A stretch of 41,738 bases of DNA, from assembly GCA_029865385.1 (NCBI GenBank), contig JAOUGX010000022.1, positions 1 through 41,738 of the forward strand. Reading direction: 5' to 3'. Positions 1 through 41,738 of this stretch are shown here, in pieces. Each line of letters opens with the position of its first letter. The first letter of the stretch is position 1. Origin of the DNA: Gammaproteobacteria bacterium. GTDB taxonomy: Bacteria; Pseudomonadota; Gammaproteobacteria; Steroidobacterales; Woeseiaceae. Position numbers and translations under genes: made by a program. Under the pieces are notes generated by a model that saw nothing but the letters and a program-made list of their open reading frames with translations, was not told where the DNA came from and ran no database searches.

Positions 1-79
1 TCCACTTCGTTCAAGTCGTGTAGATTGGTGTTGTAGTGCAGTATAACACCAACATTCCGCCTTGCAAGCTGGAAGCCGA

Positions 80-2209
80 TCAAGGTACCGGAATGATTTG
101 AGCTGTATGTTCTGGTGCCGCCTTGACTTCCCGCATCACTGCCAAGTCTGTAACGATTGCGGCTGCCTGGTCAAGATGAACATCCGGGCCATCGAGTTCT
201 TCCAAAGCCTCGACAGACTCGATTGGGTCGAGATTCAGAGCCGCTCGCCTCACATTTTCGCGTTGCAGCCGCTTTTCCATGGCTTGTTTCCGCTCGACCC
301 GCCGTGCATCAATGTTCAATGAAACGGTTTTCTGAGCACGCACTTCCTCAATGTCTCGAATTCCGTCCACCAGGTACTGAAAATCCGGATCGTCCTTGAT
401 TCTGGAATTATAGTTGGCCGTCAGCGAGGATATGGTCGTATCGAGCGGCTCTCCAGGTCGGAAATTGGTTGTGCGAATCGTATCCCAGGGGAGAGCGCTA
501 TCGCGGACACTTTCGCCAATCTGTGCGGCGTCAATGTGTGAGGGTAAGCTGATATCCGGGTCGACACCACGATGCTGTGTGCTCTCGCCGGTGACTCGAT
601 AGTACTTGCCTATTGTCAATGTCAGTTGCCCCAGGCCCTCATCTTCCGGTCGCCGCACGTACTGATCGAGTGAATACAAATTCTGCACGGTGCCTTTGCC
701 GAACGTCTGCTGGCCGATAATAACGCCCCGCGCGTAGTCCTGGATGGCGGCTGCGAAAATCTCCGACGCCGAAGCACTGTATCGATTTACGAGAACGGCC
801 AGGGGTCCGTTGTAAGCAACGCGTGCAACCGGGTCCGGATCGTCCAGCCGGCTGATTCGCCCATTGGAATTTCGAAGTTGCACAACCGGGCCGTTATCGA
901 TGAACAATCCGGACAGGGCAGTCGCTTCTGTCAGGTGGCCACCGCCATTGTCGCGCAGGTCGATAATCAGGCCGTCTATGCCTTTGTCTTCCAGCTCGCC
1001 GATCAGGCGCTTTACGTCTTTGGTAGTACTTGTGTAATCCTTGTCGCCATTGCTGAGTGCGCGATAGTCCCTGTAAAAACTCGGGACCTGAATGACGCCA
1101 ATTGACCATTCACGTCCTTCGCGCGGAATACTAATAATTTCGCTTTTGGCCGCCTGTTCTTCCAGCTTCACCTGATTTCGAGTGAGCGTCAGCACCTTCA
1201 AATCGGCACCCGGCAGCGCGCCTGCAGGCATGACCTGTAATCGCACGATCGTGTCAGCAGGTCCGCGAATGAGCTGTACGACATCGTCGAGGCGCCATCC
1301 GATGACGTCAACCAATTCACCATCGGCCCCTTGTGCGACCGCGGTTATGCGGTCCTTGGGCTGCAATTTGCCGTCGATGGCAGCCGGCCCACCAGGAATG
1401 ATATTGATGACCTGAACGTAGTCATCGTCGATCTGCAATGACGCACCGATTCCGAAATACGAAAGACTCATCTGGATCCGGTACTCTTCGGAATTTCTGG
1501 GAGACAGGTAGCTTGAGTGCGGGTCCAGCGTATGTGCAAAAGCATTCATGAACGTTTCGAAAACGTCGTCACTGTTTAGCTGATCCATTCGCTTGAGGAA
1601 CCGCTGATAGCGCTTTCTGAGAACCTCTTGGGACTCTTCCCAGTTCTTTTCGGCGAGAGCCAGGCTCAAGGCATCGTTTTTTACTCGCAGGCGCCAGATT
1701 TCGTCCAGTTCTGCGCTGCTTTTCGCCCAGGGAAGTTTTTCGCGGTCGAACTCGTATAATTCATCCAGCGTGAAATCCGGTTCGTTCTCGATTTGAGTCA
1801 GCGCGAAGCTGAGGCGTTCCCGAACGCGAGTCCGGTACACTTCGAACATCTGGAAAACCGGATCGAGGGGTTCGGACCGCACCATTTCGTCGAGTTCGAA
1901 GCGAAACTGCTCGAAGGCTTCGATATCGCTGGCCAGGAAATACATTCGATTGTTGTCGAGAGCTTCGATATAGCGGTCCAGTACCTTGGACGACAGGTCA
2001 TCGTCGACAGCGGCGTGCTGGTAGTGAGATTTCTGGATGAACTCGGTGACCAGCTGGCCGATCTTTTCGTGGCGGGCCTCTGGCCGCAGCTCCGCGTCTG
2101 CAAGCAGTGATGGATTGGCGCCCAGCGCCGACAGGGATAATACGAGCAACAGCCCGGTCATAGTCCGGATCTCGCGTGGGGCCAAAAGTAGTTTCAACGT
2201 AATCTCCAT
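80..2209 (-). CDS. prc: Tail-specific (C-terminal processing) periplasmic protease Prc
   Basis: A 709-residue serine peptidase of family S41, close in length to E. coli Prc (682). It is expected to degrade or trim periplasmic proteins from their C-termini, including cell-wall hydrolases. An N-terminal signal segment (about residues 17-38) precedes a helical region, a PDZ domain (about 250-340, with the motif YFGIGASL), and the S41 core. The catalytic pair is visible: SASASE at 478-483 (Ser480) and GKGTVQNL with Lys505, 25 residues apart as in E. coli Prc. A basic C-terminal extension follows. The start at 2209 has AGGA just upstream; an internal Met at 2161 would give a tighter signal peptide. 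It seems to be transcribed alone. Family assignment is secure; substrates are unknown. Confidence 0.95.
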   Translation of the reverse strand: MEITLKLLLAPREIRTMTGLLLVLSLSALGANPSLLADAELRPEARHEKIGQLVTEFIQKSHYQHAAVDDDLSSKVLDRYIEALDNNRMYFLASDIEAFEQFRFELDEMVRSEPLDPVFQMFEVYRTRVRERLSFALTQIENEPDFTLDELYEFDREKLPWAKSSAELDEIWRLRVKNDALSLALAEKNWEESQEVLRKRYQRFLKRMDQLNSDDVFETFMNAFAHTLDPHSSYLSPRNSEEYRIQMSLSYFGIGASLQIDDDYVQVINIIPGGPAAIDGKLQPKDRITAVAQGADGELVDVIGWRLDDVVQLIRGPADTIVRLQVMPAGALPGADLKVLTLTRNQVKLEEQAAKSEIISIPREGREWSIGVIQVPSFYRDYRALSNGDKDYTSTTKDVKRLIGELEDKGIDGLIIDLRDNGGGHLTEATALSGLFIDNGPVVQLRNSNGRISRLDDPDPVARVAYNGPLAVLVNRYSASASEIFAAAIQDYARGVIIGQQTFGKGTVQNLYSLDQYVRRPEDEGLGQLTLTIGKYYRVTGESTQHRGVDPDISLPSHIDAAQIGESVRDSALPWDTIRTTNFRPGEPLDTTISSLTANYNSRIKDDPDFQYLVDGIRDIEEVRAQKTVSLNIDARRVERKQAMEKRLQRENVRRAALNLDPIESVEALEELDGPDVHLDQAAAIVTDLAVMREVKAAPEHTAQIIPVP

Positions 2210-2338
2210 ATATCCTAAGGCTTTAGGGAAGTTCCCCGTTCGGCTAGGCTAGATGCCAAGCGCCCGCCGATCAAGGGTGCATTTGGCAAATTTCTTGGCT
2301 TACTGGCGATCCGTCGCCCCCGGCATGGCAACTTACTT

Positions 2339-2623
2339 ATGGGACCATTGACCGTCATCACCGGGATTCTGCTCGGATCCTGTCTTTCGATTTCATTCAG
2401 TCTGGCTGCCGTCCTGCTCATGGTATTGGTAGTTGGTACCGATGATCCCAGGCTGGGCCACGAATTGCCGGGCTTGCTCAGCAGCCTGCTGGTCTTCTTG
2501 GGTATGACCGTTATGTCGGCCCTGAGTTTCTATCTGCTGATCAAAGGGCATCCGGCTCGCTGGCTTGCCCAGGCGATCATGTGGGCAGGTTTCGCGGTCA
2601 CGGGACTGTACTTCTGGCCCTGA
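2339..2623 (+). CDS. Small hypothetical membrane protein (94 aa)
   Basis: I do not recognise a family. The 94 residues are mostly hydrophobic, with three likely transmembrane helices at about 4-34, 43-66 and 72-92, and short polar loops (GTDDPRLGHE and KGHPARW). It is divergent from prc, with a 129-bp spacer, and converges on the DUF1232 gene. No clear ribosome binding site precedes the ATG, so the start is uncertain. Reading-frame length and hydrophobic pattern support a real gene, but function cannot be inferred. Confidence 0.55.
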   Translation: MGPLTVITGILLGSCLSISFSLAAVLLMVLVVGTDDPRLGHELPGLLSSLLVFLGMTVMSALSFYLLIKGHPARWLAQAIMWAGFAVTGLYFWP

Positions 2624-2689
2624 ACAGGGGCAGGCCTGACAGCGGGTCGGGCTTATGTCAACCAGGTGGCGGTCCTCCGGGTGGCCGGA

Positions 2690-3253
2690 TCAAAGCAGTC
2701 GGAAGGGCGAATCCGGGCCGCCGCTGCCGCGCTTGCGGCGACGACGCATTCTGGACTGCAAGGCCTGACGCCGGCTTTCCAGCCAATTGTCGCGTGTCAA
2801 ATCGCTGGTCTTGCTTTTTACGCCACGGTTCGGTTTGTTGGCGGCCCGGAACTCGCGGAAATCCTTGTAAGCGTCAATCTCGTGCTGCAGTTCGCGAACG
2901 ACCAGCTCGATCATGATCGCGTCATCCAGAAAGCCGAGTCCGGGGATATGGTCGGGAATCAAGTCTTCCGGCTCGCAAAAGTAGGCAAGCGCATTCATTA
3001 CGCGACTGGCGTCTTTATCGGGGAGGCGCCATTCATGGTCGACGAGCATTTCGATCATCAATTCGAGGGATTCAAAGCGCTCCTGGATAAAATGCGGAAC
3101 CTTGTTTTTGCCCGATGCGGCCTGGGCAAGCAAGTCACGGGCGCCGCCGACTATATCTTCGGGAGATAATCTCGCAGCAGACTTGCGAGCTTCTTGCATG
3201 ATCAGCCGAAAATGCCTCAGATCATCTTCATGGAGTTCGAACGAAACGCGCAT
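2690..3253 (-). CDS. DUF1232 (YkvA-like) domain protein
   Basis: A 187-residue soluble protein. The central segment (about 85-125) contains YFCEPEDLIPDHIPGLGFLD, which matches the conserved core of DUF1232/YkvA proteins (xxPxDLIPDxIPxxGxxDD). This family has no established biochemical role. The N-terminal half is helical and charged; the C-terminus is very basic (RMRRRRKRG), possibly a nucleic-acid or membrane contact (inference). The ATG at 3253 was chosen because the frame opens there; no strong ribosome binding site is seen. It is not evidently in an operon with the next gene, 106 bp upstream. Confidence 0.75.
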   Translation of the reverse strand: MRVSFELHEDDLRHFRLIMQEARKSAARLSPEDIVGGARDLLAQAASGKNKVPHFIQERFESLELMIEMLVDHEWRLPDKDASRVMNALAYFCEPEDLIPDHIPGLGFLDDAIMIELVVRELQHEIDAYKDFREFRAANKPNRGVKSKTSDLTRDNWLESRRQALQSRMRRRRKRGSGGPDSPFRLL

Positions 3254-3359
3254 TTTGCAGTTGTAGCCTGGAATGGCAAAAAAGGCAGACTAAAGCGGGC
3301 CGCAGCGAAGTTCAATGCAGATGGGGGCATGGCATTATTGCGGTGGCGATGCCGGGATC

Positions 3360-3719
3360 CTACTTGCGCGTTCTGGAACTCCAGGATTGCGATCGGTCAA
3401 AACGACCGGTGTTGTACGGATCAATTCCGAACTCCTCTTCGGATTCCAGCAACGAATCGTCAAGGATCTTCAAGGTATCGTGAGTGCCAGTATCCTCTCG
3501 GACCATACGGTTGCGAATCAGAACGTTCTTGCCAGGACCACCGTCCTCGATCTCGCCCGTAACAGCTGCATCGAACTGCACCGGCGCCGGCGCCGGGGGA
3601 GGAGGTCGCGATGGAGCCCTGGACGGCATGACCCGCCGGCCGGTCTGATGCAGCGACTTGTCGGCGGCCGGTTTTCTGCCAAACAGCTTGTAGCCGAGCC
3701 ATTGCAGAAAGCGGTTCAT
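3360..3719 (-). CDS. Hypothetical proline-rich protein (119 aa)
   Basis: No family recognised. The start at 3719 (MNRFLQWLGYKLFGR) is preferred over an upstream ATG at 3791 because AGGAA lies 7 bases before it. The N-terminus is short, amphipathic and basic, followed by a low-complexity Pro/Ala-rich stretch (about 35-48) and an acidic C-terminal half (KILDDSLLESEEEFGIDPYN). It may be membrane-associated through its first 15 residues (inference). No catalytic motif is visible. Confidence 0.55.
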   Translation of the reverse strand: MNRFLQWLGYKLFGRKPAADKSLHQTGRRVMPSRAPSRPPPPAPAPVQFDAAVTGEIEDGGPGKNVLIRNRMVREDTGTHDTLKILDDSLLESEEEFGIDPYNTGRFDRSQSWSSRTRK

Positions 3720-3874
3720 CGTATATTCCTGTCTGTCATTGTTGCTGCTATCAACGGTTGGCCCACTATAGTCCGGTTTGCACGGGAGCATGCATCACCC
3801 TTAACATAATTTCTACAGTTTAGCCCTTAAGGCACTGTTGAATATAGTATTTCTGTGAACCAAGTCACATATTC

Positions 3875-3902
3875 GCTAGCCGGGACAGCAGGCCCGGCTA
3901 GC
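3875..3902 (-). terminator. Perfect hairpin overlapping the stop codon of the next gene
   Basis: Positions 3875-3884 (GCTAGCCGGG) and 3893-3902 (CCCGGCTAGC) form a perfect 10-bp inverted repeat with an 8-base loop. The right arm includes the stop codon (3898-3900) of the minus-strand gene that ends here. No T-run follows on the minus strand, so an intrinsic terminator is only one option; an mRNA 3'-end stabiliser is another. Confidence 0.45.
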
Positions 3903-4200
3903 GGTGCTCGGAGCTGCGGCGGCGCATATTCAGAAAAGCCCAGACGGTCAAGCGCAGTAGTTGCCAGCACAGGTACGGGGATAGAACGAGGTACCAGGCA
4001 ACCGGTTGCCACGATCTAAGCTCATAGTGGAGCCGCGAATAGAAATCAGCGAAACCGTTGCCGCCATACGCGCCGAAAAACCCCTGTCCGACGAGGTAAA
4101 TCATGACAGGCAATATCACGATCCCTGTCAGGAACAGCCCGAGGAATAAGGCAAACTCGTTTCGTAACGCAATTCGGGCGGGGCTCGGGGAGTCAGACAT
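3898..4200 (-). CDS. Small hypothetical inner-membrane protein (100 aa)
   Basis: No family recognised. The frame opens at 4263, but MSDSPSPARIALRNE at 4200 is the more natural start: a short polar N-terminus then a helix. Two membrane helices are likely, at about 15-38 (FALFLGLFLTGIVILPVMIY) and 66-88, with a basic C-terminal tail (NMRRRSSEHR) predicted to be cytoplasmic. It lies 92 bp downstream of another small two-helix protein on the same strand; the two may be co-transcribed. Its 3' end overlaps a perfect hairpin. Confidence 0.55.
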   Translation of the reverse strand: MSDSPSPARIALRNEFALFLGLFLTGIVILPVMIYLVGQGFFGAYGGNGFADFYSRLHYELRSWQPVAWYLVLSPYLCWQLLRLTVWAFLNMRRRSSEHR

Positions 4201-4292
4201 GGGCGATCGATTCGTGGCAAACGGCACGCAATCGTTGTCTATGGCGCCTGCGAGGTCAAGCAATGCCGATCGCGGCCAAGGTCAAATTGGAG

Positions 4293-4607
4293 TCAGGTGG
4301 ACTCCTGGCCTACGTCTGTCAATGACGATTGATTGCCCCTGCTTTTCCGCCTGCGGCGGTAGACGAAAAACGCGAGGTGCAGGCACGCTGCGGAGAACAG
4401 CAGATAATGCGGCAGTATCCACAGCCAGTGACTGATATAGAGGGTAGCCAGTAATGCCCCGATGCCGGATATCAGGTAAAAAAGCGGGAGGCAATCGTAA
4501 AGCAGTTTTGGAAGCCAGATTTTGCGGGAGGCCAGTTTTCCCGCATTTTGCGACTTCTTCTCAGTCGCGCTCAATTCCATTTGTTCGGGGCTCGATCTGG
4601 AAAGCAT
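4293..4607 (-). CDS. Small hypothetical membrane protein (104 aa)
   Basis: No family recognised. A charged N-terminus (about 1-33) precedes two predicted membrane helices at about 35-57 and 60-83, then a very basic stop-transfer stretch (YRRRRKSRG) and a short polar tail. It resembles the next gene downstream only in general layout. The start at 4607 has a weak GGA upstream; Met10 (4580) is an alternative. It is 120 bp downstream of the FHA gene on the same strand. Confidence 0.5.
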   Translation of the reverse strand: MLSRSSPEQMELSATEKKSQNAGKLASRKIWLPKLLYDCLPLFYLISGIGALLATLYISHWLWILPHYLLFSAACLHLAFFVYRRRRKSRGNQSSLTDVGQEST

Positions 4608-4727
4608 TGTGGATTTCCGTTCCGCTAGGCTGCTTAACGAAACGTAAGATAATGGAATGCGATTCCGAAGTCCGTGATCCCACTCACATATCGGCTGCAG
4701 CGGAGCCGGGCCTGTGGTCGCCCGGTA

Positions 4728-6608
4728 CTATCGTTTGGCGCGTTCCTCGTATCGGAATTCCGCCGTGCCGATAGTCACAATGTCACCGTTTTCCAGCGTA
4801 TGTTCAGTGACTTTCTTCTTGTTGACGGCTATGCCGTTCTTACTGCCCCAGTCGACTATTCGAGTGTGTTCGTTCTCGGTGACAATCAGTGCGTGACGCC
4901 GACTGATGTATTGCGCCTTCAATTGAATGTCATTGTGTGTTGTCCGACCGATGGTGAGTCGGTCCTTGAACAGTGGAAAGCGCAATTCCTGACCGTCGAT
5001 ATCGCCGATCAACAGGCGCGTAATCCGGTCTGATGTTGATTTTTCGTCTGGTCGATCATCGACTCGTCCGGTCGCATCCGGGATGTTTCGAACTTCGATA
5101 TTACCCATACCATCTTGCTGCGTGTTTCGGCTGGTCAACTCGCTCAGGAGTGCGGCAATTGCGTTGTCCTTATTGGATATCTTGTGTTGATCTTCCGCCC
5201 GCAGGTGCTCGAGTCGTCTGACCTTCTGCCGAAGTTCGCGGATGGTCTTCGAGTACGATTCCTCGCTTCGTTCCAGTTGAGATTCCAGCGCCTGACGGAA
5301 ACTCTGATTGTCGATGAGATCCGAAGTCAGCTGCTCGTTAATCGATTCGCTCTCTGCGATGGTTTGTTGCGCCGCGCCAAGCTCAAAACGAATGTTTAAT
5401 ACTTCCTGATCGAATTCTTTTTTCAGGTTGTCGACATCGTTGCGCAAGTTCGCAGATTGCAATTTCTCGATTTCCAGCATTCCGGCTAAATCGTCGACCT
5501 TCTGCATTGCGTCGGCTAATGCGGTTTCAGTCTGTTCGAGGTTCCGGTCTGAATCTTCCCTGGCTTTGACCTGATCCTGAAGTTTGATTCGCAATGAGTC
5601 AGCATAGGCCTCTGTACGCGTGACCTGGGACTGCAGTTCACGAATTTGCTGCCGGTTATCAACCAGGATTCCCGTTTGCTCGGCCGAGAGCTCCGTATCG
5701 TCGCTTCCCAGATCGTGAGAGCCATCATTTGCACCGACTGGAGCGGTCGTTTCCCGGCGCATCTGTATCAGCGTGCTTTGCGTCTGGTCGAGCTGTTGTT
5801 GCGTGTTTTCCAACTCTGCAGATTTCTTTGAGATCAGTTCGTCCCTGTCCGCCAGCTCTACTGCCAGCTCGTCGAACCGGCGTTTCGATTCTTGCAACGC
5901 GGCATCAGTCTCCACTAACTGCTTGTCTTTGGACGCAAGTAAATCACCTGAAGCGTCGACGCGTCGGCGCAATGCCTCGATTTCTTCGGTGAGTTGAATT
6001 TGCTCATGCTGTAGATTCGAATGCTCAATTGCGGGAACCGTATCGGCCAGCTTTGACGACAGTGCGGCTATTTCCTTCAACGATTCGACTAAGCTTTCTT
6101 CAAGCTCGCTTATGCGTCGTTCGCGATCCGCTACTGAATCGCGAAGCGTCTCGGACAGTTTTTCGAACTCCGCGGCGGATTTCTCGTGCTGAGATACTTT
6201 GGCGAAGAGCGCGTCTACTTCGCTTTCGCGCGCAGCCAGCCCGCGTTTTGTTGCGGCGAGTTCATTGCGGGCTTGTCGCAGCTCTGAGTTGACATTGTCG
6301 GTAAGCTTTTCGCGAACCTTGATTTCTTTGTCGAGCCCATTCCACCGCGCCCGAAGTTGTTCAATGTCAAACTGCAACCGGTCGATGCTTTCGTCGCGAA
6401 GTCGAATCTGACGCCGAAGAAACGCAACGTCACCCGACGGCTCATCGGCTCTAATTTCATCGTAGTCACAGTCAAACGTCTTGGCGTCTGCTTCGAGTTC
6501 CTGATCCGGAAAATGTTCGCCACTGACGCGATCAAGCACTTCCAGTTCAGCTGTCGGATCGTCGTCGCTGGAGACTAAAGTCATGTTCTTTTTGTTCTTA
6601 TTAGTCAT
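4728..6608 (-). CDS. Long coiled-coil protein with C-terminal FHA domain
   Basis: A 626-residue soluble protein. Residues from about 60 to 500 are almost continuous heptad-rich coiled coil, rich in Glu, Gln, Arg and Leu. The last about 98 residues form a forkhead-associated (FHA) phosphothreonine-binding domain: GR at 554-555, SRRH at 569-572 and GSKNG at 588-592 are the conserved phosphopeptide-contact residues. It should therefore bind a phosphorylated partner and hold it on a long rod; the partner is unknown, and no Ser/Thr protein kinase of the Hanks type is seen nearby. The next gene upstream on the same strand, 92 bp away, is an AAA ATPase, so they may form an operon. The start is uncertain between 6608 and Met9 (6584). 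Confidence 0.85.
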   Translation of the reverse strand: MTNKNKKNMTLVSSDDDPTAELEVLDRVSGEHFPDQELEADAKTFDCDYDEIRADEPSGDVAFLRRQIRLRDESIDRLQFDIEQLRARWNGLDKEIKVREKLTDNVNSELRQARNELAATKRGLAARESEVDALFAKVSQHEKSAAEFEKLSETLRDSVADRERRISELEESLVESLKEIAALSSKLADTVPAIEHSNLQHEQIQLTEEIEALRRRVDASGDLLASKDKQLVETDAALQESKRRFDELAVELADRDELISKKSAELENTQQQLDQTQSTLIQMRRETTAPVGANDGSHDLGSDDTELSAEQTGILVDNRQQIRELQSQVTRTEAYADSLRIKLQDQVKAREDSDRNLEQTETALADAMQKVDDLAGMLEIEKLQSANLRNDVDNLKKEFDQEVLNIRFELGAAQQTIAESESINEQLTSDLIDNQSFRQALESQLERSEESYSKTIRELRQKVRRLEHLRAEDQHKISNKDNAIAALLSELTSRNTQQDGMGNIEVRNIPDATGRVDDRPDEKSTSDRITRLLIGDIDGQELRFPLFKDRLTIGRTTHNDIQLKAQYISRRHALIVTENEHTRIVDWGSKNGIAVNKKKVTEHTLENGDIVTIGTAEFRYEERAKR

Positions 6609-6700
6609 CCGCGGATTCTAGCATGCCCCTCGCAGAGACCACACGATACCGTATGTTCATCGGCCAGTACCCGAATTAAGTCAAATACTTGGGTCGGTTC

Positions 6701-8191
6701 TCAGTCGCACGCCACGGTGCGTCCTACTGCCCAACGGCGAATCGCATCGATTCGTTCGGCCATTACGACCGACAGTGGTTTCGTGCGCTTCAATTCTTCC
6801 AGCAAGTGATGTGTCTCCAGGTTGGACTGCTGAGCGTGGGCAGAGTACAAAGCCGACACGACGGCCTGCTCGATTTCGGCACCGGAAAAGCCGCGGGACG
6901 CGCGCACCAGTTGATCGCTTTCGAACCGACTTGGATCCTGACCCCGCAACTCCAGATGTATGTCGAAAATATCCTTGCGTATGGCGCTTCGCGGCAGGTC
7001 GACAAAAAAGATCTCATCGAATCGTCCTTTTCTGACCAGTTCCGGTGGTAACGACGCAATGTCGTTTGCCGTCGCTACCGTGAATACCGGGCTCTTCTTT
7101 TCCGCAAGCCAGGTGAGGAAAGTGCCGAGAACACGCTGTGAGGTGCCTGTTTCGCTGTCCTTGCCGGCAATACCTTTTTCGATTTCGTCGATCCAGAGCA
7201 CGCACGGTGCCATAACGTCGGCCGTCTTGAGCGATTCGCGAAGCTTACGTTCCGTTTCGCCATGGTACTTGTCGTACAAGCTGCCAAAGTCGAGGCGCAA
7301 GAGGGGCACGCCGAATATTCCGGCCGTTGCTTTTGCCGCGAGACTCTTGCCACAACCTTGTACGCCGATCAACAAAATCCCTTTCGGGCTATCGAGAATC
7401 GAGGATGCACTCCTGTCGAGGAACGCCGGCTTGCGCTGTGAAATCCAGGTCTTGAGTTTGTCAAGTCCGCCTACGTCGCTGAACTTCTTGGTGTCGTATT
7501 CGTACCGCAGAATTCCGCCTCGATTGAGCAACTCGTACTTAGCCTGCATTACCTGCGGAAGGTCGCTCTTCGAAATCGCCCCGTCTTCATAGATTGCGTT
7601 TCGCGCAAGCTGCGCGGTGTCCCTATCCGTCAGCCCTGCCAGATTCTGAATCAGCATGCGATGCGCCTTCGGGTCGAACTTGACCCTGGATCCGGCATTT
7701 TCGACGCTCCATTCGATAGCTACTCGCTTAACGATTTCTTCTCTTTCCTGCTCTGATGGGAGAGCCATGTCAAATCGCGCGCTGAAACTTTCCAATTCCT
7801 TGGGCAACGCGACCGAGTGGCTGATCAGAATGAGGTGCCGGGAAACAGAATCAAATTGTATGCAGATATCTTTCAGCAACCTGACGTTAACGGGATCCTC
7901 GAGGTAAGGATGAAAATCGAGCAACACGTACATGCCTGGTTTTGCGACGGCACGGATATGTCGCAATACTTCAGTCGGTTGCGCATTATGCATCTGGGGT
8001 TCAAGCGAGATGTCCAATCGTTGCAACCCGTCAGTGACTGTCCAGCGGAACAGCGGCACATAGCTGTCCGAGGCGCGCGAAATCGTAATGGACTTCAGGA
8101 GGTCGAGCATCCTCGATTCATCCCGGGTCTCAATCACTACGATGGGCATGCGTGATCGCAGGATCAGCTCAAGATCGCGTTGTCTGTCCAT
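6701..8191 (-). CDS. Ycf46-like AAA+ ATPase
   Basis: A 496-residue protein. The N-terminal part (about 1-150) looks like the degenerate P-loop-like domain of Ycf46-type AAA proteins, opening with a VIETRDESR segment and containing VLLDFHPYL. The AAA+ module spans about 235-490: Walker A GVQGCGKS (276-283), Walker B VLWIDEIE (331-338), sensor-1 TVATAND, and an arginine-finger region [10 protein letters not shown] (385-393). Ycf46 proteins are widespread in cyanobacteria and proteobacteria, but their substrate is not established. It lies just upstream of the FHA coiled-coil gene on the same strand, which suggests a functional pair (inference). The start at 8191 gives the expected N-terminus. 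Confidence 0.85.
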
Positions 8192-8249
8192 GGTTTTATT
8201 GGCTTCGAGTGACGGTCAGCTCAGTACGCATAATGTGACCGCTGGTCCG

Positions 8250-9581
8250 TCATTCCGGGCAACCCGGAAGATTCTTGGCGGCCAGCGCATCCGGCCGTCT
8301 CCCGATAAGTCTGGTGGCGATGTCACGCAATGAACCCAAACTGACTTTCTCGTCGCTGCTTGCCAGTGCGCGAGTGACGTCGTCAAGTGAGCTACCGTTT
8401 TTGGAGTGCTTACGTAGTTCGTTGTCCAGTGCTGCAAGTATCGATACAGACCTGGCGGTCCTTGCGCCGGATGAACGTGCCGCGCAGATCTTGCTGACAC
8501 TTTCGCCCCATTCGGCTTGCATGGCCAAAGCTCGCGTGTAGCGTGTTGCGCTGATCGTTCCGCTACGGGCGAGAAACTGAATGCTGTAATACTCCGCCAG
8601 GCCTTCAATGATCCAGTCGGCGTTTTGTGCCGCGCCTGGCCCGAATCCGACGTGAAAAACTTCGTGAAGCAAAGTGCTGGTGCCATTCTCACTTATCAAT
8701 GGTCTGTCGGAGTGAATATACAGTGATTTCGGCCCGGAAAGGCCGCCGCGCCACATGGGATCACCGGCACTCAGGACGGTCAGTCGTTGCGGAAATTCGG
8801 GCAGGATCACGAGCATTTCCGGCATTGTCCAATGCAAAAGTGCGAGTGTGTCCATGCGCCTGACGGACTGACCTTCCGGCCCTGCCACTTTCACACGAAC
8901 GCCCGAAATGGTGTCATTTCTGACGCCAATTTTTCCGAGCGCGATCCAGCCGCCGGGAAGATCAAATCGCCGCGCAGGATTATCGACTCGGTATTTGTGA
9001 TCCTGGCCGAAATAGGGCGTGACCGACGTCCAGCCCGTCGGAAGCTCGAAGCGTAACCACGTGTCGCTGCTTGTACCTTTTAAGGATCTTGACGTCGCCC
9101 GCGGAATAATGTCCTCCGCGCGAAAAAGAGCCCACTCTGAGTCGATATACGCATCGTAGCTGTCGTCGTCTCTGAGATGCCGGAGTGACGCAAACCAACG
9201 CAAGGAGCCGCCGGATCGCGCTGGCGACCATGTGACTGTTTCGCCTTCGATCTGCAACTGGCCGTCTCCGTGCACACTTCCGATTCGCTGCGGATCGATT
9301 TGCATTCTGATTTGTCGCAGCTGCCCACGCGATTGAGCCAGATTCATACTCACATGCGCCCCGGCGGCGGATCGGTCCGGGGTCACGACGAATTCGATCC
9401 GATACAGATTCCGGTTATCCGGGGACTCCGCACTTTCCGAACTGGAAACCCCGCAGCCTTGCAGGCCGCCGAAGGCAATTGCCGCAATTACGACGCCGGG
9501 GAACCAGCCGCCAAAAAACCGGTGCGAACGCAGTTTCGAGCTATCAAAACCGGGAAATTCCGTTTCCGGGATACAGTTCAT
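8250..9581 (-). CDS. Lipoprotein gluzincin metallopeptidase (M1/M61-like)
   Basis: The frame is open from 10091, but that part overlaps the NlpC/P60 gene; the start at 9581 gives a 443-residue protein with a clear lipoprotein signal ending GGLQGC. A GGAG lies 12 bases upstream. The N-terminal two thirds look like beta-rich domains as in M1/M61 peptidases. Residues 306-310 are HEVFH, the zinc-binding HEXXH, and EGLAEYYS (Glu326) supplies the third ligand, 15 residues after the second His. It is therefore likely an active zinc aminopeptidase or endopeptidase anchored in the envelope. It ends 58 bp upstream of the AAA gene on the same strand. Exact subfamily and substrate are unknown. Confidence 0.75.
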   Translation of the reverse strand: MNCIPETEFPGFDSSKLRSHRFFGGWFPGVVIAAIAFGGLQGCGVSSSESAESPDNRNLYRIEFVVTPDRSAAGAHVSMNLAQSRGQLRQIRMQIDPQRIGSVHGDGQLQIEGETVTWSPARSGGSLRWFASLRHLRDDDSYDAYIDSEWALFRAEDIIPRATSRSLKGTSSDTWLRFELPTGWTSVTPYFGQDHKYRVDNPARRFDLPGGWIALGKIGVRNDTISGVRVKVAGPEGQSVRRMDTLALLHWTMPEMLVILPEFPQRLTVLSAGDPMWRGGLSGPKSLYIHSDRPLISENGTSTLLHEVFHVGFGPGAAQNADWIIEGLAEYYSIQFLARSGTISATRYTRALAMQAEWGESVSKICAARSSGARTARSVSILAALDNELRKHSKNGSSLDDVTRALASSDEKVSLGSLRDIATRLIGRRPDALAAKNLPGCPE

Positions 9582-9640
9582 GTCGAATTCAGGCTCCAGA
9601 GCGTATGGTACTGATTGTTCCGCGTTGCAAAGTGTTCCAT

Positions 9641-10150
9641 ATGTTGCTGCAGTCGGCCAGAAATCTGACGCACACGCTGATGTTGCTATTCGCTGCATCG
9701 CTGCTTGCCGCATGTTCGACACCAGGGCCGACCGCGTCCCAATATCCGGAATCTCGCAAGATCGACTCTGCAAGAAACGCTCCCAACTCACTGGGCGAAC
9801 GTGCCGCGGCGGTTGCGGTAGGGCAGATCGGGGTTCCGTACCGGTATGGCGGTCAGTCGACGAACGGTTTCGATTGCAGCGGCCTGGTGCATTATTCCTA
9901 CGCCAAAGCCGGGAAAAGCGTTCCCCGTACAACGGCCGGACTCTGGCGGAGCATGGACCCCGTTCCAGGATCAGAAATTCGCGTCGGCGACGTCCTCTTT
10001 TTTCATATCGAAGGCAAAATGTCACACGTCGGGCTATATCTGGGTGACGGACGATTTGTCCACGCTCCGGCAACAGGGCGGAGTGTGTCAACGGAAAGCC
10101 TCAGTAACGAGTTCTACCGTCAGGCGTTTGTTCGCGCCGGCAGGCCTTGA
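9641..10150 (+). CDS. NlpC/P60 family lipoprotein (cell-wall endopeptidase)
   Basis: A 169-residue protein with lipoprotein signal LLAAC (lipidated Cys25) and an NlpC/P60 domain over about 52-165. The catalytic triad is visible: Cys79 in FDCSGLV, His129 in MSHVGLYLG, and His141 in FVHAP. Such enzymes cleave gamma-D-Glu-meso-diaminopimelate bonds in peptidoglycan stem peptides. The start at 9641 gives a normal lipoprotein signal; an upstream in-frame ATG at 9605 would only lengthen the n-region. It is divergent from the gluzincin lipoprotein, with only 59 bp between starts, so their promoters must overlap. Whether its partner is that peptidase is not known. Confidence 0.85.
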   Translation: MLLQSARNLTHTLMLLFAASLLAACSTPGPTASQYPESRKIDSARNAPNSLGERAAAVAVGQIGVPYRYGGQSTNGFDCSGLVHYSYAKAGKSVPRTTAGLWRSMDPVPGSEIRVGDVLFFHIEGKMSHVGLYLGDGRFVHAPATGRSVSTESLSNEFYRQAFVRAGRP

Positions 10151-10195
10151 AAAGTATTTCTGCGCGTATGGCGGGACAACAGCCTGTCAATGTGC

Positions 10196-10894
10196 TCAGG
10201 TGTTTTCGTCTGAAATGATGAATAACTTGAGCTGGTCTGCCAGTCCCTTGCACGCCCTTGCCTGGGTTCGGGCGATCAACGGTATGGGAACGACAATAGC
10301 GGGCAGAAAAGAGGTCCCGCTCACATCCGCACTGACTGAACCGGCGTCTTCCAAGCCGCTTAGATCCCACACGGATGCCTGGTACTTGGAGTCGTTTTGC
10401 CACCAGGCGAATCCGAAGCAGCCACCACCACCCGGTCCGGCCGCACAGGACATGCTCCCGCCGCCAGCGACCTTGTCGGTGTCTCCGTCCAGCCAGATTA
10501 CGTATCGAACGCCTTTCTCCGCGATTTTTTCCGGTACGCCGGGACGCTGCATCAGGTCGGGCAGGCCCTTGGTTTCTGCAGGTGCGGTTCTTGGTTCAAA
10601 CCAGGGAAAAAGGGCATCGACAAATTCGTTGTTAGGCACGACCCGAAGGCCCGTAGATCCGCGACCCACGGCATCGCCCACACAGGCTATGAACTTGGCC
10701 TCTGTTTCGTTGCCAAGATGATAGCTCTTGGCCATGATCACAACACCCTCACCCTCCTCGATGCCGGTTGTTGCTTCCCGGACGCCTTCTACTCGAGACG
10801 TAACGCAGCCGCCAAGAACTGCCGCGGAAATTACGGATATCAGAGCTCTGCGAAAGAGCGCATCGCCATAGTCAGAGTCATATTCCCGAATCAT
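10196..10894 (-). CDS. Hypothetical lipoprotein, downstream of a lipoprotein pair
   Basis: A 232-residue lipoprotein. The start at 10894 has an excellent ribosome binding site (GGAGGAA, 6 bases before the ATG) and lies inside the upstream gene, a 17-base overlap, so translational coupling is likely. After the lipobox VLGGC come mixed alpha/beta residues with a Gly/Cys-rich middle (MSCAAGPGGGGCFGF, about 160-174). No family is recognised. The overlap with the next lipoprotein gene suggests they act together in the envelope (inference). Confidence 0.65.
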   Translation of the reverse strand: MIREYDSDYGDALFRRALISVISAAVLGGCVTSRVEGVREATTGIEEGEGVVIMAKSYHLGNETEAKFIACVGDAVGRGSTGLRVVPNNEFVDALFPWFEPRTAPAETKGLPDLMQRPGVPEKIAEKGVRYVIWLDGDTDKVAGGGSMSCAAGPGGGGCFGFAWWQNDSKYQASVWDLSGLEDAGSVSADVSGTSFLPAIVVPIPLIARTQARACKGLADQLKLFIISDENT

Positions 10895-11588
10895 CACTCG
10901 GTTCCTCCGTAGCAATTGTCTGCATGACCTTTTCATCGGTCGGATTCTCGGTAGCTGCAGGGCGTGCAGGGACGTCAGGTGTCAGGGTAGCAGCACTGAG
11001 TTTGCTGATTCCCGTCGCTTTATCCATCTGCAATATCACCAATGCCGCCGCATCCCGCATAGCGAGCACCGCCGCCCGACGAAGCGCGGCATCCGAACCG
11101 AAAGTCGTCGTAAGCGATTTACCGTACGCGCTGATCGGCCAATTCGCAATCTGGTTGCCCTCATCGTCGAATATCTTTATACGGTAGCGGATCCATACGG
11201 CAAATTCTTCCGTCTGGCTTTGCGAAGGCACGGAAAACTCGAACGCATCAATGCTGGGCTCGATGTACGCATCAATGGCAAGATCCTGCGGATCGGTTCC
11301 GGGCGGAATAACCCGGTAATCCGTGAACATCGAACTGAACAGCTGCGTGAAAAGAATCTCGTTTGCGCGCCCCAGGTCAATGCTCCATTTCTCCTTGCCG
11401 ATAACAACTTCCTCGTGCACGAAATGTGAAAAATTTTCCGGGTAACGGGCGGCGACGGATAATGGCAGTTTATCGATCAGCGGTTCAGGTATGGTCGGAT
11501 CGGCCAGCTTTATCTGGGATCCGCCGCAAGCGACCAGCGTGGCCCCGATCAAGGCCAGCGCGAAGATTCGTAGCTTTGGTGACATCAA
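10878..11588 (-). CDS. Hypothetical lipoprotein, upstream member of pair
   Basis: A 236-residue lipoprotein with signal sequence ending LVACGG (Cys21). The body, about 60-200, has an alternating beta pattern with FDDEGNQIANWPISAYGK and an alanine-rich helix near 165-195, a layout seen in outer-membrane-associated lipoproteins that form oligomeric or secretion-accessory structures, though I cannot assign a family. The C-terminal about 35 residues are low-complexity (Pro, Ala, Thr, Glu). It overlaps the following lipoprotein gene by 17 bases. A 246-bp gap separates it from srkA upstream, which may hold its promoter; none was identified with confidence. Confidence 0.65.
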   Translation of the reverse strand: MMSPKLRIFALALIGATLVACGGSQIKLADPTIPEPLIDKLPLSVAARYPENFSHFVHEEVVIGKEKWSIDLGRANEILFTQLFSSMFTDYRVIPPGTDPQDLAIDAYIEPSIDAFEFSVPSQSQTEEFAVWIRYRIKIFDDEGNQIANWPISAYGKSLTTTFGSDAALRRAAVLAMRDAAALVILQMDKATGISKLSAATLTPDVPARPAATENPTDEKVMQTIATEEPSDDSGI

Positions 11589-11834
11589 GATGCCGTTTCC
11601 CCGGAGGCGTCCATTTGCTGCCGTTTATCCCTTACTCTGAGCAGTTGCCGCGCCCAGAGTTCCGCAATTCCATCTGATTACGTGCGTTTCCGACTTTAGA
11701 CCGGGTTCAAAAGCAGCGCAACAGAGAATAGCGCGATGCGGACGCACGGCCGGCAGGATAGAATTGCGGTTAGCCGCTTGAATAGCATAGCTATTTCGGT
11801 CTGTCAGTCGCAGCGGATGTGTCATCTGGCGACG

Positions 11835-12833
11835 TCAGCCTCGCCATTCGAGTGGAGGTTCCTGCATGGCGGCCGCCTGTTCCCGCAATGTCAGTATGTG
11901 TTCGCCCCAGTAGTTCTCGGTGTTAAACCACGGAAAAGCAATGGGAAAAGCCGGATCCTGCCAGCGACGTGCGAGCCAGGCGGAGTAGTGCAGTATGCGC
12001 AGCGACCTCAACGCCTCGATCAGGTTCAGTTCGCGCGCATCGAACTGGCGGAATTCGCGGTAGCCCTCAAGCAATACGTCGAGTTGCGGCGTTTGCTCCT
12101 CTCGATTGCCGGAAAGGAACATCCACAGATCCTGCACCGAAGGTCCGCTGCGGGCGTCGTCGAGATCAACGATGTGTAATGCATCTCTCGCAACGAGAAC
12201 GTTGCCCGGATGAAAATCGCCGTGGAGCCGGATTTCGCGGTAGGTACCGCATCGCTCAAAACATGCGACGGCGCCTTCGCAAACCAGCGTGGTTATTGCC
12301 TCATAGGACGCGACCAGATCCGGCGGTATGAAGTCGTTGTCCAACAGGAAGTCTATTGACTCGTACCCGTAGCTCTCGATATCGATCGTCGGGCGATGCA
12401 GAAACTCTGCCGATTCACCGGCGAGGTGAATCCTGGCAATCAGTCGACCGAGCTGGCGTTGCAGGTCGGCATTGTCGAGATCGGGCGCACGTCCGCCGCG
12501 GCGCGGCGCGACCGCGATGCGAAACGGGCCGCAATGATGCAGCGTGTGTCCGTCGATAACGAGCGGCGCGACCACCGGGATATCATGGCTGGCAAGTTCG
12601 AGCGTAAACGCGTGTTCTTCAAGTATCGCGTCGTCGGTCCATCGGCCCGGGCGATAGAATTTTGCGACAACAGGCTCCTTGTCCTCGATGCCGATCTGGT
12701 AGACGCGATTCTCGTAGCTGTTCAATGCAAGGAAGCGCCCGTCACATCGAAATCCGAGGCCCTCCAGTGCGCCGAGAATGTCGTCCGGCTTCAGATCGCC
12801 GAAAGCCAGCGTAGATTCAAAGGAACCCTGCAT
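11835..12833 (-). CDS. srkA: Stress response kinase A (YihE/RdoA)
   Basis: A 332-residue choline-kinase-fold protein kinase. Lys58 (VAKFY) is the probable ATP lysine, HGDFHPGN (204-211) is the catalytic loop, and DLDDARSGP (223-231) supplies the metal-binding Asp. Length and motifs match E. coli SrkA/YihE, which counteracts the MazF toxin programme and modulates stress-induced death. It lies 12 bp downstream of typA on the same strand, which suggests co-transcription. The start at 12833 gives the usual N-terminus. Confidence 0.85.
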   Translation of the reverse strand: MQGSFESTLAFGDLKPDDILGALEGLGFRCDGRFLALNSYENRVYQIGIEDKEPVVAKFYRPGRWTDDAILEEHAFTLELASHDIPVVAPLVIDGHTLHHCGPFRIAVAPRRGGRAPDLDNADLQRQLGRLIARIHLAGESAEFLHRPTIDIESYGYESIDFLLDNDFIPPDLVASYEAITTLVCEGAVACFERCGTYREIRLHGDFHPGNVLVARDALHIVDLDDARSGPSVQDLWMFLSGNREEQTPQLDVLLEGYREFRQFDARELNLIEALRSLRILHYSAWLARRWQDPAFPIAFPWFNTENYWGEHILTLREQAAAMQEPPLEWRG

Positions 12834-12845
12834 CGCGAATCCGGA

Positions 12846-14672
12846 TTATCCGGCACGCAGCCGTGAATCCCGTTTGCGACCCGATTCCGTCAGAACTTTC
12901 TTCCGCAAGCGAAGTTTTGCGGGGGTGACTTCGAGCAATTCGTCGTCATCGATGAATTCAAGCGCCTGTTCCAGCGAGTATCGGACGGGTGGCGTCAAAA
13001 CGATGTTTTCGTCGCTTCCTGCCGCGCGGATGTTGGTCAGCTGCTTGCCCTTGGTTGGATTGACCACGAGGTCGTTTCCGCGACTGTGAATTCCGACAAT
13101 CATGCCCTCGTAGACCTGTTCACCGTGGCCAATCATCAGGCGACCGCGTTCCTGCAGGTTGAACAAGGTGTAAGCAAGCGCTTTTCCCTGCACCATCGAC
13201 ACCAGCACGCCATTGTTTCGCTGACCCAGCGTCCCGGCGACGAGGCGATCGTAGCGATCGAACACGTGGTATATGAGTCCGGTGCCGGCGGTCGCAGTAA
13301 GGTACTCGGTGCGAAATCCGATCAGTCCGCGGGTCGGAATCCGGTAATCGAGGCGAACCCGCCCACGGCCGTCCGGCGTCATGCTCTGCAACTCACCACG
13401 ACGCTCGGCAAGGCGAGTCATGACGGCGCCCTGGTAGTCTTCTTCGAAATCGACAGTCAGCTGTTCCCACGGTTCCAATCGTACGCCGCCTTCCTCATGC
13501 ACTATGACTTCCGGCCTCGAGACCGCCAATTCGAAGCCTTCGCGACGCATGTTCTCGATCAGAATCGACAGATGCAGCTCGCCGCGACCGGATACGCGAA
13601 ACTTGTCCGGATCGTCGGTGTTGGACACACGTAATGCCACATTGTGTTTCAGCTCCTGATCCAGACGTTCCCGAATCTGCCGGCTGGTCAGGTACTTGCC
13701 CTCCTGGCCGGCGAACGGCGACTTGTTCACCTGGAAAGTCATGCTGATGGTCGGTTCGTCCACAGCCAGCGGAGGCAGGGCCTCGGGCTGCTCCCTGGAG
13801 CAAACCGTGTCGGAGATATTCAGAGAATCAATGCCACTGAACACAACGATATCGCCAGCGCTGGCCTGCGGGGTCTTGCGTCGCTCGAGGCCGTGAAAAT
13901 CATATATCTCCAGGATGCGTGCATTGCGCTGTTCGCCGTCGGCGGAAATCACCGTAACCGGCATGTTGGTGCGCACTTCACCGCGGCGGATGCGCCCGAT
14001 GCCAAGCAAACCAACGTACGGATCGTAGGAGAGACTTGAGACCTGCATTTGCAGCGGACCGTCAACGGCAATCTCGGGCGGCTTGACATGCTGCACGATA
14101 GTCTCGAACAGAGGCTGCATGTCGCCGCTCTTGTCGGTGAAGTCATGGCTGGCAAAGCCCTTCAGTGCGGAAGTATAGATAACCGGGAAATCCAGCTGCT
14201 GGTCGTTCGCGCCGAGGCGGTCGAACAAATCGAATGTCTGGTCCAGGACCCAGGCGGGGCGGGCGCCATCCCTGTCGATTTTGTTAATCACGACCACGGG
14301 AACCAGTCCACGGGCAAAAGCCTTCTGGGTGACGAACCGGGTTTGTGGCATTGGTCCGTCTACTGCGTCGACAAGCAACAATACGCTGTCCACCATGGAA
14401 AGGACGCGCTCGACTTCGCCGCCGAAGTCCGCATGTCCCGGGGTATCTACGATATTGATGTGGTAGCCATTCCACTGGATCGCCGTATTCTTGGCCAGGA
14501 TCGTAATTCCTCGCTCGCGCTCCAGGTCATTCGAGTCCATTACCCGGTCAGGGGCCTCGGAACGCGGTCCAAGCGTGCCGGACTGCTGCAGCAACTTGTC
14601 AACGAGAGTGGTCTTGCCGTGGTCAACATGCGCAATAATGGCGATGTTTCTTATATGCTGTACGTCGGTCAT
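12846..14672 (-). CDS. typA: Ribosome-associated GTPase TypA/BipA
   Basis: A 608-residue translational GTPase. The G1 motif AHVDHGKTT (14-22), G3 [12 protein letters not shown] and G4 [10 protein letters not shown] are intact, followed by EF-G-like domains II, III and V and the BipA-specific C-terminal domain rich in Lys and Arg. Length matches E. coli BipA (607). It assists 50S subunit assembly and expression of stress-related proteins, mostly at low temperature. The start at 14672 gives the conserved N-terminus. It is divergent from the HAD-PlsC gene, with 92 bp between starts. Confidence 0.95.
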
Positions 14673-14764
14673 TTTCAGGTATTCGGGTGGCGGGGCGGCG
14701 GATTATAGTGACGGCCCTGCGGAATTGATATGGCCAATTGGACGAGCAGCACTTCGGGCACAGA

Positions 14765-16222
14765 ATGAACCTCTACGAACACATTACCCAGGAAGTCGAC
14801 GATTCGCCTCGCGGGCCAGGCACTATCGCGTTCTTCGACCTGGACGGAACAATCATCTTCGGCTACTCCATAACCGCGATTTTTTACGAGCGGATCTTGA
14901 GTGGCGAATTGTCGCCAGTGGACGCGATCAAGCAGTTCTTTTCTCTGCTGAGCCACGGCCTCAATGGATCGGAGTATTCGAAGTTGCTGGAAGATGCGGC
15001 AACGGCCCTAACGGGCGTTGCCGAGTCGGATTTCATCGAATTGGGCGATCGCGTTTTCAGCAAGCACATCGCCGGCGCAATCTACCCGGAATCGAGAGCA
15101 TTGGTGCGGGCGCACCTGAAGCGTGGCCACACTGTCGTCATTCTGTCGTCAGCAACACCGTACCAGGTCAATCCGGTGGCGCGTGAACTGGATATCGATC
15201 ATGTTCTCTGCAATAGCTTCGAAGTCATAGAAGGATTGTTTACCGGAACGTTAAATCAGCCAGTCTGTTTCGCTGATGGCAAACGCATGGCAGCGAAGGA
15301 CTTCGCCGCCGCTCGAAACGTCAACCTCAAGAGTTGCTATTTTTACAGCGACGGCAAAGAAGACCTTCCGATGATGGAGGCCGTTGGAAAGCCTAGGCCA
15401 GTGAACCCCGACTATAGCCTCGAGCAGAAAGCGCGCGTCAGAGGATGGCCGGTCCGCAAATTCGACAGTCGCGGTTTTCCCGGCGTACGTGAGCTCGTAA
15501 GAACCGGACTCGTTTACGGTGCGTTTTTTTCCGCGGCGCTGCAAATCGTGCCAACCTGGATACTGAATCAGTCAAGACGGGAAGCGGTCAATCTTGCCGT
15601 TACGACCTGGGGCGAATTCGGCAGCGCGCTGGCTGGCATTCGCATCAAGATCAGTGGCGAGCATCATCTGTGGGAACAGCGACCAGCCGTTTTCCTTTTT
15701 AACCATCAAAGTGCGATCGATGTCTTGATTATCGCGAAGCTGCTGCGAAAGGACTTTACGGCTATTGCCAAGCAGGAAATTTCGAAGAATCCGCTTGTCG
15801 CGCCGGTCTTTCGAGTGGCGGATACCGTCTTTGTCGATCGCAAGAATCATCAGAAGGCGATGGACGCGCTGAAACCGGTGGTTGAAACACTTCGCAGCGG
15901 TCTGTCGGTTGCCATCGCGCCGGAGGGAACCAGAAGTTCCGGAGACCGCCTGGGTGAATTCAAGAAGGGGCCGTTTCATATCGCCATGCAAGCCGGTGTC
16001 CCCGTAGTTCCGATCGTCATTCACAACGCGTCAGATGTGCTGCCGAAAGGGAACTTCTTCATTCGCCCGACCCGTGTTGTCGTAGACGTTCTCGCACCGG
16101 TCTCAACCGAAGATTGGAAACCTGAAACTGTCGAAACTCACCTTCGGGATATCCGCAGAATGTATCTCGACGTGCTCGGCCAGGCTGAACGCCGGGAGTC
16201 AGGATTGAAGCGCGTTAAGTAA
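14765..16222 (+). CDS. Fused HAD-IB hydrolase and PlsC-like acyltransferase
   Basis: A 485-residue fusion. The N-terminal HAD domain has FFDLDGTI (Asp25, Asp27) and the metal motif SDGKEDLPMM; the class resembles SerB-like HAD-IB phosphatases. The C-terminal domain (about 275-480) is a PlsC acyltransferase with NHQSAIDV (NHX4D-type motif) and APEGTRSS. This architecture, known from mycobacteria and other bacteria, suggests a lyso-phospholipid or similar acyl transfer linked to removal of phosphate; the true substrate is unknown. The ATG at 14765 is preferred over an in-frame TTG at 14738, although neither has a strong ribosome binding site. It converges on the saccharopine-dehydrogenase-like gene, 19 bp away. 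Confidence 0.85.
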   Translation: MNLYEHITQEVDDSPRGPGTIAFFDLDGTIIFGYSITAIFYERILSGELSPVDAIKQFFSLLSHGLNGSEYSKLLEDAATALTGVAESDFIELGDRVFSKHIAGAIYPESRALVRAHLKRGHTVVILSSATPYQVNPVARELDIDHVLCNSFEVIEGLFTGTLNQPVCFADGKRMAAKDFAAARNVNLKSCYFYSDGKEDLPMMEAVGKPRPVNPDYSLEQKARVRGWPVRKFDSRGFPGVRELVRTGLVYGAFFSAALQIVPTWILNQSRREAVNLAVTTWGEFGSALAGIRIKISGEHHLWEQRPAVFLFNHQSAIDVLIIAKLLRKDFTAIAKQEISKNPLVAPVFRVADTVFVDRKNHQKAMDALKPVVETLRSGLSVAIAPEGTRSSGDRLGEFKKGPFHIAMQAGVPVVPIVIHNASDVLPKGNFFIRPTRVVVDVLAPVSTEDWKPETVETHLRDIRRMYLDVLGQAERRESGLKRVK

Positions 16223-16241
16223 TCGCGCCGGCGACAGACGC

Positions 16242-17483
16242 TCACTCCAGCTCGAAAGTCAGCCCTGCTTTCTCAATGAGGCGTCGAAAGAGCGATTCGC
16301 CCATTGCCGATACCGGTGTCCAGAAACCACCATCAACGTGCAGCGCATCCCGTGCAAGGCAAACGGCGCTTTCGCTCAGCATTTTGCTCGTTGATCCGTA
16401 ACCGGGGTCACGGTCGCCGGTTACGCTGGTCCGCATGAGACTTCCATCTGCGAGCCTACCGAAGAAATTCAGCTTGAAAAATCCGTTTTCCCGCTCCGTG
16501 CGGGACGGACCTTCCCCGGGTTTCGGTACCAGCATTTTGACCAGCGTCGAACGCGTCAGCTGAAAGCTGTTTGCAAACATGAAAGCGCCAAGGCCCGCTG
16601 TCAGCATGCTGGCCTTGCTCCAGCCTGCGGGTCCGGCGCCGGTCATCATGGCTTCGCTGTATCGAAAATCCCTTCCATAGGGATAACCACTGAGCGCATG
16701 ACTTCGCCTGACGATTTTTGTGTTAATGCCCGCCATCACAAATGGTGCTGTCCATGATCCGGCGTCGTCATCAAATACGACGCCGGTCTGGTCGCGTCGG
16801 TCCGGGCCTTTTCGTTCGCCCTCGGGGTTCAGAGCGTAGGGATCAACCAGGATGCGGGCCACGTTCCGGTCGCTACGAGCTTCGTCCATGGCCTGTGTCA
16901 TACTCGCAATGGTCCCGCCGCTTGCGCCGCCTTTCATGACCCTGACCAGCATGCGAATCTGCTTGCAAGGGTGGCCATGTAACCGAATCGCTTCTCGCTG
17001 CATGAACCAGACACCGAAATCCGAGGGAATCGAGTCGAATCCGCAGCTGTGAACAATCCGCGCGCCTGTTTGTGCCGCGGTTGCCTGATAGCTGTCGATC
17101 ATGCGTCGCATCCATTGCGGTTCGCCTGAAAGATCGCAGTAGTGCGTACCGTTCTCCGCACAAGCCTCGACGAGCCCGCTGCCATATTTGGCGTATGGCC
17201 CGACAGTTGTCAGAATTACCCGGGTGCTGGTCACCATGGAGCGCAGCGACGGGATGTTTTCGCTGTCGGCAATAATGATGGGGATCTTATGGGCCGGCCC
17301 GGCAATTTCCTGTAATACGCGCGACAGCTTTTTCTCATCCCGGGCGGCAGCAGCCCAGCGCAACGCGCCGCCTTGCGGGTAATTTTTGACGAGATACTCA
17401 AGCACCAGACGCCCGGTAAATCCGGTAGCGCCCCAAACGACGATGTCGTATGCGCGTTGAGCTTTTTCTGCAGCCATCGTCAT
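16242..17483 (-). CDS. Saccharopine dehydrogenase-like NADP-binding oxidoreductase
   Basis: A 413-residue protein with a Rossmann N-terminus: VVWGATGFTGRLV (about 15-27) carries the GXXGXXG nucleotide-binding motif, and later conserved stretches include TTVGPYAKYG, HYCDLSGEPQW and HSCGFDSIPSD. These are typical of the saccharopine-dehydrogenase-like group that includes the mycobacterial trans-acting enoyl reductase. It is not a genuine saccharopine dehydrogenase of lysine synthesis. A role in lipid modification is possible (inference, supported weakly by the neighbouring acyltransferase gene). The start may be Met1 or Met3. Confidence 0.85.
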   Translation of the reverse strand: MTMAAEKAQRAYDIVVWGATGFTGRLVLEYLVKNYPQGGALRWAAAARDEKKLSRVLQEIAGPAHKIPIIIADSENIPSLRSMVTSTRVILTTVGPYAKYGSGLVEACAENGTHYCDLSGEPQWMRRMIDSYQATAAQTGARIVHSCGFDSIPSDFGVWFMQREAIRLHGHPCKQIRMLVRVMKGGASGGTIASMTQAMDEARSDRNVARILVDPYALNPEGERKGPDRRDQTGVVFDDDAGSWTAPFVMAGINTKIVRRSHALSGYPYGRDFRYSEAMMTGAGPAGWSKASMLTAGLGAFMFANSFQLTRSTLVKMLVPKPGEGPSRTERENGFFKLNFFGRLADGSLMRTSVTGDRDPGYGSTSKMLSESAVCLARDALHVDGGFWTPVSAMGESLFRRLIEKAGLTFELE

Positions 17484-17621
17484 TAGCGAAGAGTAGACTC
17501 AGGAGGGCTTGGCAGCAACCGTGAGGATTTCATACATTGCTTCCGTTGCTGGCTCGAGACCCACAATGATCGATAATGAGCAAATCGTTGCGGAAGCGAT
17601 TTGTCCTGAACGGAGAAACAA

Positions 17622-18152
17622 GTGAAAAAGCAAAATCTGCTCGCTGCATTTCTGTCATTCGTAGCGCTGGCAGCAGCCGGTGGCGCGATTGCGCAAGTCA
17701 CATCGATTGCAGTAGACGAACTGGTGACCGGTCAGGCCGAGTTACCAGTATCGGGTGTCGTGTCGACCGGACAGCCGAATGCCGATGCGCTGAAGATTGC
17801 CGCAGATGCAGGCTATGCAGCGGTTATCGATCTTCGCGGTACGGATGAAGATCGGGGCCTGGACGAACAATCGGCGGTCGAGGCGCTGGGGATGAAGTAC
17901 ATCAGCTTGCCGATCGCTGACAAAGCGGCTGTCAACTACAGTAACGCAGAAGAACTGGACAGGCTGCTGGCCGATTTCGACTCGCCTGTTCTGGTGCACT
18001 GCGGCAGTGGCAATCGCGTCGGCGCCCTCGTTGCGCTGCGGGAAAGGCTGCACGGCGCCACGGAGGCCGATGCGCTGGAAGCCGGCCGGGCGGCTGGCTT
18101 GACCAGCCTGGAGCCGCTGGTTCGGGAGCGACTGGTGGAGGATCCGCAGTAG
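17622..18152 (+). CDS. Secreted DUF442/dual-specificity-phosphatase-like protein
   Basis: A 176-residue protein with a clear Sec signal (residues 1-25, cleavage after AIA) and one phosphatase-fold domain. HCGSGNRVGA (126-135) is the P-loop with nucleophile Cys127 and Arg132, a CX4R spacing like DUF442 proteins rather than the CX5R of classical tyrosine phosphatases; Asp70 (VIDLRG) is upstream. The start is GTG at 17622 with GGAGA 6 bases before it. It should act in the periplasm, on an unknown substrate. It converges on a TPR gene, with one base between stop codons. Confidence 0.75.
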   Translation: MKKQNLLAAFLSFVALAAAGGAIAQVTSIAVDELVTGQAELPVSGVVSTGQPNADALKIAADAGYAAVIDLRGTDEDRGLDEQSAVEALGMKYISLPIADKAAVNYSNAEELDRLLADFDSPVLVHCGSGNRVGALVALRERLHGATEADALEAGRAAGLTSLEPLVRERLVEDPQ

Positions 18153-18153
18153 C

Positions 18154-19803
18154 TTAGAATCTCGACGAGGTAATCCAGACATCTGCTCGCGACCAGCTTT
18201 CGGCAAAATCGAGATTGACGTCCGGATCGCTTTGGCCCTGCGCCGTCAATGAAGCAATTAAGCCGTAGAGCGACCACCCGTTGTGCGGGTGGTCGCTCAG
18301 TTCGGTCCGGTAAACGTCGGCGGCTTCCTTGTAACGACCTGCGTCGAGCAGGGCGGCGCCAAGCCAATGTCGAGCTGCGAACGGCAGCGGCTCCGGTTCG
18401 TCATAATTCATCCGGTCTTCTATGGTCACAGCCTTGCCAAACGCGGCGATTGCTGCATCAAGGTCACCTTCAGCCCTGAGAATTTCTCCCTCGAGTATGT
18501 GCGCGACGGTTCCCGCCACCTGGCTGCCTGGATGAAATCGAAAAACGGACTGCGTGTTCGCAGCAAAATCCAGCGTTTTGTCGCGCATGGCCTTGGCGGT
18601 CACTGCGTCACCTTGCCTTAGGCTTGCATAGCCAATGGCGAAATCGAACAAGGCGGCGGCGACATCGTCGGTCGGGCGGTTCCCGACCTCGAGCACCTCG
18701 TCGAAACGGCCAAACCGAATCAACGTCAGTACTTCGTACATCGAGTTGCCGGTCAGTTTCCGGTAGTCCTTGCCAGCCTGGGTAGCGACCGCGCCCTGGC
18801 CATCGAAAGAAGCCGCAAACAGCAGCATGTGCAGGTTGTGCATCGGTGCGTAGGAAAAACCCTGATTCTGGCGGGCTTTCTGATCCGACTGCCAGGCGAC
18901 TGCGTTCGCCCGAACCGATTTGCCCCATAAGCCGACTTCATTCCAGGTATGCGAGGGCATGTGCTGGATATGGCTGGCAACCGGTATTGCACTTCCGAGG
19001 AATTCGGCGCATTCGAGAGCCAGATCTGGCCGCTGGCTGGATTCCGTCGCGTGAATATAGAGATGGCAGGCGCCCGGGTGCCGGATGTCCTCGATGAGAA
19101 CGCCCTCGAGAACTGCATGCAGACGAATCACGTCCGCATCGTCTATGTCGCGATACCCACGCCTGTCCTCCAGCATGAATAGGGCCACTGCATATACGGT
19201 GGCGACCTCATGGTTTTCCGGGTACTTCGCATAGACCTGTGCCATCTGACGCGCAAATGCTTCGTCGACCGGACGCCGATTATCGGGATCGTAATTTTCG
19301 GGATAGCGAACCCGTGCGGCATTGATAAGGTCGCGTTCGAGGGCATTCGCATTGGACACGGCGTACTTGGCCGCATTGACGATCGCAGCGTTTGCGTGAG
19401 GTGCTTTCGCGGCGGTCATGCCGCCGTTCAGGTAGGAGCCGAGCGCAAACGCCTCTCCCCAGAAGCACATAGCGCAGCTGGGATCGATGGTCCGGGCCAT
19501 GGCAAATGATCGCGCGGCTTCGTCGACGTTGTAGGCCCAACGGAGCTGCATGCCCTGGTTGAAAAAGGCCTGCGCCTCGGCGCTGTCGGTCGTTATCTTC
19601 CATTGATACGGGCCCAACGCCTGCGGAATCAGATCTATGGGTCCCAGGAACGCATCTGGCTCCGTGTGCATGGAGTGACTGGCTGCCGGGGCGGTGGATT
19701 CAACCTCGCCGGGCGTGCCTGCACAGGCCAGTAGCGTGCTGCAAAGGAACAGTGTCGCGATTCTCACGCAATTTGGTCTCGCTCGTTCCTGTCGGTCATT
19801 CAT
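18154..19803 (-). CDS. TPR-repeat lipoprotein (549 aa)
   Basis: A 549-residue protein with an N-terminal signal ending LLACAG, probably a lipoprotein. The body is helical with TPR-like repeats, recognised near 80-115 (FFNQGMQLRWAYNVDEAARS, followed by DPSCAMCFWGEAFALG) and at the C-terminus. The CAMCFWGEAxALG segment is a hallmark of a widespread, uncharacterised TPR family in proteobacteria. It may scaffold envelope proteins (inference). A perfect 13-bp inverted repeat lies inside its 3' end at 18268-18298. It is the last gene before the proposed ssrA island boundary. Confidence 0.75.
   Translation of the reverse strand: MNDRQERARPNCVRIATLFLCSTLLACAGTPGEVESTAPAASHSMHTEPDAFLGPIDLIPQALGPYQWKITTDSAEAQAFFNQGMQLRWAYNVDEAARSFAMARTIDPSCAMCFWGEAFALGSYLNGGMTAAKAPHANAAIVNAAKYAVSNANALERDLINAARVRYPENYDPDNRRPVDEAFARQMAQVYAKYPENHEVATVYAVALFMLEDRRGYRDIDDADVIRLHAVLEGVLIEDIRHPGACHLYIHATESSQRPDLALECAEFLGSAIPVASHIQHMPSHTWNEVGLWGKSVRANAVAWQSDQKARQNQGFSYAPMHNLHMLLFAASFDGQGAVATQAGKDYRKLTGNSMYEVLTLIRFGRFDEVLEVGNRPTDDVAAALFDFAIGYASLRQGDAVTAKAMRDKTLDFAANTQSVFRFHPGSQVAGTVAHILEGEILRAEGDLDAAIAAFGKAVTIEDRMNYDEPEPLPFAARHWLGAALLDAGRYKEAADVYRTELSDHPHNGWSLYGLIASLTAQGQSDPDVNLDFAESWSRADVWITSSRF
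18268..18298. repeat. Perfect 13-bp inverted repeat inside the TPR gene
   Basis: Arms 18268-18280 (GAGCGACCACCCG) and 18286-18298 are perfectly complementary, with a 5-base TTGTG loop. It lies in the coding region near the 3' end, so it may act in the mRNA; no T-run follows. A perfect 13-bp arm is longer than I would expect by chance. Confidence 0.6.
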
Positions 19804-19868
19804 CGTCGCTTGTATCTCCTGTGCAACGAAATCTCAATCACTGCGCGTGTTCTGATGCATCGGTTTAT

Positions 19869-19907
19869 CAAACAAAAGAGCGCCCCGGCGGGGAGCTCTT
19901 TTGTTTG
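19869..19907 (-). terminator. Strong hairpin, likely displaced ssrA terminator
   Basis: Arms 19869-19886 and 19890-19907 pair at 17 of 18 positions around a GGC loop. On the minus strand the distal arm reads GCTCTTTTGTTTG, so it ends in a T-rich run, as an intrinsic terminator does. It directly follows, on that strand, a CCA-ending copy of the tmRNA 3' end. The near-symmetry means it could also work on the plus strand. Confidence 0.75.
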
Positions 19908-19925
19908 GTGGAGGCGGCGACAATC
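19905..19925 (-). repeat. att-like copy of the tmRNA 3' end
   Basis: TTGGTGGAGGCGGCGACAATC matches the plus-strand sequence at 25363-25383, across the ssrA 3' end, at 19 of 21 positions (the first 15 are identical). On the minus strand it ends in CCA and abuts a terminator. The cloverleaf T-arm is not present beyond it, so this is a fragment, not a gene. The best explanation is an attachment-site remnant (inference). Confidence 0.6.
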
Positions 19926-19939
19926 ACATTGCGTTATAA

Positions 19940-19958
19940 ATCAGTATCTTATACTGAT
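19940..19958. repeat. 8-bp palindrome at the island edge
   Basis: ATCAGTAT (19940-19947), a CTT spacer, then ATACTGAT (19951-19958) form a perfect inverted repeat. It overlaps a TATACT that could be a -10 box (TTGCGT lies 15 bases upstream, a short spacing). It looks like an operator but no regulator can be named. Confidence 0.45.
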
Positions 19959-20531
19959 AAACGTCAGTAATTCCCCCGGAAACACCCCCAGATCGATTTG
20001 CGTGATGCTATAGCTAATTTCAGACCAACGTTATCGTTTCTCTGGCACCCCAGCCAGGGCGTGCTCCTGGGGGCAGCACGTAAGAAGTGCCGTCGACTGG
20101 CCTGCCTAGGATCGAGAATCGACTCGGGGCGAGATGCCAAGTTTGAAATCGGTATTACTGATTCAGTCTACAGAGCTTCCGTGCGACCCTCGAATGGATA
20201 TTGTTCGGGGATATCCTGTCCATGCCCGATCGGGCGTGGTCATCGCGAAAAAAATGGCCTCGGTTTGCGCCGCCAAAGAGTTGGTCAGTTTGCGGACAGC
20301 CCGACCACGAACAGAGCCGGCAGCGGCCACATGCGCTGTAACGTCCATTGACTGAATGCCATCCGATATCGATGAGCAATAGAAAATGAGGTCATGATCA
20401 ATCCTGGCAGAGCCTATATTTCGTTCCCGACATCCTACCGCGCCGGCAGCTTTGACCTGCGATTGGCCCACGTACGTACTTTCCGATGGTCAATAAATCC
20501 GGCCCGCGACATTGCGGGGAGCCGACAGCCC

Positions 20532-20537
20532 TATAAT
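20532..20537 (+). promoter_or_regulatory. Perfect -10 box TATAAT before the TolB/TPR gene
   Basis: TATAAT lies 21 bases upstream of the ATG at 20559. No good -35 sits at 16-18 bases: TTGCGG at 20512 has a 14-base spacer. If it is used, the leader would be only about 15 nt. Confidence 0.35.
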
Positions 20538-20558
20538 AGGCTTACTGGCCAAGGCTGC

Positions 20559-22208
20559 ATGTCAATGAATAAGCGCTCGCCCGGCGACCTGTCGAAGCTC
20601 TCCTCAGAGTTGAAACGCCGCGGTGTATATCCGGTAATCGCAGCTTACGCCGTCGTTGGCTGGGTGTTATTGCAAATCGGCGAAGTAACGTTCAGCCCCC
20701 TGCATTTGCCTGATTGGGCGATGACCGCTCTGATAATCCTGGTTATAGCGGGTTTTCCGATTGTGTTTGCCCTTGCATGGTTTCTCGATCTTACGCGCGA
20801 GGGAATTCGAATTGACACTGGCCGGATGCGCGAAACGAAAGTGCCGGACGATCGGCCATCCATCGCAGTTCTGCCATTCCTAGATATGAGTCCCGACAAG
20901 GACCAGGGCTATTTTTGTGAAGGAGTGGCAGAAGAGATTCTCAATGCATTGACAAAAATCCCTGAGCTGCGCGTTGCCGCCCGGTCTTCTTCATTTCAAT
21001 TCAGGGATGGCGCTGGTGACGTACGTAAGATTGGCAAGGACCTCGGGGTAACGTCGATACTCGAAGGCAGCGTACGCAAAGCCGACAATCACCTGAGAGT
21101 GATTACTCAACTCGTCAATGTTTCCACTGGTTATCATTTCTGGTCAAAGAAATTTGACGAGGAGCTGAAAGGTATTTTCGAGATTCAGGATGAAATCGCA
21201 CGAAGCATAGTCGAGTCCCTGCTGGAAACGATAACGCCGGGCCAACAGGTTTTGGTCAGGACAACATCCAGCAAGGATGTCTCTGCATACGAATATTATT
21301 TGCGGGGCAGGCAGTTCATTAATCGCTTTCACAAGATGGATATCGAATATGCGCGACAGATGTTCAGACAAGCTATCCAACTCGATCCCGATTTTGCCCT
21401 GGCGTGGGCTGGCTATGCTGACTGCTACTCGTTACTGTTTATGTATGCAGATCCGATCGATAGTTACCGGTCGGAGGCACGCAACGCGAGCAACCGGGCA
21501 TTGGCAATCAGCCCGCATCTTGCGGAGGCGCATGCCTCGAAAGGACTCGCTCTCCTGACTGTGGAAGAGTTCGGGGAAGCGGAGGAAGAATTCAAAAAAG
21601 CGCTGGAGCTTAATTCCCGGCTTTTTCAGGCCTATTATTACTACGGTCGGGCCCGATTCCATCAGGGCGATCTCGACATGGCAGCGGAACTATTCAGGAA
21701 GGCCGCTGTAGTGGATACCGGGGACTACCAGTCTAGATGTCTGCGAGTGCAGATTCTCCGCGGTTCAGCACGCGTCGATGAGGCTGTGCGGCAGGCAAGG
21801 GAAGTGGTTCCAATGCTGGAAAGACACCTCAAGTGGAACCCTGACGATGCCCGTGCGCTGCATCTGGGCGCAGGATCTTTAATCGTATTAGGCGAAGTTG
21901 AAAGGGCGAAGCGCTGGTTGAGGCGAGCGCTGCAGATCGATCCCGATGATTCCGTGCTGTTGTACAACGTCGCTTGCAACTTCGCGACGTTGGGCGAGGT
22001 GGATGAGGCGCTTGATTATCTAACTCAGGCCATCGCAAACGGAATGGTCAGCGCGGCCTGGATGCGCAACGATACAGACCTCGACGCGTTGCGGACTCAT
22101 CCCGGGTATCTGGAACTCCTTCGACAGCTGGAGGAGAAAGACGAGCGCGCGCGTCTTCGCGTAATTAATTCGACCGCAGATGCAGGGACAGCGGCAACTT
22201 CACGTTAG
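20559..22208 (+). CDS. TolB-like/TPR membrane protein
   Basis: The frame opens at 20394, but the ATG at 20559 (MSMNKRSPGDL) has AAGG upstream and follows a perfect -10 box, giving 549 residues. Residues 1-30 are polar and probably cytoplasmic; two membrane helices follow at about 23-43 and 56-78. A TolB-like N-terminal domain (about 95-215) contains SIAVLPFLDMS and the EGVAEEILNALTKIPELRV segment, and then at least five TPR repeats reach to the C-terminus (about 235-540). This family occurs in many copies in some gammaproteobacteria, often as the sensing part of adenylate cyclase or CadC-like proteins; here no output domain is present. It converges on the pyruvate-kinase-like gene with a 4-base overlap (TTAG). 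Confidence 0.8.
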   Translation: MSMNKRSPGDLSKLSSELKRRGVYPVIAAYAVVGWVLLQIGEVTFSPLHLPDWAMTALIILVIAGFPIVFALAWFLDLTREGIRIDTGRMRETKVPDDRPSIAVLPFLDMSPDKDQGYFCEGVAEEILNALTKIPELRVAARSSSFQFRDGAGDVRKIGKDLGVTSILEGSVRKADNHLRVITQLVNVSTGYHFWSKKFDEELKGIFEIQDEIARSIVESLLETITPGQQVLVRTTSSKDVSAYEYYLRGRQFINRFHKMDIEYARQMFRQAIQLDPDFALAWAGYADCYSLLFMYADPIDSYRSEARNASNRALAISPHLAEAHASKGLALLTVEEFGEAEEEFKKALELNSRLFQAYYYYGRARFHQGDLDMAAELFRKAAVVDTGDYQSRCLRVQILRGSARVDEAVRQAREVVPMLERHLKWNPDDARALHLGAGSLIVLGEVERAKRWLRRALQIDPDDSVLLYNVACNFATLGEVDEALDYLTQAIANGMVSAAWMRNDTDLDALRTHPGYLELLRQLEEKDERARLRVINSTADAGTAATSR

Positions 22209-24136
22209 TATTTTGTCTGATCGGCGTTTGCCTGATCCCTGGCGCCGGATATGCTGAGTCGCCGCAGCCGCGCTGTCTTCTTGTATTGATGGTTCTGCAT
22301 CCTGCGAAGGATGTTGTCCAGCATCCTTATCGTGGCTAGAATGTGCGGTCCCTTGTTGAGCATCACGCAGTCGGCCCGCTGTGACATCGCCGCATCCGTA
22401 ATCTCGGCGCGTGACGGTTTTCCTTTCTTGGCTTTCTGCCGCAAGACGTCGGTTGCCCAGATCACCGGCATCTGGGCCGCCTCGCACAGCCAGAGTATTT
22501 CCTCCTGCAATTCCGCAAGACGCTCCCAGCCACACTCGACGGCCAGGTCCCCCCTGGCAATCATGACCGCGACGGGGTAGCTGCGCATCGTGGTTAGTAG
22601 CAGTTCGGGCAAGTTGTTGAAGCCTTCCTCGGTTTCGATCTTGATTATCAGACCCAGCTGCTTGTCCGCATGCTTTTTCAACTCGTCCTGCAGTAGCACG
22701 ATATCCGCCGGGGTCCTGACAAATGAAAGACAGACGGCGTCCGCATCGAGGGCAGCGAATTCGAGGTTGGACCGGTCGGAAGCGCTAAGGCCTGAAATCT
22801 GAATCTTGCTATGCGGAAAGCTGATGCCGCAATCGCCGCGCAAGCGGCTGCCGGTCGGTTTGGCATGAGTGATTTCAATCAGCAGCCTGTCGCTAGACGC
22901 TGTTCGTACGATACCGCCGATTTTTCCGTCGTTCAACCAGACAGGATCGCCTGCGCCGACGGTGTCGAATACCTCGTATTGCTGGCACGAGATGTGCGCT
23001 GGTTTGGAGATTTCACCATTGGCATCCTCAATTGCCGGCGCTCCCATTGTGTTGTCTCGATGCAAGACGAGCGTATCGCCGCTTCGTAACAGAATCGCTT
23101 GTTCGATGCTTGGAAGCTCACCTACGCGATACCTGAGTTTTTCTCCGGTTTCTTCGCGTATGAGCCGTAATTTCGTGCCGGTGACGATGTACGCTGCTTT
23201 ATAGCTCTCGACGATCAGCCCATCGGCATCCTTAGCTACTATCCGAAGAGTTCTTTTCTTGCCGCGTGCGTCCCTGAACCTGAGTTTGTCCCCCACGCCG
23301 GCAAATTCGATGCACTCCCGCGGTACGGGAACAATCGCCGATTTTTTTCCTTGCCACACGATATCGTCGGGGATGAATCGCAAGCGCCTCGGCGCGATGA
23401 CTCTTCCAAGAGGATCCCGCCGTGGCCTTACGTGGACAACCCGGGGACCAGGAAGCAAGGCGCCAGTCCGCAACTTCGGACCGGACAGGTCCAGTACGAT
23501 CCGGCATTCCTTGCCGGCCTTCCTGCTTCCTGCTCTTACGTTTCGGATCATTTCCGTCCAGACCGGCTGGGAATCGTGTGCGCAGTTGATTCGTGCGACA
23601 TTCATGCCGGTGGCGATCATGTCAGCGACCAGCAAGCTGTTACTGCCGGCGTCGGTCGGCAACGTAACCATGATGCTGACTTCACGATCGTTCCCGGAAT
23701 CGCCAAAAATTGCTTTCCGGTGCAACTGTGCGCTGGGATGTTTCAGGCGGAGATCCGGATCCACCTCGACTCGCTGGTTGCCCGTGTTACCGGCAATCTT
23801 TCTCAAGGCACGCTGCACCATGCGGATCGATGGCAGAACATTGCGCTCGGCTCGGCCCAGGGATGACAGGCCGAGGCTGGCGAGATTCTCCTGTAACTCG
23901 CGAATATCGTCATGGCGCAGAGCAAGGTAGTGCACGAGATTTCTGGCACTGTCGCGGAACTCGGCATTAACCGCGACCAGGTCTTCAGCATATTTTTGCT
24001 CGAAATAACTGGCCCGGTCACAGATTGCATGAAGCTGCGCGTCGATCCGGCTGATTTTTCCGATCTCGCTCACTTTTTCACTCCCGTAAGCCTTCTTGTA
24101 AAGCATTTTCGCGGCAGGCACAGCTATGGAATCCAC
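22205..24136 (-). CDS. Pyruvate-kinase-like protein with N-terminal extension
   Basis: A 643-residue protein. Residues 1-140 are a helical extension absent from ordinary pyruvate kinases. The kinase-like barrel then shows MNVARINCAHDS, DLSGPKLRTG, the catalytic-lysine segment IKIETEEGF and MIARGDLAVECG, so the metal and phosphate-transfer residues appear kept. Between GPKLRTG and ISGLSASDRSNLEF lie about 220 residues, roughly twice the normal B domain, with two B-like motifs (GDKLRFRDARGK and GDPVWLNDGKIGG). The allosteric C-domain is missing. A similar layout is known in plant and bacterial pyruvate-kinase-family proteins of unproven activity. Start is GTG 24136, or ATG 24106. It is divergent from a cytochrome c gene. 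Confidence 0.8.
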   Translation of the reverse strand: MDSIAVPAAKMLYKKAYGSEKVSEIGKISRIDAQLHAICDRASYFEQKYAEDLVAVNAEFRDSARNLVHYLALRHDDIRELQENLASLGLSSLGRAERNVLPSIRMVQRALRKIAGNTGNQRVEVDPDLRLKHPSAQLHRKAIFGDSGNDREVSIMVTLPTDAGSNSLLVADMIATGMNVARINCAHDSQPVWTEMIRNVRAGSRKAGKECRIVLDLSGPKLRTGALLPGPRVVHVRPRRDPLGRVIAPRRLRFIPDDIVWQGKKSAIVPVPRECIEFAGVGDKLRFRDARGKKRTLRIVAKDADGLIVESYKAAYIVTGTKLRLIREETGEKLRYRVGELPSIEQAILLRSGDTLVLHRDNTMGAPAIEDANGEISKPAHISCQQYEVFDTVGAGDPVWLNDGKIGGIVRTASSDRLLIEITHAKPTGSRLRGDCGISFPHSKIQISGLSASDRSNLEFAALDADAVCLSFVRTPADIVLLQDELKKHADKQLGLIIKIETEEGFNNLPELLLTTMRSYPVAVMIARGDLAVECGWERLAELQEEILWLCEAAQMPVIWATDVLRQKAKKGKPSRAEITDAAMSQRADCVMLNKGPHILATIRMLDNILRRMQNHQYKKTARLRRLSISGARDQANADQTKY

Positions 24137-24206
24137 CTATTGGACAGCGTGCGGGCAGGCAAGGGCACGGCTTGTGAAACTGGCCGGCGGCCCCCATTAT
24201 TCAGCC

Positions 24207-24614
24207 ATGAACATTCCGTCGGATCGAGTTCCTGTTCTTGCGCTGTGTGCGCTGGGTCTGATTGCCTGCAGCGAAGGTACTGATGACAACTCACCAACAG
24301 AGCTGCCGGTATTGACTGAGCCGGTGCAGGACGAGGCCGGCATACGGAATCAGGATCTGTCGGGGCGCGAAGCTTATGACTCGGTCTGTGCCGGATGCCA
24401 TGAAACCGGCGAGGGCGGAGCGCCCGTTACGGGCAATCCGGCGGACTGGGAAAACCGGTCACATCTCTGGCAGGCTGTTTTGATGAAGCATGCGAACGCC
24501 GGTTATTTCCAGATGCCCGCCCGAGGCGGGCGCGAGGAATGGTCAGAGTGGACCATCAATGCGGCAACGCAACACATGCTCGAAATCACATTTCCGGACC
24601 AGCTACCCGACTAG
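24207..24614 (+). CDS. Lipoprotein class I cytochrome c
   Basis: A 135-residue protein with a lipoprotein signal (ALGLIACSEG) and one haem-binding motif CAGCH (about 66-70), with a probable Met ligand in YFQMPARGG. The small size, single haem and anchor resemble c5-type periplasmic electron carriers. The ATG at 24207 is chosen over 24126, which would add a non-signal extension and overlap the divergent gene. Electron partners are unknown. It lies inside the proposed ssrA island, next to the pyruvate-kinase-like gene. Confidence 0.8.
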   Translation: MNIPSDRVPVLALCALGLIACSEGTDDNSPTELPVLTEPVQDEAGIRNQDLSGREAYDSVCAGCHETGEGGAPVTGNPADWENRSHLWQAVLMKHANAGYFQMPARGGREEWSEWTINAATQHMLEITFPDQLPD

Positions 24615-24741
24615 GTCGGTAACCCGGCAGGATCGCATTTACTGCCGCGCATAAGCCTTCCACGATTGCTAGATAACAAATGCATGCACCGCTTCGCTTT
24701 GATCCTTTCCGAAAACCGGCGCGAAACTCAGCTCATCGTTG

Positions 24742-24960
24742 CTAACTCGCGGCGACTGCTTTCTTGCTGGCCGGTGCCATTTTTCTGGCTACCTTTTTCA
24801 CAACAGGCTTTTTCTTCGCCGCCTTTTTCCTAACGGGCTTCTTTTTTGCCGCTTTCTTCGTCGCTGCCGGCTTGCGTTTCAGTTCCCGCTGCGGATAGGA
24901 AGTATAAGCGGCCTTATGTGAGTCGGCGACTCGGTTAACGCGGACCGACGCAGTGGTCAT
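24742..24960 (-). CDS. Lysine/alanine-rich histone-like protein (72 aa)
   Basis: From about residue 30 the sequence is a run of AAKKKP/KKAAKK-type repeats, like the basic C-terminal tails of H1/AlgP-type nucleoid proteins; it would bind DNA or RNA. The start at 24960 is the first ATG after the frame passes out of a transposase fragment that runs into it without a stop from 25044. No recognisable globular domain is present, so it may be the tail of a lost gene or a small gene in its own right. Base composition is repetitive and lysine-rich. Confidence 0.55.
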   Translation of the reverse strand: MTTASVRVNRVADSHKAAYTSYPQRELKRKPAATKKAAKKKPVRKKAAKKKPVVKKVARKMAPASKKAVAAS

Positions 24961-24987
24961 GGCGGGCGGCTGCCCGGTCGGGCGCAG

Positions 24988-25044
24988 CATCCGGGCGCCG
25001 CATTGCCGGCAGGTCTGGATATCGATGACGAAGACCCGGCGTAA
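24988..25044 (-). pseudogene. Transposase C-terminal fragment (IS91-like zinc ribbon)
   Basis: On the minus strand this encodes LRRVFVIDIQTCRQCGARM, which resembles the conserved zinc-ribbon tail of IS91/ISCR-type transposases (RVFxIDIxTCxxCG). It is preceded by a stop codon and continues in frame into the lysine-rich gene. Only 19 codons remain, so it is a relic. The family is inferred from memory of the motif. Confidence 0.5.
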
Positions 25045-25125
25045 TCACCAATCGGGACACGCCCGTTGGCGGACCGGTTTGTCACTTGTAATCCCCCCAT
25101 TTGTAATCGCTGCTGCAAGTAGACA

Positions 25126-25188
25126 TTAGGCGGCCTTGTCCAGCTTTTGAATCGGGGTGATGCCTCCATTGGCCATGTTCGGCCGATG
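25126..25188 (-). pseudogene. Transposase C-terminus remnant (IS3/IS481-like)
   Basis: The minus strand encodes HRPNMANGGITPIQKLDKAA and a stop. This is the conserved end of the DDE integrase domain in IS3/IS481-type transposases (HRPHxxLGGxTP). An in-frame stop lies upstream and no earlier domain can be found nearby, so this is a broken remnant. It lies about 175 bp from the ssrA 3' end. Confidence 0.55.
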
Positions 25189-25315
25189 ACATTGACGCCG
25201 CCCAGGTGTACAGCCTTCACCAGATCACGCTGTCCAGGTACTTGCGCAAGTGCCAGACACTCGTGAATGCGTAGCACCAGAAATCGGCTACGAAAACTGA
25301 TGTTGGGCAAGATGT

Positions 25316-25357
25316 TTGGTAAACCAGCAGGTTGTCCTTAACCTGCTGATTTACCAA
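25316..25357. repeat. Long hairpin next to the tmRNA 3' end
   Basis: Arms 25316-25333 and 25340-25357 pair at 17 of 18 positions around a 6-base loop (GTCCTT). On the minus strand it starts 6 bases after the tmRNA CCA end, so it may serve as the present ssrA terminator or 3'-end processing signal, but no T-run follows. It is unlike the displaced terminator at 19869. Confidence 0.55.
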
Positions 25358-25363
25358 TACAAT

Positions 25364-25724
25364 TGGTGGAGGCGGCGGGAATCGAACCCGCGTCCGCAAG
25401 CCCTACGCCCAGAGATCTACATGCTTATTCCGTCTTTAATCTCGCCACAAGCTACCCGACGGGCAGGGAAGACCTGTGGCCAGTTCAGTAAGGATTTAGT
25501 GGATCAGGCCCTGAACATGCCCTCACCACGGTCCTGTGTGGGTGACCCCAGGGATCCGGACGCACAGGCACGATCCGGGCTGAGGGCTCTGAGCTGGTTA
25601 TTAAGCAGCTAGTGCGTAGTTGTCGTCGTTGGCAACTATAGTTTTACAGCTGGATTTACGAGGTGATCTGTTCCTCGGCATGCACCCGGAGTTTCGTGAC
25701 CCACGTCGAAGCCATGTCGCCCCC
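25364..25724 (-). ncRNA. ssrA: Transfer-messenger RNA (tmRNA)
   Basis: The 361-nt RNA has the tmRNA hallmarks. The 5' end GGGGGCGACATGGCTTCGAC and 3' end pair as a 7-bp acceptor stem (GGGGGCG with CGCCTCC, one G-U), followed by A and an encoded CCA at 25364-25366. A T-arm is visible (GGGTTCGATTCCC-type, seen on the plus strand as GGGAATCGAACCC). The tag frame at 25601-25633 encodes ANDDNYALAA and a TAA stop, with GCC as resume codon. With SmpB it rescues ribosomes stalled on broken mRNA and tags the product for degradation. It is a single-piece (not permuted) gene. smpB lies 525 bp away. Confidence 0.97.
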
Positions 25725-25758
25725 TGATGGTCCGGGCCATTCCGGCCAGGACCCCGGT

Positions 25759-25786
25759 AGTGTAGGGGCGTTCCCGTAAAAAACAA
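25759..25786 (-). promoter_or_regulatory. Putative sigma-70 promoter of ssrA
   Basis: On the minus strand TTGTTT (25786-25781) and TACACT (25764-25759) are separated by 16 bases. The start would lie about 30 nt before the mature 5' end, leaving a short leader for RNase P to remove. The -35 is only a partial match. Confidence 0.45.
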
Positions 25787-25886
25787 TCGCACAGCCCTCA
25801 AGGCCGGAAATCCGTCGCCTTGCTACGCATAGCGAAGCAATTTAGAATTGGCGCTTCCGATTTCGTAGCAAATCGCTGAGAGCCTT

Positions 25887-26225
25887 ATGAGCAAAGGGAT
25901 TCAGCGCCTTAGAACGGCAGCGACGAGCAGGTCCATGGCTTACGCGCTGGACCTGTTTGGCCACAAATGGGCCCTTCGTATCGTTTGGGAACTGCGGGTC
26001 GGGCCGCTGAATTTCAGGAATCTTCAGGCAGCGTGCGGCGAAGTGTCCCCGAGCGTGCTGCAGCGACGGCTGCACGAATTGCGCAGGCTGCGACTGATCG
26101 AGAAAATTCCACGCCTCGGCTACCGGCTGAGCGCCAGGGGCGAGCGCCTGTTTCAAGTGCTGGTTATGCTGAACAAGTGGTCGGCCGAGTTACGGCTCAC
26201 GCCATCGGGTGATAATCTAAATTAA
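25887..26225 (+). CDS. HxlR-family winged-helix regulator
   Basis: A 112-residue protein. YALDLFGHKWALRIVWEL followed by GPLNFRNLQAACGEVSPSVL and QRRLHELRRLRLIEK match the HxlR winged-helix DNA-binding domain. The N-terminal Cys used for redox sensing in many HxlR proteins is absent, as Ser16 stands near its place. It lies between ssrA and smpB and converges with smpB; its target is unknown. The start ATG at 25887 has GAGAG upstream. Confidence 0.8.
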   Translation: MSKGIQRLRTAATSRSMAYALDLFGHKWALRIVWELRVGPLNFRNLQAACGEVSPSVLQRRLHELRRLRLIEKIPRLGYRLSARGERLFQVLVMLNKWSAELRLTPSGDNLN

Positions 26226-26248
26226 AAAAACAAAATAACTAATTGTTT

Positions 26249-26731
26249 TTACTTGTTAACGCCTTTCAGCACACGCGATTTTTGCCGCTGCCAGTCACGA
26301 TCCTTCTCGGACGCCCTCTTATCATGCTGCTTCTTGCCCTTGGCCAGGCCGATCGTGAGTTTTGCCTTGCCTTTCTTCCATTGCAGAGACAAGGGCACCA
26401 GTGTGTAGCCCTTGCGTTCGACGTCGCCTACCAGGCCGTCCAGTTCGTGACGATGCAGCAGAAGCTTTCGGGTGCGGGTAGGGTCCGGGTTGATGTGCGT
26501 GGAGGCGGTCGGGAGTGGTGAGATTTGTGCCCCAAGAAGCCAGGCTTCCCCGTCTCGCAAGTGAACATAGCTCTCGGTAATCTGTGCTCGGCCGGCGCGC
26601 AAGCTCTTCACTTCCCAGCCTTCAAGCGCCAGTCCGCATTCGTAGTCGGCTTCGATGAAATAGTCGTGTCGTGCCTTGCGGTTCACGGCAATCGTCGAGG
26701 TAGTCGGTTTCTGGTCTTTTTTTGGCGTCAT
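26249..26731 (-). CDS. smpB: SsrA-binding protein SmpB
   Basis: A 160-residue protein, the family's usual length. It shows [20 protein letters not shown] and [19 protein letters not shown], and a basic C-terminal tail ending SRVLKGVNK that fits the vacant A site and mRNA channel. SmpB escorts tmRNA to stalled ribosomes. It lies near ssrA as in E. coli, but here an HxlR gene lies between them. It is divergent from the NSS transporter. Confidence 0.96.
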
Positions 26732-26878
26732 CCGAGTGTGTGTCGATAGCAGAGCGGGCCAGCCGGGCGCGGCGCGGCGATTATACGGGAAGCCGCTGTC
26801 CGATACGCCGCGCTCGCTTGTTGTCAGTCATTTCAAATTCATCCAGAATCGCGCCTTCTCATCCGCCCAGAGCAGAAA

Positions 26879-28276
26879 ATGACTACAGAAGAAGCAGCCG
26901 TTAAGGCGCCACGTACGTCCTTGCATGGCCAGTGGTCGTCGAGAATGGCTTTCGTGCTGGCCGTTACGGGTTCTGCTGTCGGCCTCGGCAATATCTGGAA
27001 ATTCCCTTACATCGCCGGCCAGAACGGCGGCGGCGCATTCGTCATCGTGTACCTTTTCTGTGTATTTCTGATCGGCATGCCGGTGATGATGTCGGAAATT
27101 CTCATCGGTCGCCGCGGACGAAGGAACCCCGTTGCCACCATGGCTTTACTTGGAGAAGAAGAAGGCAGTTCCAAGCACTGGCGGCTCGTTGGCAGCATGA
27201 GCGTGATAGGCGGCATTCTGATTCTTTCCTATTACAGCGTCATAGCCGGATGGACCGTTGCTTATGTAGAAAAGAGCGTAACCGGAAGTTTCGTCGGTCG
27301 CTCGCCGGCAGAAATCGCCTCGATTTTCGGTACCTTTACCGGCAACTGGGTTTCAGTCGCCGTGGCACACACTATCTTCATGGCCATTAACATTCTTGTT
27401 GTGGCCCGCGGCGTAGAGCGTGGCCTGGAGCAGGCCGTCAAGTTCATGGTCCCGGCATTGCTTGTGCTGATGCTGGTCCTGCTGGGATATGCCATCAACT
27501 CCGGTCATTTTGCCGAGGGCCTCGCCTTCATGCTGACACCTAATTTCGATGCCCTGACCTGGGACAGTGTGCTGGTGGCCATGGGCCAGGCGTTTTTCAC
27601 ACTGAGCATCGGCATGGGCGCCGTGATGGCGTACGGCGCTTACCTACCCGCGGAAACATCGATTACAAATGCTTCCGCGGCGGTGGTTGTTGCGGATACG
27701 ATGATTGCTCTGCTGGCAGGCCTCGTTATATTTCCGCTGGTTTTTGCCAACGATCTCAATCCGGCGGACGGTCCCGGCCTCGTATTCGTCACTTTACCGC
27801 TGGCGTTCGGCCAGATGTCCGGTGGCGTGGTGTTCGCTACTTTGTTCTTTGTGTTGCTGACTTTTGCGGCCTGGACCTCGGCGATCGGGTTGATGGAGCC
27901 GGCCGTTGCGTGGGTTGTTGAACGTTTCCATCGTTCCCGTGCGCAGGCCGCCCTTATGATCGGCGGACTCATCTGGGCTCTGGGTTTCGGTACGGTCCTT
28001 TCCTTTAACGTCCTCGCCGAAACAAGATTCTTCAAAGGCACGATATTCGACAACATCGACCACCTGACCAGCAATATCATGTTGCCGCTGGGAGGCGTGT
28101 TCATAACGGTTTTCGCGTCCTGGGTGATGTGCCGAAATTCCAGTGCCGAGGAGTTGGGAGGTGCGGGCACCGTTTACAGCATATGGCGTTTCCTCGCGCG
28201 CTATCTCGCGCCGCTGGCGATAATATTTGTGTTTCTCAAGGCCGTCGGACTCCTGCCGGAGTTTTCGGGCGCCTGA
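26879..28276 (+). CDS. Neurotransmitter:sodium symporter (NSS) family transporter
   Basis: A 465-residue inner-membrane protein with about 11-12 helices. The TM1 region carries GLGNIWKFPYIAGQNGGGAF, the family signature forming the Na+ and substrate sites. Such LeuT-like proteins import an amino acid or other organic solute with sodium; the substrate cannot be read from the sequence. The start ATG at 26879 fits, with a 147-bp divergent spacer to smpB. It is absent from the E. coli order, so it looks like an insertion between smpB and ratA. It is followed by ratA after 14 bp, so they may be co-transcribed. Confidence 0.9.
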   Translation: MTTEEAAVKAPRTSLHGQWSSRMAFVLAVTGSAVGLGNIWKFPYIAGQNGGGAFVIVYLFCVFLIGMPVMMSEILIGRRGRRNPVATMALLGEEEGSSKHWRLVGSMSVIGGILILSYYSVIAGWTVAYVEKSVTGSFVGRSPAEIASIFGTFTGNWVSVAVAHTIFMAINILVVARGVERGLEQAVKFMVPALLVLMLVLLGYAINSGHFAEGLAFMLTPNFDALTWDSVLVAMGQAFFTLSIGMGAVMAYGAYLPAETSITNASAAVVVADTMIALLAGLVIFPLVFANDLNPADGPGLVFVTLPLAFGQMSGGVVFATLFFVLLTFAAWTSAIGLMEPAVAWVVERFHRSRAQAALMIGGLIWALGFGTVLSFNVLAETRFFKGTIFDNIDHLTSNIMLPLGGVFITVFASWVMCRNSSAEELGGAGTVYSIWRFLARYLAPLAIIFVFLKAVGLLPEFSGA

Positions 28277-28290
28277 AGGCGGCTTGAGCG

Positions 28291-28734
28291 ATGCGAAGAG
28301 TATCCAGAAGCGCGCTCGTACCGTATTCGGCGCGCGAGATGTTCGTCCTTGTTGACGATGTCGAGGCATACCCGGATTTCCTTCCGTGGTGCAATGACGC
28401 CGAAGTGCACAAACGGACCGACGATGTTGTCGAGGCGACGCTGGAGCTGCACAAAGGCTCCGTCAGCAATCATTTCACGACCCGGAACCGGCGCAGGGAA
28501 TTCGAATCAATCGGCATAGAGTTGATCGGCGGACCGTTCCGGCAACTCGCGGGCGGCTGGAAGTTCGCGAATCTGGGCGACAAGGGCAGCAAAGTGGCTC
28601 TGGAGCTGGAATTCGAGTTCTCGAGCCTGATCGTAGACATGATGTTCGGCGCGTTCTTTGAAGATACCTGCAACTCGCTGGTAGACGCGTTTACGAAGCG
28701 GGCGGCAGAAGTCTTCGGGCCGCGCAAAGCGTAG
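28291..28734 (+). CDS. ratA: RatA, START/COQ10-like protein
   Basis: A 147-residue single-domain START/polyketide-cyclase-like protein; MFVLVDDVEAYPDFLPWC is the conserved entry motif. E. coli RatA is described as binding 50S subunits and blocking association, while COQ10 homologues bind ubiquinone; which applies here is unknown. It precedes rnfH by 22 bp on the same strand, as in E. coli, and follows the transporter by 14 bp. Confidence 0.9.
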   Translation: MRRVSRSALVPYSAREMFVLVDDVEAYPDFLPWCNDAEVHKRTDDVVEATLELHKGSVSNHFTTRNRRREFESIGIELIGGPFRQLAGGWKFANLGDKGSKVALELEFEFSSLIVDMMFGAFFEDTCNSLVDAFTKRAAEVFGPRKA

Positions 28735-28756
28735 TAGATAGCTCCTCGCAAGAAAG

Positions 28757-29074
28757 ATGACATCCGGCGCGCTCATATCGATTGAAATCGTATTCGCCGA
28801 CGCGACGAAGCAGGAGTTGCTGAAGTTAAACGTGCCTGTCGGCACGACCGTGGCCGAGGCGATATCATTCTCACTACTTGCCGAACTGTTCCCGGAGCAG
28901 GACTTCAACAAACTGCCAACCGGTATTTGGGGCAAGCCGGTTGCTCGTCAGCGTCGTGTTGCCGAAGGAGACAGAATCGAGCTGTACCGTCCGTTGGCTA
29001 TCGATCCGCGCCAGGCTCGCCGCTCGCTGGCGGCGGAAGGCAAATCCATGGGCATGCCGCGAAGATCGCGCTAG
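28757..29074 (+). CDS. rnfH: RnfH family ubiquitin-like protein
   Basis: A 105-residue protein with a beta-grasp pattern (SIEIVFADATKQELLKLNVP, then GTTVAEAISFS) and the conserved end LYRPLAIDPRQARRSLAA. RnfH is paired with RatA in many proteobacteria but its role is unproven. Its stop overlaps the stop of convergent bamE by four bases (CTAG). Confidence 0.88.
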   Translation: MTSGALISIEIVFADATKQELLKLNVPVGTTVAEAISFSLLAELFPEQDFNKLPTGIWGKPVARQRRVAEGDRIELYRPLAIDPRQARRSLAAEGKSMGMPRRSR

Positions 29075-29442
29075 AGATTGGGATTCAGCTCCTGCTCGTC
29101 CACAATCCGGCTGACAGTATCGTTCTCGAAGTAAATTGATACCCAGCGTTTGAACGTTGCCTTTTCGCGGCCGACCGTCAGGTAGTAAATATAGTCCCAG
29201 CGATTGGCGTGGAAGGGATCGTCGATCATCGGCGTGCCCAGCAGAAATCGCACCTGATTGCGCGTCATGCCGACGGCGACCTGATCAAGGTCCTCTTGCT
29301 TGAGCAGGTTGCCTTGCGATAGCGGCGCCCGAAATACGCAGCCCGACGACACGCCGAGTGCCAGCACCACCACGGCCAGGGCCGCTAGTTTCCGAACTTC
29401 AAATCGTTTTGAAAGACCGTGCAGAATCACTTGAGTATCCAT
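29071..29442 (-). CDS. bamE: Outer-membrane assembly lipoprotein BamE (SmpA/OmlA)
   Basis: A 123-residue lipoprotein with lipobox VSSGC (Cys35). The body has the BamE fold motif GMTRNQVRFLLGTPMIDDPF and a final beta strand (VSIYFENDTVSRIV). It is the small subunit of the BAM complex that folds outer-membrane proteins. It is divergent from fur, with 121 bp between starts. Confidence 0.93.
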   Translation of the reverse strand: MDTQVILHGLSKRFEVRKLAALAVVVLALGVSSGCVFRAPLSQGNLLKQEDLDQVAVGMTRNQVRFLLGTPMIDDPFHANRWDYIYYLTVGREKATFKRWVSIYFENDTVSRIVDEQELNPNL

Positions 29443-29563
29443 TAGAGACGACCGTGGTGGAGCGGCCGCAACAAGTAAGCCATAATAGGCGCAAATAGTA
29501 CCTCCTTAGTATCACACACCGATAGCGCCACAATTTCTTCCGTCGCCTTACGAGACCAATGCC

Positions 29564-29989
29564 ATGCTGCAACGTCAGGAATTGAGAAAAGCCGGGCTCA
29601 AAGTCACATTGCCAAGACTGAAGATCCTGGAAATCCTCGAGGACAAGAAACAGCTGCACCTCAGCGCGGAGGATATCTACAAGGAATTACTCGAGACCGG
29701 CGAAGACATCGGTCTGGCCACCGTCTACCGCGTATTGACCCAATTCGAAGCTGCCGGTTTGGTTAGCAGGCATAATTTCGAAGGCGGCCACTCTGTCTTC
29801 GAAATCGACGAGGGCGATCATCACGATCACATGGTCTGCGTGGAAACGGGTGATGTCATCGAATTCGTCAATGAAGAGATCGAGAAACTTCAGCGCGAAA
29901 TAGCGCGCAAGCACAATTACGAATTGATAGACCACAACCTGGTCCTGTACGTCAGACCGTTAGCCAAGAAATCAGATGCCAAGTCTTGA
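29564..29989 (+). CDS. fur: Ferric uptake regulator Fur
   Basis: A 141-residue Fur protein: N-terminal winged helix (LRKAGLKVTLPRLKILEIL, then GLATVYRVLTQFE), the metal site HHDH (86-89) and the dimer domain. Only one Cys (92) of the usual CXXC zinc pair is present, as in Pseudomonas aeruginosa Fur. It represses iron uptake when Fe(II) is bound. ATG 29564 gives the conserved start. It converges on recN; no clear Fur box was found upstream. Confidence 0.93.
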   Translation: MLQRQELRKAGLKVTLPRLKILEILEDKKQLHLSAEDIYKELLETGEDIGLATVYRVLTQFEAAGLVSRHNFEGGHSVFEIDEGDHHDHMVCVETGDVIEFVNEEIEKLQREIARKHNYELIDHNLVLYVRPLAKKSDAKS

Positions 29990-30020
29990 ATTTTAGCGTT
30001 TCCGGCGGCGCTTGATCGAT

Positions 30021-31724
30021 TTAGCCGGTTTTGCTGGATTTGCTTGAAATTCCTTCCGACCGCCGTGAATTATCGAGCATCTCTGCAGCATGCTCACGGG
30101 TCTTCTTCGTAATCTTGACACCGCCCAGCATTCTTGCGAGTTCCTCGATTCGCTCATCGCGGTTCAGCCGATTGATCGAAATCCTGGTGGACTTGCCGTC
30201 ACTCATTTTAACTACTCGGAAGTGTTGATCGGCCATCCCGGCTACCTGCGCCAGGTGTGTAACACACAAGACCTGGCGGTTCCGTCCAAGGCCACGAAGG
30301 TGCCGTCCGACCATCTCCGCGACGCCTCCGCCAACGCCGCTGTCGACTTCGTCGAATATCATCGTCGGGATGGTGCTTCCATCGCTTGCAATTACCTGAA
30401 TTGCCAGACTCATGCGCGAAAGTTCACCGCCGGAAGCTATCTTTGACAAGGGCATGGGTGCCTGTCCGGGATTTGCGCTTATCAGGTATTCGATATCGTC
30501 AATGCCCGAGGCTCTCGCTTCTGCCGAATTGCTTAGCTGGACCTCGAATACGCCGCCACTCATGCCGAGATCGGCCATCGCGACGCTTACAGCTGTAGAA
30601 AACTTCTTCGAGGCTTGTTGCCTTTGCTTTGATAGCGCCGTCGCAGCATCCCGATAGGTTGTTTCCGCACGCTTCGCCATCTGTTTCAGTTCTACGCCGC
30701 GTTCTTCCGCAGTCTCCAGTGTGTCGAGTTGATCGCGAACACGTTCATGCACTTCCTGCAATTCCTCGGGCTCGCAGCGATGCTTTCTTGCTACGGCTTG
30801 AATCGCGTCCAGTCTTTCTTCTACCTGGTCGCGACGCAGGGGATCGGCATCAAGCGATTCCGCGTAACGTCGCAGCAAATCGTAAGCTTCGCTGATCTGG
30901 ATCCCGGCATCGTTGAGCAGCGTTAGTGCAGGCTTCAATCGCTCGTCGTAGTTGCTGGCGTTTTCAATCGCATGAGTGGCTTCAGCAACAAGGTTCTGTG
31001 CGTTGGCCGGTTCGCCATCGTAGATCACACCGATGGCAACGTTTACTGCCTCGGCAAGGCGGCCGGAGTTTTGCAGGGTGCGGCGCTCCGTCTGCAAGTC
31101 GGCATATTCACCGGCCTTCAATCCAAGAGACTCGAGTTCAGCGGCCTGGAAGCCGAGCAACTCTATTCGGGAAGCGCGATCGGAATTGGCGTTCTCGAGG
31201 TCCTGCCACTCGCGAGACAGCTTTTGCCAGTCCTCGAACGCGTTCCGAGTGGTCGAGCGCAGGTCCGACAATCCGCCAAAATGATCCAGTAAATCTCTTT
31301 GTACATTGCGACGGACAAGCGACTGGTGGAAATGCTGGCCATGAATGTCCAGCAGGATCTCGCCGAGCGTCTTCAGATTCTGCAAAGTCACGGCATTGCC
31401 GTTGACGAATGCACGGGACCGACCATCAGCGCCGACAACCCTGCGCAGCAAGCAATCGTCATCGTTATCCAATGCCTGGCTGGCAAGCCACGCTCGTGCC
31501 GTATCGTGCTGCGAAATGTCGAACTCCGCCGAAAACTCGGCGCGGTCACTACCGGGACGCACGAGCCCCGTGCTGCCGCGTTCGCCGAGTACCAGGCCAA
31601 GCGCGTCGACCAGAATCGATTTGCCGGCGCCGGTTTCACCGGTTAGTACCGTCATTCCGGCGTCGAATTCGACTGTCGCCTGATCGATGATGGCGAAATT
31701 CCGAATCTGCAATCGAGTCAGCAT
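30021..31724 (-). CDS. recN: DNA repair protein RecN
   Basis: A 567-residue SMC-like ATPase. Walker A GETGAGKS (29-36), a long coiled-coil middle (about 160-390), and the signature and Walker B regions (SGGELSRMSLA and MIFDEVDSGVGG) are intact. It acts in double-strand-break repair. It lies 18 bp downstream of nadK on the same strand, so the two form an operon. No LexA box was recognised. Confidence 0.96.
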   Translation of the reverse strand: MLTRLQIRNFAIIDQATVEFDAGMTVLTGETGAGKSILVDALGLVLGERGSTGLVRPGSDRAEFSAEFDISQHDTARAWLASQALDNDDDCLLRRVVGADGRSRAFVNGNAVTLQNLKTLGEILLDIHGQHFHQSLVRRNVQRDLLDHFGGLSDLRSTTRNAFEDWQKLSREWQDLENANSDRASRIELLGFQAAELESLGLKAGEYADLQTERRTLQNSGRLAEAVNVAIGVIYDGEPANAQNLVAEATHAIENASNYDERLKPALTLLNDAGIQISEAYDLLRRYAESLDADPLRRDQVEERLDAIQAVARKHRCEPEELQEVHERVRDQLDTLETAEERGVELKQMAKRAETTYRDAATALSKQRQQASKKFSTAVSVAMADLGMSGGVFEVQLSNSAEARASGIDDIEYLISANPGQAPMPLSKIASGGELSRMSLAIQVIASDGSTIPTMIFDEVDSGVGGGVAEMVGRHLRGLGRNRQVLCVTHLAQVAGMADQHFRVVKMSDGKSTRISINRLNRDERIEELARMLGGVKITKKTREHAAEMLDNSRRSEGISSKSSKTG

Positions 31725-31742
31725 GTGCTTGCGACCGGCTCG

Positions 31743-32627
31743 TTATGAGTTCGCAAAGCGGCTGTCATGGCCCCAATGCAACTTGGAACGCAGGATTTCA
31801 TAGAAATCGTAGCCGGGCGGGTGGATCAGCGTGATCTGCTGCATGGAACGCGACACGGTCAGCTTGTCGTCGGGGCCGAACTGGCCCTGACTGACGCCGT
31901 CGACGGTAACCTCGGCCATGATATTCCCTTGCGCATGCAGAACCACTTCAATTTGCAGGTTTGCCGAAATCACGATGGGCCTGTCGCTCAGCGTATGCGG
32001 GCAAACCGGGACAATGACTACGGCATTCAAGCTAGGCTCGATTATCGGGCCGCCGCAACTCAGCGCATAGGCCGTCGATCCCGTCGGTGTTGCAACTATA
32101 AGCCCGTCGCCGGCATGCGAGTTGAGCGGCTTGCCGTCGATTCGGGTATCAAAGGCGAGCATGCGGCCACCTTGCGCTCTCTGCAAAACGATGTCGTTGA
32201 GCGCTGATTCCCGACGCGATCGGCCGTCCGAGGATTCTATGTGCGCATCCAGCAGCAGTCGCGATTCACGGGAATATTCCCCTTGCAGTACTCGAGCCAG
32301 GCTGGCGAGCATTTCGCTGGGCAGCACATCAGTAAGGAATCCGAGGCGGCCCCTGTTAACACCCAGCAACGGCACATCGACATGACGCGCCATCTTGGCA
32401 GCGTAGAGCATCGTTCCGTCGCCACCCACTGCGATGATCAAATCTGCCTCGGCGGCTATTGCCGATTCTTCGACCGCGCGAGCAGCAAATTCCCTGGCGA
32501 TGCCGGGATTCGCGATGACTGTCTTGCCGACTTTTGTCAAAAAACGCGCCAGCGCCTCCATGGGCTCTGCGACACGTTCGTCCTCGAATCGACCGACAAG
32601 GGCAATTGTATTGAATGGTTGAGTCAT
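31743..32627 (-). CDS. nadK: NAD kinase
   Basis: A 294-residue kinase with the GGDGT motif (68-72) and GVNRGRLGFLTDV, the conserved NAD site region; a later motif is PTGSTAYALSCGGPI. It makes NADP from NAD with ATP or polyphosphate. It is followed by recN and divergent from hrcA. The gene order grpE-nadK-recN of E. coli is kept, with grpE now across the divergent spacer. Confidence 0.96.
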   Translation of the reverse strand: MTQPFNTIALVGRFEDERVAEPMEALARFLTKVGKTVIANPGIAREFAARAVEESAIAAEADLIIAVGGDGTMLYAAKMARHVDVPLLGVNRGRLGFLTDVLPSEMLASLARVLQGEYSRESRLLLDAHIESSDGRSRRESALNDIVLQRAQGGRMLAFDTRIDGKPLNSHAGDGLIVATPTGSTAYALSCGGPIIEPSLNAVVIVPVCPHTLSDRPIVISANLQIEVVLHAQGNIMAEVTVDGVSQGQFGPDDKLTVSRSMQQITLIHPPGYDFYEILRSKLHWGHDSRFANS

Positions 32628-32803
32628 GCCTGCCTTGACTATATTCTGCTACGGGTCGGTGAGCTATTGCTGGCGGGAGAAAACCTGCGGATTGTTGCAA
32701 ACCGCGGACCGGCCGCCAAGCCAACTCCGGCATTTGGCCGGACATTGTTGTTCGGGCACTTTCAGGTTGAGTCACTATTGCGTATTTCGTTCTCTGGTAA
32801 ACG

Positions 32804-33871
32804 ATGACTGAAGCCGTCAGCACCATGCCCAACGAGCGTGCCCAATACCTGCTCAAGGTATTGATACGCCGCTTTATTCGTGACGGGCAGCCGGTCGGAT
32901 CCCGCACCTTGTCCAAAGATGCCGGCCTGGAACTCAGCCCGGCCACGATTCGCAATATTATGTCCGATCTCGAGGATCTCGGTCTGGTTACCGCGCCGCA
33001 CACATCGGCGGGACGGGTACCTACCGCTCAAGGGTATAGATTGTTTGTCGATTCGCTGATTCGGTACAAGCAGCCGAAAGGCGGCGATTTACGCAAATTG
33101 CGGCTGCAGATCGCAAGTAAGCAGGAAGATCCGGAGGCGTTGTTGAGTGCCGTTTCGCAGCTGCTGGCGAAATTCACGAGCCTCGCCGGTGTAGTAACGG
33201 TGCCGAGGGGGCACAAGGCAATTCTGAGGCAAATCGATTTTCTGCCGCTGTCTGACAGCCGGGTTCTGGCGATACTCGTCATCAACGATCGCGAGGTACA
33301 AAACCGCATCCTGCATACCGAGGCACCTCGTAGTGCCGACGAGCTGCGGCGCGCCGCCAACTTCATCAACGAGAATTACGTTGGAATGGATTTGTCGCAG
33401 ATTCGCGAGCAGTTGATCGGAGAACTCGAAAAGACTCGCGACTCCATGAATCGGGCGATGCACGACATCATTACGGTTGCCCAGTCGGCCTTGGAGGGTG
33501 CCTCACGGCCGAGCGGGGAGTACCTGCTGACCGGCGAGGCAAATCTGATGAATTTCGCCGAGCTTTCAGACCTTGAGACCCTGCGCCGGCTTTTCGACGC
33601 GTTTTCGCGCAAACGGTTGCTGCTGGACCTGCTGGACAGAAGTATCAATGCCAGCGGCGTGCAGGTATTCATAGGCCAGGAATCGGGATACAGCATTCTC
33701 GACAATTGCAGCATTGTTACCGCGCCTTACCACGTCGACGATGATCATATCGGAGTCCTGGGCGTTATCGGGCCTACGCGAATGGCATACGACCGGATAG
33801 TGCCGATCGTCGACGTTACGGCAAGGCTTCTGGAATCGGCGATGAAAGGCGCGCACGAACCGGCTAGCTAG
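32804..33871 (+). CDS. hrcA: Heat-inducible transcription repressor HrcA
   Basis: A 355-residue HrcA: an N-terminal winged helix (ERAQYLLKVLIRRFIRDGQP then SPATIRNIMSDLEDLGL) followed by the GAF-like and dimerisation domains. It normally represses chaperone genes through the CIRCE operator and is controlled by GroEL. No good CIRCE site was found in this window, so its target may lie elsewhere, such as at groESL. The start ATG at 32804 has only a weak upstream GGTAA; 32825 is an alternative. It is first in the hrcA-grpE-dnaK-dnaJ cluster. Confidence 0.95.
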   Translation: MTEAVSTMPNERAQYLLKVLIRRFIRDGQPVGSRTLSKDAGLELSPATIRNIMSDLEDLGLVTAPHTSAGRVPTAQGYRLFVDSLIRYKQPKGGDLRKLRLQIASKQEDPEALLSAVSQLLAKFTSLAGVVTVPRGHKAILRQIDFLPLSDSRVLAILVINDREVQNRILHTEAPRSADELRRAANFINENYVGMDLSQIREQLIGELEKTRDSMNRAMHDIITVAQSALEGASRPSGEYLLTGEANLMNFAELSDLETLRRLFDAFSRKRLLLDLLDRSINASGVQVFIGQESGYSILDNCSIVTAPYHVDDDHIGVLGVIGPTRMAYDRIVPIVDVTARLLESAMKGAHEPAS

Positions 33872-33922
33872 CCGAATAGGCCGGCGACCGGCGGCAGATG
33901 AGCCGAAGGTTTCCCGACCGGC

Positions 33923-33950
33923 CTTGATATTCCTCGCCAAACCCCCAAAA
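33923..33950 (+). promoter_or_regulatory. Sigma-32-type promoter before grpE
   Basis: CTTGATA (33923-33929), a 13-base spacer, then CCCCAAAA (33943-33950) approximate the heat-shock consensus CTTGAAA-N11-16-CCCCATNT. It lies about 70 bases before the grpE ATG. Confidence 0.6.
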
Positions 33951-34021
33951 CTCGCTGCACAAAATTCACCGAATGACCGCGACAGTGGTGTCGCAACACC
34001 TATTACCGGAGCTGTTACCTG

Positions 34022-34612
34022 ATGAGTGGGAAGCCGAAAGAGGCCGAAATCGCAAGCGATGAACACGTCGCTGACAATGTCGAAGCGACGGGCGACGATA
34101 CCGGTCCTCGGCCGGTAGACGTATCTGGCGAATCTCAGGAGTCAGCCGATCAGCGGCAAATCGATCCGCAGGCGCTGGCCGACGAGAACTGGGACAAATA
34201 CCTGCGAGCCGTCGCCGAGCTGGAGAATGTACGCAAGCGCAGCCAGCGCGACATCGACAATGCACGAAAATTTGCGCTGGAACGATTTGCCGGCGAACTG
34301 CTGGCAGTCCGGGACAGCCTCGAGCTGGGTCTGTCGGCCGCCGACGGTGCCGATGTAGGCGCGTTTCGGGAGGGCTGTGAAGCAACGCTGAAGCTGTTGA
34401 TCTCTACCATGCAGCAGTTCGGCATCAGCGAGATTGATCCGCTGGGTGAGCCGTTCGACCCCCAGCTGCACGAAGCCATGACCATGCAACCGTCGGCCGA
34501 AGCAGAGCCAGGATCGGTCCTGACTGTATTTCAGAAGGGCTATGAGCTAAACGGCCGCCTGCTCCGACCGGCCAGGGTAGTAGTCGCCGCAGAACCCGAC
34601 CAAGAGGGCTGA
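34022..34612 (+). CDS. grpE: Nucleotide exchange factor GrpE
   Basis: A 196-residue protein. A variable acidic N-terminus precedes the long coiled-coil (about 55-95) and the conserved beta domain, with FGISEIDPLGEPFDPQLHEA and the GYELNGRLLRPARV motif. It releases ADP from DnaK. GGAG lies 10 bases before the ATG at 34022. It is 96 bp upstream of dnaK, which has its own promoter. Confidence 0.96.
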   Translation: MSGKPKEAEIASDEHVADNVEATGDDTGPRPVDVSGESQESADQRQIDPQALADENWDKYLRAVAELENVRKRSQRDIDNARKFALERFAGELLAVRDSLELGLSAADGADVGAFREGCEATLKLLISTMQQFGISEIDPLGEPFDPQLHEAMTMQPSAEAEPGSVLTVFQKGYELNGRLLRPARVVVAAEPDQEG

Positions 34613-34640
34613 TTTGCTGCCAATTGGCCGAGTTTTCGCG

Positions 34641-34668
34641 CTTGAAACCTGCCGTAGAGGCCCCACCT
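34641..34668 (+). promoter_or_regulatory. Sigma-32-type promoter before dnaK
   Basis: CTTGAAA (34641-34647) is a perfect -35, with a 13-base spacer to CCCCACCT (34661-34668), close to the CCCCATNT -10. It is about 40 bases before the dnaK ATG. Confidence 0.75.
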
Positions 34669-34708
34669 AACAGCCAGTTCAGTTTTTTCCGCATGGAGAT
34701 CAAAGATT

Positions 34709-36634
34709 ATGGGAAAGGTTATCGGTATCGACCTGGGTACCACCAATTCCTGCGTAGCAGTGATGGAGGGTGACAAACCCAAGGTAATCGAGAACAGCGA
34801 GGGCGACCGCACAACGCCATCTATTGTCGCGTTCAGCAAGGACGACCAGGTGCTGGTCGGCCAGTCGGCCAAACGACAGGCTGTCACGAATCCGAAGAAC
34901 ACGTTGTTCGCAGTCAAGCGCCTGATCGGGCGTCGGTTCGAGGACGACGTCGTGCAGCGCGATATTGGCATGGTGTCCTACAAGATCACCAAGGCGGACA
35001 ACGGTGACGCCTGGGTCGAGGTGAACGGTAACAAGATGGCACCGCCGGAAATTTCCGCCCGTGTGCTGATGAAAATGAAAAAGACGGCGGAAGACTATCT
35101 TGGTCACGAGGTGACCGAGGCCGTTGTGACCGTGCCAGCATACTTCAACGATTCGCAACGGCAGGCAACCAAGGATGCCGGCAAGATCGCCGGTCTCGAT
35201 GTCAAGAGAATTATCAACGAGCCTACTGCGGCCGCACTTGCATACGGCATGGACAAGAAGCGCGGCGATGCCAAAATCGCAGTTTACGACCTGGGCGGCG
35301 GCACCTTCGATATCTCGATTATCGAAATCGCTGAAGTGGACGGTGAGCACCAGTTCGAAGTACTGGCAACCAATGGCGACACTTTCCTCGGTGGCGAGGA
35401 TTTCGACATACGCGTAATGGAATACCTGACATCGGAATTCCAGCGTGAAAGCGGCGTGGATATCAGCAAGGATCCACTGGCGATGCAGCGCCTCAAGGAG
35501 GCATCCGAAAAGGCAAAGATCGAATTGTCTTCGTCACAACAGACCGAGGTCAATCTGCCGTACATCACGGCCGATGCCAGCGGCCCAAAACATCTCAGCA
35601 TAAAGCTGACGCGGGCGAAGCTCGAGTCGCTGGTTGACGAACTGATCACGCGGACCATTGGACCGTGCAAGATTGCGCTGAAAGATGCCGGCCTGAAAGT
35701 CAGCGATGTCGACGATGTCATTCTGGTCGGCGGACAGACCCGAATGCCCAAGGTGCAGCAGGAAGTGCAGAGCCTGTTCGGCAAGGAGCCGCGCAAGGAC
35801 GTAAACCCGGACGAGGCCGTGGCACTCGGCGCCGCAATCCAGGGTGGTGTGCTTGCAGGTGACGTCAAGGATGTGTTGTTGCTCGACGTCACGCCGCTTT
35901 CGCTCGGTATCGAGACGCTCGGTGGTGTAATGACCAAGCTGATCGAGAAAAATACGACGATTCCGGCCAATGCGGAGCAGGTATTCTCAACTGCTGACGA
36001 CAATCAGAATGCAGTAACCATTCATGTCCTGCAGGGTGAGCGAGAGCGCGCCCGCGACAACAAGTCACTGGGTCGATTCGACCTTACCGACATTCCGTCG
36101 GCGCCGCGCGGGCTACCGCAGATCCAGGTGACCTTCGATATCGATGCGAACGGAATTCTGAATGTTTCGGCGAAGGACAAGGCAACCGGTAAATCGCAGA
36201 ACATCGTCATCAAAGCCTCCAGCGGCTTGTCTGATGAAGAAATCGAGAAAATGGTTGCTGACGCGGCGAGCCACGCCGAGGAAGACAAGAAATTCCGCGA
36301 GCTGGTTGACGCACGCAACCAGGCAGACGGCATGATCCATGCAGCTGAGAAGACTCTCAAGGAGCTCGGCGAGAAAGCGACCGGCGAAGAACGGCATGCT
36401 GTCGAATCGGCGGTGTCGGATTTGAAGGCGGTGCTGGACAGCGAAGATAAAGTCAAAATTGAAGCGAAGACGTCTGCACTGGCAGAAGCTTCGGCCGCCG
36501 TTGCACAAAAACTGCACGCCGACAAAGCGGCAGAAGAGGGCAAAGCAGGCAAAGAATCGGCGAAAGCCAATGGTGAAGATGTCGTCGATGCCGAGTTCGA
36601 AGAGGTTGACGGCGACGACAAGTCCAAGTCGTAA
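34709..36634 (+). CDS. dnaK: Chaperone DnaK (Hsp70)
   Basis: A 641-residue Hsp70. It begins [16 protein letters not shown], and [11 protein letters not shown] and [11 protein letters not shown] mark the ATPase domain; the substrate domain and a C-terminal tail ending in an acidic low-complexity segment follow. Length matches E. coli (638). It holds unfolded chains in ATP-driven cycles with DnaJ and GrpE. GGAG lies 10 bases before the ATG. It is followed by a hairpin and dnaJ. Confidence 0.98.
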
Positions 36635-36663
36635 TCGACTTCCGGATCATCATGCAATGACGG

Positions 36664-36691
36664 AACCGGGCGCCGAAGTTGGCGCCCGGTT
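36664..36691 (+). terminator. Hairpin between dnaK and dnaJ (attenuator)
   Basis: Arms 36664-36674 (AACCGGGCGCC) and 36681-36691 are perfectly complementary over 11 bp around a 6-base loop, followed by TACT rather than a full T-run. It is likely a partial terminator that lowers dnaJ relative to dnaK. Confidence 0.6.
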
Positions 36692-36712
36692 TACTATGTA
36701 AACAGGCAGGCC

Positions 36713-37852
36713 ATGGCAAAGCGCGACTATTACGAGGTTCTCGGTGTACCGAGGGAAGCGACGGAGGCCGAGATCAAGAAGGCTTATCGTCGTCTTGCCA
36801 TGAAGCACCATCCCGACAGAAATCAGGAGGACGCCGAGGCCGGCAAAAAGTTCAAAGAGGCCAAGGAAGCCTACGAAACCCTCACGGATGTTGATAAGCG
36901 CGCAACTTATGATCGCTTCGGTCACGACGGACTCCGTGCCGCTGCCGGCGGTGGTGGTGCCGGTGGATTTTCGGCGGAGGGATTCGGCGATATCTTCGGC
37001 GACGTTTTTGGCGACATATTTGGAGGTGGCGGAAGGCGCGGCGGTCGCAGCCAGGTTTTCCGTGGCTCGGATCTGGGCTATGAGCTCGAGCTCGAGCTGG
37101 AACGCGCTGTCAGCGGCGACTCTGTCACTATCGAAGTTCCGACGCAGGCACCCTGTGCCGAATGTGATGGCAGTGGCGCCAAGAAGGGCACCGAACCTGT
37201 GCAGTGCACGACTTGCGGTGGCGTCGGTCAGGTGCGAATGCAGCAGGGCTTCTTTTCGATTCAGCAAACCTGCCCGGCCTGCAAAGGTGCCGGCAAAGTC
37301 ATTCAGGATCCCTGCGGCAAATGTCACGGCAGGGGTAGGGTCAGCAAGACCAAAAAGCTGTCGGTCAAAGTGCCGCCGGGCGTGGATAGCGGCGATCGCA
37401 TTCGCCTCACAGGAGAGGGCGAGGCCGGCCGCAACAACGGGCCGCCGGGCGATCTGTACGTAGAAATCCGGGTACGGCCGCACAAGCTGTTCGAGCGATC
37501 CGGCGCCGATCTTTCCTGCGAAATACCGGTCAGTTTCGCTACGGCAACGCTGGGTGGCGAGGTTGAACTGCCGACCCTGGACGGACACGTGTCGCTCAAG
37601 ATTCCTGCCGGCACTCAGTCGGGCAAGGTTTTTCGACTGCGCGGAAAGGGAGTCAGCACGGTGCGAGACCGGCATCTCGGTGACCTGTTTGCAAAGGTGT
37701 CAGTCGAAACGCCGGTAAATCTCACCGACGAGCAAGAATCCCTGCTTCGACAATTTGACGAGCTGCTGAGTACAGGGGGCAAGCGCCACAATCCGCGGGC
37801 CGGCGGCTGGCTTGACTCTGTCAAGAGATTTTTCGACCGGATCAGCCAGTAA
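36713..37852 (+). CDS. dnaJ: Co-chaperone DnaJ (Hsp40)
   Basis: A 379-residue DnaJ: J domain with HHPDRNQ, a Gly/Phe-rich linker (about 80-110), then four zinc motifs, [24 protein letters not shown] and CGKCHGRG, and the C-terminal substrate domain. It brings substrates to DnaK and stimulates its ATPase. An AGG lies just before the ATG at 36713. It follows dnaK by 78 bp and is followed by dapB after 14 bp. Confidence 0.98.
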
Positions 37853-37866
37853 ACCGAGGTCAGCAA

Positions 37867-38661
37867 ATGTTGAGAATCGCGTTGATCGGGGCGGGCCGTA
37901 TGGCCCAGGCTGTTATGCGCCAGGTCGTCGCAAACGCGGATTTTCAACTGGCGGTGCTTTGTGTCAAGCCAGGCAGTGAATCTGCGGCACAGGAGGCAGT
38001 TGCCGCCGCCGGCATTGGCACCGATCTGCCAATCGTTTCGAATCCGGCGAACCTCGACGCCGATTTGTTCGACATTGCAATGGATTTCAGCTTGCCGGCT
38101 GCAACCGCGTCGGTACTTGCTGCAGTTGTGGACGCCGGCAAGCCTCTGGTGTCAGGCGTTACCGGACTGGACTCCAAGGGCCTGACCGCCATGCGCAAGG
38201 CTTCGTCGCGGATTCCATTGCTTTATGACCGCAATATGAGCATAGGCATCGCCCTGATGCAGAAACTCGTGGGGCAGGCCGGAGCGGCCCTGGGAATGGA
38301 TTTCGTTGTTTCAGTACTGGAAACCCACCATGTGCACAAAGCCGACGCTCCGTCCGGAACCGCATTGAAGCTTGCTGAAGCAGCGGCGAAGAGCCGCGGG
38401 CAGGAATTTCAATCGGTGTACCTGTTCGATCCGGACGGGTTCCTGAGGGATCAACCCGCAGACAGTGTGGTCGTTACTTCCTACCGCCAAGGCGACAATC
38501 CCGGTGAGCATACGGTGCGATTTGCGGGCGCTAATGAAATACTTGAATTGACCCACAAAGTGACCGATCGGCGGGTTTTTGCCGAAGGTGCGCTCAGGGC
38601 GGCGCAATGGCTGGTCAAGCAAGCAAAAGGGCTCTACGCGGTGAGCGATATCCTTAGCTGA
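37867..38661 (+). CDS. dapB: 4-hydroxy-tetrahydrodipicolinate reductase
   Basis: A 264-residue DapB. GAGRMAQAV is the NAD(P) loop, DFSLPAAT follows, and ETHHVHKADAPSGTALKL contains the catalytic His and Lys with the DAPSGTA motif. It makes tetrahydrodipicolinate for lysine and diaminopimelate (peptidoglycan) synthesis. GAGG precedes the ATG by 7 bases. It follows dnaJ by 14 bp and is probably read through from it; a terminator lies downstream. Confidence 0.96.
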   Translation: MLRIALIGAGRMAQAVMRQVVANADFQLAVLCVKPGSESAAQEAVAAAGIGTDLPIVSNPANLDADLFDIAMDFSLPAATASVLAAVVDAGKPLVSGVTGLDSKGLTAMRKASSRIPLLYDRNMSIGIALMQKLVGQAGAALGMDFVVSVLETHHVHKADAPSGTALKLAEAAAKSRGQEFQSVYLFDPDGFLRDQPADSVVVTSYRQGDNPGEHTVRFAGANEILELTHKVTDRRVFAEGALRAAQWLVKQAKGLYAVSDILS

Positions 38662-38735
38662 TTCGAGCTTGCGCTGGCGCCAGTGCGCTGTGTTGAGTAA
38701 ACTACGCCGGGCCGCCGGCCTGCCGGCGCGGCCAT

Positions 38736-38763
38736 AAGCGGAAGACAGTGTCCTTCCGCTTTT
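38736..38763 (+). terminator. Intrinsic terminator after dapB
   Basis: AAGCGGAAG (38736-38744) and CTTCCGCTT (38753-38761) form a 9-bp stem with an 8-base loop, followed by TT. It ends the dnaK-dnaJ-dapB transcript before carA. Confidence 0.6.
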
Positions 38764-38832
38764 GCGCATCTAGAGTACGGTTTTGATGAAATTCCAAAGC
38801 AAAAAAAATCTTCGACCCGACGGGCGCGATCG

Positions 38833-39990
38833 TTGACTACGCCCGCAATACTCGCACTCGAGGACGGTACGGTATTCCATGGCATTTCCGTAGGCAAAGA
38901 CGGAAAGACCATTGGAGAAGTCGTATTCAACACGGCCATGACCGGTTACCAGGAGATCCTGACGGATCCGTCTTATTGCCGGCAGATCGTTACGCTCACC
39001 TATCCGCATATCGGGAACACCGGGACCAACAGCCAGGACATGGAATCCTCGCGGGTTCATGCCTCGGGCCTGGTTATTCGCGATAGCTCGATGTTGACCA
39101 GCAGCTGGCGATCGGAGCGCAGTTTTTCGGATTTCCTGAAAGCCGGCAAGACCGTAGCGATCGCCGATATCGACACCCGCAAACTGACCCGTATTCTTCG
39201 TGAAAAGGGCGCCTTGTCAGGATGCATCATGACCGGAACGGTAGATCCGGCAATCGCCGTGCAGCACGCGAGCAAGTTCCCCGGTATCGCCGGTATGGAC
39301 CTGGCCAAGATCGTCACCACGGACCGAATGTACCAGTGGTGTCATGGGACCGAGTTCGGTCGTCGCCCGCGGATCCTTAGTCGCCGTATAGCGCCATACC
39401 ATGTCGTTGCCTACGATTTCGGCATCAAACGCAACATCCTGCGCCTTTTGTCCGATCTCGATTGCCGCATGACCGTGGTACCGGCCAAGACCCCGGCATC
39501 GCAGGTGCTTGCTTTGGCGCCGGATGGTGTTTTTCTGTCGAATGGTCCGGGTGATCCCGAACCTTGCGACTATGCGATCAACGCGATCCGGGACATTCTG
39601 GATGCGGACTTGCCGGTATTCGGCATCTGCCTCGGTCATCAGCTGCTAGGTCTTGCGGTTGGCGCACGCACGGTAAAAATGAAGTTCGGGCACCACGGGG
39701 CCAATCACCCGGTACAGGACCTGAAAACAGGGAAAGTCATCATCACCAGTCAGAACCATGGCTTTGCCGTCGACGAAACCAGCCTGCCGAAGAACGTCGT
39801 TGCTACGCACCGTTCCCTGTTCGACGGCAGCCTGCAGGGCATGGCGCTAACCGACAAACCCGCCTTCAGTTTTCAGGGACATCCGGAGGCGAGCCCCGGT
39901 CCGCACGATCTTCTGCACATGTTCGAAGACTTCATTGTTGCAATGGACGCGCTGAAACGCCGTCATACGAAAACCGCATTGACGTTTTAG
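38833..39990 (+). CDS. carA: Carbamoyl-phosphate synthase small subunit
   Basis: A 385-residue glutaminase subunit. The start is TTG at 38833, since the next residues ([16 protein letters not shown]) align with the conserved CarA N-terminus and no ATG is in the right place; there is no good ribosome binding site. The GATase domain has [11 protein letters not shown] (catalytic Cys) and [10 protein letters not shown]. It supplies ammonia to CarB for arginine and pyrimidine synthesis. An AT-rich 95-bp gap separates it from carB. Confidence 0.93.
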
Positions 39991-40022
39991 AAAATACTCA
40001 TAAAACAATTATTTATCTGATA

Positions 40023-40042
40023 ATCATAATGTAATTTATGAT
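40023..40042 (+). repeat. Inverted repeat in the carA-carB spacer
   Basis: ATCATAA (40023-40029) and TTATGAT (40036-40042) form a 7-bp palindrome with a 6-base gap, in an unusually AT-rich spacer. It could bind a regulator or be part of a promoter for carB, but I cannot name the protein. Confidence 0.4.
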
Positions 40043-40085
40043 ATTTGATCACGCACAGGACAAGCGCCGGAAGCCGCTCTGACAC

Positions 40086-41738
40086 ATGCCAAAAAGAACC
40101 GACATAGAGAGTATTTTGATCATTGGTGCCGGTCCAATCGTCATCGGCCAGGCCTGCGAGTTCGATTACTCGGGTGCCCAGGCCTGCAAAGCCCTGAAGA
40201 GCGAGGGCTACCGGGTCATTCTCGTGAACTCCAATCCGGCGACCATCATGACCGACCCGGAAACCGCCGACGCAATTTACATTGAACCGGTCAACTGGTC
40301 GGTTGTAGAGCGCGTGATTGCCAAGGAGCGGCCGGATGCGCTGCTGCCGACGATGGGCGGCCAGACGGCCCTGAATTGCGCACTCGACCTGGTCCGAGAG
40401 GGCGTGCTTGAGAAATACAAAGTTGAACTGATTGGCGCGTCGCGCGATGCGATCGATATGGCCGAAGATCGTGAACTTTTCCGGGAAGCGATGCAGGACA
40501 TCGGGCTGGAAGTAGCGAAGGCGGAAATCGCCCATTCGATGGAGGAAGCCTTCGAAAAGCAGCCGAAGATCGGATTTCCGACGATTATCCGCCCGTCATT
40601 CACGCTGGGCGGCACAGGTGGGGGCATCGCCTATAACCGCGACGAGTTCGAACAGATCGTGACCCACGGCCTGGAGATGTCGCCGACCAATGAAATACTG
40701 CTCGAAGAATCCGTGCTCGGTTGGAAGGAATTCGAGATGGAGGTCGTGCGCGACCGCAATGACAATTGCATCATTGTCTGTTCCATCGAAAACTTCGATC
40801 CGATGGGCGTGCACACGGGTGACTCGATTACCGTGGCGCCGGCACAGACGCTGACAGACAAGGAATATCAGCGCATGCGCAACGCGTCGATCGACGTATT
40901 GCGCAAAATCGGTGTAGAGACCGGTGGTTCGAACGTTCAATTCGCCGTGGATCCCGAGGATGGCCGAATGTTGGTTATCGAGATGAATCCCCGCGTTTCG
41001 CGATCATCGGCACTTGCTTCCAAAGCGACCGGGTTCCCGATCGCGAAAGTCGCGGCGAAACTCGCGATCGGCTATACGCTGGACGAGCTGCAAAACGATA
41101 TTACCGGTGGCGCCACGCCGGCATCCTTCGAACCGACAATCGATTACGTAGTTACCAAGATACCGCGATTTACTTTCGAGAAATTCCCCGGCGCGAATAC
41201 GCGCCTGACGACGCAGATGAAATCGGTTGGCGAAGTCATGTCTGTCGGACGAACTTTTCAGGAGTCGCTGCAAAAGGCACTGCGCGGTCTTGAAACCGGT
41301 ATTGCTGGTCTGGACGAACGCGCCGATTCGGTCGATAGCGAAGAGGGCCGCGACCAGTTGCGGCACGAACTGCGCGCGCCCGGCGCGGAGCGAATCCTTT
41401 ACGTCGCGGATGCGATGCGATTCGGCTTATCCATTGACGAAGTCGCAAAACTCTCACGAATCGATCCCTGGTTTCTGGCGCAAATCGCGGACCTGGTTGC
41501 CGAGGAAGGCCGAATACGCAAGGACGGCCTCGAAGCTCTCGACGCGGTGCGACTGCGGCAACTGAAACGCAAAGGCTTCTCGGACGCGCGCATTGCTACA
41601 TTGCTGCAGCAGGACGAACAGGTAATTCGCAAACGCAGAATTCGCCATGGCGTACGGCCGGTTTTCAAGCGAGTCGATACCTGTGCCGCAGAATTTGCCA
41701 CTACGACCGCCTACCTCTACTCCACCTATGAGGAGGAA
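40086..41738 (+). CDS. carB: Carbamoyl-phosphate synthase large subunit (partial, 5' end)
   Basis: The frame is open from ATG 40086 to the window edge: 551 codons without a stop, about half of the usual 1070. [20 protein letters not shown] and [15 protein letters not shown] are the first ATP-grasp half; [20 protein letters not shown] near the end starts the region before the second half. It makes carbamoyl phosphate from bicarbonate, ammonia and two ATP. It follows carA by 95 bp. Confidence 0.98.

Follow-up and report, generated by a model that had tools for sequence, protein, structure and literature searches.

GarA and OdhI are actinobacterial FHA regulators that combine an N-terminal T-x-x-hydrophobic tail with an FHA domain in a single protein; the tail is phosphorylated and of the ETTSVF type, and in GarA the phosphorylatable peptide contains ETTSVF. 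In Bdellovibrio DgcB, the FHA domain binds the protein's own phosphorylated N-terminal tail, and the +3 residue is a determinant of ligand specificity (PMC6733907). T-x-x-hydrophobic is a common form of FHA ligand. The mammalian innate immunity protein TIFA has an N-terminal phosphothreonine that the FHA domain of a second dimer recognises in trans, and head-to-tail oligomers have been proposed (PMC7083832). Type II AAA ATPases, such as p97, Cdc48 and Drg1, are built from tandem AAA modules.

The DNA analysed here, referred to as the window, is a stretch of 41,738 nucleotides from a Woeseiaceae-like genome. It contains genes for a 626-residue coiled-coil protein with an FHA domain (the rod) and for an AAA ATPase. 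Verification of both ORFs bore out the sequence-only reading that the two adjoin on one strand: both are on the minus strand and start with ATG, and the AAA gene lies upstream of the rod gene across an intergenic gap of 92 bp. The features are as follows.

2690..4607, minus strand: conserved downstream neighbours, namely 104-aa and 101-aa small proteins, a 143-aa protein and a DUF1232 protein.
4728..6608, minus strand: FHA rod protein, 626 aa, with disordered tail, coiled-coil rod, linker and C-terminal FHA domain (ORF, Pfam FHA, AlphaFold2).
4731..5027, minus strand: FHA domain, residues 528-626, with R555, S569, R570, H572 and N591 conserved (Pfam, conservation, structural matches).
5121..6428, minus strand: coiled-coil rod, residues 61-496, with breaks near 188-194 and 288-306 (AlphaFold2, period 3.5).
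6468..6494, minus strand: tail motif 2, residues 39-47, with T44 at 6477-6479 (conservation).
6534..6566, minus strand: tail motif 1, residues 15-25, DDDPTAELEVL, with candidate phosphosite T19 at 6552-6554 and a hydrophobic residue at +3 (conservation).
6701..8191, minus strand: tandem AAA ATPase, 496 aa (ORF, Pfam AAA, fold match to p97/Cdc48/Drg1).
7184..7201, minus strand: Walker B of AAA module 2, residues 331-336, VLWIDE, invariant (n = 27).
7343..7366, minus strand: Walker A of AAA module 2, residues 276-283, GVQGCGKS, with G276, Q278, G279, G281, K282 and S283 invariant (n = 27).
8250..9542, minus strand: Peptidase_M61-like protein, often upstream of the pair (PF05299, 24.0 bits against a cut-off of 22; synteny).
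11835..12833, minus strand: Ser/Thr protein kinase of the PRK11768 family, non-Hanks, within the same conserved gene block (NF008738, synteny).

Conservation in the rod was counted over 37 aligned sequences, comprising that of the window and those of 36 family loci, out of 40 fetched, of which four had no rod; G033, G041 and G060 were fetched later and stand outside this set. The AlphaFold2 model was built on 31 of the 37 (alignment A1, omitting L054, L069, L073, L080, L081 and L082). It predicts helices at residues 61-187, 195-287 and 307-496, and hydrophobic residues peak at a period of 3.5 in each of the three, although only the periodicity of helix 1 (15.6) exceeds the largest value from 200 whole-rod shuffles (11.8). 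The N-terminal tail is predicted to be disordered (pLDDT 35-43) and undocked, by a method that cannot represent the phosphate, and the FHA domain is confidently predicted. About 510 residues, with the coiled coil between them, separate T19 from the FHA start. The aligned rods range from 369 to 840 aa, and their coiled-coil sequence is strongly variable. Matches to crescentin, SMC and JetC models were rejected as coiled-coil matches, those with a cut-off falling below it.

The C-terminal domain matches Pfam FHA (PF00498) with 63.6 bits at residues 552-614, and its phosphothreonine-binding residues are kept (R555 in 37/37 rods; S569, R570, H572 and N591 in 36/37); the FHA domain is broken in one of these rods, G035. 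PknB-bound GarA and other GarA/OdhI entries are its best structural matches and are also among its best sequence matches, and DgcB with its own phosphorylated tail ranks 26th among the structural matches. Residues 538-620 also match Yop-YscD_cpl (PF16697; 54.3 bits, cut-off 33.2), below the FHA score. In YscD-like inner-ring proteins of type III secretion systems, this domain is N-terminal, and a membrane helix and the periplasmic ring domains come after it. The rod differs from this layout, its domain being C-terminal, behind a coiled coil.

The other end of the protein is conserved at two threonines. Only 8 of 61 tail columns reach at least 80% conservation, and T19 and T44 are among them. 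T19 is present in 34/37 rods and T44 in 33/37, within T-x-x-[LIVMF] in 33/37 and 24/37, respectively; every one of the 37 has this pattern at one of the two sites, and 20 have it at both. The residue at +3 of T44 is Phe in 18/37 rods and Cys in the window protein. The setting is acidic, and conservation is not limited to the Thr but extends over the segment LVxxDDDPTxELE. Because T-x-x-hydrophobic arises by chance in many tails, the argument rests on the conserved place and setting of the motif rather than on its mere presence. In the whole genome, DDPTxEL occurs at a single site, the rod tail, and rods outside the family carry DDDPTDELPIL, EDDPTDELPIL, DDEPTAELPVL, HDEDTDQLPVL or DPESTAELPVL.

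The best 9-mer shared among seven tails, which were chosen after reading with one per lineage except for two from f156 (L195 and L196), scored 194 against 104.7 +/- 6.7 for shuffled tails, and 0/300 shuffles were as good. A mid-rod control was at chance level (134/300 as good). This test omitted the FHA proteins L191, L192, L193, L194, L197 and L200 and the same-family L187, L188 and L190; four of these (L192, L193, L194, L197) resemble ATPase-FHA proteins, L200 is a short protein with an FHA domain, and L191 is a rod whose tail has no motif. The test was repeated with L191 added, where still 0/300 shuffles were as good, and with only the six loci in conserved gene context. The motif in L195 is a weak form, and four loci of one family have the further motifs TGTHIF and TTVF.

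These results make the rod's own disordered N-terminal tail the best candidate ligand for its FHA domain. A phosphothreonine reader at one end and a conserved Thr motif at the other suggest self-recognition, within a rod or between rods, after marking by a kinase. Under this proposal, a Ser/Thr kinase, either one of the genome's 12 Hanks kinases or the SrkA-type enzyme encoded in the rod's own gene block, would phosphorylate T19 and/or T44, and the phosphorylated tail would dock on the FHA domain of the same protein species. Because the long coiled coil holds the two ends apart, docking would take place in trans, linking one rod to the next by their ends, or would close a rod that folds back at its breaks, and the rod's state would serve as the output of the signal. 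We give about an even chance to the rod being such a kinase-gated, self-recognising protein, in trans or by fold-back, with both phosphorylation and binding inferred. Several observations count against it: the known self-peptide FHA tails lie close to their FHA domain; T19 is absent in 3/37 rods and T44 in 4/37, with the window's T44 followed by Cys at +3; the motif is weak in L195 and missing from L191; a 38th rod, G033, has lost the rod front and both tail motifs yet keeps its FHA domain; and the dispensability of the rod, the other FHA domains of the genome and the Hanks kinase counts of rod-less genomes, all given below, weigh the same way.

A possible although unlikely alternative is that the tail is a phospho-tag for another FHA protein, while the FHA domain of the rod binds either a third protein or a kinase that has phosphorylated itself, making the rod a scaffold for two partners. 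The genome has candidate partners to offer, with 10 FHA domains, another of which could read the rod tail, and 12 Hanks kinases (Pkinase matches). A precedent is PknG, which recruits GarA and OdhI through its own phosphosites (PMC8546545). However, in several families of the order the same protein combines the tail motif with a C-terminal FHA domain, for which a self-match is the simpler explanation. All 12 Hanks kinases are on contigs other than that of the window, so that any action of theirs comes from outside it, as had been proposed. The accompanying statement that no Hanks kinase was in view held for the contig but missed the non-Hanks Ser/Thr kinase at 11835-12833 (NF008738/PRK11768, 465 bits, cut-off 194), a family that we take to be SrkA/YihE. 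Rod-bearing family genomes have at least three Hanks kinases each, and rod-less ones have as many (8 to 16), so that among large genomes the number of Hanks kinases is no guide to the presence of the rod. The rod-bearing family is known here mostly from metagenomes and is rich in these kinases.

It is less probable, indeed improbable, that the tail marks the rod for recognition by the AAA ATPase or by a different non-FHA partner, its Thr kept for direct contact rather than phosphorylation. Conservation of LVxxDDDPTxELE beyond the Thr would fit such a tag, as would G033, where most of the AAA gene was lost along with the rod front and both tail motifs. In contrast, the T-x-x-hydrophobic form is common among FHA ligands, with the +3 residue as determinant (PMC6733907). 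Moreover, rods that have lost the AAA gene still carry the motif, namely those of G008, of G027 and of the syntenic locus of G285 that has no AAA, an argument against the tail serving to dock that ATPase.

The relation of the two genes was followed across genomes. Rod and AAA genes are adjacent in 35/61 family genomes, with two more split or cut by contig ends, and the same adjacency is seen at six loci beyond the family (L108, L187, L188, L189, L190, which is the same as L109, and L199). When G005 and G013 are left out, 37 genomes have both genes, 3 the rod only, 4 the AAA only and 15 neither (Fisher p = 6e-8, for genomes that are related). The AAA gene occurs without the rod in 4/61 family genomes; another 3/61 have the rod but no AAA gene beyond a remnant. 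Because each gene is found without the other, we rejected an obligate FHA-AAA pair; the AAA gene is a frequent but dispensable neighbour of the rod, and the complete loss of the rod in four family genomes indicates that the rod is dispensable too. A search of the order gave matches in 31/97 genomes, many through the FHA domain alone. In a sample of the class, the AAA was found in 25/143 genomes and the rod in one, the window's own, at limits (1e-60 for AAA, 1e-15 for the rod, at most eight rod candidates scored per genome) by which divergent rods could be missed. All 24 AAA carriers sampled outside the family were without a detected rod, some of these AAA matches being distant (30-41% identity). 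The outcome that the sequence-only reading had named as refuting it, relatives in which the two genes do not co-occur, was thus found outside the order but not within the family.

The same reading had taken the AAA ATPase as the phosphorylated partner, which the comparison does not support: no AAA Thr follows the presence of the rod, and four family genomes keep the AAA without it. Among 34 rod-bearing members, 4 rod-less members and 55 outsiders, no Ser/Thr of the AAA was shared by rod-bearing members and missing from sequences that have no rod beside them; this screen dropped named rod-bearing loci, L095, L153, L110, L111 and G035. Three Thr were recounted with 54 outsiders, L098 being a family contig whose rod is cut by the contig end. 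T192 was found in 34/34 rod-bearing members, 3/4 rod-less members and 8/54 outsiders; T289 in 31/34, 4/4 and 3/54; and T348 in 34/34, 4/4 and 1/54. Because they persist in rod-less members, they are marks of the family and not of the rod. The 143-aa downstream protein has T-x-x-hydrophobic sites in its C-terminal tail (REDTGTHETLKI ... DPYNTGxFDRS), and rod-less G006 is without one; this protein was rejected as a ligand since the site is also absent in rod-bearing G009, G002, G020, G047, G055 and G001, leaving no link to the rod. That the rod FHA domain reads phosphothreonine on the AAA ATPase in an obligate pair is thus improbable, since the same-strand adjacency within and outside the family, the associated presence of the two genes (in related genomes), the Thr of T192 (T-A-Q-L) in rod-bearing members and the joint loss of AAA and rod tail in G033 are set against T192 and T289 lying in predicted helices and being Thr even in rod-less members, either gene being kept without the other, and the rod's own tail motif being a simpler ligand.

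The AAA ATPase itself has a degenerate module 1 (about residues 1-233), in which Pfam matches no AAA domain and inspection of the sequence shows no P-loop, and a module 2 (about 234-496) with the catalytic motifs; the Pfam AAA match (106.9 bits) covers residues 272-398 only. In alignment A2, which consists of 27 chosen AAA sequences, D335-E336, the sensor 1 Asn N376 and the arginines R387 and R390 are invariant. Its model aligns with p97 over residues 1-492 (Z 26.2, rmsd 5.0, 452 aligned, 19% identity), and the tandem modules, here with the first degenerate, resemble those of the type II ATPases. The label Ycf46-like came from the sequence-only reading. The IetA phage-defence ATPase and NCBIfam IteA (67.8 bits, cut-off 510) were rejected as identities because their matches cover the AAA module only. 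In other Gammaproteobacteria, no common partner was found among 10 neighbours of the AAA gene at five loci. The ATPase is most likely an older remodelling enzyme, independent of the rod but encoded at the same locus; it may act on the rod or on partners of the rod, although the rod does not need it.

Self-recognition in trans could be carried further to a phospho-gated filament, in which N-terminal phosphothreonines would plug into the C-terminal FHA domain of the next rod, a kinase would drive head-to-tail assembly and the p97-like AAA, where present, would disassemble it. We regard this extension as rather improbable; if it held, rod length would set the lattice spacing, explaining why length is free while both ends are fixed.

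The vague pairing of rod and AAA is thereby narrowed to one question, namely whether the FHA domain binds its own pT19/pT44 tail peptide. No paper on an FHA rod with this layout was found in the open-licence literature. The tail of GarA and OdhI adjoins the FHA domain, docks in cis and regulates the binding of other proteins, whereas in the rod a coiled coil of more than 400 residues separates the two. DgcB has its FHA domain near the N-terminus, followed by GGDEF, with neither a long rod nor a C-terminal FHA domain. TIFA is a small animal protein (184 aa in mouse) with ALPK1 as its kinase and TRAF6 as its partner, and the analogy is one of mechanism only. If the FHA domain does bind its own phosphorylated tail, the rod would be self-assembling or self-closing under kinase control, with a spacer of free length between its ends. 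GarA, OdhI and DgcB are compact, and a layout in which a long rod separates the two ends would be new.

The sequence-only reading had placed a coiled-coil protein with an FHA domain (the rod) beside an AAA ATPase on the same strand, and both genes were confirmed at their coordinates:

4728-6608, minus strand: rod gene, 626 residues, FHA domain at the C-terminal end (ORF and Pfam)
6701-8191, minus strand: AAA gene, upstream of the rod gene, 496 residues, canonical AAA module in the second half (ORF and Pfam)
11835-12833, minus strand: non-Hanks Ser/Thr kinase, assigned to PRK11768 (465 bits against a cut-off of 194)
20394-22208, plus strand: TPR protein of 604 aa, weakly similar to CadC/HilA-type regulators, with a TPR end-of-group domain
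22205-24136, minus strand: long pyruvate kinase of 643 aa, in the PRK14725 family (698.7 bits against a cut-off of 642)
25364-25724, minus strand: tmRNA gene, tag peptide ANDDNYALAA

In the AlphaFold2 model of the rod (31 aligned sequences), a disordered tail (residues 1-60) is followed by three long helices (61-187, 195-287 and 307-496), and these by a disordered linker and an FHA domain modelled with confidence. Hydrophobic residues peaked at a period of 3.5 in every rod helix, exceeding the largest shuffle in the first helix only. The AAA model (AlphaFold2, 27 AAA sequences) had two modules, with the catalytic motifs confined to the second, and p97, Cdc48 and Drg1 were fold matches across residues 1-492 (p97: Z 26.2, rmsd 5.0, 452 aligned). 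All 19 named loci with an AAA of 70-81% identity were metagenome-assembled; 10 were labelled Woeseiaceae or Woeseia and nine carried broader names (Gammaproteobacteria, Proteobacteria, Chromatiales). No paper on the rod protein was found in searches of open-licence papers; the only function that came up for Ycf46 was CO2 utilisation in Synechocystis, the subject of a 2015 paper in the reference list of PMC12172450.

The two genes belong to a block that is maintained throughout the family, with individual genes absent in places, in the order TypA, kinase, two small genes, NlpC/P60 (opposite strand), M61-like, AAA, FHA rod, small genes, DUF1232 and tail-specific protease. The PRK11768-family kinase is a member of this block, and its position beside TypA is a possible tie of the rod/AAA locus to stress signalling. 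A small family protein (3360-3719, minus strand) has a strikingly conserved C-terminal tail, REDTGTHETLKILDDS...GIDPYNTGxFDRSxxW, behind a proline-rich stretch; in the class sample of 143 genomes it matched its own genome and one other marginally, and sister loci gave faint profile matches.

Among the 61 family genomes, many of which are incomplete so that some absences may be gaps, AAA and rod were adjacent in 35, with both frames whole in 33 of these (in G036 the AAA is truncated by the contig end, and in G035 neither gene is intact). Four had an AAA with neither a rod nor room for one (G007, G038, G049 and the single-contig genome G006), three a rod with at most an AAA remnant (G008, G027, G033), and 15 neither gene; contig ends cut the locus in four (G005, G013, G041, G060). 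At the three remnant loci, L179 (G033), L086 (G008) and L087 (G027), most of the AAA is lost and the rod gene left; G033 also gave no match for the M61-like and NlpC/P60 genes. A frame change or stop interrupts the rod gene of L082 (G035), where the AAA is broken as well, and that of L182 (G041); assembly error and decay are indistinguishable here.

In the class-wide sample, the AAA was found in 25/143 genomes (E ≤ 1e-60) versus 1/143 for the rod (E ≤ 1e-15), the window's own. Among 80 named loci, the rod lay downstream of the AAA in the family loci, L108 and L109; no rod followed the AAA at any of the 56 more distant ones (L142, L126 and L112 are not judgeable, as they run out less than 900 bases from the AAA), and the downstream ORF in L111 is no rod. 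These distributions therefore indicate that the AAA has the wider range of the two and is probably the older gene, that the rod is its neighbour in this order, and that neither needs the other. The pairing read from the sequence thus holds as adjacency within the family, but not for the AAA-only and rod-only genomes or for the class.

Thirty-seven rods, from the window and 36 family loci, were aligned. The commonest residue had a mean share of 75% across the FHA domain, 44% across the tail and 34% across the rod itself, and rod length ranged from 369 to 840 residues. The tail (residues 2-62) comprises 61 columns, of which eight were conserved in at least 80% of these rods, including the candidate phosphothreonines T19 (34/37, in LVxxDDDPTxELE) and T44 (33/37, in E-x-D-x-x-T-(F/Y)-D). 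T-x-x-[LIVMF] was present at T19 in 33, at T44 in 24, at both in 20 and at one or the other in all 37; the 38th rod, that of G033, had it at neither. The DDPTxEL DNA pattern occurs once in the genome, in the rod tail. Of the FHA binding residues, R555 was found in 37/37 and S569, R570, H572 and N591 in 36/37.

The enzyme had been expected outside the window. Hanks kinases are indeed absent from this contig, and the genome's 12 Pkinase matches all lie elsewhere, but the window does contain the non-Hanks Ser/Thr kinase; the genome has 10 FHA domains. Hanks kinases (E ≤ 1e-10) were detected in 57/61 family genomes, at least three in each rod-bearing one and 0 to 2 in the nine g4 genomes, which are small and have no rod. 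Because the four family genomes with AAA and no rod have 8 to 16, the count of Hanks kinases by itself does not follow the presence of the rod.

The best-supported reading is that the rod recognises its own kind once a Ser/Thr kinase marks its tail; the data themselves show a conserved motif, a conserved reader, a variable spacer and available kinases. A Ser/Thr kinase would phosphorylate the tail, which would be bound by an FHA domain of its own kind, either in trans, forming strings or lattices, or in cis, with the rod folded back at its breaks. A p97-like AAA as a remodeller beside the assembling rod is an attractive idea, yet each gene can be lost alone.

Were the tail instead a tag that marks the rod for the AAA, loss of the AAA should leave the tail to decay. 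This is what G033 shows, where the AAA, both tail motifs and the front part of the rod are gone, but the motif is retained in G008 and G027 and at the AAA-less syntenic locus L196 of G285, while AAA-less L195 (G249) keeps a weak form; three cases are therefore against the tag, one fits and one is ambiguous. Phosphorylation of the AAA itself, as first proposed, found no support, as none of its Ser/Thr residues conserved in at least 60% of 34 rod-bearing family members followed rod presence: T192, T289 and T348 (34/34, 31/34 and 34/34) are rare among outsiders (8/54, 3/54 and 1/54) and retained in rod-less family members (3/4, 4/4 and 4/4), and two of them, T192 and T289, fall within helices predicted by AlphaFold2.

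Tails of rods from other families, reached through an order-wide profile search, also bear on recognition of the rod by its own kind. They include EDDPTDELPIL (L196), DDEPTAELPVL (L199), HDEDTDQLPVL (L189), DPESTAELPVL (L198) and the weak NEPDTDDIDAM (L195); the named contig L108 has DDDPTDELPIL. The best common 9-mer of seven tails scored 194, versus 104.7 ± 6.7 in shuffled tails (0/300 as good), and mid-rod stretches were at chance level (134/300). The result was still 0/300 with only the six loci in conserved gene context, and with the motif-less rod L191 added, which only partly offsets the picking of the seven tails after they were read.

By sequence, the closest solved structure to the FHA domain was a Synechocystis FHA protein (Slr1951); GarA entries came next, and OdhI and DgcB further down. 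By fold, PknB-bound GarA was top, OdhI ranked in the top ten and the complex of DgcB with its own phosphorylated tail ranked 26. Own-tail recognition is described for GarA, OdhI and DgcB (PMC6733907). For mammalian TIFA a head-to-tail arrangement has been proposed, in which the N-terminal phosphothreonine of one dimer docks on an FHA domain of the next (PMC7083832). Four rods of one sister family (L187, L188, L189 and L190) have at least three Thr motifs in the tail, two of them extra: TGTHIF and, last, TTVFHP(D/E)Q, whose TTVF lies within (E/R)(Q/R)TTVFHP. This TTVF resembles the ETTSVF of the GarA/OdhI-type peptide, which PMC8546545 gives for GarA within a 17-mer.
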